NCBI GenBank assembly: GCA_028292405.1
Contig: JAQGMJ010000070.1
Span: forward strand, 62,001-126,000
Origin: Betaproteobacteria bacterium
GTDB taxonomy: Bacteria > Pseudomonadota > Gammaproteobacteria > Burkholderiales > JAEUOS01
Direction: 5' to 3'
Length of the DNA stretch: 64,000 bases
In this document: in pieces, positions 1-64,000 of the stretch
Layout: the number at the start of each line of letters is the position of its first letter
Numbering within the stretch: the stretch's first letter is position 1
Position numbers and translations under genes: made by a program
The notes under the pieces: generated by a model
The model's input: the letters and a program-made list of their open reading frames with translations, nothing else
The model's database searches: none
What the model was told of the DNA's origin: nothing

Positions 1-2
1 TG

Positions 3-332
3 CTGCAGGCGATGTACTTCGCTTCCCATGGCGTGGACATACCGCCCGAACACAGCGCCGCCAACCTGGCGCGCACTACCCTGACGGACGACGGCAGCGT
101 GTTCAACTGGAAGGACGTCACCTTCAACCTGTTCCATGTGAAGTGGGCCGCGGGCGACGCGCCGCCGCGCAACGCCCACGTCTCGGTGCGCTACCAGAAC
201 CGCTGGTTCTACATTGACCAGACCGACCACGACACCAAGGCGACGTTTTCGCTGCTGCTGGAAATGACGCGCCTGGACCTGCAAGGCAAACAGGGCGACC
301 AGCCGCTGCTGACCCTGCCGCTGGGGCGCTGA
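3..332 (+). CDS. C-terminal part of an unknown protein
   Basis: The reading frame is open from the first bases of the window and ends with TGA at 330-332, so only the last 109 or so residues are visible. The first ATG at 12 is not necessarily the start. The visible part has no membrane segment and no motif I recognise. It is rich in aromatic and charged residues and ends in a hydrophobic tail (LLTLPLGR). A strong hairpin follows 14 bases after the stop, which fits the end of a transcription unit. No function is proposed. Confidence 0.6.
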   Translation: MQAMYFASHGVDIPPEHSAANLARTTLTDDGSVFNWKDVTFNLFHVKWAAGDAPPRNAHVSVRYQNRWFYIDQTDHDTKATFSLLLEMTRLDLQGKQGDQPLLTLPLGR

Positions 333-345
333 AGCGGCGCGTGGA

Positions 346-379
346 ATAAAAAACGCCGGTTCGATGAACCGGCGTTTTT
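346..379. terminator. bidirectional intrinsic terminator
   Basis: A 12-bp perfect inverted repeat (AAACGCCGGTTC, loop GAT, GAACCGGCGTTT) is flanked by an A run on the left and a T run on the right. It can therefore terminate both the gene ending at 332 and ppsA ending at 427 on the other strand. Confidence 0.9.
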
Positions 380-410
380 GTTGGCGCGAGAGAAGCTGCG
401 CCGGTCTGCT

Positions 411-426
411 TCGGGTTTACTCGGGT

Positions 427-430
<4 letters not shown>
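411..430 (-). repeat. 10-bp tandem duplication over the ppsA stop codon
   Basis: TCGGGTTTAC occurs twice in direct contact at 411-420 and 421-430. Read on the minus strand, the first unit contains the TAA stop codon of ppsA. The last bases of the gene are therefore repeated once just past its end, in a different frame. Confidence 0.8.
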
Positions 431-2796
<2,366 letters not shown>

Positions 2797-3123
2797 GAAC
2801 TTCCCCTAGCTAGAATATTGGTATTGCGAAATACAGATTAAGTAGGCTACGCCCCCTTAACAACCGCCGATTTGAGAGGGGAGACCGCGATGCCTCTACT
2901 TCTTGAGACAGTTGATCGCCATTCCTCTTACTATCACTATCTATGACAGGATTTTCGCGATAAATTCCGTACCAAGCCGGAAAGAATCCCGAAAAACGCA
3001 TCAACCGACCGCATCCGCTCTCGTGGAGACGGTGCAGGCCCAAGCGAGACCACAATTTTACCCGCTTAGCCCCGTTGCCGCAGAGCAGCATAATCCCGCG
3101 AACCCGGGCTTCACACCTTACTC
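2797..3123. other. divergent intergenic region ppsA / MORN protein
   Basis: This 327-base region must hold the promoters of ppsA (leftward) and of the MORN-like gene (rightward). It is less GC-rich than its surroundings, with AT-rich stretches at 2811-2845 and 2925-2975. Short overlapping ORFs here show no coding signs. I could not define a convincing -35/-10 pair or an operator. Confidence 0.5.
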
Positions 3124-4278
3124 ATGCCCAAATTGTCCCGCCTCCTTGCCGCCGCCCTGCTTCTCCTGTCGGGCCTCGCTGCCCAGGCCCAGCCACTGCG
3201 TTGCGACCTCAATGGCGAATCGGTCAACCCGGCCAACGGCAACACCACCGCCGGCAAGACCGGCCTGATGCGCTGCCGCACCGAAGACGGCGCCCTGCAG
3301 CGCGAAGAGGAACTGAAAAACGGCAGGTTCATGGGCCGCCGCGTGTTCTACAGCCGCGAAGGCCGCAAGGAACACTACGTCAACGAAAAGGGCAACCTCG
3401 ACGGCCTCGCCCGAGAGTTCTACCGCAGCGGCAAGCTAAAGGAGGAATCGCTCTACAGCAACGGCGAGCGCAGCGGCCTGGGCAAGCGCTTCTATGAGAA
3501 CGGACAACTCGAACTCCTGTCCTTCGCCATCATCCGCACCGGCGGCAACAGCGAGCGCGGCGCCAACCTGGAATACAACGAAGAAGGCAAACTCACCGCC
3601 CTGCAATGTGGCGCCCGCTCCCTGCTCCCGGAAGACCGCGCCCCCTGCGGCTTTGCCGGCGCGCCCGGCAAGGTCGAGTTCTACAGCCGCTCGCGCAGTA
3701 GCAGCGGCAGGCTGGTGAAACGCGCCAGCTACCGCGAAGGCGTGCTGGTCGAAAGCACGGATCTTAACGACGCCGGCCAGCCGCAGCGCAGCTACAGCCT
3801 GAAAGACGGCATCGAGACCACGCGCGAGTATTTCCCCGACGGCAAGCCGCGCCGCGAACGCGCGCTCACCCGCGACGGCAACAACCGCGGCCGCGACGGC
3901 GCGGAGCGCGAATGGGCGAGCAACGGCCAGATGGTCCTGGAAAAGCGCTACGCCGACGGCGCCGAGAGCGCGGCCACCGAGTGGTTCATGAACGGCAACC
4001 TGAAGCAAAAGCGCGCCTCGGAAGGCGCCGGCCGCGACGCCCTGGTGCGCAGCGAGCGTTACTACGACACCGGCAAGCTCGCCGAGCGCAGCACCACCCG
4101 CGGCGGCCGCCCGGTGGGCAAGCGCGAGTCCTTCGACGAAGCCGGCACCCTGCGCGAAGAGGCGATGTACGACGAGCGCGGCACGCTGAAAAACAAGCGC
4201 AGTTTCGACGAGCATGGCAAGCTCAGCGCCGACGAGGAATACTTCGAAGACGGCTCGAGAAAACTCAAACCCCTATAG
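3124..4278 (+). CDS. secreted MORN/YwqK-like repeat protein
   Basis: The 384-residue protein begins with a clear signal peptide (basic start, hydrophobic stretch to about residue 20, likely cleavage after AQA). The rest consists of repeated units of about 20-25 residues of the type Y-x-x-G-K-L-x-x-E, for example near residues 95-125 (FYRSGKLKEESLYSNGERSG) and 315-380. This is the pattern of MORN_2/YwqK-like antitoxin-family repeats, which form extended beta hairpins. The role is unknown. The protein is predicted periplasmic or outer-membrane associated. The gene sits between ppsA and ppsR, 6 bases upstream of ppsR, so it is probably co-transcribed with it. Confidence 0.75.
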   Translation: MPKLSRLLAAALLLLSGLAAQAQPLRCDLNGESVNPANGNTTAGKTGLMRCRTEDGALQREEELKNGRFMGRRVFYSREGRKEHYVNEKGNLDGLAREFYRSGKLKEESLYSNGERSGLGKRFYENGQLELLSFAIIRTGGNSERGANLEYNEEGKLTALQCGARSLLPEDRAPCGFAGAPGKVEFYSRSRSSSGRLVKRASYREGVLVESTDLNDAGQPQRSYSLKDGIETTREYFPDGKPRRERALTRDGNNRGRDGAEREWASNGQMVLEKRYADGAESAATEWFMNGNLKQKRASEGAGRDALVRSERYYDTGKLAERSTTRGGRPVGKRESFDEAGTLREEAMYDERGTLKNKRSFDEHGKLSADEEYFEDGSRKLKPL

Positions 4279-4284
4279 GCGCCC

Positions 4285-5178
4285 ATGTCCGCTCCTCCAG
4301 ACGCAATACCCGGCGCAGCCCCGGCCACGCCCCCGGCGGTGATCAACAGCAAGGCGCCCACGCGCAGCGTGTTCTTCATCTCCGACGGCACCGGCATCAC
4401 CGCCGAAACCCTGGGCTACGCCCTGCTCACCCAGTTCGAAGGCCTGCCGACGCGCCAGGCGCGCATGCCTTTCATCGACGCCATCGACAAGGCGCACGCG
4501 GCGGTCTCGCGCATCAACCAGGCAGGCCACGACGACGGCGTGCGCCCGATCGTCTTCAACACCCTGGTCAACGCCGAGACCTCCAGCGTGATCCACGGCG
4601 CCGACGCCCTGGTGCTCGACCTGTTCGAGACCTTCATCGGCCCGCTGGAGCGCGAGCTGGGCCTGGCCTCCACCCACACCATCGGCCGCTCGCACAGCGC
4701 GACCAAGAACCAGGCCGAGTACAACCACCGCATCGAGGCGATCAACTTCACCCTGGCCCACGACGACGGCCAGACCGACAAGAACCTGGCCGAGTCCGAC
4801 GTCATCCTGGTGGGCGTCTCGCGCAGCGGCAAGACACCGACTTCACTTTATCTCGCGCTGACCTTCGGACTGAAGTGCGCCAACTACCCGCTGATCCCCG
4901 ACGACTTCGAGCGCCAGGCCCTGCCGGGCTCGCTGGTGCCGCACCGCTCCAAGCTGTTCGGCCTGACCATCCTGCCGGAGCGCCTGGCCGAAATCCGCAA
5001 CGAGCGCCGCGCCAACAGCAAGTACGCCTCGCTGGAAAACTGCCGCTACGAAGTCGCTGAGGCCGAGGCGCTGATGCGCCGCGAAGGCATCCGCTGGCTC
5101 TCCACCACCACCAAGTCGATCGAGGAAATCGCCACCACCATCCTGCAGGAAGTGAAGCTGGAGCGGCGGTCGTTTTAG
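4285..5178 (+). CDS. ppsR: PEP synthase regulatory protein (kinase/pyrophosphorylase)
   Basis: A DUF299-family bifunctional enzyme that inactivates PEP synthase by ADP-dependent threonine phosphorylation and reactivates it by phosphate-dependent dephosphorylation. Family hallmarks are [16 protein letters not shown] near residue 30 and the P-loop [11 protein letters not shown] at 177-187. The length of 297 includes an Ala/Pro-rich N-terminal extension of about 25 residues before the conserved core. A later start is possible, but no better ribosome site is evident. The target ppsA is divergent and nearby, so the assignment is well supported by context. Confidence 0.95.
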
Positions 5179-5190
5179 GAGCATGCACGC

Positions 5191-5886
5191 ATGAGCAGAT
5201 ATTTTCCGGAAATTTTCGATGCGGCCGATGAAGCCGCCGCGCGCGCCATCATCCTGACCCCGGAAGGCGATACCACGGAGGGGCGCTGGGCTCGGGAAAC
5301 CCCCTATGTCGCCGAGCGCTTCGCGCAACTGCTGAAGGTTCGGGCTTCGCACACCGTGGTCGATTTCGGCTGCGGCATCGGCCGGGTAGCCAAGATGCTG
5401 ATCGAGGACACCGGCTGCAGCGTACTCGGCGTGGACATCAGCCCGCGCATGCGCGAACTGGCGCTGACCTACGTGGCCTCGCCGCGCTTTCGCGTAGCCA
5501 GCCTGGAGCAATTCGACGCCATGCGCGAGTCGGGATGGCGCGCCGACAGCGCCTACACCTGCTGGGTGCTGCAGCATTGCATGGACCCGCACCAGGAGGT
5601 GGTCCGCATCGCCGGCGCGCTCCATCCGGCCGCCCCGATCGCGGTGCTCAACAATTCGCGCTTCCAGGTCATCCCGACCGATGCCGGCTGGGCCTTTCAC
5701 GATACCGACCTCCGCGCCATGCTATGCGGCATGCTGACGGAAACCTCGGTGGAAAAGCTCGCCGCCGATTCGGCGGCGCCCGAGGTTGTGGCAGACAGTT
5801 TTCTCGGTGTTTACATCACCCGGCCAGACCGCGCTTCCGGCTCCGGCGCATGGGCCAGGCTGAAGCAGCGGCTCCGCGGCAGATAA
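5191..5886 (+). CDS. class I SAM-dependent methyltransferase
   Basis: The 231-residue protein has the SAM-binding motif I VVDFGCGIGRVAKML near residue 55 and the acidic motif II (VLGVDISPRM) about 25 residues later, both typical of the Rossmann methyltransferase fold. It starts 12 bases after ppsR and is probably in the same transcript. The substrate cannot be told from the sequence. The C-terminal tail is basic (RLKQRLRGR). There is no signal peptide, so it is cytoplasmic. Confidence 0.8.
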   Translation: MSRYFPEIFDAADEAAARAIILTPEGDTTEGRWARETPYVAERFAQLLKVRASHTVVDFGCGIGRVAKMLIEDTGCSVLGVDISPRMRELALTYVASPRFRVASLEQFDAMRESGWRADSAYTCWVLQHCMDPHQEVVRIAGALHPAAPIAVLNNSRFQVIPTDAGWAFHDTDLRAMLCGMLTETSVEKLAADSAAPEVVADSFLGVYITRPDRASGSGAWARLKQRLRGR

Positions 5887-5921
5887 GCCGCGCAGAGCGC
5901 GGGGTCCCGGCGCCGCCACGC

Positions 5922-6602
5922 TCAGGTTTTTTCCAACTGCTCGGCCATCGGCTTGTAGATCTGCTCCAGCGCCTTTTTGGCTTTTTCATATAGCGCCGCG
6001 TCGCGGGTGCGCTTGCCGATCAGGCCGATACCGTACCAGGCGAATACATCGGCGCGGTCGATCTCCAGAGCACGGTTGTAGGCCAGCAGCGCCTCCGAGC
6101 TTTGCCCGCCTTCGCGCCGCAGGTCCCCCAGGATCACATAGGCAGTGCCGGAGGAGGGGTCGATCTGCAGCGAGCGCTGCACCGCCTCCAGCCCGCGCCG
6201 GTTGTCGCCCAGGTTTTTCAGCGCAAAGGCATACAGGTTCCAGGCGCCGCCTTCTTCGGGATTCAGGCGCACCGCCTGCTCGAAACAGTCGCGCGCCAGC
6301 GCGTTTTCGTTCAGTTGCAGGTGGCCGTAGCCGGCGATCTGCCACCATTGGCCGCGCTTCGGGTTGAGAGCCAGTTTTTGCCGCGCCAGGACAGTGAGGC
6401 CCAGCCAATCCCTGGCCTTGATGAATGGCGCGGCTTCGCGGAATTCGGAGCGCACCTCGACATCGCCGATCATGGTGGCGAACATCTCCGGGCTGACCAG
6501 GCCCAGCGCCGCCTGCGTGGCGATGGCCGCGCAGCCGGGCAAGCCGGCGGCCATCGCCCCCGCCAATGCCAGGCAGCCGAGCCTGCGCGACACGCTTCTC
6601 AT
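5922..6602 (-). CDS. TPR-repeat lipoprotein
   Basis: I place the start at ATG 6602, because the protein then opens with a lipoprotein signal (MRSVSRRLGCLALAGAMAAG followed by LPGC) and the gene follows the upstream methyltransferase by 11 bases. The mature part, 226 residues in all, has at least three to four tetratricopeptide repeats, for example WQIAGYGHLQLNENALARDC and AYVILGDLRREGGQSSEALL. TPR lipoproteins usually scaffold envelope complexes. The partner here is unknown. It is the last gene of the long minus-strand run that begins with aceE. Confidence 0.8.
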   Translation of the reverse strand: MRSVSRRLGCLALAGAMAAGLPGCAAIATQAALGLVSPEMFATMIGDVEVRSEFREAAPFIKARDWLGLTVLARQKLALNPKRGQWWQIAGYGHLQLNENALARDCFEQAVRLNPEEGGAWNLYAFALKNLGDNRRGLEAVQRSLQIDPSSGTAYVILGDLRREGGQSSEALLAYNRALEIDRADVFAWYGIGLIGKRTRDAALYEKAKKALEQIYKPMAEQLEKT

Positions 6603-6613
6603 TGCCTCGCCGC

Positions 6614-7411
6614 TCAAACTTTTCTCCCGCCCGCGCGCCGCTGGCGCATGGCTTCGAACATGCATATCGCCCCGGCTGCCGCGACGTTGAGCGACTCCGC
6701 CGCCCCCGCCATCGGGATCGACACCTTGAGCGCGGCCGCCGCCAGCATGGCCTCCGACACGCCTGCCCCCTCGTTGCCCAGCAGCCATGCCACCGGCCCG
6801 CGCAGGTCCGCATCGTAAAGTGTCGCATCCGCATGCGAGGAAGTGGCGACGAGCCGCGCCTGCAGGCGCGGCAGGGCCGCCGCCAGGTCGACGCCTTCGT
6901 AGATCGTCATGCCGAAGTGCGCACCCTGCCCCGAGCGCAGCACCTTGGGCGACCAGGCGTAGACCGTGTTCATCGATAGCAGCACGTGGGCGATGCCGGC
7001 GGCCGCCGCGCTGCGCAAGAGGCTGCCGAGATTGCCGGGGTCCTGCAGGTGCTCCACCAGCAGGCAGTCGCCCTCGATGCGCGCCGGCAGCTCCGGGCGC
7101 GGCGTATGCACCGCGGCGATCACCCCAACGCCGTTCTCCACCTGGCTGACGGCGGTGAACAGGTTGTCCGGCAACTGCAGCACCTCGCCCTCGGCGCGCG
7201 CCAGCAGCGCCGCGATCTCCGGGTGCGCCGTGCCGCTCTCGCTCACCGCCAGCACCTCGGGCGCGCCGACCTGCTCGAAGTAGGCCGATACCAGGTGCAC
7301 GCCGTCGAGCAGGCTCAGGCCCTCGCGCTTGCGCGCCTGCGAAGAGCTGGCCAGGCGCTGCAGTTGCTTGTAGCCGGGGTTGTCGCGCGAAGCGATGCTT
7401 TTGAGCCTCAT
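6614..7411 (-). CDS. TrmH-family (SpoU) RNA 2'-O-methyltransferase
   Basis: A 265-residue SPOUT methyltransferase that should methylate a ribose in rRNA or tRNA using SAM. Its knotted catalytic domain shows the three class motifs: EHLQDPGNLGSLLRSAAAAG (motif 1, near residue 118), WLLGNEGAGVSE (motif 2, near 208) and IPMAGAAESLNVAAAGAICMFE (motif 3, near 230). The N-terminal region resembles the RNA-binding substrate domain of RlmB/TsnR types. The exact target nucleotide cannot be assigned. Confidence 0.88.
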   Translation of the reverse strand: MRLKSIASRDNPGYKQLQRLASSSQARKREGLSLLDGVHLVSAYFEQVGAPEVLAVSESGTAHPEIAALLARAEGEVLQLPDNLFTAVSQVENGVGVIAAVHTPRPELPARIEGDCLLVEHLQDPGNLGSLLRSAAAAGIAHVLLSMNTVYAWSPKVLRSGQGAHFGMTIYEGVDLAAALPRLQARLVATSSHADATLYDADLRGPVAWLLGNEGAGVSEAMLAAAALKVSIPMAGAAESLNVAAAGAICMFEAMRQRRAGGRKV

Positions 7412-7444
7412 GCGCGGATTATAGGAGAGGCCGCGCTTGCGCTC

Positions 7445-7990
7445 CTAATGTGCCGCCCGCATGTGCGCCCGCGCGGTGTACTGGCTGTATGCCGGTATCG
7501 CGACCGCCGCCAGGATACCGATGAATATAAGGGGAAAAAGGCAGGCCAGGATGATGACTCCGGCCGAATTCGGCACCGGGCGGGCCCCGAAGCGGTTGGG
7601 CCCGTCCGTGCCGGGCATAAAAGTCAGATAGAGGGCAAAAAGCATGTTCAGCAACGGCACCAGCATCAGCAATACAAACCAGCCCGATTTGTCGCAATCG
7701 TGGCAGCGCTGGATCGCCTGCATCGCTCCCATCACCATCATGCCGACATACGCAATGCCGAAGGGGATGAAAAAAAGACTGTTGTTGCGCATTCCCAGGC
7801 CGGCACCCATTGCCGCGACCAGCCCGATCACCAGGCCGAACAGGAAGTAGGTCCCCATCAGATAGCCCAGATAGCGGACCCGCCCCAGCCTGCCGGCGGC
7901 CGAGAAGAAGCTGACCTCCTGGAATTCTTCGTACTGGACATCGCCAACCGCCGCCTGCGGCGCGGCATAGGGATTGAGTTGTACCGACAT
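7445..7990 (-). CDS. DUF805-like membrane protein with pilin-like C-terminus
   Basis: Start ATG 7990 is preceded by a GAGGGG ribosome site. The 181-residue protein begins MSVQLNPYAAPQA, the PYAAPxA opening common in DUF805-type proteins. It has about four membrane helices (roughly residues 45-75, 80-105, 115-135, 150-170), with the RCHDCDKSGW signature between the second and third. Its last helix, GILAAVAIPAYSQYTARAHM, closely resembles the N-terminal helix of type IV pilins. No function is known. Confidence 0.78.
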   Translation of the reverse strand: MSVQLNPYAAPQAAVGDVQYEEFQEVSFFSAAGRLGRVRYLGYLMGTYFLFGLVIGLVAAMGAGLGMRNNSLFFIPFGIAYVGMMVMGAMQAIQRCHDCDKSGWFVLLMLVPLLNMLFALYLTFMPGTDGPNRFGARPVPNSAGVIILACLFPLIFIGILAAVAIPAYSQYTARAHMRAAH

Positions 7991-8071
7991 TTGCGCCCCC
8001 TCTTTGCTGTTGTTGTTGACAGCATCCTGCCAAAAACCGCGCCGCGATGCAAGCGGAGGCAACGGAAAGCC

Positions 8072-8983
8072 TTAGGCGGACAGGGCGGCGAAGTCCTTGC
8101 GCATTTTTTCGCGCTGCGCCGCATCCGGCAGCGCGCCGCGCGCGGCGCCGAGATTATCCATCAGGTGCTTCGGGTTGCGCGTGCCGGGGATCACGCAGGT
8201 GACGGCGGGGTGGCCGACGATCCACTTGAGGAAGAACTGGCCCCAGCTCTGGATGCCCAGTTCCTGCGCCGCCCATTCCGGCACCGGCTTGCCGCGCACG
8301 CGCGAGAACAGGCTGCCCTCGGCGAAGGGGCGGTTGATCAGCACCGCCGCACCGCGCTCGCGGCAGAAGTCGAGCAGGTGCGCATCGGCCTCCGGCTCGG
8401 CCATCGAATAATTGACCTGCACGAAATCGACCTTGTGCTTTTTCAGCGTGCGCTCGAGATCCGCATGGGCGCCGGCGTGGTAGTGGGTGATGCCGAGGTA
8501 ACGCACGCGCTTTTGCTCGCGCCATTTGGCGAGGGTGGAGAGGTGGATGTCGGTATCGACCAGGTTGTGCACCTGCATCAGGTCGAGCACGTCGACGCGC
8601 AGGCGCTTGACCGAGGTGTTCATCTGCGCGATGCCTTCGTCGCGCCCGCGGGTCCACACCTTGGTGGCGATGAAGAGTTTCTCGCGTACCTGCAGTTCCT
8701 GCGTCACGTCGCCGGTGACGCTTTCGGAGCGGCCGTACATCGGCGAGGAATCGACCACCTTGCCAGCGCCGTCCACCAGGGCCTGCATGGTGGCGCGCGC
8801 CTCGCCGTATTCGCCGCCGGCGGCCGCCACGTCGAACACCTGCCAGGTGCCCAGGCCCACCACCGGCAATTTTTCGCCGCTGGCGGGAATCGGACGGACA
8901 TTCAACGCTTCAGCACTCATGGCGGACCCCACGGCAAGACCAGGGAAGGCCGCCAGGCTTTGGCAAAAGCGCCGGCGGTCCAT
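8072..8983 (-). CDS. aldo/keto reductase with putative Tat signal
   Basis: A 303-residue NAD(P)H-dependent oxidoreductase of the aldo/keto reductase superfamily. The catalytic tetrad can be read as Asp and Tyr in VVDSSPMYGRSE (near residue 75), Lys in IATKVW (near 105) and His in ITHYHAG (near 165). The N-terminus MDRRRFCQSLAAFPGLAVG looks like a twin-arginine signal, so export is likely. The gene lies 7 bases after lpdA and is probably part of the pdh transcript. The substrate is unknown. Confidence 0.85.
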   Translation of the reverse strand: MDRRRFCQSLAAFPGLAVGSAMSAEALNVRPIPASGEKLPVVGLGTWQVFDVAAAGGEYGEARATMQALVDGAGKVVDSSPMYGRSESVTGDVTQELQVREKLFIATKVWTRGRDEGIAQMNTSVKRLRVDVLDLMQVHNLVDTDIHLSTLAKWREQKRVRYLGITHYHAGAHADLERTLKKHKVDFVQVNYSMAEPEADAHLLDFCRERGAAVLINRPFAEGSLFSRVRGKPVPEWAAQELGIQSWGQFFLKWIVGHPAVTCVIPGTRNPKHLMDNLGAARGALPDAAQREKMRKDFAALSA

Positions 8984-8990
8984 GCGAACT

Positions 8991-10805
8991 CTACGCCGGT
9001 TTTTTCGCCGGCGGCATGTCGGTGATGGTACCCAGGCCCACTTCCGCGGCGAAGAACGGCGTCTCCGACAGCGTCGGGTGCGGGTGGATGGTCAGCGCCA
9101 CGTCTTCCAGGTCCGCGCCCATTTCCAGGGCCAGGGTCAGCTCGGCGATCAGCTCGCCGGCGTTGACGCCGACGATGCCGGCGCCGAGGATGCGCTGGCT
9201 CTTCGGCTCATAGATCAGCTTGGTCAGGCCGTCGGGGCGGCCCACCGAAATCGCGCGGCCAGAAGCGGCCCAGGGAAAGACCGCGACAGCATGCTCGACA
9301 CCGTCTTTTTTCGCCTGGGTTTCGGTCAGGCCCATCCACGCCACCTCGGGGTCGGTATAGGCCACCGAGGGAATGGTCATGGCGTCGAAGGCCACCTTGT
9401 GGCCGGCGATGGTCTCGGCCGCCACATGGGCTTCGTGGGTCGCCTTGTGCGCCAGCATCGGCTCGCCGCAAATGTCGCCGATGGCGTAGATGTGCGGCAC
9501 GTTGGTGCGCTGCTGCTTGTCGACGGGAATGTAGCCGCGCTCGTTTACCGTGACGCCGGCGCCTTCGGCACCGATGTCGCGGCCGTTCGGGCGGCGGCCG
9601 ACGGCCATCAGCACGCGGTCGAACATCTGTTGCGCGGGTTGCGGACCCGTGCCTGCTTCCGCGCCCTCGAAGGTGGCGAGCAGGCCTTCGCTCTTGGCCT
9701 CGATCTTGGTCACCTTGGACTTGAGGTAGATCGCCTCGTAGCGCTTCTCGATGCGTTTTTGCAGAATCTTCACCAGGTCGCGGTCGGCGGCGGGGATCAG
9801 GCCGTCGGCGAATTCGACCACCGTCACCTTGGAACCCAGCGCATCGTAGACGCAAGCCATTTCCAGGCCGATGATGCCGCCGCCGATCACCAGCAGGCGC
9901 TTCGGAATGTCGGCCAGTTCAAGCGCGCCGGTGGAGTCGATCAGGCGCTTGTCGTCGTAAGGGAAGCCGGGAATCTTCGCCACTTGCGAGCCGGCGGCGA
10001 TGATGCAGTTGTCGAAGGAGACTTTCTTCTCGCCATCCTTGGTCTTCACCACCAGCATGTTGGGCGAGGTGAACCTGCCCACGCCTTCGACGGTGGTGAC
10101 CTTGCGGCCTTTCGCCATGCCGCCGATGCCCTTGGTCAGCTTGCCGACGACGTCATCCTTCCAGGCGCGCAGGGCATTGATGTCCACCTTCGGCTTGCCG
10201 AAGGAAATGCCGCTGTGTTCCATCTCTTCCGCTTCGGTGATCACCTTGGCGGCGTGCAGCAGGGCTTTGGAAGGGATGCAACCGACGTTCAGGCAAACGC
10301 CGCCCAGCGAGGCATAACGCTCGACCAGCACGACCTTCTTGCCGAGGTCGGCGGCGCGGAAGGCGGCGGTGTAGCCGCCGGGGCCGGAGCCCAGCACCAG
10401 CACTTCGGCATGTACGTCGCCTTGCGGCACAGGGCCGGAGGAAGGCGCGGGTGCGGCCTTGGCAGATGCAGGTGCGGCAGCGGGCGCTTGCGCAGCGGGC
10501 GCTGGCGCGGGCGCAGCAGCAGGCTTGGCCGGCGCGGCGGGAGCAGCAGCGGGCGCGGCAGCGGCAGCGCCCGCCTCCATGATGAGGATCAGGCTGCCGG
10601 TGTTGATCACGTCGCCTATCTTGACCTTGAGTTCCTTCACCACGCCGTCTTCGGGCGCGGGAATCTCCATGGTCGACTTGTCGGACTCGACCGTGATCAG
10701 CGACTGCTCTTTCGTGATCGTGTCCCCGGCTTTGACCAGGATTTCGATCACCGGCACGTCCTTGAAGTCGCCGATGTCCGGGACCTTTACTTCGATAGCG
10801 CTCAT
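8991..10805 (-). CDS. lpdA: dihydrolipoyl dehydrogenase with N-terminal lipoyl domain
   Basis: E3 of the pyruvate dehydrogenase complex, which reoxidises dihydrolipoyl groups with NAD+. The 604 residues begin with a lipoyl domain (residues 1-80, lysine in [10 protein letters not shown]) and an Ala/Pro-rich linker (about 80-115). The flavoprotein follows, with FAD fold [16 protein letters not shown] and redox disulfide CLNVGC near residue 165. A second Rossmann motif ([12 protein letters not shown]) and the C-terminal HPHPTLSE with the catalytic His are present. The fused lipoyl domain is common in betaproteobacterial E3. It is in one run with aceE and aceF. Confidence 0.96.
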
Positions 10806-10833
10806 CGCGGTTTCCTGTTCTTCGTTACGGCGT

Positions 10834-11397
10834 TTACTTGGTGCGCATCACGTGCATATTGATCGGCCCTGCGGAGTTCTTGTCGAATTCGCAACCGGCG
10901 TTGACGCCGACTTCGGCGACTTCGCGCGCGGTCTTCGCCTTGTCGTAGGACGCATACATCGCCCCCAGCGCGAAGGTGCGGCCCGAGCCGATGGCCCAGA
11001 AGCGGTCGAAGGCGAATACTTCACGGTAGGAGTAGACGCCATAGATGCCGCTGGCGTTGGCCATCACCATGATGTAGTGCGAAGACTCGTAGGGATCGTC
11101 GTCCTCTTCCTTCGGGTTGAGGTAGAAAAACTCTTTCAGCAGCGGGTGCAGCGAAACCATGGTGGCGAATACCTCGGCCTTGCTGTTGAAGCGCGGCGCG
11201 TCGAGCTTTTTCATCGCGTTTTCCACCACGTGGTGGTGCGCGCTGGAGCCGGCGATGCCGATGAAGGTGTCCTTCACCTTGAAGATCTTCGCGTTCGCCT
11301 CGTAGCGCGACGACAGGCGCGTGTCGCCGAAGGTGGTGAGGCGGTCGGCGGCGATGGCTACCTGGTTGTTTTTCCTGACGACGGTGATGGTGGTCAT
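10834..11397 (-). CDS. proteasome-like Ntn hydrolase, betaproteobacterial proteasome homologue (BPH) type
   Basis: The 187-residue protein has the HslV-like opening [19 protein letters not shown]. Removing Met would expose Thr1. Asp17 aligns with that of HslV, and the lysine equivalent to HslV Lys33 appears as K36 in NAKIF after a three-residue longer loop. The family reading is from memory of the BPH group (tetradecameric proteasome homologues of betaproteobacteria), not from a search. No HslU/Clp-type ATPase is adjacent. The gene is embedded between aceF and lpdA in the same orientation. A classic hslV is less likely, since hslU is absent and the pdh context is unusual for it. Confidence 0.8.
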
Positions 11398-11536
11398 GTG
11401 CTTGGAGTGATCCCGGGATTGAGGTCGCCTGCCTGAACTGGGTGGCGATTATGTTTGAGCGGGCGGCGCGGCCGGAGTGTCCCGGCCGCCGCAAGGCCCA
11501 ATTATCGCGCGAGTTCGCCGGCGCGGCGATTCAAGC

Positions 11537-12880
11537 TCAGAGCAGGGTCCGGCGCATGTCGGAGAGCAGCAGCCCGAGGTGCGCGGCAAAGCGCGCGCCG
11601 GCGGCGCCGTCGATCACCCGGTGGTCGTAGGAAAGCGAGAGCGGCAGGATCAGGCGCGGCACGAACTGCTTGCCGTCCCACACCGGCTTCATCTGCGTCT
11701 TCGACACGCCGAGGATCGCCACTTCGGGCGCATTGATGATGGGCGTGAAGTAGGTGCCGCCGATGCCGCCCAGCGAGGAAATGGTGAAGCTCGCGCCCTG
11801 CATGTCCGCCGGTTTCAGCTTGCCGTCGCGCGCCTGCGCCGAGAGGTCGCCCAGGTCGTGCGCCAGTTCGATCACGCCCTTCTTGTCGGCGCCCTTGATC
11901 ACCGGCACTACCAGGCCGTTGGGCGTGTCCGCGGCGAAGCCGATGTTGTAGTACTTCTTCAACACCAGGTTGTCGCCTTCGAGCGAGGAGTTGAAGTCCG
12001 GGTACTTTTTCAGCGCGGCGATACTGGCCTTGATGATGAAGGCCAGCATGGTCAGCTTGACGCCGGACTTGGCGATGGATTCGTTGGTGGACTTGCGGAA
12101 TTCTTCCAGCTCGGTGACGTCCGCCTCTTCGTTTTGCGTGACGTGGGGAATCATCACCCAGTTGCGGTGCAGGTTCGCGCCGGAAATCTTTTTGATGCGC
12201 GACAGCGGCACCGACTCGGTCTCGCCGAACTTGCTGAAGTCCACCTTCGGCCAGGGCAGCAGGTTGAGCCCGCCGCCGGCAGCCACCGCCGCGCCGGGGG
12301 CTGCAGCACCGCCGCCTTGCAGGGCCTGCTTGACGAAGTTCTGCACGTCTTCATGCAGCACGCGGTTCTTCGGGCCGTTGCCGGCAACGCGCGACAGATC
12401 GACGCCGAGTTCGCGGGCGAACTTGCGCACCGAAGGCGAAGCGTGCGGCTTGTCGCCCGAGGGCGCTTGCGCCAGGGGCTGCACCGGCGTGGTCGTCGGC
12501 GGGGGCGCTTCTTCCGTCGTCGCTGCTGCCTGGAAGCCTTGCGGCGCGACCGGGGCCGGCGCGGGTGCCGGCGCAGGCACCGCTGCGGCTGGCGCGGGCG
12601 CCGCCTTGGCGGCAGCAGGCGCAGCAGCGGGCGCCTCGGCGGCGCCCTCTTCCATCACCGCGATCAGGCTGCCCGTGTTGACCACGTCGCCGATCTTGAT
12701 CTTCAGTTCCTTGATCACCCCGCCGGCGGGCGAGGGGATTTCCATGGTGGACTTGTCGGACTCGACGGTGATCAGCGAGTCTTCCGCCTTCACCGTGTCG
12801 CCGACCTTGACCAGGATCTCGATCACCGGCACGTCCTTGAAATCGCCGATGTCGGGTACTACAACTTCTCTAACGCCCAT
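11537..12880 (-). CDS. aceF: pyruvate dehydrogenase E2, dihydrolipoamide acetyltransferase
   Basis: Transfers the acetyl group from lipoyllysine to CoA and forms the core of the complex. The 447 residues contain one lipoyl domain (1-80, [12 protein letters not shown]), a long Ala/Pro linker, a peripheral subunit-binding domain ([20 protein letters not shown], near 145) and the catalytic domain ending in [17 protein letters not shown] with the active His and Asp. A single lipoyl domain is fewer than the three in E. coli. The gene follows aceE after 63 bases. Confidence 0.97.
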
Positions 12881-12943
12881 GATGGTCTTTGTCTTAAATT
12901 TTGGTCGGAGGGGTCTATATGACCTGTACGTTCGATGTGCGTT

Positions 12944-15661
12944 TTATACGTGCGTGGGGTCGGGCTTGTTCACATCGAGCTCGTACTTCTTGATCGCATC
13001 GGCCACGGTTTGCGCCGGCACCGCGCCGTCCTCGGCCAAGGCGCGCAGGGCAGCCACGGTCACCCAGTAGCGGTTCACTTCGAAGAAGTGGCGCAGTTGC
13101 TCGCGCGTGTCGGAGCGGCCGAAGCCGTCGGTACCCAGCACCTTGTACGTGCGGCCCTTCGGCATGAATTCGCGGATGCCGTCGGCAAAGGCCTTCATGT
13201 AGTCGCTGGTGGCGATTACCGGGCCGCTGGTCTTTTCCAGGCACTGCTCGACATAGGACTTCTTGCGCTCGCCGGTCGGATTGAGCAGGTTCTGGCGGTC
13301 GACTGCCAGGCCTTCGCGGCGCAGCTCGGTAAAGCTCGGGCAGCTCCAGATGTCGGCGGCGACCTTCCAGTCCTTTTCCAGCAATTCAGCGGCGGCCATC
13401 GCTTCGCGCAGGATCACGCCGGAGCCCAGCAGCTGCACCCGGTTCTTCGCCTTCGAGGTGGAAGTCTTGAACGAGTACATGCCCTTGATGATGCCTTCCT
13501 CGGCGCCCTTGGGCATTTCGGGATGCTCGTAATTCTCGTTCATCACCGTGAGGTAGTAGTACACGTCCTCCTGGTCCTGCACCATGCGCTTCAAGCCGTG
13601 CTGGATGATCACCGCCAGTTCGTACGACCAGGTGGGGTCGTAGGAGACACAGTTGGGGATGGTGGCCGAGAGCAGGTGCGAATGGCCGTCTTCGTGCTGC
13701 AGGCCTTCGCCGTTGAGGGTGGTGCGCCCGGCGGTGCCGCCGAGCAAAAAGCCGCGCGCCCGCAGGTCGCCCGCCGCCCAGGCGAGGTCGCCGATGCGCT
13801 GAAACCCGAACATCGAGTAATAGATGTAGAACGGGATCATGATCTGGTTGGTGTTCGTGTAGCTGGTCGCCGCGGCGATCCAGGAACAGAACGAACCGGC
13901 TTCGTTGATGCCCTCTTCCAGCACCTGCCCCGCCTTGTCTTCGCGGTAGTACATCACCTGCTCTTTGTCCACCGGCACGTACTTCTGCCCTTCGGCGGAG
14001 TAGATGCCCAACTGCCGGAACATGCCTTCCATGCCGAAGGTGCGCGCCTCATCAGGCACGATGGGCACGATGTACTTGCCGATGTTCTTGTCGCGCAAGA
14101 GCTGCGTCAGGATGCGCACGAAGGCCATCGTGGTCGAATTCTCGCGGCCTTCGCCGCTACCCTTGAGTTGCGCCTCGAACACCTCCAGCTTCGGCACCTC
14201 GAGGGAGGCGCCCGCCTTGCGGCGGCGCTGCGGCAGGTAGCCGCCCAGGGCCCTGCGGCGTTCCTGCAGGTATTCGTTGAGCGGGTCCTTGGGTTCCGGC
14301 TTGAACAGCGGCAGATCGTGCAGTTGCGCGTCGGTGAAGGGGATGTTGAAGCGGTCGCGGAATTCGCGGATGGTTTCGATCTCCAGCTTTTTCAGCTGGT
14401 GGGTCGGGTTCTTCGCCTGGCCGGCCTTGCCCAGGCCGTAGCCCTTGATGGTCTTGGCGAGAATCACCGTCGGCTGGCCCTTGTGGTTCACCGCCGAGTG
14501 GTACGCCGCGTAGATCTTGTGCGGGTCGTGGCCGCCGCGGTTCAGGCGCCAGACGTCGTCGTCGCTCATGCGCGAGACCATCTCCAGGGTCTCGGGATAC
14601 TTGCCGAAGAAGTGTTCGCGCACATAGGCGCCGTCGTTGGCCTTGAAGTTCTGGTATTCGCCGTCGACCGCTTCTTCCATCCGCTGCAGCAGCTTGCCGG
14701 TGGTGTCGCGGGCGAACAGCGGGTCCCAGTAGGCGCCCCAGATCAGCTTGATCACGTTCCAGCCGGCGCCGCGGAAATCGGCTTCCAGTTCCTGGATGAT
14801 CTTGCCGTTGCCGCGCACCGGGCCGTCCAGGCGCTGCAGGTTGCAGTTGACGATGAAGATCAGGTTGTCGAGCTTTTCACGAACCGCCAGGCCGATGGCG
14901 CCGAGGGACTCGGGCTCGTCCATTTCGCCGTCGCCGCAGAATACCCAGACCTTGCGGTTGGAAGTGTCGGCAATGCCGCGGGCGTGCAGGTATTTGAGGA
15001 AGCGCGCTTGATAGATGGCTTGCAGCGGCCCCAGGCCCATCGACACGGTGGGGAATTGCCAGAAGTCCGGCATCAGCCAGGGGTGCGGGTAGGAGGAGAT
15101 GCCCTTGCCGTCGACTTCGCGGCGGAAGTTCAGTATTTGCTCCTCGGACAGGCGCCCTTCCATGTAGGCGCGGCCATAGATGCCGGGGGCGGAGTGGCCC
15201 TGGATGTAGACCAGGTCGCCGCCGTGGTCGGCGGTGGGGGCGTGCCAGAAATGGTTGAAGCCGACTTCCATCAGGGTTGAGACGGAAGCATAGGAAGCAA
15301 TGTGGCCGCCGAGATCGCCTTCGGCCTTGTTCGCCTTGGCCACCATCGCCATCGCGTTCCAGCGGATCAGCGAGCGGATGCGCTCTTCCATCGCGTGGTC
15401 GCCCGGGCTCTTGACCTCGAGATGCGGCGGGATGGTGTTGATGTAGGCGGTGTTGGCGCTATAGGGCAGGTAGGCGCCCGAGCGGCGCGCCTTGTCGACC
15501 AGGCGCTCGAGCAGGAAGTGCGCACGCTCAGGGCCTTCGCGCGACAGCACCGCTTCCAGGGCATCGACCCACTCCTGGGTTTCCTGGGCGTCGCTGTCGC
15601 CGGCGGCGGGGACGGGGACGGGGACGGGATTGGAAGATGGAAAATTCAGTACTGCGGCCAT
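12944..15661 (-). CDS. aceE: pyruvate dehydrogenase E1 component, homodimeric
   Basis: Thiamine-diphosphate enzyme that decarboxylates pyruvate and acetylates the E2 lipoyl group. I choose ATG 15661, since it has a GAGGGAA ribosome site 5 bases upstream and gives 905 residues. The frame extends 20 residues further but without a ribosome site. The ThDP-binding motif GDGEMDEPES is present near residue 250, and the whole protein is of the homodimeric AceE type. It is the first gene of a long minus-strand run and is preceded by an AT-rich promoter region. Confidence 0.97.
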   Translation of the reverse strand: MAAVLNFPSSNPVPVPVPAAGDSDAQETQEWVDALEAVLSREGPERAHFLLERLVDKARRSGAYLPYSANTAYINTIPPHLEVKSPGDHAMEERIRSLIRWNAMAMVAKANKAEGDLGGHIASYASVSTLMEVGFNHFWHAPTADHGGDLVYIQGHSAPGIYGRAYMEGRLSEEQILNFRREVDGKGISSYPHPWLMPDFWQFPTVSMGLGPLQAIYQARFLKYLHARGIADTSNRKVWVFCGDGEMDEPESLGAIGLAVREKLDNLIFIVNCNLQRLDGPVRGNGKIIQELEADFRGAGWNVIKLIWGAYWDPLFARDTTGKLLQRMEEAVDGEYQNFKANDGAYVREHFFGKYPETLEMVSRMSDDDVWRLNRGGHDPHKIYAAYHSAVNHKGQPTVILAKTIKGYGLGKAGQAKNPTHQLKKLEIETIREFRDRFNIPFTDAQLHDLPLFKPEPKDPLNEYLQERRRALGGYLPQRRRKAGASLEVPKLEVFEAQLKGSGEGRENSTTMAFVRILTQLLRDKNIGKYIVPIVPDEARTFGMEGMFRQLGIYSAEGQKYVPVDKEQVMYYREDKAGQVLEEGINEAGSFCSWIAAATSYTNTNQIMIPFYIYYSMFGFQRIGDLAWAAGDLRARGFLLGGTAGRTTLNGEGLQHEDGHSHLLSATIPNCVSYDPTWSYELAVIIQHGLKRMVQDQEDVYYYLTVMNENYEHPEMPKGAEEGIIKGMYSFKTSTSKAKNRVQLLGSGVILREAMAAAELLEKDWKVAADIWSCPSFTELRREGLAVDRQNLLNPTGERKKSYVEQCLEKTSGPVIATSDYMKAFADGIREFMPKGRTYKVLGTDGFGRSDTREQLRHFFEVNRYWVTVAALRALAEDGAVPAQTVADAIKKYELDVNKPDPTHV

Positions 15662-16074
15662 TGCTGTTCCCTCATGAGGCTTTTGAGTCTTGACGAAAAA
15701 ATGCCGGCTGCCGGGGGTCACCCGTTCACCGGCCTCGCGACGTTGCGCGGCGCTTCAAGCTTGGCTGATTTCCGTGACAAACACAATCACGCAGCGCCGC
15801 ATAAATCGCTACCCGCAGTACCCAATATTTTTCCGTCTCCATAGTGCTGCCGCAGTACTGCCTTATCTCCGGATTTTTATGTCTTTGGAATTTATTAAGT
15901 ACTTACTTAAAAATATTTTACCCGAGCTTTTTCACTCTGGAAAGTTGCAGCGCAACATAGAGTGAAGGAATAGCGATGCAGCCGGTTGCCGCAGGGAGTT
16001 ACGGCGGCGGCTTGCGGTGGGGAGTTACTGCGATTTCGGTCGCAAGCTACGAGGGCGCTTGCCGCGACGGGTCA
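15662..16074 (-). other. aceE upstream region
   Basis: No coding signal is visible. The segment 15880-15930 is strongly AT-rich (TAAGTACTTA palindrome, then a run of A and T) and is the best candidate for the aceE promoter on the minus strand. A perfect 10-bp palindrome GCAGTACTGC at 15852-15861 and a similar CCGCAGTACCC at 15811-15822 could be operator sites. The regulator is unknown. Confidence 0.45.
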
Positions 16075-16165
16075 CATCACACGTCACATCACACGTCACA
16101 TCACACGGCACATCACACATCACACGGCGCATCACACCGCACATCACACTGCGCATCACACGGGC
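16075..16165 (-). repeat. 12-bp tandem array across the stop codon of the enolase-family gene
   Basis: CATCACAC plus four variable bases is repeated at 16075, 16087, 16099, 16118, 16130, 16142 and 16154, with one 7-bp partial unit at 16111. The last unit supplies the TGA stop of the gene ending at 16156, and the next three units carry further TGA codons in the same frame. The array therefore looks like an expansion of the gene's own 3' end. Confidence 0.9.
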
Positions 16166-17253
16166 AGCGCGAGGCGCTTGACCTGCTCCCAATCGACCAG
16201 GGCAGCGAGGTCGGCCGTCTCCGGCAGGGTGATGCGGCCGCCCTGCAATTGCAGCGGCCTGGTGATGACCTGCTCGGTCATGCACAGGTAGAACCCCTGT
16301 TCAGCCGCCAGCAGGCGCTGCTGCGGGGAAACAGCGGCGGCCAGTTGCAGCGACAGCAGGCTGCCGAGTTCGCTCTCGCCATACAGGCCGACGGCCACCT
16401 TGGCGCCGCGGCGCGCGCCCAATTGGGCGATCTGCCGCGCCTCCGAGAGGCCGATGCGTCCGGGCTTGATGGCGAAGGCAGCGGCGCCGCGCTCGAGAAA
16501 ACGCCGCGCGTCGTCGGTGGAGGTGCAGTTGCGGTCGATCAGCACCGGCAGGCCGCCTTCGGACTGCAGTGCCTCGAAGCCCTGGTCCGGCTGCAGCGGA
16601 CACGGGTCTTCGGCCGCCAGCGCGCCGGCGCGGGCGATGGCGCGCACATACGAAAGCGCCTCGGTGCCGGGAGTGCTGCTGTTGGCATCGATATACATGG
16701 CCACCTCGGCACCGACGGCGGCGCGCACTTCGCGCAGCGCGGCGACGTCGACCTCGGCGCCCTGCCCGCCCCTGAGCTTGAAGGTGCCAAAGCCGTATTT
16801 CTCGCGCATCGCGGCGGCCTCGGCGGCCATCGCCTGCGGCGATTGCCCGGTCAGCGCCCAGGCGATGTCGACCTCGGCATTGCCCCCCAGGTGTTTCCAC
16901 AAGGGCTGGTCGGCCGCCATCGCGCGCAGGCCCCAGCAGGCGGTGTCGGCCATGCCCTTGGCGAGGCGATTTTCCGGGATGCCGGCCAGCGCGATGCGCA
17001 CGGCATCGGCGTCTCCGACATCGACTGTGGCCAGGCGCGGCATCACAAAGTCTTCCAGCGCGGCACGCAGCGAACGCGGCGAGACGCCGGACCAGGTGGC
17101 CTTGACGGTGCCCTCGGCAATGCCGCGCGCGCCGTTCTCGGCCTCGATCAGCAGGAGGGCGAACACGCCGGCATGCTCCACCGCGTTCACCCAGACGATC
17201 TCGCGCTCGTAGGGCAGGGTGTAAAAATGCAGGGACCAGCGGCTGATTTTCAT
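16156..17253 (-). CDS. enolase-superfamily enzyme (muconate/mandelate racemase subgroup)
   Basis: The 365 residues, from ATG 17253, show the two-domain enolase fold. Catalytic motifs are FGTFKLRGG (KxK-like region, near residue 165), YIDANSS (first metal ligand Asp, near 193), AEDP (Glu, near 220) and IDRNCTS (Asp, near 245). The subgroup is muconate cycloisomerase-like (cycloisomerase, dipeptide epimerase or o-succinylbenzoate synthase). The substrate is not determined. A TTG start 21 bases upstream is possible. It stands alone between aceE and efp. Confidence 0.8.
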   Translation of the reverse strand: MKISRWSLHFYTLPYEREIVWVNAVEHAGVFALLLIEAENGARGIAEGTVKATWSGVSPRSLRAALEDFVMPRLATVDVGDADAVRIALAGIPENRLAKGMADTACWGLRAMAADQPLWKHLGGNAEVDIAWALTGQSPQAMAAEAAAMREKYGFGTFKLRGGQGAEVDVAALREVRAAVGAEVAMYIDANSSTPGTEALSYVRAIARAGALAAEDPCPLQPDQGFEALQSEGGLPVLIDRNCTSTDDARRFLERGAAAFAIKPGRIGLSEARQIAQLGARRGAKVAVGLYGESELGSLLSLQLAAAVSPQQRLLAAEQGFYLCMTEQVITRPLQLQGGRITLPETADLAALVDWEQVKRLALPV

Positions 17254-17483
17254 GGCAGGCGGCGAAGTGCGCAAAGCACGACCCGCGTAACTGTATTAAC
17301 GCATTGTCGGGTTAGAGCGATGACAGGGGCAATGATTCCCGGCTGGATTTAACCTTTGTTTATTGCAGGCATCAGCCAAAGGCCCTGCGCTGGAAAGCCC
17401 GCGCTGGAAGCCCGATGGCCGTCGGAAAGCCAGGACCTGCCCCAAAGCCGGGGCGCCGCCAAGAAGCCAAGGCCCCCAAAGCA

Positions 17484-17507
17484 AACGGCCGCCCTGGGGC
17501 GGCCGTT
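17484..17507 (-). terminator. intrinsic terminator of efp
   Basis: A perfect 10-bp stem (AACGGCCGCC / GGCGGCCGTT) with a 4-base loop lies 22 bases past the efp stop. On the minus strand it is followed by the T-rich tract TTTGCTTTGG. Confidence 0.75.
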
Positions 17508-17529
17508 GCGGTGCGGCGACAGCGCCGGA

Positions 17530-18084
17530 TCAGACGCGGCGGCGGTACTCGTGGCTGCGGGTGTCGATTTCGATCTTGTCGCCTTGGGCGACGAACAGCG
17601 GCACGCCGATCTCGAAGCCGGAAGACAGCTTGGCGGGCTTGAGCACCTTGCCCGAGGTGTCGCCGCGCACGGCCGGCTCGGTGTAGATGATTTCGCGCAC
17701 CAGCGAGTTCGGCAGTTCCACCGAGATCGGGCGCTCGTTGTAGATCGTCAGTTCGCAGGCCATGCCGGCTTCGAGGTAGTTGAGCGCTTCGCCCATGCTC
17801 TCGCCTTCGACATCGTACTGGTTGAACTCGCCGTCCATGAAGACGTAGAGCGGGTCGGCGAAGTAGGAGTAGGTGACTTCCTTCTTTTCGAGGTTGACGA
17901 CGTCGAACTTGTCGTCGGCCTTGTAGACCGTCTCGGTGCCGGAACCGGTGAGCAGGTTCTTCAGCTTCATCTTGACGACGGCGGAGTTGCGGCCCGACTT
18001 GTTGTAATCGGCCTTGAGCACGACCATGGCATCGCTGCCGACCATGACGACGTTGCCCGCGCGGACTTCTTGAGCAGTTTTCAT
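17530..18084 (-). CDS. efp: translation elongation factor P
   Basis: Binds the ribosome and relieves stalling at polyproline motifs. The start ATG 18084 gives 184 residues, close to the 185-190 norm. An upstream extension of the frame is not coding. Loop I reads [10 protein letters not shown] with Arg32 at the tip, the residue that is rhamnosylated in EarP-type bacteria. The adjacent earP gene on the same strand, 154 bases upstream, supports this modification route rather than the lysine-based EpmA/B route. Confidence 0.97.
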
Positions 18085-18238
18085 AACTAAAACCCTTGTG
18101 ACCTGTGGAGATGAAACCGGAATTCCCGGAACGCGGCGGGACGGTGAAAACGCTGGAGCGGCGGCGGGCCTGTGGGTTCGGCAAATCACGGTGGAGTTCA
18201 CCGACGGCGTCCGTGCCCGCGCACAAAAAAGCTTCCTA

Positions 18239-19615
18239 TTATAACGCGAATTTCGGCACTTTTGCCGCAAATTCAACCAGTTGGGCCGCCAGATCGGGTT
18301 GCATCGCAGCACGCGAGGCCCAGCCGTCGGCGTGGCTCTGCAGCGCCGCGCGTTCCCTGGTCAGCGCGGACCAGTTGCGCGGCCAATCGGCGGCGGCAAT
18401 GCCGTTCCAGCCGTGCCAGGCGGCCTGCATTGCCGTCGCGGCTCCTTCGGGCAGAGCGGCGCGGTAACGCCGCCAGAACGCCGTCAGCTTTTCATGATGC
18501 GCCGCCTCCGCCTGCGGATAAATCTGCCAGACAAAGGGCCGCGCAGCCCATTGCGCGCGCACGAAGGAGTCTTCGCCGCGCACGAAGTTGAGGTCGCAGG
18601 CCCACAGCAGGCGGTCGTAGCCCGGTTGGTCGGTGAAGGGCAGCACATGTACGGCAAGTTGCCCGCGCGACCATTGCGCGCCTGCCTGCACCGCTTTGGC
18701 GTCCCCCGCGCCAAAGAACGCCGCCACCTGCGGCAGCGCCCGGCCCACCGGCACCAGGCAGCGCACCGCCACATCACCTTCGGCCCACGCTGCCAGCAGT
18801 TCCGGCAACGCCAGGTTTTCATAGGCGAAGAGGGAGATGCGCAACTCGCCTGACGGGGCCTCTTCGCGCGGCGGCACGTCAAGGGCGCGCCACAGCACCG
18901 CCTGCGCGGCCGCGTCGGCCTGGAACTTGGCGCGCACCTGCAGCAGCCCGCGCTCGCGCAGCAGGCCGCCGGTGGCCGCTGTGAAGCCGGGGAAGAAGAA
19001 GTATTTGTTCAGCGGCGGCGGACGTGTCGAAGCAACCGCGGCGGCACTCGCCTTCTCCCGCCGGTCCGCATCTGCACCGGCCTGCTCGCTCGCGGCCGCG
19101 CCCGCAGCGCCAACGCGCGCCCCTGCCCCAGCCTCAGCATCGTCAACGCCACCTGCCTCAGCATCAGCATCGTCAACCCCACCTGCGCCGGCACCTGCGG
19201 ACGCAATCGCCGCCGGCACGTTCTGCGGCGAGGCGAGCTTGTGCGTGCCTTCCACCCAGTCTTCCGCGCTGAGATATTCGAGGTTGATCCACACCGGCCG
19301 CGCGACGCGGCGCGCCATGCCTTGCACATAGGCTTGCGGCAGCTCGCAGGCGAAGGCTTCGATCACCACATCGGCAATCGCATCCTCCGCCGTCACCGCG
19401 CCTTCGCGCCACTGACGCAGTTCCACTTTCTCCACCATCTGCACCGCCAGCGCCACATCCAGCCCGACGCCCATGTGCGCCAGCGCCGCCGGCTCGTCGA
19501 TCCACAGGCGCGGCGCCAGGCCGTACTCGGCCGCGAGCTGGCGCGCCAGGCGCCAGGTGACGCCGGCGTCGCCGTAGTTGTCCACCACGCGGCAGAAAAT
19601 ATCCCAGACCTGCAT
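18239..19615 (-). CDS. earP: EF-P arginine rhamnosyltransferase with an internal low-complexity insertion
   Basis: Transfers rhamnose from dTDP-rhamnose to Arg32 of EF-P (GT-B fold). ATG 19615 is the natural start ([18 protein letters not shown], a family hallmark). The middle hallmark [19 protein letters not shown] is present. The length of 458 exceeds the usual 370-400. Between [19 protein letters not shown] and NKYFFFPGF there is a run of roughly 65 Ala/Gly/Asp-rich residues (about 134-204) built partly from a repeated GGVDDAxA unit. The insertion lies in the linker between the two Rossmann domains, so activity may persist. Confidence 0.95.
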
Positions 19616-19664
19616 CGTTTCCCTCAACACCGCATCGCGCGCGGCATGCGTGGTTAAATGCGCC

Positions 19665-21185
19665 ATGCGTTCAACCAACAATGTTCCAGAGGGCGCAGCC
19701 GCGGGTCTCGCCACACCCGCCGCCCCTGCCGCGCCTTCCCCGACGAAGCGCCGCCTCGACGCCCTGCGCCACCGCCCTTCGCTGCGCGACGCCTTGATCA
19801 TCTGGCTGCCGCTGCTGGCGCTGGTGATCGGCGCTTTCTGGCTGACCTACCACTTCCTGCAGCCGGCCCCGCCCGACCATTTGAGCATTGCCACCGGCGC
19901 CACCGACGGCGCCTATTACCAGAACGCCCTCAAATACCGCGCGATTCTCGCACGCGACGGCGTGCGCCTGGATGTGAGGGCCACCGGCGGCTCGGTGGAG
20001 AACCTGAAACTCCTCAAGGACGACGCCAGCGAAACGGATGCCGCCTTCGTCCAGGGCGGCTTCGGCCCGCTCGGCAGCGGCACGCCGCAGGAGCCCGACG
20101 CCACGCAATTGCATTCCCTTGGCAATCTCGCCTTTGAGGCCGTCTGGGTCTTCGTGCGCGGCAAGAAGGAGCCGACCCGCTTGACCGAACTGGGCGGCGC
20201 GCGTCTGGCCATCGGCGCGCCCGGCAGCGGCACGCGCAAGGTGGCGCTGGACCTGCTGGCCGCGCACGGCATCGCGCCGGACAGCCCGAAACTCTCGCCG
20301 CTTTCCGGCGCCGCCGCCATCGCCGCGCTTAAGGCCGGTACGCTCGACGCCATCTTCCTGATCGCCGCGCCGGACGCGCCGGTGGTGCGCCAGCTTGCCG
20401 CCGCGCCGGACGTGCATGTGATGAGCTTCGCCAACGCACCCGCCATCGCCAAGCGCTTCCCCTATCTCACCGCCGTCACGCTGACGCAAAGCGTGTTCGA
20501 CCTCAAGGCCGACCTGCCGCCGCACGACGTGCAACTGGTGGCGACCAAGGCCAACCTGGTGGTGCGTGAAGACCTGCATCCCGCCCTCGCCTACCTGCTG
20601 CTCGAAGCCGCCACCGAAGTGCATGGCGGCCCCGGCCTGTTCCACAACGCCGGCGACTTCCCCTCAGCGGTGGCCACCGACTTTCCGCTGGCCGACCAGG
20701 CCCAGAGTTTTTACAAGAACGGCCGTCCCTTCCTGCAGCGCTACATGCCGTTCTGGCTCGCCAACCTGGTGCAGCGCATGCTGCTGTTCCTGCTTCCCGT
20801 CATCGGCGTGCTGATCCCGGTGATCAAGTTCCTGCCTTCCATCATCAACTGGCGGCGGCAAAAGCGCATCAACCGCTGGTACGGCGAGCTGAAGGCGCTG
20901 GAGCTCGAGCTCGACGCGCATGAGGTGAAGCCCGCGGACCTGGAACGCCACCTCGCGCGCCTGGAAGAAATCGAAGAGGCCGTGCGCTACATGAACATGC
21001 CGCTGGACTTCAGCGACCGCGTCTACACCCTGCGCATGCACATCGCCTTCGTGCGGGCGCGGCTGGACGGGTTGCAACAAAACGAAGACCCGGGCCGTTT
21101 CGCTAACGGCCGCGCCAACGACACCGCCAATCAAAACCCGAACCCCCACGTCACCGCGGGCGAACCGCCGAAAGCCCCCGCATGA
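19665..21185 (+). CDS. TAXI-family TRAP transporter binding protein, membrane-anchored
   Basis: The 506-residue protein begins at ATG 19665, since a start further upstream would overlap earP. It has one N-terminal membrane segment (about residues 47-70), a TAXI periplasmic ligand domain starting IATGATDGAYYQNALKYRAI, and a second membrane segment near residue 395 (LFLLPVIGVLIPVIKFLP). A helical tail of about 95 residues follows on the other side of the membrane. Classic TAXI proteins are soluble, so the double anchor suggests a sensor or a fixed receptor. No TRAP permease genes are beside it. It overlaps srkA by 4 bases. Confidence 0.8.
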   Translation: MRSTNNVPEGAAAGLATPAAPAAPSPTKRRLDALRHRPSLRDALIIWLPLLALVIGAFWLTYHFLQPAPPDHLSIATGATDGAYYQNALKYRAILARDGVRLDVRATGGSVENLKLLKDDASETDAAFVQGGFGPLGSGTPQEPDATQLHSLGNLAFEAVWVFVRGKKEPTRLTELGGARLAIGAPGSGTRKVALDLLAAHGIAPDSPKLSPLSGAAAIAALKAGTLDAIFLIAAPDAPVVRQLAAAPDVHVMSFANAPAIAKRFPYLTAVTLTQSVFDLKADLPPHDVQLVATKANLVVREDLHPALAYLLLEAATEVHGGPGLFHNAGDFPSAVATDFPLADQAQSFYKNGRPFLQRYMPFWLANLVQRMLLFLLPVIGVLIPVIKFLPSIINWRRQKRINRWYGELKALELELDAHEVKPADLERHLARLEEIEEAVRYMNMPLDFSDRVYTLRMHIAFVRARLDGLQQNEDPGRFANGRANDTANQNPNPHVTAGEPPKAPA

Positions 21186-22174
21186 GCGAGCCCCTGCCCC
21201 CACCCTACGCCGGCCTCACGCCGCAAGCCGTGCTCGACGCCGTCGAAAGCCTCGGCATGTATTGCGACGGCCGCCAGCTCACGCTCAATTCCTACGAGAA
21301 CCGCGTCTACCAGGTCGGCATCGAAGACAGCACGCCGCTGATCGCCAAGTTCTACCGCCCCGCGCGCTGGAGCGATGCGCAGATACACGAGGAGCACACT
21401 TTCCTGGCCGAACTGGCGCAGGCCGAGGTGCCGGTGGTCGCGCCCCTCGCCTACAACGGCGCCACCCTGCACAGCCACGCCGGCTTTCGCTTCGCCCTGT
21501 TCCCGCGCCGCGGCGGCCGCGCGCCGGAACTCGAAGACCCCGAGGTGCTGGAGTGGATGGGCCGCTTTCTCGCGCGCATCCACACCGTCGGCGCGGCGCG
21601 GCCCTTCGATGAGCGCCCGGCGCTCGACCCCGTCACCTTCGGCTTCGAGCCGCGCGACTGGCTGCTCGGCCATGGCTTCATCCCGTCCGACCTGGCCGAG
21701 GCCTGGACCTCCACCGCGCAGCACGCGCTCGATGCCATCGCCCGCTGCTACGAGGCCGCCGGCCAAGTCCCCCTCTTGCGCCTGCATGGCGACTGCCACT
21801 CCGGCAACGTGCTCTGGACCGACGACGGCCCGCACTTCGTCGACTTCGACGACGCCCGCAGCGGCCCCGCCGTGCAAGACCTGTGGATGCTCCTGCCCGG
21901 CGACCCCGCCGCGATTCCGCAAGCGTGGAAACACCTCCTCGCCGGCTACGAACAATTCCGCGACTTCGACGACAACGAACTCCACCTCGTCGAAGCCCTG
22001 CGCACCCTGCGCCTGATCCACTACAGCTACTGGCTCGCGCGGCGCTGGGAAGACCCGGCTTTTCCGGCGGCCTTTCCGTGGTTCAACACCGCGCGGTATT
22101 GGCAGGACCGGATACTGGAACTACGCGAGCAACTTTCGTTGATGCAGGAAGCGCCGGTGAGGCCGGCGCGGTAG
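21182..22174 (+). CDS. srkA: stress response kinase A (RdoA/YihE family)
   Basis: A small aminoglycoside-phosphotransferase-like Ser/Thr kinase of 330 residues linked in E. coli to Cpx stress and stress-induced death. It shows the Brenner motif LHGDCHSGNVLW (catalytic Asp near residue 202) and the metal-binding VDFDDARSGP near 220, plus the family start LNSYENRVYQVG. The ATG overlaps the TGA of the upstream gene (ATGA), indicating translational coupling. Confidence 0.9.
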   Translation: MSEPLPPPYAGLTPQAVLDAVESLGMYCDGRQLTLNSYENRVYQVGIEDSTPLIAKFYRPARWSDAQIHEEHTFLAELAQAEVPVVAPLAYNGATLHSHAGFRFALFPRRGGRAPELEDPEVLEWMGRFLARIHTVGAARPFDERPALDPVTFGFEPRDWLLGHGFIPSDLAEAWTSTAQHALDAIARCYEAAGQVPLLRLHGDCHSGNVLWTDDGPHFVDFDDARSGPAVQDLWMLLPGDPAAIPQAWKHLLAGYEQFRDFDDNELHLVEALRTLRLIHYSYWLARRWEDPAFPAAFPWFNTARYWQDRILELREQLSLMQEAPVRPAR

Positions 22175-22229
22175 CGAACGGGGCGCGATGGGGGTGTCGC
22201 CTGAGCGGAGACAGCCATGCCATCCTCCG

Positions 22230-22347
22230 CTGTCATTCTGAGCGCAGCGCGCCGCGAAGGAAGTGGCCCTGGGCCAAAGAAGCTGCTTTTCGATGCACTC
22301 TGCCTTGCGACCAAAAAGCAAATCCTTCGCGTTGCTCAGGATCACAG
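22230..22347. repeat. imperfect palindromic interspersed element
   Basis: The ends are inverted: CTGTCATTCTGAGC at 22230-22243 against GCTCAGGATCACAG at 22334-22347 (12 of 14 match), and CGCGAAGGA at 22252-22260 against TCCTTCGCG at 22323-22331. The roughly 118-bp unit is non-coding and follows srkA. Such sequences are often present in many copies as small palindromic or MITE-like elements. The copy number cannot be judged from one window. Confidence 0.6.
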
Positions 22348-22438
22348 GACTTCGCAAGCAGGCGCATTCGTTCACGGGCACGCACAACATCCTCACTATC
22401 CCTTAGCACGCCCCCTCCCCTTCAAGCGGAGGCCGAAA

Positions 22439-23293
22439 CTAAAACCCGGGTGGGGCGCATTGGCGTGCCCCACCCCATAGCAAATTGGGGTCGCGGCGCT
22501 TGATCGGCGGCGGCGCCTGCCACTCGGGCTGGGCTGCCTCTGCGTCCTCCTTACCGGACGTAAGCACCGCCAGGGCCTTGGCCAACATCGAAGGCTTGGC
22601 CTCTTTCGGCGCCGACCCTGAAAAACCCTGAGATTTTTCAGACGAATGCGCAGCCGGCTCCGCCGACCCTGAAAAACCCTGAAGATTTTCAGCACTTGTT
22701 TGCGGCTGCCGGACCACGGCAGGTTCGCCGACCCTCGCCGGCTCCGGCGCAAGCTGTGGCAATGGTTGCACCGGCGGCAACGGCACCCATCCCACCCCGC
22801 CCGGCATATACACCCCCAGCTGCCGCTCGATCTTCTCGTAGTGCTGCTCGTCGAGCTTTTCCAGGCGCTCGTGCACGCGCTCCAGGGCGCGCAAGGCCGG
22901 TTCGCGGTTCGGCGCGCGGAAACTCACTTCGCGTTCGCCATTGCGCCACTTGCCGCTGATCACCAGCGAGTCGCGCACGGAGGCTTCCATCTCTTCGAAG
23001 CCGCGCAATTGCCCCGACGGGTCGAATAACTGCCCGGCGCGAAAGAAGGCGGCGCGCATGCGCTCCTTCATCAGGTCGATGGCGGAAAGGCGCAGTTCGG
23101 CCAGCATGCTGTGCATTTCCAGGCGGATGCGCTCGCGCACGGCGGGGTTTTGCATCAACTCGCCGGCCTGCGAGCCGCGCGAACGCGCCGAATAGCCGGC
23201 GCGCTCGGCGGCGGCGCTGGCGTTCAGGTCTTTCAGGTACTCAAAAACGAACCGCTGCTGGCGGTGGTTGAGAACATCGCATTGCTCTTCCAT
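22439..23293 (-). CDS. phage terminase small subunit-like protein
   Basis: ATG 23293 is preceded by a GAGGTG ribosome site and gives 284 residues. The N-terminal 60 residues (LNHRQQRFVFEYLKDLNASA, then AAERAGYSARSRGSQAGELM) are the DNA-binding HTH region typical of terminase small subunits. The C-terminal half is Pro/Ala-rich and holds two copies of the peptide LQGFSGSA / SQGFSGSA, made by a DNA direct repeat at about 22611 and 22666. No large terminase, portal or capsid gene follows, so this is an isolated phage remnant or a domesticated copy. Confidence 0.72.
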   Translation of the reverse strand: MEEQCDVLNHRQQRFVFEYLKDLNASAAAERAGYSARSRGSQAGELMQNPAVRERIRLEMHSMLAELRLSAIDLMKERMRAAFFRAGQLFDPSGQLRGFEEMEASVRDSLVISGKWRNGEREVSFRAPNREPALRALERVHERLEKLDEQHYEKIERQLGVYMPGGVGWVPLPPVQPLPQLAPEPARVGEPAVVRQPQTSAENLQGFSGSAEPAAHSSEKSQGFSGSAPKEAKPSMLAKALAVLTSGKEDAEAAQPEWQAPPPIKRRDPNLLWGGARQCAPPGF

Positions 23294-23773
23294 TTTGCAC
23301 CTCGGGAATAAAAGTTTGCGCGGACGCGCAGCGGCACGAACGGCCGCAGAGGAAGGATTTTTTACGGCCGCCTGTTGACAAACGACCATGACAGTATTAA
23401 AACATATGCTTTAAAACAAGTCAACACAAATGCGCATGAATGCCGCCCACGCCCATGCAAGCGCGATGCAAGCGCCGCGCGCCAGGCATCACAAAACCGA
23501 TGCAGGAAACGCTGCGGACGCATTGCGCAAGCATTGCCTCCGCTATGCCGGAGCCGCATGCGCAAATCGACCCCCACCCCACCCGCTTTTCAACCCCCAG
23601 TGGGCGCACCCGGCACCCCCACTGGGGGTCGCCCGGAATCCCCCCTGGGGGTGCCGCCGTTACCCCGAAGCAGATGAAGTTTAAGCAGATGCAATGAACC
23701 AGATCACACACACACACAGCGCAAGCAGACAAGCGCGCCCGCGCCTGCGAGTGCGTCGGCGCAGGATTCGCCA
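23294..23773. other. phage-like intergenic region with inverted repeats
   Basis: 480 non-coding bases separate the divergent terminase-like and HTH genes. It holds TTGACA at 23375 with a following AT-rich segment, an inverted pair TGTTGAC (23373-23379) / GTCAACA (23420-23426), an 11-bp hairpin CCCCCAGTGGG (23594-23604) / CCCACTGGGGG (23618-23628) with a further CCCCCTGGGGG nearby, and a short CA repeat near 23704. Promoters for both genes and operator sites are likely here. Confidence 0.5.
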
Positions 23774-24451
23774 ATGAATACCGTGCTGAACCGCAAATGG
23801 ACCGCCGACGTCATCGCCCGCGGCTACACCGCCGTTCCCGATGTTCTGCTCAGCCACATGGGCCAACTCGGCCTCACGCCCACCGAACTGGTACTGCTGC
23901 TGCAACTGATGCGCTACTGGTGGACCGCCGACACCTTGCCCTTCCCTTCAAAACGCGCGCTCGCGCTGGCGATGGGGTGCAACGAAAAGAATGTGCAAAA
24001 GCTGATGAAGGGGCTGGAGGCCAGGGGCTTTGTGATCCGCGTGCAGCGCCGGCAGGCGGCGGACAAGAATGGCTCGAACCTCTATTGCCTGGACCCGCTG
24101 GTGGAGAAATTGCGGGCGGTGGTTTTGGGGCCAGCGCAGGCGCCCACGCCCGCGCCTGTGCCCATGCCCATGCCCGAGCCAGTGCCCACCTCCGAGCCTG
24201 TACCGATGCCCACTCCCGTTCCAACTCAGAAGCAAATGGAGCCGGACTTCGACGAGTGGATGGAGATGGATGAAGAGGAGGAAGAAATACCGATGCCGAT
24301 GCCGGTGCAGGCGCCAACGCCGATGCAAATACCGAAGCCGATGAAGTTGCCGATGCCGAGCATGCGACAGCCATCAGGCGGACCGCTGGCGCGGAAGGCT
24401 CGGTTTGACGAAATGATGGCGGAGGTTAGAGCGCGGTTGGGGAAGCCGTGA
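23774..24451 (+). CDS. winged-helix (replication-initiator-like) protein with Pro-Met repeat tail
   Basis: Residues 1-115 form a helix-turn-helix domain (LTPTELVLLLQLMRYWW, then FPSKRALALAMGCNEKNVQK) of the type found in phage or plasmid replication and regulatory proteins. The rest is low complexity: P-M-P and P-V-P repeats (about 125-155), an acidic block EEEEE (about 172), and more PMP repeats, then a basic C-terminus. It belongs to the accessory island. The tail probably arose by repeat expansion. The exact function is unknown. Confidence 0.7.
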   Translation: MNTVLNRKWTADVIARGYTAVPDVLLSHMGQLGLTPTELVLLLQLMRYWWTADTLPFPSKRALALAMGCNEKNVQKLMKGLEARGFVIRVQRRQAADKNGSNLYCLDPLVEKLRAVVLGPAQAPTPAPVPMPMPEPVPTSEPVPMPTPVPTQKQMEPDFDEWMEMDEEEEEIPMPMPVQAPTPMQIPKPMKLPMPSMRQPSGGPLARKARFDEMMAEVRARLGKP

Positions 24452-24841
24452 GGTTTAAGCGGAGAAAATATTCCACCCTGGCCTCTTTGATTCCACCTTC
24501 TTTTTAGTGTCCGCCGAAGCTGGGGAAGATCAGACCACCATTGTTCCAAAAGATTGGTGGTCTGTCCCCGAATGATTTACGGCACGATCCCATGTTCGAT
24601 GAGGGAAGAATCGAAGCGACGATGAAGCGAATTCAGAACGTCACTGGCGAAAAGATAGCTGCACGTGTGTTCGAGATGTATTCCAAGGTTCAGACAATCC
24701 GTGGTGCGCCTTTGGTTTGAGAAAAAAGAAGTGAGAACAAAAAGAGGCCAGTGCCGATTAATTTTTAAACGAATAAAAGGGGCCTGGCTCGATGTAATTT
24801 CGGGCGCAATGCCTCAGAAATTTATTCGAGCTAGTGCTCTT
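24452..24841. other. low-GC spacer with inverted repeat and possible gene remnant
   Basis: The GC content drops clearly here. A 10-bp inverted pair CAGACCACCA (24531-24540) / TGGTGGTCTG (24555-24564) is present without a T run. An open frame 24541-24720 (59 codons from TTG) reads like helical coding sequence (for example MFDEGRIEATMKRIQNVTG) and may be the end of a decayed gene. I cannot identify it. Confidence 0.35.
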
Positions 24842-25756
24842 TTACCCGGGGAGCGGCCCAACGAAAGTTTTTGCTGTCTGCGGAAAATACCTCGACTCGT
24901 ATCCATCCGGGCCTAAGCAGCGATTCATATTTCCCAAGGGATCAATCATCCCAGAGAAGAATCGGTTTTGCGGAACGGCGATGAAAGTGAACACATAGTT
25001 CGTCAACACGTACTTGACCTCGTTGACGTAGGTCAAATAAGTATCGAAAGCATCCAAGAACACGTCAGCCAAGTCGCCGATGTATTCGCTTTGGGTAAAC
25101 CAGAATTCCGCATCCATGGGCTTGCCAGAAGAATTTTTCACAGGCGCCTTCTTGCCAATAAACGCCGCACCGAGTTGGATTTCAGGCTTGTATGCAAAAT
25201 TTCGGATGACGGCTTCTCTTTTCCAGTCGTTATGCCGCCCTGTTAGATGGACGGCATGATTGCGCGCGTAGCGCCATTTATCGTTGATTCCCTTCTGTCG
25301 TAGATTGATCGCAAATGCCCGCAACTGAGCGGCGATAGGTGGCGCTAGGCCAGGTGACCAGCGTAATCGGCTATTTTCCTTACCGATCAGATCATCTTCA
25401 GTTGCCGTTACGATCGCATTTAGAAACGCCTCGACTTCATACTTCGATCGCGAATCCCCCGTGTGAACAATCGCATCTGCGGGCACGCCATGACGTGTCC
25501 AAACGGATGTAGCTAAGTCAATATCAGCTACGAAGTTTCGAAGCACATTCGATGCGTGAAAGACAGCGCGCTCGGTGGTTCTCAGGAATGCGCCTAGGTA
25601 TGGTGCATTGCCGTCACCCAAGGTGAATGGTCCGAATTGGGTCATCACTTTTGCGTTCTTTTCTGTCACGTTCCAATTGACAAAATTCCATAGCAAATCC
25701 AACTCGCCCATGGCGATGTTGGCATCTACGTATCGTTGAATATATGCGTCGCGCAC
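24842..25756 (-). CDS. HEPN-like protein with RX4H motif, low GC
   Basis: The 304-residue protein starts at GTG 25756; an in-frame stop lies 15 bases upstream. I do not recognise a named family with certainty. The all-helical composition and the motif R165-N-H-A-V-H170 match the RX4-6H signature of HEPN ribonuclease domains, and the Cthe_2314-type HEPN group is the closest I can recall. GC content is visibly lower than in the neighbours, indicating recent transfer. No nucleotidyltransferase antitoxin partner is adjacent. It lies in the phage-like island next to the LexA-controlled SRAP gene. Confidence 0.6.
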   Translation of the reverse strand: MRDAYIQRYVDANIAMGELDLLWNFVNWNVTEKNAKVMTQFGPFTLGDGNAPYLGAFLRTTERAVFHASNVLRNFVADIDLATSVWTRHGVPADAIVHTGDSRSKYEVEAFLNAIVTATEDDLIGKENSRLRWSPGLAPPIAAQLRAFAINLRQKGINDKWRYARNHAVHLTGRHNDWKREAVIRNFAYKPEIQLGAAFIGKKAPVKNSSGKPMDAEFWFTQSEYIGDLADVFLDAFDTYLTYVNEVKYVLTNYVFTFIAVPQNRFFSGMIDPLGNMNRCLGPDGYESRYFPQTAKTFVGPLPG

Positions 25757-25814
25757 GTATAGATGTAATACTCAATAAAAATGCTCGGTTAAAAATGCCA
25801 GACTCGAATTATTT

Positions 25815-26618
25815 TCAAAAATCAAATCCTGCCTGCCCATCATCCTTCTTCTTTTTCTCCGGCTTCACCTTCGGTGTTTTCTCCTTTTTTGCCTTCGCCT
25901 GCGGCGGCTCTTCCTCCTCCCCTTCCTTCACCGGCTCGATCAGCCCCGCGTCATTGGCGCGCGTTGAGTTGACGCGCGTGCTGACGCGGGAGAATTCGAT
26001 GAGTTCGGCGGGGTATGGCTTGACGCAGGCGGCGGCTTCTTCGGGGGTGCCTTTGAGCCAGGCTTGGTGGTCTTCGAGGCGGAGGATGGCGGGCATGCGG
26101 TCGTGGATGGAGGCTAAGGCCGTGTTGGGGGGCATGGTGATGTGGGCGCAGGTGAGGATGGCCTTGCCTTCGAGGTCGAAGTCCCAGAGGCACGCCAGGC
26201 CGAAGGTTTCGCCCTGGTCTTTGGGGCGGATGTAGTAGGGGAGCTTGCGGCCGTCCTCCGTGACTTTCCATTCGTAGTAGCCCATGACGAGCTGGATGCC
26301 GCGCTGGCCTTTGCGCCAGGCGTCGGCGAAGGGCGGGGTGCGTTTGTAGCCTTCGACGCGGGCGTTGTTGAGTTTGCCTTTGGCGATTTCGCCGGTGGCG
26401 CGGTCGATGCGGTCCATGCCCCAGCGCATGGGGAGGATGGTGTGGACGCCTTCGGGGCTGATGCATTCGACCGGGACGGTCTGGGTGACGACGGCGTTGT
26501 AGTTGACGCGCGAGAAGGCGTCGGCGGGCAGGTGGCTGTTGTCGAACTTGGCGTCGAACTTGTAGTACCAGTAGCGTTCCAGCGCTGCTTCATCGGGGGC
26601 TACGTAGCGGCCGCACAT
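25815..26618 (-). CDS. SRAP-domain protein (YedK/HMCES family)
   Basis: SRAP proteins cross-link to abasic sites in single-stranded DNA through Cys2 and protect them. The start MCGRY gives the essential Cys2 after Met removal. GYYEW (near residue 117) carries the catalytic Glu and SIHDRMPAIL (near 173) the active-site His. The length of 267 exceeds the usual 220-230 because of a Lys/Glu/Pro-rich tail of about 45 residues. A LexA-type box lies 69 bases upstream, in line with SOS control. Confidence 0.92.
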   Translation of the reverse strand: MCGRYVAPDEAALERYWYYKFDAKFDNSHLPADAFSRVNYNAVVTQTVPVECISPEGVHTILPMRWGMDRIDRATGEIAKGKLNNARVEGYKRTPPFADAWRKGQRGIQLVMGYYEWKVTEDGRKLPYYIRPKDQGETFGLACLWDFDLEGKAILTCAHITMPPNTALASIHDRMPAILRLEDHQAWLKGTPEEAAACVKPYPAELIEFSRVSTRVNSTRANDAGLIEPVKEGEEEEPPQAKAKKEKTPKVKPEKKKKDDGQAGFDF

Positions 26619-26686
26619 GGTTGCCTCTGCTGTGGGGCCGGGAAGGTTATCCGGCCCATTTTGTCCAATAACACCACGCTACAAAT

Positions 26687-26706
26687 TACTGTATTAATAT
26701 ACAGTC
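26687..26706. promoter_or_regulatory. LexA box (SOS operator)
   Basis: TACTGTATTAATATACAGTC contains CTGT-N8-ACAG, the LexA consensus with near-perfect symmetry. It lies between the SRAP gene (start 26618, minus) and the zinc-ribbon gene (start 26707, plus) and could repress both. Confidence 0.85.
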
Positions 26707-27030
26707 ATGACTGACGATGTTGATTACACGAACCCGTTTCACCGTGGGCCGATTTGCTGCGTGCCGGGGGCGTTTGTTTGCCCGATCTGCCGGTCGGAGG
26801 CGTATCACCTGGTCACGTCATACACCCGCGATGGGCGAAGCAAGGTTACGTCACTTTACCAATGCCGGGGATGCACGGTGGTGTTTACCAATGTGGAGGC
26901 ATTCATGAAGCGCCGCCGCTTCGTGCTGCGATTGGTGTACGGTTACGAGAATCTCTATACCGCTGCCGAGGTCGAGCCTTTCGAGGCGGACAAGCCCGAT
27001 GGCACGGAGCCGCCGCAGATGCCGAAGTGA
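26707..27030 (+). CDS. small zinc-ribbon protein
   Basis: A 107-residue protein with two Cys pairs, CPIC near residue 25 and CRGC near 54, preceded by CC at 17-18, likely a zinc ribbon. A basic stretch (MKRRRFVLRL, near 66) follows. The ATG directly abuts the LexA box and lacks a ribosome site, so translation may be leaderless or begin at a later GTG (26761). Role unknown; SOS induction is inferred from the operator. Confidence 0.65.
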   Translation: MTDDVDYTNPFHRGPICCVPGAFVCPICRSEAYHLVTSYTRDGRSKVTSLYQCRGCTVVFTNVEAFMKRRRFVLRLVYGYENLYTAAEVEPFEADKPDGTEPPQMPK

Positions 27031-27209
27031 GCACGCGCGGAGGCGGGGCCGTGGGGAAGGAGCTTGTTGCGGTTGGGCGGTGACCCGCCGCCCTATTGCG
27101 CGGTCGTTATAATCAGCTTTGTGATCAATTTCCTGCGACTTCGGAGTGCTGAAGCGCGGTCCTCCATCGAGGAAGCGGCGCGAAGGCCGCGTGAAAAAGG
27201 AAAAGCCTG

Positions 27210-28424
27210 ATGAACGACGTATCGACCGCTGAAGCGATGGCCGGCTCTGCCGTGCCGGGGGGCGCGCGCGGGAGCGATTACACGGGGATTTTGCCGAGCC
27301 AGAAGATCAGGGAGATGCTGGCGAACGGCGAGATCAAGACGGTGCGGCCTGTGGATGTGGATCAGGTGCAGCCGGCGAGCATCGATTTGCGGCTGGGGGA
27401 TTTTGCGTACCCGGTGGATACGAGTTTCCTGCCCGGCAGCGGGGTGGAGGTGCTGGAGAAGCTGAAGCAGCTGGACGAGGATTTCGACCGCTTCAAGATT
27501 CCGCTGGCCGATGGGGCGGTGTTGCAGAAGGGGCATGTGTATGTGGTGCCGCTGCTGGAGTCGATCAGCCTGCGCAGCGATGTGGCGGCGTTTGCGAACC
27601 CGAAGAGTTCGACCGGGCGGCTGGACATTTTGACGCGGCTGATCGCGGATGGGGCGACGAGCTTTGACCAGGTGAAGGAAGGGTTCAAGGGCAGGCTGTA
27701 CCTGGAAATCGCGCCGCGCAGTTTCAACGTGGTGGTGAGGACGGGGACGCGGCTGAACCAGTTGCGCTTCAGGCGCACGCGGGGGGAAGAGGCGAAGCCG
27801 ATTACGGCCGGGGACTGGAAACAGTTGCTTGAGCAGGGGCAGATTATCAACCCGGCGAATGCGGCGAACGCGACGAAAACCCCACAGACGAGCAAGACGG
27901 GGACGCTGGACTTCACCGTGGACCTCGAAGGGGCGGGGCACGCGGGGGCGCTGATCGGCTTTCGCGCGAAGAAGCATGCGCGGCGCATCGACCTGGAACG
28001 GCGCGATTACGACCCGCTGGATTTCTGGGAGCCGATACGGTTCGGCAAGCGCTCTTCGCTGATTCTCGATCCGGACGAGTTCTACATCCTGATGACGAAC
28101 GAGGAGATCGGCGTGCCGCCGGAGTACGCGGCGGAGATGCTGCCTTACGACACGCGCGCGGGGGAGTTTCGCGTGCATTACGCGGGATTTTTCGATCCCG
28201 GTTTCGGCTGGAATACGCTGACCTGCAAGGCGGAGAGCAGCCGCGGAGTGCTGGAGGTGCGTTCGCACGAGGTGCCGTTTTTGCTGGAGCATGGGCAGAC
28301 GGTGGGTTGGCTGCGCTATGAGCGCATGGCGGCCAAGCCGGACATGCTGTACGGGCGGGAGATCAAGTCGAACTACCAGGGGCAGGGGCTGAAGCTGGCG
28401 AAGCAGTTCAGGGCGATGGCCTGA
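27210..28424 (+). CDS. dcd: 2'-deoxycytidine 5'-triphosphate deaminase, duplicated-domain type
   Basis: Converts dCTP to dUTP plus ammonia, feeding thymidylate synthesis. The 404 residues form two dUTPase-like beta domains in one chain, the long DCD form known in many proteobacteria. Visible motifs are QPASIDLRLGDFAYPV (near residue 53), ANPKSSTGRLDILTRLI (near 130) and, in the second half, GFFDPGFGW. The ribosome site AAGGAAAAG precedes ATG 27210. A TATAAT at 27108-27113 may be the -10 element, though no good -35 was found. Confidence 0.92.
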   Translation: MNDVSTAEAMAGSAVPGGARGSDYTGILPSQKIREMLANGEIKTVRPVDVDQVQPASIDLRLGDFAYPVDTSFLPGSGVEVLEKLKQLDEDFDRFKIPLADGAVLQKGHVYVVPLLESISLRSDVAAFANPKSSTGRLDILTRLIADGATSFDQVKEGFKGRLYLEIAPRSFNVVVRTGTRLNQLRFRRTRGEEAKPITAGDWKQLLEQGQIINPANAANATKTPQTSKTGTLDFTVDLEGAGHAGALIGFRAKKHARRIDLERRDYDPLDFWEPIRFGKRSSLILDPDEFYILMTNEEIGVPPEYAAEMLPYDTRAGEFRVHYAGFFDPGFGWNTLTCKAESSRGVLEVRSHEVPFLLEHGQTVGWLRYERMAAKPDMLYGREIKSNYQGQGLKLAKQFRAMA

Positions 28425-28450
28425 GGGGCGCCGGGGCGCAAGCGGACTGG

Positions 28451-28771
28451 ATGATGGACACTTCCCTGCTTACCGACCCGGTGGTCAAGGCCGCCTTCGA
28501 GGCCTGGCAGCGCGCCGATCTGAAGGCGTGGCTGGCGCATTTCGCGCCGGGGGCGCGCCTGCTGGACGACGGCAAGCCACGCGACCTGCAGGCGTTTTCA
28601 CGCGAGATCGGGCGCGAGCGCTTTACCGGCATCACGCGGGTGGAAAACGGCGGGCGCGATGTCTACGGGCCGTTTCATAGCGAGACCTGGGGCGATTTCA
28701 ATACCTATTTCAAGTTCAGGCTCGATGGGCAGGGGAAGATCGAGCGGCTGGAGATCGGCCAGGCGGATTGA
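28451..28771 (+). CDS. NTF2/SnoaL-like small protein
   Basis: The 106 residues fit a cone-shaped NTF2-like fold: helical start (VKAAFEAWQRADLKAWLAHF) followed by ARLLDDGKPRDL and strands with DVYGPFHSETWGDFNTYFKF. Such proteins act as small isomerases or ligand-binding proteins. No substrate can be named. It follows dcd by 26 bases and may share its transcript. Confidence 0.72.
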   Translation: MMDTSLLTDPVVKAAFEAWQRADLKAWLAHFAPGARLLDDGKPRDLQAFSREIGRERFTGITRVENGGRDVYGPFHSETWGDFNTYFKFRLDGQGKIERLEIGQAD

Positions 28772-28839
28772 GGCTGCTGAACAAATTATCAGGTGTTGTG
28801 CTACATAGCCCGGCCCTGAGGGGAGCGTAGTTTGTAGTA

Positions 28840-29160
28840 ATGAAAATTCCTTTCGACACCACCCCCTCCGAGCAGGATGCCGTGTTTTCCATGCAGGTTC
28901 GCGCGGAGCAGGATGTGCAGACCTGCATTGCGAATTTCTTCAATGGCGACACTGACGCAGCGACCAAGATGCCCGGCGCCCAGCTGCGGTTCGAGAAGGC
29001 GCGCAGGACGTGGCTGATGTTTTGCCACAGAAAGTATTCAAAGCCCGCGCCCTTGGAACCGGCTGCGTTGGCAGAGGCCGGCCACGCGGATTGCGCCTGC
29101 TGCGGAGTTGAAGGGGCGGATAAGCGGATCCGCCGGATTGATGCGGCGCCGGGTTGTTAA
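28840..29160 (+). CDS. small protein of unknown function with CxC-C motif
   Basis: The 106-residue frame shows high-GC third positions in its second half, as real genes here do, but has no clear ribosome site. The only motif is a cysteine group DCACCG near residue 84 and a terminal Cys, possibly metal-binding. I do not recognise it. It could also be a spurious frame. Confidence 0.45.
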   Translation: MKIPFDTTPSEQDAVFSMQVRAEQDVQTCIANFFNGDTDAATKMPGAQLRFEKARRTWLMFCHRKYSKPAPLEPAALAEAGHADCACCGVEGADKRIRRIDAAPGC

Positions 29161-29193
29161 GATAGGCGCCCTCTTCACTCGCCCTGCCCTGAC

Positions 29194-29886
29194 ATGACTA
29201 CCAACACCTGCGTTTTTCTCGCTTCGATCGCCCTTGAGCATGCGTACAAGGAATTGATGCCGATGTTCGAGAAGCAAAGCGGCATCAAGGTGGAGGCGGA
29301 CTGGTCCTCCTCCGTGGACATGCTGGCGCGGCTGAAGGGCGGGGAGATCGTGGATGTGGTGGCCTTGTCGGCGCAGGCTATCGACGCGCTCGCCGAGGCG
29401 GGTGTAATCGTGCGCGGCTCGCGCCTGGATGTGGCGAGCTCGGCGGTGGGCATGGCGGTGAAGCAGGGAACGCCGCGGCCCGATACCAGTTCATTGGCGA
29501 AGCTGCAGGCGGCGGTGCTGGCGGCGCCGACGGTGGCGATTTCGACCGGGCCTTCGGGCATCTACCTCGCGCAGTTGTTCGAGCGCCTGGGGATGATGCC
29601 GGCGTTGAAGCCGAAGCTGACGGTGGTGAAGGGCAAGCCGGTGGGCGAGCTGGTGGCCGCCGGCGAGGTCGCGCTGGGGTTTCAGCAGATGATCGAATTG
29701 CAGCCCGTTGCGGGCGTGGACTTCTGGCCGATACCGGACGATGCGCAGAACGTGACGACGTTTTCGCTGGGCGTGCACGCCAAGGCGCCGCATGCGGAAG
29801 CGGCGCGGCAGTGGGTGGCGTTCGTGGGCTCGGCGGCGGTGGTGCCGGTGCTGAAGAAGCACGGGGCGACGCCGCTGCGCGGCTGA
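29194..29886 (+). CDS. ModA-like substrate-binding domain protein lacking a signal peptide
   Basis: A 230-residue type II periplasmic-binding fold related to molybdate binding proteins (SSSVDMLARLKGGEIVDVVALS, then STGPSGIYLAQLFERLG). It begins directly with the domain, and an in-frame TAA lies 36 bases upstream of the ATG, so no signal peptide is encoded. It is therefore probably cytoplasmic. No permease or ATPase is adjacent. It may serve as an intracellular ligand sensor. The ligand is unknown. Confidence 0.72.
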   Translation: MTTNTCVFLASIALEHAYKELMPMFEKQSGIKVEADWSSSVDMLARLKGGEIVDVVALSAQAIDALAEAGVIVRGSRLDVASSAVGMAVKQGTPRPDTSSLAKLQAAVLAAPTVAISTGPSGIYLAQLFERLGMMPALKPKLTVVKGKPVGELVAAGEVALGFQQMIELQPVAGVDFWPIPDDAQNVTTFSLGVHAKAPHAEAARQWVAFVGSAAVVPVLKKHGATPLRG

Positions 29887-29943
29887 AGAGGTTGACCCCA
29901 AGCGGGCCGGCGCTCACAAGCGCCGGGGCCGCCGGGCTGCGTG

Positions 29944-30378
29944 TTTGCGCGCGAAACCGCCACGCTCCGCTGTTTACGCGCGATGCCGCCACGCTCCGCG
30001 TTTTACGCGCGCTACCGCCGCGCTCCGCCATTTACGCGCGATACCGCCGCGCTCCGCCATTTACGCGCGATACCGCCGCGCTTCGCCATTTACGCGCGAT
30101 ACCGCCGCGCTTCGCTGTTTACGCGCGCTACCTCCGCGCTTCGCTGTTTACGCGCGATACCGCCGCGCTTCGCTGTTTACGCGCGATACCGCCGCGCTTC
30201 GCTGTTTACGCGCGATACCGCCGCGCTTCGCCATTTACGCGCGATACCGCCGCGCTTCGCTGTTTACGCGCGATACCGCCGCGCTTCGCTGTTTACGCGC
30301 GATACCGCCGCGCTCCGCTGTTTACGCGCGATACCGCCGCGCTCCGCTGTTTACGCGCGATACCGCCGCGCAATCAGC
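29944..30378 (-). repeat. 29-bp tandem array, about 15 copies, derived from the ketosynthase 3' end
   Basis: Units begin at 29944 and every 29 bases to 30350. The plus-strand unit is TTTACGCGCGATACCGCC then GCGC, T/C-T-C-GC and a variable dinucleotide (CA or TG). The unit at 30350 is the end of the ketosynthase gene itself and supplies its stop codon. The other 14 copies are downstream. Copies 1 and 2, farthest from the gene, are the most diverged. The array has no stop codon in any of the three plus frames, which produces long false ORFs. Confidence 0.95.
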
Positions 30379-31580
30379 GCCACATTGTTGCCGCCGAAGC
30401 CGAAGGAGTTGGACATGGCGATTTCCAGGCCCTCGACCTGGCGCATGCCGGCGGCGACGTAGTCGAGGTCGCATTGCGGGTCGGGCTGGGTGAGGTGGGC
30501 GGTGGGTGGCACGGCCTGGCGGCTGATGCTTTGCAAGGCGGCGATGAATTCGATGGCGCCGGTGGCGCCCATCACGTGGCCGTGCAGGGCCTTGGTGGCG
30601 CTGATGGGGATGGCGTGCGCGTGGGCGCCGAAGACTTGCTTGATGGCGTTCGTTTCGATCACGTCGCCGACCACGGTGCCGGTGCCGTGGGCGTTGATGT
30701 GCTGCACCTGGTCGGGCGATATGTTGGCTTCGGCGATGGCTTGCGTCATGGCGCGCGACTGGCCGGCGGCGTCGGGCTGGGTGATGTGGACGGCGTCGGT
30801 GGTGTTGCCGTAGCCCACCACCTCGGCAAGGATGACGGCGCCGCGGGCGCGGGCGGATTCTTCGCTTTCAAGGACGAGCGCGGCGGCGCCTTCCCCGAGG
30901 ATGAAGCCGCTGCGGTCCGCGGCGAACGGGCGGCAGGAGGTTTCAGGGTGCGCGGGGTCTTCGCGGGCAAGCGTCTGCAGCGAGGCCCAGGCATTGATCA
31001 CGCCGAAGTTGAGCAGGGCGTCGGCGCCGCCGGCGATGGCGCGCTCCACTAGGCCGAAGCGGATGGCACGGCAGGCTTCGCCGATGGCCACGGCGGAAGA
31101 GGAGCAGGCGGAGGAGTAGGTGTAGCTGGGGCCGTGGACGCCGAAGTCGATGCCGATCTGCCCGGTGGCGCCGTTGCTCATGGCGGCGACGATGGTCATC
31201 GGCCGCAGGCGCGCGGCTTTTTCGATGAACAGTTCGCGGTAGGCGTTTTCCAGGGTGCCGGCGCCGCCCATGGCGGTGCCCCAGTAGATGCCGGTTGCGG
31301 CTTGCGTGCTCTCGTTTTCTGCGATGGCAAGGCCGGCCTGCGCGATGGCCTGGCGCGCGGCGAGCAGAGCCATTTGCGTGGTGCGGTCCATCGCCAGGCG
31401 CTTGATACGCGGGAACGGCGTGTCGATGTCGGAGAGCACCGGGGCGACAAGCCGCGTGCCCCAGGCGAACTCGTGCGGGCGCACGCCGGAGGCGCCGGCC
31501 AGCAGCGCGTCGAAAAAGGTTTCAACATCGTCGCCGAGGGGGGAGATGATCCCCATGCCGGTGACGACGACGCGTTTCAT
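30351..31580 (-). CDS. beta-ketoacyl-ACP synthase (FabF-like)
   Basis: Condenses an acyl group with malonyl-ACP. The 409 residues have thiolase fold motifs: nucleophile in YSSACSSSA (Cys159), NAHGTGT and KALHGHVMGATGA with the two catalytic histidines, and NSFGFGGNN near the end. The gene overlaps the upstream ACP gene by 4 bases. With that dedicated ACP and a hydrolase it forms a small lipid or polyketide-type operon, separate from the housekeeping fab genes. Its stop codon lies in the last unit of the 29-bp array. Confidence 0.92.
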   Translation of the reverse strand: MKRVVVTGMGIISPLGDDVETFFDALLAGASGVRPHEFAWGTRLVAPVLSDIDTPFPRIKRLAMDRTTQMALLAARQAIAQAGLAIAENESTQAATGIYWGTAMGGAGTLENAYRELFIEKAARLRPMTIVAAMSNGATGQIGIDFGVHGPSYTYSSACSSSAVAIGEACRAIRFGLVERAIAGGADALLNFGVINAWASLQTLAREDPAHPETSCRPFAADRSGFILGEGAAALVLESEESARARGAVILAEVVGYGNTTDAVHITQPDAAGQSRAMTQAIAEANISPDQVQHINAHGTGTVVGDVIETNAIKQVFGAHAHAIPISATKALHGHVMGATGAIEFIAALQSISRQAVPPTAHLTQPDPQCDLDYVAAGMRQVEGLEIAMSNSFGFGGNNVALIARRYRA

Positions 31581-31849
31581 GCGGGCGCTGCCGCCAGGGC
31601 CGCCCCGGGATCTTCCCCCTGGGCCGCCAGCAGGCTGTCGACCACCCGGGCAATGTCGCCGACGGTTTTCAGCGCGGCGAGTTCGCCGGGCAGCTTGATG
31701 CCGAATTCGTCTTCGACGACGAACATGAATTCGAGGGCGCTCAGGGAGTCGATGTTGCTGGCTTCGAGGGAGGCTTCGGGGGTGAGCTTTTCCAGCGGAA
31801 TGTCAAATTCCTGGGCGAGCATTTGCTGGATTTTTGGCAGGGATGACAT
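31577..31849 (-). CDS. acyl carrier protein
   Basis: The 90-residue protein from ATG 31849 has the phosphopantetheine site NIDSLSALEF with Ser35 and the helical ACP pattern around it. An Ala-rich tail of about 12 residues extends past the usual end. Overlap with the ketosynthase gene (ATGA) points to coupled translation and a dedicated pair. Confidence 0.9.
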   Translation of the reverse strand: MSSLPKIQQMLAQEFDIPLEKLTPEASLEASNIDSLSALEFMFVVEDEFGIKLPGELAALKTVGDIARVVDSLLAAQGEDPGAALAAAPA

Positions 31850-31877
31850 CTGGGGTTCCGTAACTGTTTCGTGGTTT

Positions 31878-32720
31878 CTAGACGCTGGCGGCAAAGCGCA
31901 GCGTTTCGTCCACCACCACGTCCTTGTCGTTGTCCATGGTGATGATGTGGTAGCTGTTTTCGAGGATCACCTTGCGCAGGATCGGCGAGGCGACGCTGGT
32001 GGCGACCAGCTCGGCGCTGCGCAGGCTGCTGGTGTCGTCCTGGCGCGCGTGCATCACCAGGGTGGGCGTGGTGATGCGGTGCAGGTTGGCGCGCAAATAG
32101 CGCATCATGCGCTCGGTCTGGTAGACGCCCATCAGGCTCGATTTGGAGGCGCCGGCGGAGGTGCTGCCGCCCTTGCGCATCTGCTCGCCGATCCATTCGC
32201 GGATGCGCTCGTCCTTCAGGCCGTAGGGCGGGGTTTCGTGGAAGTACATCAGGTAGCGCAGCGGCGTGTAGTAGGCCAGGGCGCGCAGGTAGCGCAGGCG
32301 GGTGATGTTCCAGCCGTCGTAGAACAGGGTGGTGGCGTAGAGGCAGAGGCTGTCGATGTCGCGGCTGCGGTTGATCGCCAGGGCCAGCGCGAGGTTGGCG
32401 CCGCAGCACAGGCCGGCGACGCTGACGCGCTCGTGCTCGCGCTTGAGTTTGTCGAAGTGGGTTTCGACCTGGCCGTACCAGTCTTCCCAGCGGCTGCGCC
32501 AGGTGTCGCGGCGGCTGTCGTTGACGCCGCAGCCGCGGATGTACGGGATGTGGACGGTATAGCCGGCGCGGTTGAGCTTGCGCCCGACGTATTTCATTTC
32601 CTGGGGATTGCCGTAGAGGCCATGCAGCAGCAAAAATGCATGGTCTCCCCCCTGCATCACGATCTCGGTATTGCCCACTACTCCCCCCTCCCCCGTACAA
32701 CTTGTCGTTATCTGGTGCAT
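31878..32720 (-). CDS. alpha/beta hydrolase with predicted cysteine nucleophile
   Basis: ATG 32720 follows a GGAAGGG ribosome site and gives 280 residues. The fold resembles Est30-like carboxylesterases/thioesterases: LLLHGLYGNPQEM (oxyanion region, near 30), the elbow GLCCG with Cys105 where Ser is usual, Asp in HARQDD (near 230), and His in NSYHIITMD (near 262). A Cys nucleophile occurs in dienelactone hydrolases. Since ACP and ketosynthase follow, it may release or edit acyl-ACP products; this is inference. Confidence 0.8.
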   Translation of the reverse strand: MHQITTSCTGEGGVVGNTEIVMQGGDHAFLLLHGLYGNPQEMKYVGRKLNRAGYTVHIPYIRGCGVNDSRRDTWRSRWEDWYGQVETHFDKLKREHERVSVAGLCCGANLALALAINRSRDIDSLCLYATTLFYDGWNITRLRYLRALAYYTPLRYLMYFHETPPYGLKDERIREWIGEQMRKGGSTSAGASKSSLMGVYQTERMMRYLRANLHRITTPTLVMHARQDDTSSLRSAELVATSVASPILRKVILENSYHIITMDNDKDVVVDETLRFAASV

Positions 32721-32761
32721 CCCTTCCGCCGAGACGCGAATCCGGCGCTGTGCCCTCACAC

Positions 32762-32911
32762 GTAAGGGAATGCACTTAGCCCAACTTTACATTAATTTTT
32801 TTTAATTTTCTGTTAATTTAAGTAAACCGTCACTTAGCGCCGGTATTAGCGCGCATTGATGCACTGCAACCACGCTGGCGTGGCGCCGCTAAGGGCAGTG
32901 TAAGGGAATGC
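32762..32911. repeat. 12-bp direct repeats flanking an AT-rich insert
   Basis: GTAAGGGAATGC is found at 32762-32773 and again at 32900-32911. The 126 bases between start with an AT-rich run and end with a GC-rich hairpin (CCACGC TG GCGTGG). The ends have weak inverted similarity (CACTTAGCCC against CACTGCCCTTAGC). This may be a small inserted element. It also covers the likely promoter of the hydrolase-ACP-ketosynthase operon. Confidence 0.45.
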
Positions 32912-32995
32912 GAAGGCGCGGGTGCCGGATTTTGCAGCGAAGAAGCGCGTCGGGCGCGGTTGGCGCCTGGAGCTCGGGCTTGCGCGGCCCAAGCC

Positions 32996-34230
<1,235 letters not shown>

Positions 34231-34255
34231 CTGCGGGCTCAGGCGTGGGCGCCGT

Positions 34256-35611
34256 TCAAGCGCCCGCGATGGTCATGCGGTCGATCAGCACCGAGCCCGA
34301 AGTCATGCTGCCGCGGGTGATCATGTCACTGCCTACCGCGACGATGCCCTTGAACATGTCTTTCATGTTGCCGGCGATGGTGATTTCCTGCACCGGGTAG
34401 GCGATCACGCCCTTTTCCACCCAATAGCCGGCGGCGCCGCGCGAGTAGTCGCCGGTGACGTAATTGACGCCCTGGCCCATCAGCTCGGTGACCAAGAGGC
34501 CCGTGCCCAGGCGCTTGAGCATCGCTGCGAAATCATCAGCCACCGTGGGCTTCATCAGCATGTTGTGGCAGCCGCCGGCGTTGCCGGTGCTTTGCATGCC
34601 GAGCTTGCGCGCGGAGTAGCTGGAGAGGAAGTAGCCTTGCAGCACGCCGTTTTTCACCACGTCGCGCGCACGGGTGGCCACGCCTTCGTCGTCGAAGGGG
34701 CCGGTGGCGAAGCCCTTGTAGACGTTCGGGTCTTCGGTGATGGTGATGTTGGGGGCCATGATCTCCTTGCCCAATGTGTCGAGCAGGAAGGTGGTCTTGC
34801 GGTACAGGTTGCCGCCGCTGGCCGCCGAGACCAGCGCGCCGGTGAGGCCGATGGCCAGGGGCGCTTCGAACAGCACCGGGCACTGGCGGGTGGAGAGTTT
34901 GCGGCTGCTCAGGCGCGAGAGGGCGCGGCGGGCGGCGTAGTCGCCGATGCGCGCGGCTTCGGGAAAGTCTTTCGGGTCGCGGGCGGAGGCGTACCAGTCG
35001 TCGCGCTGCATGCCGTCCTTGTCGCGGGCGCTGCGGGCAGCAATCACCGAGCAGCTCAGGTAATGGCGCGAGGTGGGGTAGCCGCCGATGAAGCCGCTCG
35101 AGTTGCCGTAGACGAATTGCGAGTGCTGGGCGGAGACGGAGGCGCCTTCGGAATTGGTGATTTTCGGGCTCACCTTGAAGGCGGCGGCTTCGATTTCCTT
35201 TGCCAGGTCGATGGCGGCGGGCACGTCGATGGTCCAGGGGAAGAGCAGGTCCGGTGTCACCGGGTTTTTCGCGATCAGGGCGGGGTCGGCCAGGCCGGCG
35301 CAGTCGTCTTCGGCGGTGAAGCGGGCGATGTTCAGCGCGGCTTCGACCGTGGCTTTCAGCGCGCTCAATGAAAAGTCGGAGGAACTGGCGTAGCCCTTGC
35401 GCTGGCCCATGTAGATGGAAACGGAGACGCCCTTGTCGCGGTTGTGCTCGATGTTTTCCACTTCGCCCTTGCGCGCCGTGACCGACAGGCCGTAGCCCTC
35501 GGAGACGTCGACTTCGGCGTCGCTGGCGCCCATCGCCTTGGCGTGGGAGAGCACTTCACCGGCGAGATTGCGCAATTCGTCTTGGGAAAAAGCAAAGCGG
35601 GCTTCGGACAT
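34256..35611 (-). CDS. pmbA: metalloprotease subunit TldE/PmbA
   Basis: One half of the TldD/TldE zinc metalloprotease that degrades unfolded peptides and matures some modified peptides (microcin B17, CcdA turnover). ATG 35611 yields 451 residues, equal to E. coli PmbA (450). The hallmark GVSVSIYMGQRKGYASSSDF lies near residue 65 and AGGCHNMLMKP near 355. TldD itself is not in the window. Divergent from darP. Confidence 0.95.
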   Translation of the reverse strand: MSEARFAFSQDELRNLAGEVLSHAKAMGASDAEVDVSEGYGLSVTARKGEVENIEHNRDKGVSVSIYMGQRKGYASSSDFSLSALKATVEAALNIARFTAEDDCAGLADPALIAKNPVTPDLLFPWTIDVPAAIDLAKEIEAAAFKVSPKITNSEGASVSAQHSQFVYGNSSGFIGGYPTSRHYLSCSVIAARSARDKDGMQRDDWYASARDPKDFPEAARIGDYAARRALSRLSSRKLSTRQCPVLFEAPLAIGLTGALVSAASGGNLYRKTTFLLDTLGKEIMAPNITITEDPNVYKGFATGPFDDEGVATRARDVVKNGVLQGYFLSSYSARKLGMQSTGNAGGCHNMLMKPTVADDFAAMLKRLGTGLLVTELMGQGVNYVTGDYSRGAAGYWVEKGVIAYPVQEITIAGNMKDMFKGIVAVGSDMITRGSMTSGSVLIDRMTIAGA

Positions 35612-35783
35612 GGGGGATTTTATTCTGTGCAAAAAGTACAGATGGGGACGGACCGGGAGTAATCAAACCCGGTAAATCCAGAGCGGCGGGGTCAGGCAAC
35701 TGAAACTCGCGATTTGCGCGCGAACCGGCTCCGGAGGGGCCGGCGACATATAATTATACGTTCAGACACAGTAGCCCTCCCGC

Positions 35784-36365
35784 ATGCGCAACCGCACCCC
35801 CGTGGTCAACCCCGAGCCGCCGCCGAAGACGGAGTACGACCGCCCGAGCAAGTCGCAGCGCAAGCGCGACGTCACCGCCCTGCAGGAACTGGGGCGAGAG
35901 CTCGGCGAGTTGTCGCGCTCGCAACTGGCGGAGCTCGAATTGCCGGAAAAGCTGCACCAGGCCCTGCTCGACTACCAGACCATCACCGCCCACGAAGGCA
36001 AGCGCCGCCAGTACCAGTACATCGGCAAGCTGATGCGCGACGTCGATGCCGAGCCCCTGCGCGATGCGCTGGAGCGCTTCAACGGCGACTCCAAGGCCGA
36101 GGTGGGCGACATGCACCTGGCGGAGCGCTGGCGCGAGCGTTTGCTGAGCGAAGAAGGCGTGCTGGCCGAATTTGCCAACCTCTACCCCGCCACCGATCTG
36201 CAGCAGTTGCGCGTGCTGGTGCGCAATGCCAAGAAGGAGCGCGAGACCACCAAGCCGCCGCGCGACTTTCGCAAGCTGTACCAGTTGATCCGCGAGCAGA
36301 TCGACGCGCGGCGCAAGGCCGAGGCCGCGCCGGCGGTTGAGCCCGGCGAAGAGGACAAGGAATGA
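35784..36365 (+). CDS. darP: ribosome-associated 50S biogenesis factor DarP (YjgA)
   Basis: A DUF615 protein of 193 residues that associates with the late 50S subunit. Identified by SKSQRKRDVTALQELGREL near residue 22 and AHEGKRRQYQYIGKLMR near 73. Divergence from pmbA is the conserved arrangement in many proteobacteria. Stop and start overlap with mog (ATGA). Confidence 0.95.
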   Translation: MRNRTPVVNPEPPPKTEYDRPSKSQRKRDVTALQELGRELGELSRSQLAELELPEKLHQALLDYQTITAHEGKRRQYQYIGKLMRDVDAEPLRDALERFNGDSKAEVGDMHLAERWRERLLSEEGVLAEFANLYPATDLQQLRVLVRNAKKERETTKPPRDFRKLYQLIREQIDARRKAEAAPAVEPGEEDKE

Positions 36366-36994
36366 ACCTGCTCGACCGCCCCTTGCGCGTCGGCCTGGTG
36401 TCGATCAGCGACCGCGCCTCCGCCGGGGTGTATGAGGACAAGGGCCTGCCGGAACTGCAGGCGTGGATCGACAGCGCGCTGCTGACGGCCTGGGAGCCGG
36501 TGACGCGCCTGATCCCCGATGAGCAGGCACAGATCGAAAAGGCCCTGATCGAACTGGTGGACGTGGAAAAGTGCGACCTGGTGCTGACCACCGGCGGCAC
36601 CGGCCCTGCGTTGCGCGATGTGACGCCGGAGGCGACGCTGGCCGTGGCGCACAAGGAGATGCCGGGCTTCGGCGAGCAGATGCGCTCCCTGAGTCTGCGC
36701 TTCGTGCCCACCGCGATACTCTCGCGGCAGGTGGCGGTGATCCGCTTCGCTCCGGATAAAAAATCGGGTGCGCTGATCATCAACCTGCCCGGCCAGCCCA
36801 AGGCGATCAAGGAAACCCTGGAGGGCCTGAAGGATAAAGAGGGCACGCAAATCGCCGGCGGCGTTTTCGCCGCCGTGCCGTATTGCGTCGACCTGATCGG
36901 CGGCCCCTATATCGAAACCGACGAGAAGGTGTGCAAGGCTTTTCGCCCGAAAACCGCCGTACGCGCGCGCGACACGCTGCCGCTGCGCAAATAA
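36362..36994 (+). CDS. mog: molybdopterin adenylyltransferase
   Basis: Adenylylates molybdopterin before metal insertion. The 210-residue protein has the MPT-binding motif TTGGTGPALRDVTPEAT near residue 78 and INLPGQPKAIKE near 140. The first strand reads VGLVSISDRASAGVYEDKG. Overlap with darP shows coupling. Molybdenum cofactor is needed by nitrate reductases, and nitrate transport genes lie in this window, though not adjacent. Confidence 0.95.
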   Translation: MNLLDRPLRVGLVSISDRASAGVYEDKGLPELQAWIDSALLTAWEPVTRLIPDEQAQIEKALIELVDVEKCDLVLTTGGTGPALRDVTPEATLAVAHKEMPGFGEQMRSLSLRFVPTAILSRQVAVIRFAPDKKSGALIINLPGQPKAIKETLEGLKDKEGTQIAGGVFAAVPYCVDLIGGPYIETDEKVCKAFRPKTAVRARDTLPLRK

Positions 36995-37002
36995 GGAAGA
37001 CC

Positions 37003-37704
37003 ATGTCCGCATCAAAGTCCGACGGCAAGCTGCTCGAACAAGTCGAACTCGTCACCGGCCCCGAACCCACCGCCACGGTGATCTGGATGCATGGCCTGGG
37101 GGCCGACGGCTATGACTTCGTCTCCATCGTGAAAGAGATCGAGGTCAACACCCTGCCCGGCCTGGCCGCTGGCGTGCGCTTCATTTTTCCGCACGCGCCG
37201 ATGCGCCCGGTGACCATCAACAACGGCATGGTGATGCGCGCCTGGTACGACGTCAAAATGGTCGACCTGTCGCGCCAGGAAGACGAAGCCGGGGTGCGCG
37301 CCTCGCAGGCCGAAATCGAAAAATTGATCGCGCGCGAGAAAGAGCGCGGCATTCCGGCGCAGCGCATCGTCCTCGCCGGGTTTTCGCAGGGCGGCGTGAT
37401 CACCTTGCAGACCGGCCTGCGCCACGCGGAACGCCTGGGCGGGCTGATGGTGCTCTCCAGCTACCTCCCGCTGGCCGCCACGGTGCAGGCGGAGGGCAGC
37501 GCGGCCAACCGCGACGTGCCGATCATCATGATCCACGGCAGCCACGACCCGGTGATCAACGTGGCGCTGGCCACCGCTTCGCGCGACAAGCTGAAGGAAC
37601 TCGGCTACGCCGTCGAGTGGCACGAGTACCCGATGGAGCATTCGGTCTGCCTGGAGGAAATCCAGGCGATACGCACCTGGCTGGGCAAGGTGCTCGGCGC
37701 CTGA
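37003..37704 (+). CDS. carboxylesterase/phospholipase of the alpha/beta hydrolase superfamily
   Basis: ATG 37003 follows mog by 8 bases with AAGGAAGACC as ribosome site, giving 233 residues. The catalytic triad is clear: Ser in GFSQGG (near residue 128), Asp in HGSHDPVIN (near 180), His in MEHSVCLEE (near 212). The start VIWMHGLGADGYDF is typical of the acyl-protein-thioesterase/Est group. It hydrolyses short acyl esters in the cytoplasm; natural substrate unknown. Confidence 0.9.
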   Translation: MSASKSDGKLLEQVELVTGPEPTATVIWMHGLGADGYDFVSIVKEIEVNTLPGLAAGVRFIFPHAPMRPVTINNGMVMRAWYDVKMVDLSRQEDEAGVRASQAEIEKLIAREKERGIPAQRIVLAGFSQGGVITLQTGLRHAERLGGLMVLSSYLPLAATVQAEGSAANRDVPIIMIHGSHDPVINVALATASRDKLKELGYAVEWHEYPMEHSVCLEEIQAIRTWLGKVLGA

Positions 37705-37738
37705 CGCAGCGCCCCCGGGCATCTGACGCGGCCGCTGC

Positions 37739-38416
37739 CTAGGGCAGGCTGAAATACAGCAGGGTCGCGCCCTGCGGAAACTCGATGGGCCCGTGCTCCT
37801 CGCCCTTGCGCATGGTGATGAAGTCCCATTCGCCAAGAGTCTCGCCTTCGATCACCGCGCTGCCCTTGAACAGCAGCGCGTTGTGCAATTGCTCGCTGCG
37901 CCCGGCCGGCAGGCTCGCGCCCGGCGCGAATTCCAGCACCTCCTCCAGCATCTTGCCGCAGCCGTGGTCGACCAGCATCTTGGCGCGGCAGCCCTCGCCC
38001 TTGTTGCGCCAGGGCAGGCCGGCCTGCTCGATCAGCCGGTATTCCTTTTTGCCGGAGAGCTTTTCCACTTCGCTGTGGAAATAGCTGCCCTGGAAGGCGG
38101 AGAGCAGCATGCAGCCTTCCGGATAGTCCAGCGGGCCGTGCGGCTCGTGGCTGGGGCCGAGGATGACGTCGAGCGGCTGTAGCGTCAGGCCATCGACGAT
38201 GGCGCGGTTCTTCAGCACCGTGGTGGCGTGCATGCCGGCATGCACGTGGCGCGGCTCGATCGAACCGAAGGGGTAGTCGATCAGGCGGATGCAGAGTTTC
38301 GTCTCCTCGTCGTTGAAATACATGCCGGCGCGGTTCGGCCAGTTGTCGACGTTGACCCGCGCTTCCCACGGGATCTCCGCCAGCCGGGTAATTTCGATGC
38401 CTGCCTGCTTGATCAT
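37739..38416 (-). CDS. two-domain cupin protein
   Basis: From ATG 38416 the 225 residues contain two cupin barrels of the ChrR-like type: EPRHVHAGMHATTVLKNRAI (near residue 57), with histidines suited to metal binding, and LPAGRSEQLHNALLFKGSA (near 177). The second barrel lacks the full His triad. It may be a metal-dependent oxygenase or a sensor. It is divergent from the Bug protein gene that opens the catabolic zone. Confidence 0.7.
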   Translation of the reverse strand: MIKQAGIEITRLAEIPWEARVNVDNWPNRAGMYFNDEETKLCIRLIDYPFGSIEPRHVHAGMHATTVLKNRAIVDGLTLQPLDVILGPSHEPHGPLDYPEGCMLLSAFQGSYFHSEVEKLSGKKEYRLIEQAGLPWRNKGEGCRAKMLVDHGCGKMLEEVLEFAPGASLPAGRSEQLHNALLFKGSAVIEGETLGEWDFITMRKGEEHGPIEFPQGATLLYFSLP

Positions 38417-38610
38417 TTTGCGTTCTTTCTTTTCCCTGGATTGCCGAATGCAGATTTGCAATGCGCTGCATTTGGACACGCCGCGCTTGTCACTTCCTAT
38501 AATAGGCCAAAGCGTTTTTCGCGAACGCCGATGCACCGTATAACTGGTCGAGGCTCCGAACAATAAGAGCGCGCCCGGCCGGGCCTGAAGCAGTCATCTG
38601 GAGGAGACAA

Positions 38611-39561
38611 ATGTTGAAACGAATTTTGGCCGCGCTGGCTTTCTCGGCGGCAGCACTGCCGCTGTACGCGCAACAGGACTACCCGAACCGCCCGATCCGC
38701 ATCATCGTCGGCCCCGGCACCGACCTTCTGGCGCGCATCGTCGGCGAAAAACTCACCGAGGCCTGGGGCCAGGGCGTGGTGATCGACCCGCGCCCGGCGG
38801 CCGGCGGCATCGTCGCCGGCGACGCGGTGGCCAAGGCGGCGCCCGACGGCTACACCCTGCTGCTGTCTTCCAGCTCCTACACCGCCAACAGCCTGCTGCA
38901 GCCGAAGATGCCCTACGACATCCTCACCGATCTGCGGCCGGTGTGCCTGCTCGGCACCATCCCGGTGGTGGCGGTGGTCAACCCGGCCTTGCCGATCAAC
39001 AATTTCAAGGAACTGGTGGCGGCGGCGAAGGCCAATCCCGGCAAGCTCAATTATGCTTCCGCCGGCAACGGCACCGCGCCGCACCTGTCGGCCGAGATGT
39101 TCAAGCAGCTGGCGCACGTCGACATCACCCACGTGCCCTACAAGGGCGCGGCGCCCGCCTTGACCGACGTCATGGGCGGCCAGGTGCAGCTGATGTTCAG
39201 CACCGCGCCCACCGTGATCTCGGCCGTGCAAGGCGGCAAGCTGAAGGCGATCGGCGTGACGGGCGCGCGCAGGTTCAAGGGCCTGCCGGATGTGCCTTCG
39301 GCGGCGGAACAGGGCTTTCCCGGCACGGCCTACATCGCCTGGAACGGCCTGCATGCGCCGGCGAAGACGCCGCCGGCGATCATCGAAAAGCTCAGCACCA
39401 AGATAGTCGAGCTGATGCGCACGCCCGCCGCCATCGAGCGCACCGAAAAGGCCGGCTTCGACCCGGTGAGCCTGCCGACCAAAGAGTTCGAGCAGTTCCA
39501 GGAGCAGGACCTGGCGCGCCTGCGGGTGACCATCCGGCAGAGCAACATCAAGGCCGACTAG
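38611..39561 (+). CDS. Bug-family binding protein (tripartite tricarboxylate transporter)
   Basis: The 316-residue protein has a signal peptide ending at LYAQQ and the family opening DYPNRPIRIIVGPGTD. THVPYKGAAPALTD near residue 170 and GLPDVPSAAEQGFPG near 228 are the family's ligand-cleft motifs. Bug proteins bind small carboxylates in the periplasm. TctAB membrane partners are not in the window. A TATAAT at 38498-38503 could be the -10 element. The next gene, a LigI-like hydrolase, hints at an aromatic-derived dicarboxylate. Confidence 0.9.
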   Translation: MLKRILAALAFSAAALPLYAQQDYPNRPIRIIVGPGTDLLARIVGEKLTEAWGQGVVIDPRPAAGGIVAGDAVAKAAPDGYTLLLSSSSYTANSLLQPKMPYDILTDLRPVCLLGTIPVVAVVNPALPINNFKELVAAAKANPGKLNYASAGNGTAPHLSAEMFKQLAHVDITHVPYKGAAPALTDVMGGQVQLMFSTAPTVISAVQGGKLKAIGVTGARRFKGLPDVPSAAEQGFPGTAYIAWNGLHAPAKTPPAIIEKLSTKIVELMRTPAAIERTEKAGFDPVSLPTKEFEQFQEQDLARLRVTIRQSNIKAD

Positions 39562-39593
39562 CCGCCCTTCCACGCAACTGCCACGAACCGCCA

Positions 39594-40460
39594 ATGACCC
39601 GCCCTTGCCTCGGCCCCGACCCGAACACCCGCCGCCCCGCCTACGCCGCCCCGCCCGGCGCCTGCGATTGCCATGCGCACGTGTTCGGCCCGGCAAGCGC
39701 TTACCCCTTCATTGCCGAGCGCAGCTTCACCCCGCCGGACGCGCCGGTGGCCAATTACCTGCGCATGCTCGACACCATCGGCATCGCGCGCGCGGTGATC
39801 GTGCAGGGTTCGGTGCACGGCACCGACAACAGCGTCACCTTCGACGCCATCGCTTCGGCGCCGCAGCGCCTGCGCGGCGTGGCGGTGGTCGGTCCGGACA
39901 TTACAGAAGAAGAAATCCGCCGCCTGCATGCGCGCGGCTTTCGCGGGGCGCGGCTTTCCACCGTGGTCAAGGGCACGCCGAGCTTCGATTTTCTGGAGAC
40001 GATCGCGGCGAAGGTGAAACCCTTCGGCTGGCACATCGTAGTACATGTGAATCGCTCGGAAGAACTCACCCGCCTGGCGCCGCGCCTGGCGGACACCGGC
40101 TGCGCGCTGCTGATCGACCACATCGCGCGGGTGCGCCTGGAGGAAGGCGTCACCTCGCCCGGCTTTAGCACGCTGCTCGACCTGCTGGCGACGGGCAATT
40201 GCTGGGTGAAGATCTCCGGCCAGCATCGCATGTCGGGCCAAGGCTACCCATGGACCGACATGCGCCCACTGGTGCGCGGCGTAATCGACGCGCGGCCGGA
40301 CCGCGTGCTGTGGGGCTCGGACTGGCCGCACCCGAACCAATTCGACGAAATGCAGAACGACGGCGACCTGCTCGATGCCTTTGCGCAATGGGTGCCGGAA
40401 GAGAACCTGCGCCGGCAGATATTGGTGGACAACCCCGCCGCCCTTTACGAATTCACTTAA
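39594..40460 (+). CDS. amidohydrolase, 2-pyrone-4,6-dicarboxylate hydrolase (LigI)-like
   Basis: The 288-residue TIM-barrel hydrolase shows ACDCHAHVFGP (HxH metal or active-site motif, near residue 25), DNSVTFDAIASAPQRLRGVA, IDHIAR, and WGSDWPHPNQ near 245. Order and spacing match LigI, which opens the pyrone ring in the protocatechuate 4,5-cleavage route. ligAB at 33 kb fits this. A lactonase on a related carboxylate is the alternative. It lies between two Bug genes. Confidence 0.82.
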   Translation: MTRPCLGPDPNTRRPAYAAPPGACDCHAHVFGPASAYPFIAERSFTPPDAPVANYLRMLDTIGIARAVIVQGSVHGTDNSVTFDAIASAPQRLRGVAVVGPDITEEEIRRLHARGFRGARLSTVVKGTPSFDFLETIAAKVKPFGWHIVVHVNRSEELTRLAPRLADTGCALLIDHIARVRLEEGVTSPGFSTLLDLLATGNCWVKISGQHRMSGQGYPWTDMRPLVRGVIDARPDRVLWGSDWPHPNQFDEMQNDGDLLDAFAQWVPEENLRRQILVDNPAALYEFT

Positions 40461-40476
40461 GCGAACTGACCGAGAC

Positions 40477-41448
40477 ATGCGCATGTTTTCCTCTCTTCCC
40501 CGGCTCCTGTGCTGCCTGTTGCCGTTGACCGCGATGAGCGTGTTCGCGCAGGACTTTCCCTCCCGCGCGGTCACCGTGACCAACAGCTTCGCCCCCGGCG
40601 GCAATGCCGACATCGTGCTGCGCCTGGTGGCCGAGCGCATGGCGGCGGGGCTCGGCCAGGCGGTGGTGGTGGACAACCGCCCGGGCGCCAACGGCGTGAT
40701 CGCCGCCGAAGCGGTGGCGCGTGCGCGGCCCGATGGCTATACCCTGCTCCTGGTGAGCGGCGCCTTTCCCACGCTGGTGGCAACTTCCAAAAAGCTGCCC
40801 TTCGACCCGGTGAAGAGCTATAGCTGGCTGTCGATGATGATCTCCTACCCGCTGGTGGTGGTGGTCGCCGCCGACTCGCCCTACAAGACCCTGGCCGAAC
40901 TGGTGGCGGGCGCGAAGGCGGCGCCGGGCAAGCTCACCTATTCCTCCGCCGGCGTGGGCTCGCTGTTTCACCTGGCCACCGAGTCCTTCGACGCCACCGC
41001 CGGCATCGACATGACCCACGTGCCCTACAAGGGCGGCTCCGCGCCCCTGGCCGAACTGCTGGGCGGCAGCAAGCTCGACCTGACATTCAACACGCTCTCC
41101 GTAGTCGGCCCGCAGCTCAAGGCGGGCAAGGTGCGTGCGCTGGCAATCACTTCCGCCGCGCGCTCGCCGCTGCTGCCGGGCGTGCCGGCGGTGGCGGAGA
41201 CCTACCCCGGCTATGAGGCCTCTTCCTTCCTCGGCATCGCCGGGCCGGCGGGCCTGCCGGCCCCGGTGGCGGAGCGGCTAAACCGCGAAATCCGCAAGGT
41301 GGTGGCGATGGCCGAAATCCGCCAGCGCTTCGCCGAGCTCGGCGGCACGCCGGTATCGGGCACGCCGGAGGAAATGGGAAGCTATGTGGAAGGCGAGATC
41401 GCGCGCTGGACCCGCATCGTCGCGGCGAAGAAGATCGAAGTGCAGTAG
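40477..41448 (+). CDS. Bug-family binding protein
   Basis: A second Bug protein of 323 residues from ATG 40477, with signal peptide ending at VFAQD, then DFPSRAVTVTNSFAPGGNAD. Family motifs THVPYKGGSAPLAELLGG and LLPGVPAVAETYPGYE are present. It differs clearly from the one at 38.6 kb, so a second ligand is likely. It follows the LigI-like gene by 16 bases. Confidence 0.9.
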   Translation: MRMFSSLPRLLCCLLPLTAMSVFAQDFPSRAVTVTNSFAPGGNADIVLRLVAERMAAGLGQAVVVDNRPGANGVIAAEAVARARPDGYTLLLVSGAFPTLVATSKKLPFDPVKSYSWLSMMISYPLVVVVAADSPYKTLAELVAGAKAAPGKLTYSSAGVGSLFHLATESFDATAGIDMTHVPYKGGSAPLAELLGGSKLDLTFNTLSVVGPQLKAGKVRALAITSAARSPLLPGVPAVAETYPGYEASSFLGIAGPAGLPAPVAERLNREIRKVVAMAEIRQRFAELGGTPVSGTPEEMGSYVEGEIARWTRIVAAKKIEVQ

Positions 41449-41559
41449 CCCGTGCGCGCCAAGGCAGCGCGGCCACAACTTGCGCAAGTCTTGTCTCGCG
41501 GCCGCATCCGGCCCGCGGGCAGACCTTGATCGTGCCCCTGCTCCCGCGCCGGCCCCGCT

Positions 41560-42300
41560 TCAGTCCTGCAGGCCGCGCACGTTGCGGTAGCGGGCGTGGC
41601 GCGCGTCGACAAAGCGCACGCGGAATTCCACCGGCGTGTCCTTGAAGGTGTAGGCGGTGCGCTCGATGCGCAGCAGCGGCGCGCCCTCTTCCAGCCCCAG
41701 CACGCCGGCCAGGCCGCGCTCCGCCGCGCAGGCGCCCAAGTCCTCCAGCACCCGCACCACCGAGACGCCGTACTGCTCCTGGTAGTAGCTGTAGATCGAG
41801 TCGCGGCGCGCGGTGAAGTTCTCCGGCGTGAGGTCCTTGAACAGGGACAGCGGAATCCAGATGCGGTCGAGCATCACCGGCGTGCCGCCGATGAAGCGGA
41901 TGTTTTCCACCTTCGCCACCGGCGCGCCGGGCGCCAGGCCCAGGCGCTGCGCCAGTTCCTTGCTCGCCTTTTCGCGGCGAAAGCTGCGCAGGCGCGCACT
42001 CACTTTCAGCGGCTGGCCGGCGCCACCAACGAAACTGAAAAACAAGTCGAAGGCACGCGTGTCGGTGAGGCGGGCGACGGTGGTGCCGACGCGGGCGCGG
42101 CGGATCAAGAGGCCCTCGGCCACCAGTTCTTCCACCGCGCGGCGGATAGTGCCGATGCCGACGCCGAACTCCTCCGCCAGCTGGCCCTCGGTGGGAATGC
42201 GGTCGCCGGCGGCCCAGCGCCCGCTGTGCAGGCGTTCGTTGATGCCGCTGCGCACCACTTCGTAGAGCGGCTGGTCCTGCTTGCGCGATTCTCGTCGCAT
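41560..42300 (-). CDS. GntR-family transcriptional regulator with UTRA domain (HutC subfamily)
   Basis: The start is uncertain. ATG 42300 gives 246 residues, the usual length; upstream ATGs at 42342 and 42372 lack ribosome sites too. The N-terminal winged helix (GDRIPTEGQLAEEFGVGIGT, then IRRAVEELVAEGLL) binds DNA. The UTRA domain from about residue 90 to the end binds a small ligand. It is divergent from the VOC gene, and a perfect palindrome lies between them. Confidence 0.9.
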   Translation of the reverse strand: MRRESRKQDQPLYEVVRSGINERLHSGRWAAGDRIPTEGQLAEEFGVGIGTIRRAVEELVAEGLLIRRARVGTTVARLTDTRAFDLFFSFVGGAGQPLKVSARLRSFRREKASKELAQRLGLAPGAPVAKVENIRFIGGTPVMLDRIWIPLSLFKDLTPENFTARRDSIYSYYQEQYGVSVVRVLEDLGACAAERGLAGVLGLEEGAPLLRIERTAYTFKDTPVEFRVRFVDARHARYRNVRGLQD

Positions 42301-42381
42301 GCGTTTTGTCTGGGTTCGTTTTGTAAGAGGCGCCGGGAGCATAGCGCATGCCCGGGTTTTGCCAGTGCAGATCATTATGAT

Positions 42382-42403
42382 ATCAATCATTCGAATGATT
42401 GAT
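42382..42403. promoter_or_regulatory. 22-bp perfect palindrome, candidate GntR operator
   Basis: The half-sites ATCAATCATT and AATGATTGAT flank a central CG with no mismatch. The site lies in the divergent space between the GntR gene and the VOC gene and abuts the -35 element of the rightward promoter. A regulator bound here would block it. Confidence 0.75.
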
Positions 42404-42431
42404 TGACGCCGGGGACGGCTTTGCGTAGAAT
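42403..42431 (+). promoter_or_regulatory. sigma-70-type promoter of the VOC gene
   Basis: TTGACG at 42403-42408, a 17-base spacer and TAGAAT at 42426-42431 form a near-consensus promoter. The -35 overlaps the end of the palindrome. It is about 80 bases upstream of the VOC start codon. Confidence 0.75.
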
Positions 42432-42512
42432 GCTTTCATCGTGCCGCATGCATCCCGCCGCATGCACCTGCCAATGCATGCCTGACGGCACCCGGATTCC
42501 ACAGGAGCGCCC

Positions 42513-42944
42513 ATGCCCAACCTGATCAAGCACATCGCGATGAAGGTCGAGAATCTCGACAAGACCAGCGCCTTTTACGAAAACGTCTTCGGCTACAAGC
42601 ACGTCAACACCGTGCGCCGCAAGGGCAAGAATGGCGACCACATTTCGCGCCACCTGACCGACGGTTACATGGACCTGACGCTGATCTATTACGAAAGCCC
42701 GGATTCGGACGAAGCCGACTTCGCCGGCCCCGCCCCTTGCATCCACCACATCGGCATGGAAGTCGAAGACCTCGACGCCTTCGTCAAGGCGGTGGTCGAC
42801 AACGGCGGCGACATCCTCACCGCCCCCGGCCACCTGCCGGTGAAGTTCCGCTCCGCCGGCGGCCCGGTGTGCGAAGTGGTGCCGATGGAGCGCTGGGAGA
42901 AAAAGACCCTGGCAGGCGGCGTGCACGGCGAGGTGCTGGCCTGA
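42513..42944 (+). CDS. VOC-family (glyoxalase-like) metalloenzyme
   Basis: The 143-residue protein has one vicinal-oxygen-chelate unit with paired beta-alpha-beta-beta-beta modules: IKHIAMKVENLDKTSAFYEN at the start and IHHIGMEVEDLDAFVKAVVD near residue 77, and EVVPMER near the end with a likely Glu metal ligand. This suits a dimeric dioxygenase, isomerase or lyase. It is likely under control of the divergent GntR regulator. Substrate unknown. It is followed by a duplicated 3' end and a terminator. Confidence 0.85.
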   Translation: MPNLIKHIAMKVENLDKTSAFYENVFGYKHVNTVRRKGKNGDHISRHLTDGYMDLTLIYYESPDSDEADFAGPAPCIHHIGMEVEDLDAFVKAVVDNGGDILTAPGHLPVKFRSAGGPVCEVVPMERWEKKTLAGGVHGEVLA

Positions 42945-42969
42945 GCGTTCCCTCAGGTGCTGGCCTGAG
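42931..42969 (+). repeat. 15-bp duplication of the VOC gene 3' end
   Basis: AGGTGCTGGCCTGAG occurs at 42931-42945, containing the TGA stop, and again at 42955-42969. The offset of 24 bases keeps the second TGA in the same frame. Confidence 0.85.
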
Positions 42970-43001
42970 ATTTAGCCTGACCGCATAACGGGCAGGAGAC
43001 A

Positions 43002-43038
43002 AAACAAAAACAAGCCGCCCAAGAAGTGCCTGGGCGGC
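43002..43038 (-). terminator. intrinsic terminator for the leftward CoA-transferase unit
   Basis: An 8-bp stem GCCGCCCA (43014-43021) / TGGGCGGC (43031-43038) is followed on the minus strand by the T-rich TTGTTTTTGTTTTGTC. Confidence 0.75.
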
Positions 43039-43085
43039 CAGCAGGTACGACAGCTGCGCGCTTGCATGTCGGGCAGTTTGTAGAA

Positions 43086-43117
43086 CGGCGAGGCAGATTC
43101 TGCCCCGCCGTTTTTTT
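43086..43117 (+). terminator. intrinsic terminator of the VOC gene
   Basis: CGGCGAGGCAG, loop ATT, CTGCCCCGCCG form a stem with one mismatch, followed by seven T. It lies past the opposing terminator, so the two convergent transcripts overlap by about 80 bases. Confidence 0.85.
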
Positions 43118-43139
43118 GCCAGCGCCGCTTCTGCAATGC

Positions 43140-43157
43140 CTACAACGTTCTACAACG
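43140..43157 (-). repeat. duplication over the CoA-transferase stop codon
   Basis: CTACAACG occurs at 43140-43147 and 43150-43157. Read on the minus strand this is CGTTGTAG repeated with a 10-base period. The upstream copy includes the TAG stop codon at 43150-43152. Confidence 0.75.
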
Positions 43158-44373
43158 CCCCGGCCGCCTTCAGCGCGGCGATCTTCCCGGCGTCGTAGCC
43201 GAGCAAGCCGGTGAGGATTTCATCGCTATGCTGGCCGAGCGTGGGCGGCGCCGTCTTGTGCTCCACCGGGGTGGCGGAAAACTTCATCGGGCTGGCGATG
43301 AGAGGCGCCTTGCCGCCCTTGGGGTGCGGCAGGTCGATGCGGGTGCCGCGCGCGATCACCTGCTCCTCGGCGAAGGCCTGGGCAATGGTATTGATGGGCC
43401 CGTTGGCGACGCCGGCTTCTTCGAGGATCGCCACCCACTCCTTGGTGCTCTTTTTGGCGAACACGCCCTTGAGGATCGGGTCGAGTTCCTTGCGGTTTTG
43501 CACCCGCAGGGCGTTCTTCGAAAAGCGCGCATCAGCGATCAGCTCCGGGCAGCCGGCGGCGGTGCAGAACTTGGCCCACAGGTTGTCGTTGCCGCAGGCG
43601 AGGATCACGTTGCCATCAGCCGTCGGGAACACCTGGTAGGGCACGATGGTCGGGTGGGTGTTGCCGATGCGGCCCGGCGCTTCGCCCGTGGTGAGGTAGG
43701 TCATGCCCTGGATCGACAGGAAGGCCATCGCGGTATCCAGCAAGGCGAGGTCAAGGTGCTGGCCAACGCCAGTCTCGGCGCGATGCGCGAGGGCCGCGCA
43801 AATCGCCACCGAGGAATACATGCCGGTGAGGATGTCGATGATTGGCACGCCGACGCGCATCGGGCCGCCGCCGGGCACCGTGTCCGGCTCGCCGGTGACG
43901 CTCATCAGGCCGCTCATGCCCTGCACCATGAAGTCGTAGCCCGGACGCTCGGCATAGGGCCCGGTCTGGCCGAAGCCGGTGACGGAGCAGTAGATGATCT
44001 TCGGGTTGATTTGTCTGATGTCTTCATAGCCCAGGCCGTAGCGCACCAGGTCGCCGACCTTGTAGTTCTCGATCAGCACGTCGCAATGCTTGGCGAGTTC
44101 GCGCACCAGTTCCTGCCCTTGCGCGTTCGACAGGTTGACGGTGATGGATTTCTTGCCGCGATTGGCGGCCATGTAGTAAGCAGCCTCGGTCGTGTCGCGG
44201 CCTTCCGGGTCCTTGAACCAGGGCGGCCCGAAAGCGCGCGAGTCGTCGCCCTTGCCGGGGCGCTCGACCTTGATCACTTCGGCGCCGAGGTCGGCCAGGT
44301 TTTGTCCGGCCCAGGGGCCGGCGAGCACGCGGGAGAGGTCCAGCACGCGGATGTGGGAGAGAGGTCCAGCCAT
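43150..44373 (-). CDS. CaiB/BaiF-family (class III) CoA-transferase
   Basis: Moves CoA between carboxylic acids. The 407 residues open with IRVLDLSRVLAGPWAGQNLADLGAEVIKVERP, a family hallmark. The catalytic Asp is in DLALLDTAMAFLS near residue 208, although the canonical position (about 169) should be checked by alignment. It lies with enoyl-CoA hydratase, a Bug protein and malonyl-CoA decarboxylase on the same strand, which suggests uptake and CoA activation of a short dicarboxylate. The substrate is inferred only. Confidence 0.9.
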   Translation of the reverse strand: MAGPLSHIRVLDLSRVLAGPWAGQNLADLGAEVIKVERPGKGDDSRAFGPPWFKDPEGRDTTEAAYYMAANRGKKSITVNLSNAQGQELVRELAKHCDVLIENYKVGDLVRYGLGYEDIRQINPKIIYCSVTGFGQTGPYAERPGYDFMVQGMSGLMSVTGEPDTVPGGGPMRVGVPIIDILTGMYSSVAICAALAHRAETGVGQHLDLALLDTAMAFLSIQGMTYLTTGEAPGRIGNTHPTIVPYQVFPTADGNVILACGNDNLWAKFCTAAGCPELIADARFSKNALRVQNRKELDPILKGVFAKKSTKEWVAILEEAGVANGPINTIAQAFAEEQVIARGTRIDLPHPKGGKAPLIASPMKFSATPVEHKTAPPTLGQHSDEILTGLLGYDAGKIAALKAAGAL

Positions 44374-44427
44374 GGAAGTCTTTCTGTGGGGCGTTGATGA
44401 AAACGGTTGGTGGGCGGCTTAATGCGC

Positions 44428-44475
44428 GGGTTTAATCCCGGGTTTAATCCCGGGTTTAATCCTCGGTCTAATCCG
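44428..44475 (-). repeat. 12-bp tandem repeat over the enoyl-CoA hydratase stop codon
   Basis: GGGTTTAATCCC is repeated at 44428, 44440 and 44452, with a diverged fourth unit at 44464 that contains the gene's stop codon (TAG at 44470-44468). The 12-base period places TAA codons in the same frame in each further unit. Confidence 0.88.
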
Positions 44476-45247
44476 AAAACTGGGGCTTGGTCTTGGCGAG
44501 AAAGGCGCGCACGCCTTCCTTGTAATCGGCGCTGTCGAAATAGGTGAAGTGCTCGCGGATTTCGGCCTCCGTCAAGCCCTGCTGCACCGGCGCGAGGCGC
44601 TTGATCCAGCGCTTGTTGGCGCGCGCCGACATCGGGCTGCCAGCGGCGATGCGCTCGGCGGCGGCGTAGGCTTCGGCTTCGATTTCACTATCGGGCACGA
44701 TACGCGTGAGCAGACCCTTGGCATAGGCTTCATCGGCGCCGAACACGCGCCCTTCGAGCAATATCTCAAGCGCCACCGCGCGGCTTACCAGCCCGAGCAT
44801 GGCGGTCAGTTCCGCATGCGCCAGCGGAAACCCCAGGCGATTGATCGGCACGCCGAAGCGGCTCGACTGCGCGGCAATGCGCATGTCGCAGCAGCAGGCG
44901 ATCTCCAGCCCGCCGCCGACGCAGGCGCCTTCGATCAGCGCAAGCGTCGGAATCTCGCAATTGGCGATGGCCTCGTTGGCGCCCTTCACCGTGGCCTCGT
45001 GGTAATGCGTGCCCTTGGCGACGTTGGAGCGCACGGTGGCGAACTCGCTGATGTCGGCACCCGCCGCGAAATTGCCGTCGGCCCCGCGGAGCACGATGCA
45101 GCGCACCCCGCCCTCCTCGGCCAGGCCGTGCATCGCGGCGGCCAGCGCCTCCCAGTGCGCCACCGACAACGCGTTGAGCTTGCCGGGCGTGGAAATGACG
45201 ACGGTGGCGATGGCGCCGTCGCGCTTGACGGTGATGGGCTGGGACAT
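44468..45247 (-). CDS. enoyl-CoA hydratase/isomerase family protein
   Basis: A 259-residue crotonase-fold enzyme. The oxyanion hole is formed by GNFAAGADISEF (near residue 60) and IEGACVGGGLEIACCCDMRI (near 105). Position 111 onward reads GGGLE, with a possible catalytic Glu nearby. It is hydratase-like rather than a clear decarboxylase. Same strand and probably one unit with the CoA-transferase downstream. Confidence 0.88.
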   Translation of the reverse strand: MSQPITVKRDGAIATVVISTPGKLNALSVAHWEALAAAMHGLAEEGGVRCIVLRGADGNFAAGADISEFATVRSNVAKGTHYHEATVKGANEAIANCEIPTLALIEGACVGGGLEIACCCDMRIAAQSSRFGVPINRLGFPLAHAELTAMLGLVSRAVALEILLEGRVFGADEAYAKGLLTRIVPDSEIEAEAYAAAERIAAGSPMSARANKRWIKRLAPVQQGLTEAEIREHFTYFDSADYKEGVRAFLAKTKPQFSD

Positions 45248-45377
45248 GGTTCTGCGAGAGAGCGGCGCACGAGGCGCCGCGTGGCGAAAAGACCGTAATG
45301 TTAACGCAGGCCCCGCCCGCGAGCGGCGGGGCCGCGGCTATGCGGCGAAGAAGGCGGCGGACCGCCTCCACGTACGA

Positions 45378-46367
45378 TCAGACGTCGACCTTCGCCCCCG
45401 AGGCCTTGACCACCTTGCCCCACTTCTCGATTTCGGCGCGGATGAATCTAGTGAAGTCGGCGCTGGAATTGCCGCCCGGCTCGGCCCCTTGCGCGAACCA
45501 CACTTCCTTGATCGAGGGTTCGTGCATGGCCTTGGCGATTTCCTGCTGCACGCGGGCAATCGCCTCGGCCGGGGTGCCCCGCGGCGCCCACATGCCGTAC
45601 CAGGCGGTGGCGGAGAAGTCCTTGACGCCGGCCTCGGCCATGGTGGGAATTTCCGGAAAGGCGGCGACGCGCTGGGTGGAGGTTACCGCCAGCGCCTTCA
45701 GCTTGCCGCCCCTGATCTGCGAGGCCGAGGTGCCCATGGCGTCGAAGGCGAAGTCGATCTGCCCGGCCAGCAGGTCGGGCATCATCGGCCCGGCGCCCTT
45801 GTAGGGCACGTGGGTCATTTGCAGGCCGTACATCTGCTTGAACATTTCCACCGTCAGGTGGTGCGAGGTGCCGTTGCCGGCCGAGCCGAAGTTGAGCTTG
45901 CCCGGGTTGGCGCGCGCGTAGGCGATGAACTCCTGCATGTTGTTCACCGGCAGCTTGCCCGGCGCGAACACCACCACGTGCGGCACGGAGCAGACCAGGG
46001 TGATCGGCACCAGGTCGCGCTCTACGTTGTAGGGCAGCTTCGTGTAGAGCGTCTCGGCGATGGTGTGGTGCACCGCGCCGCAGAACAGGTTGTAGCCGTC
46101 AGGCGCGGCCTTGGCGGCGGCCGCGGCGCCCACCGTGCCGCCGGCGCCGGCGAGGTTTTCGATCACCCATTGCTGGCCCATCGAGGTGCCGACCCGCGCG
46201 CCCAGCGGGCGCAGGAAGGCGTCGGTGCCGCCACCGGGGGCGAACGGGTTGATGATGCGGATGGGCCGGTTTGGGTAGGCCTGGGCGCGGGCGGTGCCGG
46301 CAGTGCCGGCGATGCCGAGTACGCCAGCGCCGCCGGCGGCCTTGAGAAGGTCGCGACGTGAAATCAT
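45378..46367 (-). CDS. Bug-family binding protein with Tat-type signal
   Basis: ATG 46367 is preceded by GGAGAC and gives 329 residues. The N-terminus MISRRDLLKAAGGAGVLG is a twin-arginine signal, unusual beside the Sec signals of the other two Bug proteins here. The mature start AYPNRPIRIINPFAPGGGTDA and THVPYKGAGPMMPD are family motifs. Context suggests a short dicarboxylate ligand such as malonate. This is inference. Confidence 0.9.
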   Translation of the reverse strand: MISRRDLLKAAGGAGVLGIAGTAGTARAQAYPNRPIRIINPFAPGGGTDAFLRPLGARVGTSMGQQWVIENLAGAGGTVGAAAAAKAAPDGYNLFCGAVHHTIAETLYTKLPYNVERDLVPITLVCSVPHVVVFAPGKLPVNNMQEFIAYARANPGKLNFGSAGNGTSHHLTVEMFKQMYGLQMTHVPYKGAGPMMPDLLAGQIDFAFDAMGTSASQIRGGKLKALAVTSTQRVAAFPEIPTMAEAGVKDFSATAWYGMWAPRGTPAEAIARVQQEIAKAMHEPSIKEVWFAQGAEPGGNSSADFTRFIRAEIEKWGKVVKASGAKVDV

Positions 46368-46451
46368 TTTTTTGTCTCCGTTATGGGTCGTTTGAGTGAT
46401 CGGTATGCCGTGATTTGTTTTTTTGACTGCGCTCACGGCGAAGCGCCAATT

Positions 46452-47855
46452 CTATCCGTCCGCCAGCGCCGGCACCGGCTTGCCTTCGAGCACGCGGGTG
46501 CCCAGCTCGGCCAGGCGGCGCACGCGGCTGTTGGCCGCCACGGTGCCGTCGCGGTCGAAGGCCTCGACGTTGACTTCGATGTCGTCGAGCGCGTAGTAAT
46601 AGTTGACCATCAGCCCGTAGGCCTGCTTCAGGCCCTTCACCGAGGTGTCGGCCAGCCAGTTGATGCGCTCCAGGCGTGCGCCGTTGCCGAGGTGAAAGCG
46701 CGCCACGGGGTCGCGCGGCCGGCCGCTGCGTTCCTTCACGTTGGCCAGGTAGTGCGCCACCAGCGCGGTGAGCGCGCCGCGCAGGCGGTGGGTGGATTCG
46801 GCGTCGCGCGCCCAGTCGGGCGAGCTGTTGACTACTGCCAGCGCCTGCTGCAGTTCCGGCGGCAGGGTCGCGCCCTTCAGCCAGCCGGCGAAGCCCGGCA
46901 CCGGCGAGAGCGTGGAGAAATGCGCCAGCTTGGGGAAGTCGCGCTTCAGGTCTTCCACCACACGCTTGATCAGGAAGTTGCCGAATGAAATGCCGCGCAG
47001 GCCGACTTGCGTGGACGAGATCGAGTAGAACATCGCCGCCCGCGCGCGCTTGGTGTCGAACACCGGGGCCGAGACGTCGAGCAGGGCCTGCACGTTGCCG
47101 GCGATGTCGTTGGTCAGCGCGACCTCGACGAACACCAGCGGCTCGCCCGGCAGGCGCGGGTGGAAATAGGCGTAGATGCGGCGGTCGTGGTCCAGGCGAT
47201 TTTTCAGGTCCGCCCAAGAATGGATCTCGTGCACCGCCTCATAGGCCATCAGCTTTTCGAGGATGGAGGCGGGCGTGTCCCAGCTCAAACGCCGCAGTTC
47301 GAGAAAGCCGACCTCGAACCACACCGAGAGCTGCTCGGCCAGCTCGGCGTCGAGCACCTTGAGTTCGGGCATCGCCTTGAGCTTCTCCAGCACCTCGGCG
47401 CGCACGTCGACCAGGAAGCGCACGCCGGCTTCGGCCGAGCCGACCTGCCGGATCACCCGCGCGCGCGGCGACACCATCGCCTCGCGCAGGCGGGTTTCCA
47501 TCTCCCACTCCTGCGCGCTGTCGAGGCTGGCGGCGTACTCGCCATAGGCCTTTTCCAGCGGCTGCGCATCGGGCTTGAGTTCGGTGGCGAAGGCGCGCAG
47601 CGCCTCCAGCCGGGTGGCGGCGTCCATCGCCCGGTACTGGCCGATCAGGCCCAGCGCCCGGGCGCGCGAGGCGACCGGGCCGCCCTGCTCCTTGGCGCAC
47701 GATTCGAGGTCGCGCCGCCAAGTGCGCAGGCTGGAATTGGAGACCGGCGCCTCGCCATTGCTGTCGCCCTTGAGCCAGGCGCCGACGCGGCCCAGCAGGT
47801 TGGGTTTGGCGGCATTCGGGGCCGTGCTTTCAGGGGAATTCGGAGTGTTGCTCAT
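46452..47855 (-). CDS. malonyl-CoA decarboxylase
   Basis: Converts malonyl-CoA to acetyl-CoA and CO2. The 467 residues have the helical N-terminal domain and a GNAT-like catalytic domain with ISSTQVGLRGISFGNFLIKR (near residue 275), the Ser motif HFSTLSPVPGFAGWL (near 305) and the His motif FHLGNGARLERINWLAD (near 390). The Ser/His dyad known from the family is present. Next to a Bug protein and CoA-transferase it suggests malonate use. Confidence 0.93.
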   Translation of the reverse strand: MSNTPNSPESTAPNAAKPNLLGRVGAWLKGDSNGEAPVSNSSLRTWRRDLESCAKEQGGPVASRARALGLIGQYRAMDAATRLEALRAFATELKPDAQPLEKAYGEYAASLDSAQEWEMETRLREAMVSPRARVIRQVGSAEAGVRFLVDVRAEVLEKLKAMPELKVLDAELAEQLSVWFEVGFLELRRLSWDTPASILEKLMAYEAVHEIHSWADLKNRLDHDRRIYAYFHPRLPGEPLVFVEVALTNDIAGNVQALLDVSAPVFDTKRARAAMFYSISSTQVGLRGISFGNFLIKRVVEDLKRDFPKLAHFSTLSPVPGFAGWLKGATLPPELQQALAVVNSSPDWARDAESTHRLRGALTALVAHYLANVKERSGRPRDPVARFHLGNGARLERINWLADTSVKGLKQAYGLMVNYYYALDDIEVNVEAFDRDGTVAANSRVRRLAELGTRVLEGKPVPALADG

Positions 47856-48009
47856 AAATTAGGCAAAAACTCAAGAAATATGACGCACTGCGGCAACAAA
47901 GCGTACCGTAGGCATCAGGATAGCAGTGAATTGACCTCAATTGGGCACAACTAGGATGGCGAAACGGCATTATTGCGACTCCGCAACGCGAAGCGCCGGC
48001 CGAACCGCC

Positions 48010-48987
48010 TCAGGGGTAGGCGGCAGCGAGTATCTGTCCCAGGCGCGGCAGCTCGGCCTTGGGCAGCCAGTTGATCCCCGCCGCACGGCTGCGCCCGCCA
48101 CCGCTGGCGAACTGGCGGCACACCGCGTCCGCCCCCGCCGGGCGCACGGTGGGCGCGCGCACGCTCACCATGTAGCCGGGCGTGCCTTCGCGCACGCCCT
48201 CGACCAGCACCGCATGCGCGCGCTCCGGGTGCTCGCGCGCCAGTTCGTTGGCGAACACGCCATTGACCCGCCGCGCCCAAGGCGCGTCCGGCAGCAGGTA
48301 GGCGGCGACGCCGCAGGGGGCGTCGTGCAGCAGCGTGGGTGTAAGCGAGTGCGCCTGCGCCATGTCGCGGGCGAAGCACTCGCGCAGGCGCGTGAGCAAC
48401 AGCGGGTCAGCGGCGATCAGCCCGCGCGGGTCGGCATGGGCGGCGAAGCGGCTAAACAGCGCCAGCGGCGGCATGCACAGGTCGGCCTCGCTCTCGCCAT
48501 AGGCGTTGTAGTTCACCAGTTCGCCGAACTCGCGCAGCAGCGCTTCGTCGACCGCGCTCATTCCCGCTGCCTGCGCGGCGGCGTGGGCGGCCGCGTGCAG
48601 GTTGTCGCCATAGGCGGCGGCCACGGCCCAGGCGCGAAAGCGTCCGTTAAGCAGCGCATCGACGATCAGGCTGGAGCAGGTGTCGGGGGAAGTGTCGATG
48701 TGCGCGGCGAGGCCGGGGTGGGCCGGAATCTCGCCGGCGAAATGATGGTCGTGCCAGGCCACCTGCACGCCGGCGTCGAGCAGGCGCGTCAGCGCGGCGC
48801 GGTTGCTGTCGAGCGAAATGTCGGCGACGTGGACGGTGTCGCCCGCGGTCGCATCGACGCGTTCGAGCAGCGCGATGTCGCGCTTCACCCCCGTGACCAG
48901 GTGATCCGGAACAAAGCCCGCCAGGCGCAACTGCTGGGCGGCGCACAGGCCGTCGGCATCGCCGTTGAACACCAGGTGGCGCGCCAT
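48010..48987 (-). CDS. DHH-family phosphoesterase
   Basis: From ATG 48987 the protein has 325 residues. It begins with FNGDADGLCA (DHD-like metal motif near residue 8), followed by VHVADISLDSN (near 55), VAWHDHHFAG (near 75) with the DHH motif, and GRSRAAGINWLP near the end as the DHHA1-type tail. Such enzymes hydrolyse nanoRNA, cyclic dinucleotides or phosphoesters. The exact group is not clear. It is divergent from narK. Confidence 0.8.
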   Translation of the reverse strand: MARHLVFNGDADGLCAAQQLRLAGFVPDHLVTGVKRDIALLERVDATAGDTVHVADISLDSNRAALTRLLDAGVQVAWHDHHFAGEIPAHPGLAAHIDTSPDTCSSLIVDALLNGRFRAWAVAAAYGDNLHAAAHAAAQAAGMSAVDEALLREFGELVNYNAYGESEADLCMPPLALFSRFAAHADPRGLIAADPLLLTRLRECFARDMAQAHSLTPTLLHDAPCGVAAYLLPDAPWARRVNGVFANELAREHPERAHAVLVEGVREGTPGYMVSVRAPTVRPAGADAVCRQFASGGGRSRAAGINWLPKAELPRLGQILAAAYP

Positions 48988-49236
48988 CAGCCCTCCCCGC
49001 CCGGGCGCGCGGCGCGGCTGGAACAGCACGTGAAAAGCGGCAACGTCATGGTGGACCGGTACGCGTTCGACGATGCTTCGATTGTCGCATGCGCCGGCCC
49101 GGCTGCGCGCGATGCGTCGCGCCGCGCCCTATCGCAGTGCGAGGACGCACCACGAGCGCACCGCAATGGACGGCGCCCCCGGTCCATGCCGGGCAGACGC
49201 GCCGCCTGGCCCCTCTGGCGCCGCCGCCGCGCGCGC

Positions 49237-49252
49237 TGGCATATGCCTTGCG
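49237..49252 (+). promoter_or_regulatory. sigma-54-type promoter of narK
   Basis: TGGCATATGCCTTGCG matches the -24/-12 consensus TGGCAYRNNNNTTGCW at all but the last position. The predicted transcription start is near 49263, about 85 bases before the narK ATG. Two 6-base-loop hairpins follow (around 49290 and 49300), but they do not fit the A1/G4 rule. Confidence 0.7.
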
Positions 49253-49346
49253 AGATACGGCTCACGCAGTCTGAAATCCCGGCCCCGGCCGCACGAAAGC
49301 GGTGTAAATTCACCCTCGCGCGCCTTCATCAACGGAGAAAAGTTTC

Positions 49347-50576
49347 ATGTCCAAGCCTGCTGCCCGGGCTTCCTCGCGAGTTTCCTTCTGGCGTGCCGGC
49401 CATTCGCCGACGCTGGTGGCCGCTTTTCTCTATTTCAATTTCACCTTCATGGCCTGGGTGCTGCTGGGGCCGCTGGCAGTGCAGATTGCCGCCGACCTCA
49501 AGCTTTCCGCCGCCGAGCAGGGCCTGATGATTGCCACGCCGCTGCTGGCCGGCGCGATTTTGCGCGTCGCCATGGGCATGCTGGCGGACCGCCTGCAGCC
49601 GCGCCTGGCAGGCGCCATCGGCCAGGTGGTGGTGATCGCCGCGCTGATGGCGGTGTGGCTGATCGGCGTCGACAGTTACGCCGAAGTGCTGGCCCTGGGC
49701 GTGGTGCTGGGCCTGGCCGGCGCCTCCTTCGCAGCGGCTTTGCGCCTGGCTTCCGGCATCTACCCGCCGGAGCATCGCGGCCTGGCGCTGGGCATCACCG
49801 GCGCGGGCAACTTCGGCACCGTGCTTGCCGCTTTCTTCGGCCCATCGCTTGCCGCCGCCTTCGGCTGGCAAAACGTGCTGGGCATGGCGCTGGTGCCGCT
49901 GATCTTAGCCTTCGCCTATTACCTGCTGGCCGCGCGCGACGGCGACGAGCCCGCGCCGGTGCGGGTGAGCGCCGACTACCTGCGCGTGCTGCGCAACCAC
50001 GACGCGCTGTGGTTCATGTTTTTCTATGCGGTGAGCTTCGGCGGCTTTGTCGGACTGGCCTCTTTCCTCACCGTCTACTTCGCTACCGAGTTCGGCCTCA
50101 CCGCTGTTTCAGCCGGCTATTGCGCGGCGCTGTGCTGCTGCATCGGCTCGGTGTTCCGGCCCTTCGGCGTTCGCTTTGCCGAGCGCCTGGGCGGCATCCG
50201 CGCCCTCGCCATTCTCTACGGCACGGCGGCGGCAACCCTGGTGCTGGCGGCCGTCGGCCTGCCCTCGGCCTTGAGCGCGCTGGTGGTGTTCGGCATCGCC
50301 ATGCTGGCGCTGGGCATGGCCAACGGCGCGGTGTTCCAGGTGGTGCCGCAGCGTTTTCGCCAGGAGATGAGCGAGATGACGGCGATGATCGGCATGGCCG
50401 GCGCCGTCGGCGGCTTTTTGCTGGTGGCCTCGCTGGGCTTTTCGCACCAGGCCGGCGGCAGCTACCGCGCCGGCTTTTTGATGTTCGCCGCCTGCGCGGT
50501 GATCGCGCTGATCGGCCTGGCGGTGGTGAAGACGCGCTGGCGCAGCCTGTGGCGCGGCGCTGCCGCGCGCGCGTGA
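49347..50576 (+). CDS. narK: nitrate/nitrite transporter, MFS NNP family
   Basis: A 409-residue inner-membrane carrier with about 12 transmembrane helices. Hallmarks are FNFTFMAWVLLGPLAVQIA in helix 1, the MFS motif RVAMGMLADRLQPR after helix 2, and the nitrate signature GITGAGNFGT near residue 150. A second signature region is GMANGAVFQVVPQRF. It probably imports nitrate for assimilation, given nasT downstream. Ribosome site ACGGAG. Promoter is sigma-54-like. Confidence 0.93.
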   Translation: MSKPAARASSRVSFWRAGHSPTLVAAFLYFNFTFMAWVLLGPLAVQIAADLKLSAAEQGLMIATPLLAGAILRVAMGMLADRLQPRLAGAIGQVVVIAALMAVWLIGVDSYAEVLALGVVLGLAGASFAAALRLASGIYPPEHRGLALGITGAGNFGTVLAAFFGPSLAAAFGWQNVLGMALVPLILAFAYYLLAARDGDEPAPVRVSADYLRVLRNHDALWFMFFYAVSFGGFVGLASFLTVYFATEFGLTAVSAGYCAALCCCIGSVFRPFGVRFAERLGGIRALAILYGTAAATLVLAAVGLPSALSALVVFGIAMLALGMANGAVFQVVPQRFRQEMSEMTAMIGMAGAVGGFLLVASLGFSHQAGGSYRAGFLMFAACAVIALIGLAVVKTRWRSLWRGAAARA

Positions 50577-50655
50577 AGCTCACAAGACACGACACACGAA
50601 ACGACGCCAAGCAACGACGCTTTCCGATAAACATAACCGAGACCAGAGCTACGCA

Positions 50656-51231
50656 ATGCCGCGAGCCCTCATACTGACCGAAGCCCCCGCCTCACCCGAG
50701 CCCCTGCGCCTGGGCCTGTTGGCCGGCGGCTACAACGTACTCGACGAAATCACCGAGCCGCAGCGCCTGCTCAAGCGCGCCAGCGCGATCGAGCCCGACA
50801 TCGTGGTGATCGCCACCGACACGCCTTCGCCGGCGCTGTTCGAGGCCCTGCGCGTGCTCTACGACAACGCGCCCTGCGCGGTGGCCGTGTACACCACCGA
50901 CACCTCGGAAGCCAGCATCGAGCAGGCCGCCGCCTGCGGCGTGCAGGCCTGGGAGACCGGCGGCCTTTCGGGCGAGCGTTTGCCGGCGCAACTGGCCGCC
51001 GCGCGCGCCCGCTTCCGGCTCCTGAACGACACCCGCGAGGCGCTGGAAGAAGCCAGCAGCAAGCTCGAAGAGCGCAAGCTGGTGGACCGCGCCAAGGGCA
51101 TCCTGATGCAGTCCAAGCGCATGAGCGAGAATGAAGCCTATTCCGCGCTGCGCAAGCTGGCGATGGAAAAGAAACTCAAGATGGGCGCCATCGCCGAACA
51201 GATCATCAACACCGCGCACCTGCTGGCGTAA
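50656..51231 (+). CDS. nasT: ANTAR-domain antitermination regulator NasT, with degenerate receiver
   Basis: The 191-residue protein has a receiver-like domain (1-120) and a C-terminal ANTAR RNA-binding domain (KLVDRAKGILMQSKRMSENE, then YSALRKLAMEKKLKMGAIAE). It should bind two-hairpin RNA leaders and prevent termination. The receiver lacks the usual paired acidic residues at the start (ALILTEAPA). The normal phospho-Asp position falls on Ala in DIVVIATDTPSP. Control by protein sequestration (NasS) rather than phosphorylation is the known mode. No NasS gene is adjacent. It is probably co-transcribed with narK (79-base gap). Confidence 0.92.
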   Translation: MPRALILTEAPASPEPLRLGLLAGGYNVLDEITEPQRLLKRASAIEPDIVVIATDTPSPALFEALRVLYDNAPCAVAVYTTDTSEASIEQAAACGVQAWETGGLSGERLPAQLAAARARFRLLNDTREALEEASSKLEERKLVDRAKGILMQSKRMSENEAYSALRKLAMEKKLKMGAIAEQIINTAHLLA

Positions 51232-51255
51232 AGCGCAAGCCACACGCGCGGCGCC

Positions 51256-52992
51256 TCAATGGCGCAGCAGCGCCAGCACCAGCAGCACCGCCAATACCAG
51301 GCAAAGCGACTTCCAGAAAGCCAGCGGATTGCGCTCCAGCAGGGGCGCGCGCGTACGGCTGAGAAACTCGCTGTTCGGATGCCGCAGGTCGTGGAGAAAT
51401 TCGGAAAGTTCGCCGTAGCGCCGCGCCGGTTCCGGCTGCAGGGCGCGCCGCAGGGCTTCGTCGACCCAGGCAGGAATCTCGCGCTTGTCACCCAATGCGG
51501 AGTCGTAGCGCAGGCGCCGCTGCGCCGCCCGGCTGCGCGCCTTGGCCACTTCGGCGCCGTAGGGCAGCCGGCCGGTAAGCATCTGGTAGGCGATCACGCC
51601 GAGCGAAAACAGGTCGGAGCGCGGCGAGCCGCCCTCGCCGAGAAAATATTCCGGCGCGGTGTACTGGGCGGTGCCGAGAATGTCCTCTTCCGCCCCGGGC
51701 GGCGCGGTCTCGGCCAGGCCGGCGACGCGGGCGGAGGCGAAGTCGATGATCTTCACCGTCCCGGTGGCGTCGATCAGGATGTTCGCCGGCCGCAGGTCCT
51801 GGTGCAGCATTTCCATGCGGTGAAAGGCCAGCAGGCCGCGCGCGATCTGCTCGACGATGCCGCGCACCGTCTCCAGCGCCGGCGCGGGGTTATCGATCAT
51901 CCATTGCGCCAGCGACTGGCCGTCGATGAATTCGCTGGCGACATACAGATAATTGCGCTTGCGCGCCGGGGCGCAGGGCTTGAGCACGTGCGCGTTGTCG
52001 ATGCGCCGCGCCACCCATTCCTCGAGCATGAAGCGCTCGATATAGGCCGGGTCGCCGCGCAGGTCGATGGAGGGAATCTTCAGCGCGACTTTCCCGCCGC
52101 TGGCGTTGTCGACGGCGAGGTACACATGGCTACGGCTGCTGCCATGCAACTCCTTGACGATGCGGTAGCCGTCGAAATCCATCCGCGGCTCGAGCAGCGG
52201 TGGTAATTGCAGGCCGGCCAGTTGCTGCTGGATTTCGTTGGCGCCCCGTTCCGGCAGCGCGTCGACGCGGATGATCTGCACCGTGAGATTGTCCGGGCTG
52301 CCGCACCGCGCCGCCTCGGCGACGATCTCCCGCGCGGCGGTGTCGAGGTCCACGCCGGGGACGGCGAGGGCGGCGGCGATGGCGCCGGCGACGAATTCTG
52401 CCTCGACGTACTCATGCACCCCGTCGGTGGCGAGCACGAAGACGTCACCGACTTCGACCTGCAGCGCCTGGTAGTCGATCTCCACCCGCGGCCCCACACC
52501 CAGCGCGCGGCCGAGATGGCTTTGCCCGGGCGCCACCCAGATGCGGTGGTCGGTAGTGAGCTGTTCCAGGCCATGGCTGCTGACACGAAAGATGCGCGCG
52601 TCGCCGACGTGGAACAGGTGCGCCGTGGCGGACTTGAGCACCAGCGCGCTGAAGGTGCAGACGTAGCCGCGGTCCTTGTCGTAGCGCCCCTGGCTTTGCT
52701 GGGTCTGGGCGTGCAGCCAGGAATTGACGGCGGCCAGCACGCGCTCGGCCGAGGTCTTGACCGTCCAGGCCTCGGAGGTGCAGTAATAGTCTTCGAGAAA
52801 GCCGCCGACCGCCGCCTGGCTGGCGACATCGCTGACGGCGCTGCTGCCGATACCGTCGGCCAGGGCGATGGCGATGCCCTTGCTGTCGAGCAGCGGCTGC
52901 GCGGGAACGCACAGGCCGTGGAAGTCCTGGTTGACCTCCTTGCGGCCACGGTCGGAATGCTGCCCCGCCGATATTTTCAGTTCACTGGACAT
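51256..52992 (-). CDS. fused PP2C phosphatase / Ser-Thr kinase, membrane-anchored
   Basis: Residues 1-245 are a PP2C phosphatase (GRKEVNQDFHG, ALADGIGSS, HVGDARIFRV, LATDGVHEY, CGSPDNLTVQ). Residues 273-520 are an eukaryote-like kinase (VALKIPS, HQDLRPANILI, IIDFASARVAG). The kinase has HQD instead of HRD and DFA instead of DFG, so activity may be altered. A single membrane helix (about 553-575) ends the chain, leaving both domains in the cytoplasm. Similar fusions lie in nitrate-assimilation clusters of pseudomonads, so a role in nitrate control is plausible. Confidence 0.92.
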   Translation of the reverse strand: MSSELKISAGQHSDRGRKEVNQDFHGLCVPAQPLLDSKGIAIALADGIGSSAVSDVASQAAVGGFLEDYYCTSEAWTVKTSAERVLAAVNSWLHAQTQQSQGRYDKDRGYVCTFSALVLKSATAHLFHVGDARIFRVSSHGLEQLTTDHRIWVAPGQSHLGRALGVGPRVEIDYQALQVEVGDVFVLATDGVHEYVEAEFVAGAIAAALAVPGVDLDTAAREIVAEAARCGSPDNLTVQIIRVDALPERGANEIQQQLAGLQLPPLLEPRMDFDGYRIVKELHGSSRSHVYLAVDNASGGKVALKIPSIDLRGDPAYIERFMLEEWVARRIDNAHVLKPCAPARKRNYLYVASEFIDGQSLAQWMIDNPAPALETVRGIVEQIARGLLAFHRMEMLHQDLRPANILIDATGTVKIIDFASARVAGLAETAPPGAEEDILGTAQYTAPEYFLGEGGSPRSDLFSLGVIAYQMLTGRLPYGAEVAKARSRAAQRRLRYDSALGDKREIPAWVDEALRRALQPEPARRYGELSEFLHDLRHPNSEFLSRTRAPLLERNPLAFWKSLCLVLAVLLVLALLRH

Positions 52993-53008
52993 CGCTCGCG
53001 CCGGATCG

Positions 53009-53034
53009 GCCCGCCCCCGGCATTGGGGGCGGGC
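53009..53034 (-). terminator. GC-rich hairpin after the formate/nitrite channel gene
   Basis: GCCCGCCCCC / GGGGGCGGGC with a 6-base loop forms a perfect 10-bp stem between the channel gene and the PP2C-kinase gene. No T run follows, so it may only attenuate transcription or protect the RNA end. Confidence 0.45.
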
Positions 53035-53052
53035 GCCCTATTCTGACGCCAA

Positions 53053-53865
53053 TCAGACCAGCTTGCGTTTCGGCGCGGTCTTGATGTGGGTGGCGTAGAG
53101 GGTCAGGCCGGTGAAGGAGAGGCCGCCGACCAGGTTGCCCAGCACGGTGGGGACTTCGTTCCAGATGAAGTAGTCCATCCACGAAAAGGCGCCGCCCAGA
53201 AAGAGCGCCGAGGGGAACAGGAACATGTTGACCACCGAGTGCTCGAAGGCCATGCCGAAGAACAGCATGATCGGCATCCACATGGCGATCACCTTGCCGC
53301 TGACGGAGGTGGAGATCATCGCGCCGACCACGCCGGTGGAAACCATCCAGTTGCACAGGATGCCGCGGATGAACAGGGTGAGCATGCCGGCGGCGCCGAA
53401 CTTTTCGTAGCCCAGGGTGCGCGCCACGCCGATGCCCGCGATCACCTTGCCGACCTTGTCGGGCTCCTGCGAAAAACCGTAGGTGAAGACAATGGACATC
53501 AGGATCGCCACTGTCAGCGCCCCGAGAAAGTTGCCGAGGAACACGAGGCCCCAGTTTTTCAGCACCCCGCCGATGGTCACGCCGGGGCGCTTGTCGATCA
53601 GCGCCAGCGGGGTGAGCACGAAGACGCCGGTGAGCAGGTCGAAGCCGAGCAGGTAGAGCATGCAAAAGCCCACCGGGAACAGGATGGCGCCGATGATCGG
53701 AAAGCCGGTCTGCACCGTGACGGTCACGGCGAACACGGCGGACAGCGCGAGGATGGCGCCGGCCATGTAGGCACGGATCAGCGTGTCCCGGGTTGCCATG
53801 AATATTTTGGATTCGCCCGCATCCACCATCTTGGTGACGAATTCCGCTGGTGCCAGATAAGACAT
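53053..53865 (-). CDS. formate/nitrite transporter family channel (NirC/FocA)
   Basis: A 270-residue inner-membrane protein with six helices, forming pentameric anion channels. Family motifs are GFCMLYLLGFDLLTGVF (near residue 81), NWGLVFLGNFLGAL (near 109) and HSVVNMFLFPSALFLGG (near 208), containing the channel His. Nitrite is the likely substrate from context. The unusual 5' leader carries a sigma-54-like promoter, an ANTAR-like hairpin and a terminator-like hairpin. Confidence 0.93.
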   Translation of the reverse strand: MSYLAPAEFVTKMVDAGESKIFMATRDTLIRAYMAGAILALSAVFAVTVTVQTGFPIIGAILFPVGFCMLYLLGFDLLTGVFVLTPLALIDKRPGVTIGGVLKNWGLVFLGNFLGALTVAILMSIVFTYGFSQEPDKVGKVIAGIGVARTLGYEKFGAAGMLTLFIRGILCNWMVSTGVVGAMISTSVSGKVIAMWMPIMLFFGMAFEHSVVNMFLFPSALFLGGAFSWMDYFIWNEVPTVLGNLVGGLSFTGLTLYATHIKTAPKRKLV

Positions 53866-53893
53866 GCTGATCTCCTTTGATTAGCGATTGTGG

Positions 53894-53951
53894 AAACAAA
53901 GCGTCCACCTGCACGCCCCCCGTTAATAGTGAGGACCGTGAAGGTGGACGC
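53894..53951 (-). terminator. terminator-like hairpin in the leader of the channel gene (candidate attenuator)
   Basis: On the minus strand GCGTCCACCT (53951-53942) pairs perfectly with AGGTGGACGC (53910-53901). Inside, CACG pairs with CGTG and C runs pair with G runs. TTTGTTT follows at once. The hairpin ends about 30 bases before the channel start codon, and no other minus-strand gene precedes it, so it can only act on the channel transcript. Confidence 0.75.
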
Positions 53952-53961
53952 CGTTATCCCT

Positions 53962-54018
53962 GAACTTCGGTTTGCACTGCCAGTTCTTTCCCGATGCTAA
54001 TGGCCGCCGTTGGCCATT
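53962..54018 (-). promoter_or_regulatory. ANTAR-type RNA leader of the channel gene
   Basis: Read on the minus strand, hairpin 1 (54018-53999) has a perfect 7-bp stem AATGGCC / GGCCATT with hexaloop AACGGC (A at 1, G at 4). Hairpin 2 (53986-53962) has stem GAACT / AGTTC, two more GC pairs, and a loop region containing AGTGCA, less regular than the motif. The terminator-like hairpin follows 10 bases later. Confidence 0.65.
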
Positions 54019-54032
54019 CCTGTGCCGACAAA

Positions 54033-54048
54033 AGCACATACCGCGCCA
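54033..54048 (-). promoter_or_regulatory. sigma-54-like promoter of the channel gene
   Basis: On the minus strand TGGCGCGGTATGTGCT keeps GG and GC separated by 10 bases but differs from the full consensus at two positions. Transcription would begin near 54022, four bases before the ANTAR-type hairpin, the same arrangement as at nrtA. Confidence 0.5.
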
Positions 54049-54395
54049 ACCGCTTTTTGCGTTGCGAAGCGCCTGTGGGGCGCCTCAGCCAGCCATTGCC
54101 CCAGGCGGAGGGTGCCCAAAGGCAGGGCGCGGGAATGCACGGCTGGTAGCGTTTGGTGCGCGGGCGCGGGTTTTCCAAGCCGGTGCGTGGAAGCCTCTTT
54201 ATGCACCGGCAGTGCGCGTCGGATTGTATACAGTGCACCCGGTGGATTGTTCACACCGTCACGGCCGCGCGACCTTCACATGCCGCGAGATGCGGCGCAC
54301 CCGCGGCTCGCCAGATGGAGCACAGCGGCGCGCCGCCCCACACCACGTCCATCAATTGCAAACCCTTGCAACGCTTTGTGTGCAGCGCATCAAAT

Positions 54396-54411
54396 TGGCA
54401 TAAGGGTTGCT
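54396..54411 (+). promoter_or_regulatory. sigma-54 promoter of the nrtABD operon
   Basis: TGGCATAAGGGTTGCT fits the consensus TGGCAYRNNNNTTGCW at every defined position. The start of transcription is predicted near 54422. Sigma-54 control with NtrC would tie nitrate uptake to nitrogen limitation. Confidence 0.85.
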
Positions 54412-54425
54412 TTTTAGAGCAACGG

Positions 54426-54466
54426 GACCTCTCAACGAAGAGCGGTTCTTGAACAAGGGTGTTTTC
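54426..54466 (+). promoter_or_regulatory. two-hairpin ANTAR target in the nrtA leader
   Basis: Hairpin 1 (54426-54447) pairs GACC-x-CTC with GAG-x-GGTT around hexaloop AACGAA. Hairpin 2 (54451-54466) pairs GAAC with GTTT around hexaloop AAGGGT. Both loops have A at position 1 and G at position 4, and both follow the predicted transcription start directly. A further hairpin (54470-54484, GCACA / TGTGC) and a T-rich stretch near 54500 come before the ATG at 54534. That terminator is weak. Confidence 0.75.
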
Positions 54467-54533
54467 CCGCACAAAAGCTGTGCGCGGCCAGCGCCTTTGT
54501 TGCTTCCACTCAACTCTGGAAACGCCAGCGCCC

Positions 54534-55820
54534 ATGAAACCGCAGAAGCCTGTCTCCCCTCCCGCCGTATCGGCAGTTGCCAACGAAGGCCGCCGCTCCC
54601 TCCTGAAAAATGCCGGGGTTCTCTCCGGCGCCGGATTGATGGGCATGCTCACACCCGGCTTGCGCGGCGCGGTCTACGCCGCCGGCAGCGACGCTCCAGA
54701 GAAAAAAGAAGTCAAGGTCGGATTCATTCCGCTCACCGATTGCGCCTCCGTGGTGATGGCCTCGGTGATGAAGTTCGACGAGAAATACGGCATCAAGATC
54801 ATTCCCTCCAAGGAAGCCTCCTGGGCTTCCGTGCGCGACAAGCTCGTGAATGGTGAACTCGACGCTGCCCACGTGCTCTATGGCCTGATCTACGGCGTGC
54901 ACCTGGGAATCGGCGGCCCAAAGAAGGACATGGCCGTGCTGATGAACCTGAACAACAACGGCCAGGCCATCACGCTGTCGAAAAAGCTGCATGAAAAAGG
55001 CGTGAAGGACGGCCCCTCGCTGAAAAAGCTGATGGACACCGAAAAGCGTGAATACACCTTCGCGCAGACCTTCCCCACCGGCACCCACGCGATGTGGATC
55101 TATTACTGGCTGGCGGCCCAGGGCATCGACCCGTTCAAGGACGCCAAGGCGATCACCGTGCCGCCGCCGCAAATGGTGGCCAACATGCGCGTCGGCGCGA
55201 TGGACGGCTTTTGCGTCGGCGAGCCCTGGGGCAATCGCGCGATTGCCGACGGCGTCGGCTTCACGGTGGAAACCACCCAGGCGATCTGGAAAGACCACCC
55301 CGAGAAAACCCTCGGCACCACTTCCGAGTGGGTCGCCAAGTACCCCAACACCGCGCGCGCCATGACCATGGCGGTGATGGAAGCCGGCCGCTGGATCGAC
55401 GCTTCTCTCTCCAACCGCCAGAAGACGGCGCAGACCATTGCCGACCGCTCCTATGTGAACACCGATGCCGATATCATCGTCGCGCGCATGCTCGGGCGCT
55501 ACGACAACGGTATCGGCAAGAAGTGGGACGACCCCGACTACATGAAGTTCTACAACGACGGCGCTGTGAATTATCCGTACCTGTCGGACGGCATGTGGTT
55601 CCTCACCCAGCACCGCCGCTGGGGCCTGCTCAAGAGCGACCCGGACTATCTCGCCGTGGCCAAGCAGGTGAACCGCATCGACCTCTACAAGGAGTGCGCA
55701 AGCGCGCTGAAGATGCCGGTGCCGAAGTCCGACTTCCGCACCAGCAAGTTCATCGACGGCACGGTGTGGGACGGCCGCGACCCGAAGAAGTACGCCGCCA
55801 GCTTCAAGATCCACGCGTAA
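54534..55820 (+). CDS. nrtA: nitrate ABC transporter binding protein (NrtA/NasF-like)
   Basis: The 428-residue protein from ATG 54534 carries a twin-arginine-type leader (NEGRRSLLKNAGVLSGAGLM) and the CmpA/NrtA fold: VKVGFIPLTDCASVVMASVM near residue 60, TFPTGTHAMWIYYWLAAQG near 180, MRVGAMDGFCVGEPWGNRA near 218 and the distal motif SDGMWFLTQHRRWG. Nitrate is the usual ligand. Bicarbonate (CmpA) is less likely given narK, nasT and the nitrite channel beside it. A NasS role is unlikely because it has an export signal. Confidence 0.93.
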   Translation: MKPQKPVSPPAVSAVANEGRRSLLKNAGVLSGAGLMGMLTPGLRGAVYAAGSDAPEKKEVKVGFIPLTDCASVVMASVMKFDEKYGIKIIPSKEASWASVRDKLVNGELDAAHVLYGLIYGVHLGIGGPKKDMAVLMNLNNNGQAITLSKKLHEKGVKDGPSLKKLMDTEKREYTFAQTFPTGTHAMWIYYWLAAQGIDPFKDAKAITVPPPQMVANMRVGAMDGFCVGEPWGNRAIADGVGFTVETTQAIWKDHPEKTLGTTSEWVAKYPNTARAMTMAVMEAGRWIDASLSNRQKTAQTIADRSYVNTDADIIVARMLGRYDNGIGKKWDDPDYMKFYNDGAVNYPYLSDGMWFLTQHRRWGLLKSDPDYLAVAKQVNRIDLYKECASALKMPVPKSDFRTSKFIDGTVWDGRDPKKYAASFKIHA

Positions 55821-55831
55821 TGGGAGACAGC

Positions 55832-56749
55832 ATGAGCGCCGTTCTTCCCGCCAATGACGCCGGGAGTGCCCCCGTGGGTATCACCGAGATCAACAAGCCC
55901 GCCGCACCCGCGGCGGCGCAAGCTGCTGCCGCGCCCGTCGCGGCACCTCACACGCCCAGCCCCCGGCTGGTGCTGGCGCGCCGCCGCGCGCTGATCCTGC
56001 GCTTCGCCGCGCCCCTGCTCGGCTTCGCCATGTTCGTGCTGATCTGGCAGGTGATCTCGCACACCGGCGGCGGCCAGTTGCCCGGCCCGGCCAAGGTATG
56101 GGTTTCGGCGGTCGAAGTATTCTCCGACCCTTTTTACATCAAGGGCCCGAACGACCAGGGCATCGGCTGGAACATCATCTCCTCGCTCAAGCGCGTCGGC
56201 ATCGGCTTCGGCCTGGCGGCGGTGATCGGCATTCCGCTGGGCTTCATGATCGGCCGTTTCCAGTTCCTCAACCACATGACTTCGCCGATCATCAGTTTGC
56301 TCAGGCCGGTGTCTCCGCTGGCCTGGCTGCCGATCGGGCTGCTGGTTTTCAAGTCGGCCAACCCGGCGGCGATCTGGACCATTTTCATCTCCAGCATCTG
56401 GCCGATGATCATCAACACGGCGATGGGCGTGCGGCAGATTCCGCAGGACTACACCAACGTCGCGAAGGTGCTCAACCTTTCCGAGTGGAAGGTGTTCACA
56501 AAAATATTGTTTCCCGCGGTGCTGCCCTTCGTGCTCACCGGCGTGCGTCTCGCCATCGGCGTGGCCTGGCTGGTGATCGTCGCCGCTGAAATGCTCACCG
56601 GGGGCGTCGGCATCGGCTTCTGGGTGTGGGACGAGTGGAACAACCTCAACGTGCAGCACATCATCATCGCCATCTTCGTGGTCGGCATCGTCGGCCTGCT
56701 GCTGGAAAATGCGCTGGTGCTGCTGGCCAGACGATTCGAATATAAATAG
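55832..56749 (+). CDS. nrtB: nitrate ABC transporter permease
   Basis: ATG 55832 has GGGAGACAGC as ribosome site and gives 305 residues. After an Ala/Pro-rich cytoplasmic start of about 45 residues come six helices. The EAA-type loop reads VAKVLNLSEWKVFTKILFPAVLP near residue 208. The AEMLTGGVGIGFWVWDEWNN motif is typical of NrtB/CmpB. It lies 11 bases after nrtA. Confidence 0.93.
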   Translation: MSAVLPANDAGSAPVGITEINKPAAPAAAQAAAAPVAAPHTPSPRLVLARRRALILRFAAPLLGFAMFVLIWQVISHTGGGQLPGPAKVWVSAVEVFSDPFYIKGPNDQGIGWNIISSLKRVGIGFGLAAVIGIPLGFMIGRFQFLNHMTSPIISLLRPVSPLAWLPIGLLVFKSANPAAIWTIFISSIWPMIINTAMGVRQIPQDYTNVAKVLNLSEWKVFTKILFPAVLPFVLTGVRLAIGVAWLVIVAAEMLTGGVGIGFWVWDEWNNLNVQHIIIAIFVVGIVGLLLENALVLLARRFEYK

Positions 56750-56760
56750 GGGATAAGACC

Positions 56761-57597
56761 ATGGTACCCATCGCCCAGAACCCCAAAGCCGCCATGATCA
56801 AGAACCCGGAGCGCTACCTGCAGGTGGCGCACGCCGGCATGGTGTTCGACACCAACGACGGCGACTTCATCGCCCTGCGCGACATCGACCTCGACATCGC
56901 GCGCGGCGAATTCGTCTCCCTGATCGGCCACTCCGGCTGCGGCAAATCGACCCTGCTCAATCTCGTCGCCGGCCTCACCCACCCCACCTCCGGCTCGCTT
57001 CTGTGCGCCGAGCGCGAAATCACCGGCCCCGGCCCGGACCGCGGCGTGGTATTCCAGAACCATTCGCTGCTGCCCTGGTTCACCTGCTTCGACAACGTTT
57101 ACCTCGCGGTGGAGCGCGTCTTCGGCGCCACCGAGACGAAGGAAAAGCTGCGCGACCGCACCCACGCGGCGTTGAAGCTGGTGGGCCTGTCGCACGCCGA
57201 ATACAAGCGCCCGGGCGAAATCTCCGGCGGCATGAAGCAGCGCGTCGGCATCGCCCGCGCCCTGGCGATGGAGCCGAACATGCTGCTGCTCGACGAACCC
57301 TTTGGCGCCCTCGATGCGCTCACCCGCGCCCATTTGCAGGACGAGCTGATGCGCATCGTCGGCGAAACCGGCAGCACCGTGCTGATGGTCACCCATGACG
57401 TGGACGAAGCCGTGCTGCTGTCGGACCGCATCGTCATGATGACCAACGGCCCGGCCGCCACCATCGGCGAAATCCTGCACGTGCCGCTGGCCCGCCCGCG
57501 CGACCGCCTCGGCCTGGCGCACGACGCCACCTACATCGACTGCCGTACCGCCGTGCTGGAGTTCCTCTACCAGAAGCAGCGCAAGATGGCAGCCTGA
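56761..57597 (+). CDS. nrtD: nitrate ABC transporter ATP-binding protein
   Basis: The 278-residue ATPase has Walker A GHSGCGKSTLLN (near residue 58), Q-loop region VFQNHSLLPWFTC, ABC signature ISGGMKQRVGIARAL (near 155), Walker B MLLLDEPFGALD (near 176) and the H-loop THDVDEA. It is of the single-domain NrtD type without a regulatory NrtC extension. It follows nrtB by 11 bases. Confidence 0.95.
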   Translation: MVPIAQNPKAAMIKNPERYLQVAHAGMVFDTNDGDFIALRDIDLDIARGEFVSLIGHSGCGKSTLLNLVAGLTHPTSGSLLCAEREITGPGPDRGVVFQNHSLLPWFTCFDNVYLAVERVFGATETKEKLRDRTHAALKLVGLSHAEYKRPGEISGGMKQRVGIARALAMEPNMLLLDEPFGALDALTRAHLQDELMRIVGETGSTVLMVTHDVDEAVLLSDRIVMMTNGPAATIGEILHVPLARPRDRLGLAHDATYIDCRTAVLEFLYQKQRKMAA

Positions 57598-57642
57598 TGG
57601 TGGACTGAAACCCGCCCCGCCGACACCGAGACCACCTTGCGT

Positions 57643-58128
57643 ATGAACGCGCTGACCCCCGATGACCTGCAGGTGATCACCGCGGCGGCGCAAAGCTACT
57701 TCAGCCGCCTGACGCGCAAGGCCGCCACCGTCTCGGCCGCCTATCCCGGCGAGCGCAGCGCCCTGCCGGAGTTCGACTACACCGGCCTGATCCAGGTCTC
57801 CGGCTCGCACCGCGGCTGCGTCTATTTCACCGCGCCGAAACTGATGATGCGCTACCTGCTGCTGTCGGCCGGCGAAACCCTGCAGGGCGACGACATCTAC
57901 ATGGGCGCCGCCGGCGAGATCGCCAACACCATCGCCGGCAACGCGCGCAAGCACTTCGGCGAAAAAATGGAAATCTCGGTGCCGGCCACGCTCAAGGGCG
58001 CCGCGCTGGAGAGCTTGAGCAAGAGCGGCGTGCTGCAGATATTGCGGCAGCAGCCGATGGTAATCAGCATCCAGTGGCAGGCTCTCGCCGCCGCGCTTGT
58101 GGTGGATTTGGAGAGCGCGGCGGCCTGA
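57643..58128 (+). CDS. CheX-like phosphatase-domain protein
   Basis: The 161-residue protein (ATG 57643; TTG 57637 is an alternative) fits the CheC/CheX fold with the motif GAAGEIANTIAGNARK near residue 90, where the family places the Glu and Asn that attack phospho-aspartate. It could dephosphorylate a receiver domain, and the convergent neighbour is a receiver-kinase fusion. It follows nrtD by 45 bases, likely in the same transcript. Confidence 0.8.
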   Translation: MNALTPDDLQVITAAAQSYFSRLTRKAATVSAAYPGERSALPEFDYTGLIQVSGSHRGCVYFTAPKLMMRYLLLSAGETLQGDDIYMGAAGEIANTIAGNARKHFGEKMEISVPATLKGAALESLSKSGVLQILRQQPMVISIQWQALAAALVVDLESAAA

Positions 58129-58194
58129 GCCGCAGAGCGGCGAACCTAAAACGAAGCCGCATTGGCGGCCGGCCTGGAGAACGCGGCGGCCTGA
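58109..58194 (+). repeat. 20-bp duplication of the CheX-like gene 3' end
   Basis: TGGAGAGCGCGGCGGCCTGA at 58109-58128, ending in the stop codon, recurs with one change (AGA to AAC region: GAGAACG) at 58175-58194. The 66-base offset keeps the second TGA in frame. Confidence 0.85.
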
Positions 58195-58279
58195 ACGTCC
58201 GGCGTTCGCGCCACCTCCATTCGCGGCGAGCTGCTTTTCCGTGGCCCTGAACCGCGCGTGAATCCTGACAGGCGCCGGC

Positions 58280-59485
<1,206 letters not shown>

Positions 59486-59625
59486 GTAAGAGCAGCGCGG
59501 GAAGGCGCGAATCAGGGACAATACAAGCCGTATTGTAGTCGCTGCGCCGCGCCGCGCCGGGCGTCCTACAAGCAGCCAAAAACCGGACCGCCGGCCGCAC
59601 ATCGGCGCGCCCCTTTTTCCAGCCC

Positions 59626-60414
59626 ATGCACGCCAATTCCCGTCCTGTCGAAAGTCCCCAGCAGGGACCGCACCAGCAACTGGTCTCCCTGGTATTGCGC
59701 CATGCGCGCAGTCCCTTCCGCAAACCGCCCGCGCCCTACAGCACGGCCGCCTTCGGGCGCCTGCTGGCGGCCTGGGACGGCCGCGCCCCGCTGCTGCTCG
59801 ACGCCGGCTGCGGCACCGGCGCCAGCACCCGCGCGCTGGCGCGCCTGCACCCGGAGTGCCTGGCCGTCGGCGTGGACCAGTCCGAGGCTCGCCTGGCGCA
59901 GGGCGAGCAGGCGGCGCGCGGGCAGGCCGCGCCGCCCAACGTGCTGCTGCTGCGCGCCGACGTGGTCGACATTTGGGGCCTGCTGGCCGCGCGCGGCATG
60001 CGCCTGGCGCGCCATTACCTGCTCTACCCCAACCCCTGGCCAAAGCCGGCGCAGGTGATGCGCCGCTGGCCGGCGCATCCGGTGTTCCCGCTGCTGCCGG
60101 CCCTGGGCGGCATTCTGGAATGCCGCAGCAACTGGAGCGTCTACGTGGAAGAGTTCAGCGCCGCCCTCGGCCTGCTGCGCGGCGCCGCGCCGGCCTGCGA
60201 GGCCTTTGTGCCTGAGGAACCGCTGACGCCCTTCGAGCGCAAATACCGCGACTCCGGCCACGCGCTGTGGCGCGCGGCGGCGGATCTGGATGCAAGCCGT
60301 CCGGCGACGGCCGCAGCCAGCCCGGCCGGCTTCGGTCCAACGGCCGGCGCGACGGGTTTCAGCTCCGCAGCGGGCCCCGCAGTCAATCCCACGCTCAGCC
60401 CAGCAGCGCCTTGA
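59626..60414 (+). CDS. TrmB-like SAM-dependent methyltransferase
   Basis: A 262-residue protein with SAM motif LLLDAGCGTGASTRALA (near residue 50) and YPNPWPKPAQVMRRWPAHPVF (near 132), which resembles the PDPWPKKRHxKRR signature of tRNA (guanine-46-N7) methyltransferases. The basic end of the signature is changed, so it is perhaps a paralogue with another substrate. The last 35 residues are Ala/Gly-rich. Its 3' end overlaps the convergent next gene by 20 bases. Confidence 0.8.
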   Translation: MHANSRPVESPQQGPHQQLVSLVLRHARSPFRKPPAPYSTAAFGRLLAAWDGRAPLLLDAGCGTGASTRALARLHPECLAVGVDQSEARLAQGEQAARGQAAPPNVLLLRADVVDIWGLLAARGMRLARHYLLYPNPWPKPAQVMRRWPAHPVFPLLPALGGILECRSNWSVYVEEFSAALGLLRGAAPACEAFVPEEPLTPFERKYRDSGHALWRAAADLDASRPATAAASPAGFGPTAGATGFSSAAGPAVNPTLSPAAP

Positions 60415-60802
60415 TCCCCGCCTCGGCGATCGCCGCGTCCTCGGCCGACTTCACGCCCGAAGCGCCGACCGCGCCCACGCACTGGCCCTCGACCATGATA
60501 GGCAGCGCGCCTTCCATGTGCAGCATGCCCGGCATCATGGTGGCCGACACCCGGCCGTCCTTGTTCACCATCTCTTCATAGACCTTCGTCGGCTTGCGGC
60601 CATAGGCGGCGGTGCGCGCCTTGCCCTCGGAGACACGCACGGTCGAAATGCCGGCGCCGTCCATGCGCTGCAGCCACAGCAGGTGGCCGCCGTCGTCGAC
60701 GATGGAAATGGCCACCGCCCAGTTGTTGGCGCGGGCGTGGGCTTCGGCGGCGGCGGCGATGGTCTTGCAGTCGTCCAGGGTCAGGCAGGGTTTGGTTTTC
60801 AT
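60395..60802 (-). CDS. GlcG/HbpS-family protein
   Basis: The 135 residues match the GlcG/HbpS domain: LTLDDCKTIAAAAEAHA start, VDDGGHLLWLQRMDGAG near 35, ARTAAYGRKPT, and GAVGASGVKSAEDAAIAEAG at the end. Members bind haem or small ligands; the function is often unclear. It has no signal peptide. It overlaps the 3' end of the convergent methyltransferase gene. Confidence 0.88.
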   Translation of the reverse strand: MKTKPCLTLDDCKTIAAAAEAHARANNWAVAISIVDDGGHLLWLQRMDGAGISTVRVSEGKARTAAYGRKPTKVYEEMVNKDGRVSATMMPGMLHMEGALPIMVEGQCVGAVGASGVKSAEDAAIAEAGIKALLG

Positions 60803-61036
60803 GTTTTTAATGGAGAAGAAAAGCCGGATGCGGCAGGCGCGCAGTATAGCCGCCGACGCGGCGCGCCATCATCGAACTGTCACGGTTTTGCTTTATGCTA
60901 TGCGTAAGCGAGGCGCGTAGCGTACGTGGCATCAAGCGCAACAAACGCTCCAAGGAATTGTCACAAACCCGGCGACCCATGCCGCGCCGTCTTTCCCTCC
61001 CTCTTCCCTTCCTCTCCCTTTCCGCACCCTGCACGC

Positions 61037-62044
61037 ATGAACCTGAACGATTCCTACGGCCCGGACGCCGCCGGCCTGATCTGCGGCTATGTATTCGCCC
61101 CCGGCGAGCGCGGCCGCAAGGTAAACGCCGCCGATGCGCAGGCGTGGCTGAAGACTCCAACGACGGACGGCAGCTTCGTCTGGCTGCATTTCAACATCGC
61201 GCACGCCGCCTGCGAAAAGTGGCTGGCGCAGAACCTCGGGCTGACCGACGCCTTCTACGAGACCCTGCGCGAAGAGTCGCGCTCCACCCGCATCGAATAC
61301 GCCGACGACGCCCTGATCGCGGTGGTCAACGATGTGCTGTTCGATTTTTCGCTCGACGCCCCCGACATCGCCACCATGTGGGTCAGCGCCGACACCCGCA
61401 TGCTGGTGAGCGTGCGCACCAAGCCGCTGCGCTCGATCGACCAGCTGCGCGCCTCGGTGAACAACGGCGAGACCTTCCGCTCCACCGCCGACCTGCTGGT
61501 GCGCCTGCTGCGCGACCAGGCCGACGTGCTGGTGCGCATCATGCGCGAAGCCACGCAAAAGACCGACGTGGCCGAAGACAGCCTCCTGGCCGGCCGCCTG
61601 GAGACCAAGCGCGCCAACCTCGGCACCCTGCGCCGCGTGCTGGTGCGCCTGCAGCGGTTGCTGGCGCCGGAACCCGCCGCCCTGTTCCGCCTGCTCAATC
61701 ACCCGCCGGTATGGATGGCGACCCAGGACGTGCAGGAACTGCGCGAGTCCACCGAGGAGTTTTCGACAGCCCTCAACGACATGGCCGGCCTGCTCGAACG
61801 CATCAAGCTGCTGCAGGAAGAAATCGCCGCCATGGTCAACGAGCAGAACAACCGCAGCCTGTTCGTCTTGACCATCGTCACCGTGCTGGCGTTGCCGATC
61901 AACATCATCGCCGGCCTGCTCGGCATGAACGTCGGCGGCATTCCGCTGGCGAAGGAAGACAACGGCTTCTGGATCATCGTCGGCATCGTCGCCACCTTCA
62001 CGGTGATCGCGGTGTGGATCACCTTCAAGCGGCGCCGCGACTGA
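61037..62044 (+). CDS. zntB: CorA-family divalent metal transporter, ZntB-like
   Basis: The 335-residue protein from ATG 61037 has a large cytoplasmic domain and two C-terminal helices with the GMN motif (LLGMNVGGIPLAKEDNGFW, near residue 292). The start DAAGLICGYVFAPG and the WLHFNIAH block resemble ZntB, which moves zinc, more than Mg-transporting CorA. The stop overlaps the next start (TGATG). Confidence 0.85.
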   Translation: MNLNDSYGPDAAGLICGYVFAPGERGRKVNAADAQAWLKTPTTDGSFVWLHFNIAHAACEKWLAQNLGLTDAFYETLREESRSTRIEYADDALIAVVNDVLFDFSLDAPDIATMWVSADTRMLVSVRTKPLRSIDQLRASVNNGETFRSTADLLVRLLRDQADVLVRIMREATQKTDVAEDSLLAGRLETKRANLGTLRRVLVRLQRLLAPEPAALFRLLNHPPVWMATQDVQELRESTEEFSTALNDMAGLLERIKLLQEEIAAMVNEQNNRSLFVLTIVTVLALPINIIAGLLGMNVGGIPLAKEDNGFWIIVGIVATFTVIAVWITFKRRRD

Positions 62045-63072
62045 TGCACTACATCGTCGCCGGCGCCGGCGCCATCGGCTGCTACGTCGGCGGCGCGCTG
62101 GCGGCGGCGGGCGCGCGCGTCAGCTTCGTCGGCCGGCCGCGCATCGTCGAGGCCTTGCGCGGCGGCGGCCTGAAGGTCACCGACCTCGAAGGGCGAAGCG
62201 TACAGGTGCCGCCGTCGGCCTTCGCCGCGTTTACCGCGATGAACGAATTGACACATGCGCTGACACATGAGCTGAAACCCGTCCCCAATGAAGCGGTGAT
62301 GGTGCTGCTTTGCGTAAAGGGCGGCGCCACCGCCGAGACCGCGCGCGAAATCGCTGCTGCCTTCCCCGCCGGCACGCCGGTGCTGTCGCTGCAAAACGGC
62401 GTCGACAATGTCGCGCGCATCCGCGCCGCCGCCCCCGGGCTCACGGCCATCCCCGGCATGGTGCCCTTTAACGTGATCCAGCCGCGGCCCGGCGAGGTGC
62501 ACCGCGCCACCTCCGGCGTGCTGCGCGCCGAGCGCAATGCGCTCACCGAATCCCTGCTGCCGGACTTCGCCGCCGCGCAACTGCCGCTGCAGCTCGAAGC
62601 CGACATGCGCGCCGTGCAATGGGGCAAGCTGCTGCTCAACCTGAACAACCCGGTCAACGCGCTCTCCGGCTTGCCGCTGCGCGAAGAGCTGCGGCAGCGC
62701 GACTACCGCCGCGTATTCGCCGCGCTGATCGACGAAGCGCTCGCGGTTCTCGCCGCCGCGCGCATCGCGCCGGCCAAGGTGGCGACCTCACCCGGCCTGG
62801 TACCGGTCATCCTGGGCCTGCCCGACATCGCCTTTCGCGTCCTCGCCGCGCCCATGCTGCGCATTGACCCTACGGCGCGCTCCTCGATGTGGGACGACCT
62901 GCAGGCCGGACGCGAGAGCGAGATCGGCGACCTTTGCGGCGCGGTGATGCGCCTGGGCGCCGCGCACGGCGTGGCGACGCCGGTCAATGCGAAGATGCTT
63001 GGACTGATCGCGGGCCATACCAGCGGCACGCGTTACAGCGGCGCCGAACTCATTGCCGCGTGTGGAATCTGA
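62044..63072 (+). CDS. panE: 2-dehydropantoate 2-reductase (ketopantoate reductase) family
   Basis: NADPH-dependent reductase for pantothenate synthesis. The 342 residues open with YIVAGAGAIGCYVGGALAAAG (Rossmann motif), have LLCVKGGATAETA, SLQNGVDN and the catalytic Lys in VQWGKLLLNLNNPVNAL near residue 195, and Glu in GRESEIGDLCGAV near 285. Paralogues act on other 2-oxoacids, so the panE name is likely but not certain. It is translationally coupled to zntB. Confidence 0.85.
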   Translation: MHYIVAGAGAIGCYVGGALAAAGARVSFVGRPRIVEALRGGGLKVTDLEGRSVQVPPSAFAAFTAMNELTHALTHELKPVPNEAVMVLLCVKGGATAETAREIAAAFPAGTPVLSLQNGVDNVARIRAAAPGLTAIPGMVPFNVIQPRPGEVHRATSGVLRAERNALTESLLPDFAAAQLPLQLEADMRAVQWGKLLLNLNNPVNALSGLPLREELRQRDYRRVFAALIDEALAVLAAARIAPAKVATSPGLVPVILGLPDIAFRVLAAPMLRIDPTARSSMWDDLQAGRESEIGDLCGAVMRLGAAHGVATPVNAKMLGLIAGHTSGTRYSGAELIAACGI

Positions 63073-63076
63073 ACAG

Positions 63077-64000
63077 CTACTTCCCCGCCACCACATCCTT
63101 CAACTGCGCCAGCGCAACCGGGTCCTCGATCGTCGTCAGGTCACCCGGGTCCCGTCCCTCACATACCGCCTGGATCGAGCGCCTGAGCACCTTGCCCGAA
63201 CGCGTCTTCGGCAGCACGCTGACGAAGTACACGCGCGAGGGCCGGGCGATGGGGCCGAGTTGCTTGTCGATGGTCTTCATCACGTCGCCTTCGAGCGCCA
63301 GGCGCGCGGCCAGCGTGTCGATGGCGGCCGGGTCTTTCACCACGGCGAAGCCGACCGGCATCTGGCCCTTGAGCGGGTCGGCGACGCCGACGACGGCGCA
63401 TTCGGCAATCGCGGGATGCGACGAAATCGATTCCTCGATTTCGCGCGTGCCGAGGCGGTGGCCGGCGACGTTGATCACGTCGTCGGTGCGGCCGAGGATG
63501 AAGTGGCAGCCGTCGGCTTCCTTGATGCCCCAGTCGAAGCTGGAGTAGACCTCGCGCCCGGGGATGCTGCGGAAATAGGTTTCGACGAAGCGCGCGTCGT
63601 CGCGCCAGATGGTGCTCATGAAGCCCGGCGGCAGCGGCGGCACGATGGCGACCACGCCCTTCTCGCCGGTGGCGAGTTCTTCGCCGGTGCGCTCGTGCAG
63701 GATGCGCACGTCGAAGCCGGCCATCGGCACGCCGGGGCTGCCGAAGCGCGGCTTGCACTCCTCGACGCCCATCGGGTAGGTGAGGATGGGCCAGCCGGTC
63801 TCGGTCTGCCAGTAGTTGTCGACGATCGGGCGGCCGAGTCCCTCGGAGATCCAGCGCGCGGTGGGCTCGTCCAGCGGCTCGCCGGCGAGGAACAGGGCCT
63901 TGAGCGAAGAGAGGTCGTACTTGTTGAGATAGGCCGGGTCCTGCTTTTTCAGCACGCGGATGGCGGTGGGCGCGGAGAACATCACGGCCACCTTGTGATC
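63077..64000 (-). CDS. prpE: propionyl-CoA synthetase, C-terminal part (cut by window end)
   Basis: About 308 residues of an acyl-CoA synthetase run off the right edge; the true start lies outside. Seen are FLAGEPLDEPTARWI, the adenylate motif DNYWQTETGWPI, PPLPPGFMSTIW (typical of propionyl-CoA synthetases), GRTDDVINVAGHRLGTREIE, and the Lys motif KTRSGKVLRRSIQA for adenylation. The protein activates propionate to propionyl-CoA. It converges with panE, with 4 bases between. Confidence 0.92.
   Translation of the reverse strand, partial: DHKVAVMFSAPTAIRVLKKQDPAYLNKYDLSSLKALFLAGEPLDEPTARWISEGLGRPIVDNYWQTETGWPILTYPMGVEECKPRFGSPGVPMAGFDVRILHERTGEELATGEKGVVAIVPPLPPGFMSTIWRDDARFVETYFRSIPGREVYSSFDWGIKEADGCHFILGRTDDVINVAGHRLGTREIEESISSHPAIAECAVVGVADPLKGQMPVGFAVVKDPAAIDTLAARLALEGDVMKTIDKQLGPIARPSRVYFVSVLPKTRSGKVLRRSIQAVCEGRDPGDLTTIEDPVALAQLKDVVAGK

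Follow-up and report, generated by a model that had tools for sequence, protein, structure and literature searches.

BPH, a proteasome-like family of betaproteobacteria taken to descend from HslV (Fuchs et al. 2017, PMC5777263), is one among many proteasome-like homologues (Fuchs et al. 2021, PMC8665760). The 2021 paper makes no mention of operons in its main text. Fuchs et al. 2017 describe BPH genes in three prevailing operon contexts, i.e. argG, the pyruvate dehydrogenase complex (PDC; example Cupriavidus metallidurans) and Hsp33, which its authors attribute to an earlier study (PMC5777263). For two homologues the rings are described there as tetradecameric, 7-fold double rings, and epoxomicin modifies Thr1; many substrates were assayed and none revealed peptidase activity, and BPH is presented as having no partner ATPase (PMC5777263). 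The same text states that HslU-contact residues are not conserved in BPH and that neither a PDC subunit nor HslU was recovered in a pull-down with C. metallidurans BPH. Its authors considered a link via oxidative damage of PDC; carbonylation patterns were unchanged in the published tests, oxidative-stress tests were negative and the section is headed 'constitutively expressed' (PMC5777263). Finally, all BPHs outside Betaproteobacteria are given in that paper as Ser1 forms.

The gene analysed here lies in a 64,000-nucleotide stretch of a betaproteobacterial contig (the window, to which plain coordinates refer). The initial annotation, made from this sequence, had claimed a proteasome homologue of the BPH family with Thr1 and Asp17, located between aceF and lpdA in the same orientation. 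This was confirmed: positions 10834..11397 of the minus strand hold an intact ORF of 187 codons with an ATG start, whose product of 187 aa is a Thr1-type proteasome-like Ntn hydrolase subunit. It scored 31.6 bits with PF00227 (Pfam Proteasome; cut-off 22.4), and a phmmer comparison with all solved structures returned C. metallidurans BPH (5ovu, E 1.3e-61) first and Thiobacillus denitrificans BPH (5ovs, E 2.5e-37) second, the third match, HslV, reaching E 0.00069; the likeness to the solved BPHs goes far beyond chance. Counting from the residue that would follow removal of Met1, residue 1 is Thr, without propeptide, and residue 17 is Asp; equivalents of Lys33, Gly47 (the oxyanion Gly), Ser129, Asp166 and Ser169 were all found by alignment. 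Between helix 2 and strand 7 there is also the long acidic pore loop, which aligns with the Cupriavidus loop. It is encoded at approximately 11077..11118 (minus strand; residues 94-106 counting Met1), its role being assigned after the main text of PMC5777263. NG86 dN/dS values against the two nearest relatives were 0.153/1.255 and 0.205/0.796; the gene is therefore under purifying selection.

The closest described system, C. metallidurans BPH (Rmet_1198, PDB 5ovu; PMC5777263, main text), has the family, Thr1, the acidic pore loop and the PDC operon context in common with the window BPH. The only differences found were that the latter comes from a different genus-level lineage and that, with its 187 aa, its C-terminus is reached soon past the last shared strand. 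T. denitrificans BPH (PDB 5ovs, 5ovt) shares the fold family and the catalytic residues. It is of the argG type according to PMC5777263 (main text), whereas the window BPH stands in a PDC context, and its loop reads DLESS where that of the window BPH reads DPYESS. Judged from its sequence, the window gene is a genuine member of the known, poorly understood BPH family.

The annotation had also called the product 'HslV-like', which is right as a remote likeness, since Thr1, Asp17, Lys33 and the proteasome beta fold are common to the window BPH and HslV (ClpQ) of HslVU, and wrong for HslV proper. NCBIfam HslV models gave 30.3 bits (cut-off 137) and 29.4 bits (cut-off 157.75), and with about 30 bits against such cut-offs the identification as HslV was rejected. 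Unlike HslV, moreover, the window BPH has the long acidic loop and no adjacent hslU. Three PF00227 genes were counted in the genome, i.e. the window BPH, a genuine hslV (L250) directly followed by hslU on contig C12, away from BPH, and a third gene (L251:5998-6729), separate from the window gene, which adjoins a DUF2126/transglutaminase gene. We take the latter neighbourhood to be that of Anbu, a proteasome-like family (PF00227) as BPH is. The window gene is not a clear HslV whose hslU lies elsewhere: hslV and hslU of this genome are genes of their own. None of the nine frames scanned near the window BPH encodes an ATPase, its neighbours being aceF and lpdA, in line with the missing ATPase partner pointed out in the annotation. 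As the genuine hslV-hslU pair is separate and no ATPase gene is adjacent, BPH truly has no ATPase gene close by.

All genes of the cluster are on the minus strand, in the order aceE-aceF-BPH-lpdA. The first, aceE (pyruvate dehydrogenase E1; 12944..15721, TIGR00759 1475.8 bits), was delimited at the first possible start, which may be too early. It is followed by aceF (dihydrolipoyl acetyltransferase, E2; 11537..12880, TIGR01348 617 bits), immediately upstream of BPH, and, downstream of BPH, by lpdA (dihydrolipoyl dehydrogenase, E3; 8991..10805, TIGR01350 505 bits), whose product has an N-terminal lipoyl domain (Biotin_lipoyl). The gap between BPH and lpdA is 28 nt and that between aceF and BPH 139 nt. 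The latter (11398..11536, minus strand) contains a GC-rich hairpin without T-run that is more stable than shuffled sequence (z -2.54). Neither promoter-like nor intrinsic-terminator-like sites were found on the minus strand between aceF and lpdA. Elsewhere in the window, positions 18239-19801 encode EarP, the elongation factor P arginine rhamnosyltransferase (TIGR03837 473.5 bits vs 347.05).

To place this cluster among others, the neighbourhoods of BPH genes were surveyed. Counting the window's own genome each time, BPH was detected in 151 of 399 genomes of its order, in 36 of 274 genomes of its class and in 19 of 41 relatives. A search of viral contigs found no BPH, and when the phylum was searched with a Ser1 query, matches came from 6 of 299 genomes, all within the class; the Ser1 forms reported from other phyla therefore lie outside this sample. 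One genome of the class survey has a BPH apparently in three pieces and different frames (G185:C1:1041124-1041674), from which it follows that the gene can be lost.

Context labels were assigned by tblastn within 2.5 kb with the precedence PDC, RIB, ARGG, YAJQ, HSP33, HSP15, CINA, a locus receiving one label even when two neighbours were present. On representatives, Hsp33, YajQ, RibE, RibD and ArgG were above a family cut-off; the Hsp15 representative was below it (109.5 of 148), yet its match spans nearly the full length, and the CinA neighbour was recognised by eye only. Among the best-scoring 80 named loci of the species collection, i.e. the closest kin, towards which this figure is biased, BPH is preceded by aceF, followed by lpdA, or both in 77; the remaining three have Hsp33 (L115), Hsp15 (L127) or none of the query genes (L108). 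With the same linkage in 77 of 80 loci, the idea of a one-genome accident was rejected. A suspected extra gene between BPH and lpdA in 11 loci was likewise discarded in 10 of them, where LpdA proved to begin with additional lipoyl-domain sequence; in L076 another frame was picked. An extra lipoyl domain opening LpdA directly after BPH was noted in L072, L083, L085, L114, L121, L126 and L128-L130.

The genus-sampled set gives a broader picture. It comprises 69 Burkholderiales loci from 68 of the 69 other BPH-bearing genera (g251 was left out and one genus gave two loci), labelled HSP33 (25), ARGG (17), PDC (12), HSP15 (6) or other (9); one HSP15 gene is 2.4 kb from BPH (L195). As only 12 of 69 are of the PDC type, PDC linkage is not general to BPH. 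The gene yajQ is downstream in all 17 ARGG loci, once at 2.7 kb. Outside the order, 25 gammaproteobacterial loci were included (25 of the 35 matching genomes, the window's own excluded), and BPH stands between ribD and ribE in 16 of them and elsewhere in 9. Contig ends may truncate two of the loci labelled other. The median upstream gap to BPH is 40.5 nt for aceF, 9.5 nt for ribD and 325 nt for argG, and the median gap to the downstream gene ranges from 4 to 26 nt across contexts. The earlier study credited with the operon contexts is, judging from its description, probably Valas and Bourne 2008.

A maximum-likelihood tree of 92 rows, excluding the most divergent class-level loci (L246-L249), united the PDC rows (13 of 13) in one clade, supported at 98/98. 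The six context labels require 10 changes on this tree, against a shuffled mean of 55.8, and a test of the ribD-ribE rows plus one neighbour did not reject their forming a single clade (p-AU 0.549). The PDC context of BPH has a single origin. Given such clade-wise contexts and the tight packing, BPH moved into a small number of housekeeping operons, where it has remained.

The Thr1/Ser1 character changes 5 times on the same tree. In 95 of 95 sequences, positions 17, 33 and 47 are invariant and position 1 is Thr or Ser, a Thr/Ser count that leans on start codons chosen by a script with a preference for Ser/Thr in second place; starts placed by alignment alone gave the same residue 1 for the loci displayed. 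Residue 1 is Ser in 16 of 16 RIB sequences (L225-L236 and L238-L241, e.g. L231:6001-6576) and Thr in all PDC (13/13), HSP33 (25/25) and HSP15 (6/6) sequences. The ARGG set has 16 Thr and 1 Ser and the set labelled other 13 Thr and 5 Ser; Ser1 thus also occurs outside the ribD-ribE context. The Ser1 member of the argG type in Burkholderiales (L222; its counterpart L047 likewise begins with Ser) is an exception to the Thr/Ser split published in the main text of PMC5777263. The four very divergent BPH-like genes L246-L249, three of which have a VNDQC-type loop instead of the usual one, may belong to a family described in 2021 (PMC8665760, main text) rather than to BPH.

The presence of BPH in a PDC operon is already in print in its essentials, and the window gene adds a family member. 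The gene-order survey showed that the linkage to pdh genes underlying the initial annotation is conserved and that it is also lineage-specific, and part of the contexts appear in PMC5777263 (main text). What is new is the neighbourhood survey of BPH loci, including the ribD-ribE context of Ser1 BPHs. The main texts of PMC5777263 and PMC8665760 name this context nowhere, and our literature search found no report of BPH in it.

In our view, it is rather probable that BPH is an ATPase-independent Thr peptidase double ring which, by one ancestral insertion, came to be steadily expressed within the PDC operon, with the dehydrogenase serving it neither as partner nor as principal substrate. Subunits would self-assemble into a double ring with Thr1 exposed inside the barrel, and the long acidic loop would line the entrance as a gate. 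The barrel would then trim or degrade a restricted set of unfolded or short polypeptides, presumably with no ATPase needed. One ancestral insertion between aceF and lpdA, in one Burkholderiales lineage, would have given the gene steady expression alongside a housekeeping operon and not a partnership. The identity of the window gene, its intact catalytic residues, the clade-specific linkage, the single origin of the PDC context and the presence of BPH in genomes without an HslU match are observed here; ring, nucleophile and gate are established on homologues, with ring structure and inhibitor binding for two of them (PMC5777263, main text). Structure and inhibitor binding are the grounds for the label 'peptidase', as no BPH showed peptidase activity in the assays reported in the main text of the same paper.

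The annotation had proposed that BPH may act on the dehydrogenase complex or be co-regulated with it. Co-regulation is favoured by the shared strand, the small gaps and an aceF-BPH gap of -4 (stop and start overlap) in 5 of the 12 surveyed PDC loci; action on PDC was not supported. The linkage, conserved yet lineage-specific, supports shared expression, not such action. A dedicated PDC quality-control protease, clearing oxidised or unassembled subunits or trimming the flexible linkers of AceF and LpdA, would fit the tight same-strand linkage through the whole PDC clade and in nearly all the best named loci, the 4-nt overlap, and the oxidative-damage link considered by Fuchs et al. 2017 (PMC5777263, main text), but we regard it as unlikely. 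BPHs of other clades are housed in unrelated operons, and the PDC operon is retained without BPH: aceF and lpdA are same-strand neighbours in all 19 BPH-less relatives having a full-length aceF, the gap being at most 126 nt in 14, between 258 and 531 nt in 3 and above 1 kb in 2. These came from 20 BPH-less relatives hand-picked from families holding PDC-type BPHs, the 20th of which (G275, 84% complete) showed no PDC-type aceF. The published pull-down without PDC subunits and the unchanged carbonylation patterns also speak against this role (PMC5777263, main text). Retention of aceF-lpdA without BPH, together with the negative pull-down, is therefore evidence against a dedicated PDC role, and the survey suggests that the location is the inherited housing of one lineage, not a sign of work on the dehydrogenase. 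That the linkage persisted while the sampled PDC genera diverged could reflect function and not inertia alone.

The argG-yajQ (17), PDC (12) and ribD-ribE (16) loci are not classical stress operons. This makes it improbable, to a similar degree, that BPH is a general stress protease, although 31 of the 69 Burkholderiales loci carry an hsp33 or hsp15 label. Fuchs et al. 2017 (PMC5777263, main text) argue that the contexts (hsp33, hsp15, arginine, PDC) mirror joint induction under heat or oxidation; the section heading 'constitutively expressed' and the negative oxidative-stress tests of the same text stand against it.

HslU was matched at E 1e-60 in 294 of the 399 genomes of the order, i.e. in 135 of 151 BPH genomes and 159 of 248 others (Fisher p 1e-8, not corrected for kinship, many BPH-less genomes being small), and this co-occurrence above plain-table expectation leaves some room for an HslU link. 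That BPH recruits the HslU of the hslVU locus and serves it as an additional proteolytic chamber is nonetheless very improbable despite HslU in the window's genome and in most BPH genomes, because HslU went unmatched in 16 of the 151 genomes with BPH, including three of family f195 that are 99-100% complete (G300, G635, G660) and whose BPHs (L186, L177, L174) have intact active-site residues, and because the contact residues are not conserved and HslU was missing from the pull-down (PMC5777263, main text).

Besides the ATPase-independent peptidase ring preferred here, a lead on peptide processing emerged from three genomes of one genus (G390, G428, G612) with two BPHs each. In all three, the second BPH lies directly behind a prolyl aminopeptidase gene, its start being no more than a few nucleotides from the end of that gene (L209:5018-6570, L258:4018-5570 and, on the minus strand, L259 6529-4977; TIGR01249 376 bits vs 259.75). 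The L209 copy is a Ser1 form, to which the other two second copies are 87 and 97% identical. As only one genus is concerned, the pairing probably represents one event. Prolyl aminopeptidase is the only neighbour identified as a peptidase among those annotated in the survey. Archaea have a pathway in which a proteasome is combined with trimming peptidases. It is conceivable, if rather doubtful, that BPH is a free-standing peptide-processing barrel that moved a few times among housekeeping operons (PDC, argG-yajQ, hsp15/hsp33, ribD-ribE) and acts upstream of exopeptidases; the second BPH with prolyl aminopeptidase would then be the counterpart of the archaeal pathway, and the published inactivity would reflect wrong peptide substrates.

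If the neighbourhood is inherited housing, the hunt for a substrate in the PDC operon would be a dead end and the common denominator of BPHs would lie elsewhere. In the search for the activity, substrate and partner of a family with solved structures, the ribD-ribE context of Ser1 BPHs and the pairing with prolyl aminopeptidase offer two fresh entry points.

Follow-up and report, generated by a model that had tools for sequence, protein, structure and literature searches.

The window, by which we mean the whole 64,000-nt stretch of DNA analysed, carries on its minus strand a gene for a channel of the FNT (formate/nitrite transporter) family (53053–53865; PF01226, E = 2.8e-61). The next gene of the presumed operon encodes a fusion of a PP2C phosphatase and a Ser/Thr kinase (51256–52992, minus strand). 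The two genes (51256–53865) are found as a conserved pair in the majority of some 100 proteobacterial relatives; among 80 genomes whose channels are 77–87% identical, the fusion gene nearly always lies next after the channel gene. In genus and family mates, the channel gene was not found a second time. The nitrate uptake genes nrtABC include nrtA, which is divergent from the channel gene. They adjoin a gene on the minus strand for a receiver-domain and Ser/Thr kinase fusion (58280–60043) and a gene for a CheX-like protein on the plus strand (57637–58128), which suggests more phospho-signalling around nitrate uptake.

Directly before the channel gene lies a terminator-like hairpin (53901–53951, minus strand). 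Its outer stem is formed by GCGTCCACCT (53951–53942) and AGGTGGACGC (53910–53901), with 10 of 10 Watson–Crick pairs. The interior, read inwards from this stem, comprises a mismatch, a 4 bp helix CACG/CGTG, another mismatch and then a 5 bp helix. The T-tract TTTGTTT (53900–53894, minus strand) follows directly on the 3′ side and is interrupted, whereas the relatives carry 7–8 T. The ATG of the channel gene (53865–53863) is 28 nt from the T-tract, and the Shine–Dalgarno sequence AAGGAG (53877–53872, minus strand) lies between them, outside the hairpin. The initial annotation, which described a perfect 10 bp stem with inner pairs, the sequence TTTGTTT and a distance of about 30 bases to the ATG, was accurate in position and content on the minus strand. 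The predicted RNA fold has an energy of −41.2 kcal/mol and z = −7.4, and none of the shuffled sequences was equally stable. Perfect stems of at least 10 bp with loops of 3–35 nt occur at about 10 distinct places in this GC-rich window. Hence, the stem by itself is weak evidence, and the company of elements in which it stands matters. The exact stem is present in a single copy in the 5.5-Mb genome. A simple terminator scan did not pick up the site because it allowed loops of 3–8 nt only, and an Rfam search of the window gave no matches at the gathering score.

Upstream of the hairpin is a sigma54-type promoter sequence, TGGCGCGGTATGTGCT (54048–54033, minus strand), which agrees with the consensus at 10 of 12 letters. 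The two strands of the window together hold only four sites with such a score, one of them here and one before nrtA. The position of this site, which ends 14 nt ahead of the first hexaloop hairpin described below, suggests a transcription start near 54022 and agrees with the earlier proposal that the region is the only possible leader of the channel gene. A search for NtrC-type sites returned 26, fewer than the chance expectation of 45, and none is claimed.

Between the promoter and the terminator, the leader contains two hexaloop hairpins with the features of ANTAR targets. The first, P1 (54018–53999, minus strand; AAUGGCC-AACGGC-GGCCAUU), has a 7 bp stem and a 6-nt loop closed by a C:G pair, and is backed by folding and by covariation in relatives. 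A spacer of 39 nt (53960–53998, minus strand) with neither a hexaloop nor a significant fold separates it from the second, P2 (53959–53946, minus strand; GGAU-AACGGC-GUCC), which is backed by folding and by a covariance model match. Its stem is only 4 bp long and its loop is closed by a U:G pair. The two loops are identical (AACGGC) and show the A in first and the G in fourth place (A1, G4) that ANTAR proteins recognise (PMC3369931, PMC7496416). The 3′ strand and the loop end of P2 sit inside the 5′ arm of the terminator (53951–53942), so that P2 and the terminator are mutually exclusive.

Folding of the growing transcript gave the same picture. P1 forms with a pairing probability of 0.97 and remains stable throughout, and P2 is present with a probability of 0.85–0.90 from nt 80 to 110 and is displaced at about nt 118, when the 3′ arm of the terminator emerges. 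The comparison of antiterminator and terminator folds, which had been proposed as a check, yielded two exclusive states with energies of −58.3 kcal/mol (terminator) and −43.9 kcal/mol (P2). Since the terminator is about 14 kcal/mol more stable, P2 would persist only if a protein held it in place. The initial annotation had made read-through dependent on an upstream ANTAR hairpin. The comparative evidence does point to a leader terminator under such control, but P1 alone is not the competitor of the terminator; the second hexaloop, P2, which had been overlooked, is the antiterminator according to the folding model.

Only one place in the window combines P1 and P2, with their A1/G4 hexaloops, and an overlapping terminator with a T-rich tail, and this combination did not arise when the leader was shuffled 20,000 times with its dinucleotides kept. 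An ANTAR target is expected to have two hairpins with hexanucleotide loops on stems of 3 bp or more, A1 and G4 in both loops, a P2 exclusive with an intrinsic terminator and an ANTAR protein in the same genome. The leader has stems of 7 bp (P1) and 4 bp (P2), both loops carry A1 and G4, the exclusion of P2 and the terminator is seen in their overlap and in the growing-RNA folds, and the genome encodes exactly one ANTAR protein.

The gene for this protein, the presumed partner of the leader, lies 2.7 kb away (50656–51231, plus strand). The product is of the NasT type, with a receiver-like domain and an ANTAR domain (PF03861, residues 132–184). Its closest solved chains belong to a response regulator and to a putative antiterminator, and it aligns with NasT proteins encoded beside nrtA. 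The domain content is that of the NasT of NasS–NasT systems. A search of the genome, which is 93% complete, for the NasS-like nitrate sensor that partners NasT there gave no candidate: PF13379 matched NrtA and one unrelated protein, which is SsuA-like, and nothing else. Where the receiver domain usually has its phosphoacceptor, this NasT carries Ala; most relatives have Asp there and some have Gly. With NasS not found and Ala at this position, the activating signal of NasT is uncertain. Nitrate or nitrite would be the natural candidate, given the known NasT systems (PMC3795266, PMC5424462) and the neighbouring nrtABC and narK genes.

A covariance model of P1, spacer and P2 (R1) was built from 10 channel leaders. 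The leader under study scored 54.4 bits (match 53943–54017), a value that is not independent, as this leader is one of the 10 in the training set. No second long-spacer element was found in the genome with R1, the next best match scoring 15.7 bits (E = 5). R1 matches were present in 36 of 399 genomes of the order, and ANTAR proteins, searched in the same 399 genomes, in 188 (47%). An ANTAR protein was found in 35 of the 36 genomes with an R1 match and in 153 of the 363 without one (Fisher p = 1.2e-11). Among the 35 matches that could be placed, 29 lie at most 2 kb from an ANTAR gene, 28 of these downstream on the same strand. The model was built without knowledge of the positions of ANTAR genes, and the link between the motif and the ANTAR protein is therefore not circular. 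A sigma54 site stands ahead of 27 of 29 examined matches (the window's included), usually about 30 nt before P1, and 26 of the 29 precede nrtA, narK, nirB or the channel gene. A strict overlapping terminator accompanies 14 of 30 held-out matches vs. 4 of 438 control positions. Both stems, P1 and P2, covary among the relatives, with the caveat that matches to a structure model lean towards structure.

The leaders of the channel family were also surveyed. The same layout, with P2 sharing bases with a U7–8 terminator, is found in many relatives, among them L011, L060, L064 and L070. In one alternative placement (L047), the element precedes nirB and heads a cluster of nirB, a downstream Rieske-type ORF, the channel gene and the kinase gene; nirB of the window genome has no ANTAR-type leader. 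Among 100 channel leaders, 37 have an AANG hexaloop hairpin within their last 300 nt and 43 have a sigma54 site; the corresponding frequencies in control chunks are 3.7% and 2.6%, and the enrichment is about tenfold for each. Most leaders of the family have no detectable pair of P1 and P2. When P2 with a terminator was counted again for loops that differ in their first and fourth letters, C/G and C/C gave similar totals, and this count alone was dropped as evidence.

The divergent nrtA leader, on the plus strand, shows a related arrangement. It comprises a sigma54-type promoter, TGGCATAAGGGTTGCT (54396–54411), a P1 hexaloop hairpin with the loop AACGAA (54427–54446) and, after a short spacer, a probable P2 (GAAC-AAGGGU-GUUU, 54451–54464), which overlaps a hairpin (54452–54501) with a 12 bp stem and a poor T-tail. 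The long-spacer covariance model does not catch this leader (54396–54501). It is probably a second ANTAR target, so that both divergent leaders are probably ANTAR targets, with the stronger terminator at the channel. The view in the initial annotation that the channel hairpin exceeds anything in the nrtA leader holds for energy (−33.8 vs. −27.7 kcal/mol) and for the U-tail (U at 6 of its 7 positions, against a poor tail in nrtA), but not for the stem, which is longer in nrtA.

Three known systems are comparable. As in the nas leader of Paracoccus denitrificans (NasS–NasT; PMC3795266, PMC5424462), a NasT-type ANTAR protein and two leader hairpins are combined with nitrate/nitrite-assimilation genes downstream, there including the nitrite transporter gene nasH. 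In P. denitrificans, however, there is an adjacent nasS and the gene behind the leader is nasA (PMC3795266, PMC5424462), whereas here the leader stands directly before the channel gene with the kinase-phosphatase gene behind it, and NasS was not found. The NasR/nasF leader of Klebsiella oxytoca (PMC7496416, PMC3369931) shares the two-hairpin motif, the C:G closing pair, the A1/G4 hexaloops and a terminator ahead of nitrate-assimilation genes; NasR is a one-component NIT-ANTAR sensor, whereas the ANTAR protein of the window is of the receiver type without a nitrate domain. The EutV antiterminator of Enterococcus faecalis (PMC3369931, PMC8934654) likewise involves dual A1/G4 hexaloops and a P2 that overlaps the terminator stem. 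The main text of Ramesh et al. 2012 (PMC3369931) refers to proteobacterial ANTAR-element predictions before “nitrate and nitrite transporters” and nitrite reductase; the window locus, and the layout of sigma54 site, P1, P2 and terminator before channel and kinase genes, are not described in that main text.

Taken together, these features make it probable, at roughly 85%, that the operon of the channel and the Ser/Thr kinase-phosphatase is controlled by a transcription-antitermination leader of the NasT (ANTAR) type, with the hairpin as its intrinsic terminator. The mechanism is already known, and the leader is a new example, a variation within ANTAR antitermination. The sigma54 promoter would start the RNA just ahead of P1, and P1 and then P2 would fold as the transcript emerges. 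With no active ANTAR protein, the 3′ arm of the terminator would capture the bases of P2, the more stable fold would win, and transcription would halt before the ribosome-binding site of the channel gene. Free NasT, which in known systems appears when nitrate or nitrite is sensed, would bind the P1 and P2 hexaloops and keep P2 closed; the terminator would then be blocked and the channel and kinase-phosphatase operon transcribed. The 39-nt spacer, the interrupted U-tract, the 4 bp stem of P2, the failure to find NasS, the Ala at the phosphoacceptor position and the fact that most leaders of the channel family show no pair of P1 and P2 are points against this assignment.

The U-tract, the P2 stem, the missing NasS and the long spacer with its lack of a third hexaloop would also suit a plain attenuator that constitutively limits channel expression, with hexaloops that are relics or bind nothing. 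Both loops nevertheless read exactly AACGGC and their stems are intact, the overlap of P2 with the terminator recurs in the relatives, and the only ANTAR gene of the genome has been kept at a distance of 2.7 kb; a plain attenuator is thus considered unlikely. Still less probable is a post-transcriptional function, in which the hairpin protects the 5′ end of the mRNA after processing or modulates translation. Its great stability and closeness to the start codon would fit such a role, but the ribosome-binding site lies outside it, the T-tract follows the stem only on the strand of the gene, and relatives carry U7–8 tails. That the hairpin is a chance or unrelated inverted repeat, such as a DNA operator or a repeat element, is very improbable: the other perfect stems in the GC-rich window speak for it, but the z of −7.4, the uniqueness of the composite element in the window, the fact that the genome has this stem only once and the layout conserved across relatives all argue against it.

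The spacing of the hexaloops deserves separate consideration. The linkers of the E. faecalis eut elements measure 5–12 nt, with a tight spacing limit (PMC3369931, PMC8934654), and an addition of 20 nt between the hairpins abolishes antitermination by EutV (PMC8934654). The window leader, with its 39 nt, falls outside this subtype; the general definition of the ANTAR motif allows a variable linker (PMC3369931). Among order-mates, the cores of the P1 and P2 hexaloops are 18–51 nt apart. In P. denitrificans, nasA is preceded by the hairpins HI, at 137 bp, and HII, at 91 bp, which puts 46 nt between their positions (PMC5424462), and long spacing may thus be a trait of NasT. A spacer hairpin bridging P1 and P2 is absent in the window (z about 0), while spacer folds in the relatives are significant (mean z of −2.1 vs. 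−0.2 in control segments).

A third A1/G4 hexaloop is present between P1 and P2 in half of 28 held-out elements (L119, L122, L124, L128, L132, L134, L137, L138 and others), mostly 3–5 nt before P2. In these leaders, the classic short-spaced pair would be the middle hairpin and P2, with P1 extra. The third hexaloop is absent from the window leader and from most channel leaders. A tentative reading, which we regard as possible but hold with less than even confidence, is that NasT-type leaders form a long-spacer subclass (18–51 nt), about half of it with a third A1/G4 hexaloop, that the channel leaders have lost this hexaloop and use two distant ones, and that in this genome NasT without NasS gates the channel and the kinase-phosphatase.

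The long spacer and the third hexaloop bear on how ANTAR proteins work: on two neighbouring hairpins that they have to bridge, or also on hairpins that are far apart or follow one after another. The leader offers a precise, testable switch, made of two 6-base loops and one terminator, for what would be nitrate-dependent control of an FNT channel, and the switch would also cover the conserved Ser/Thr kinase-phosphatase gene behind it.
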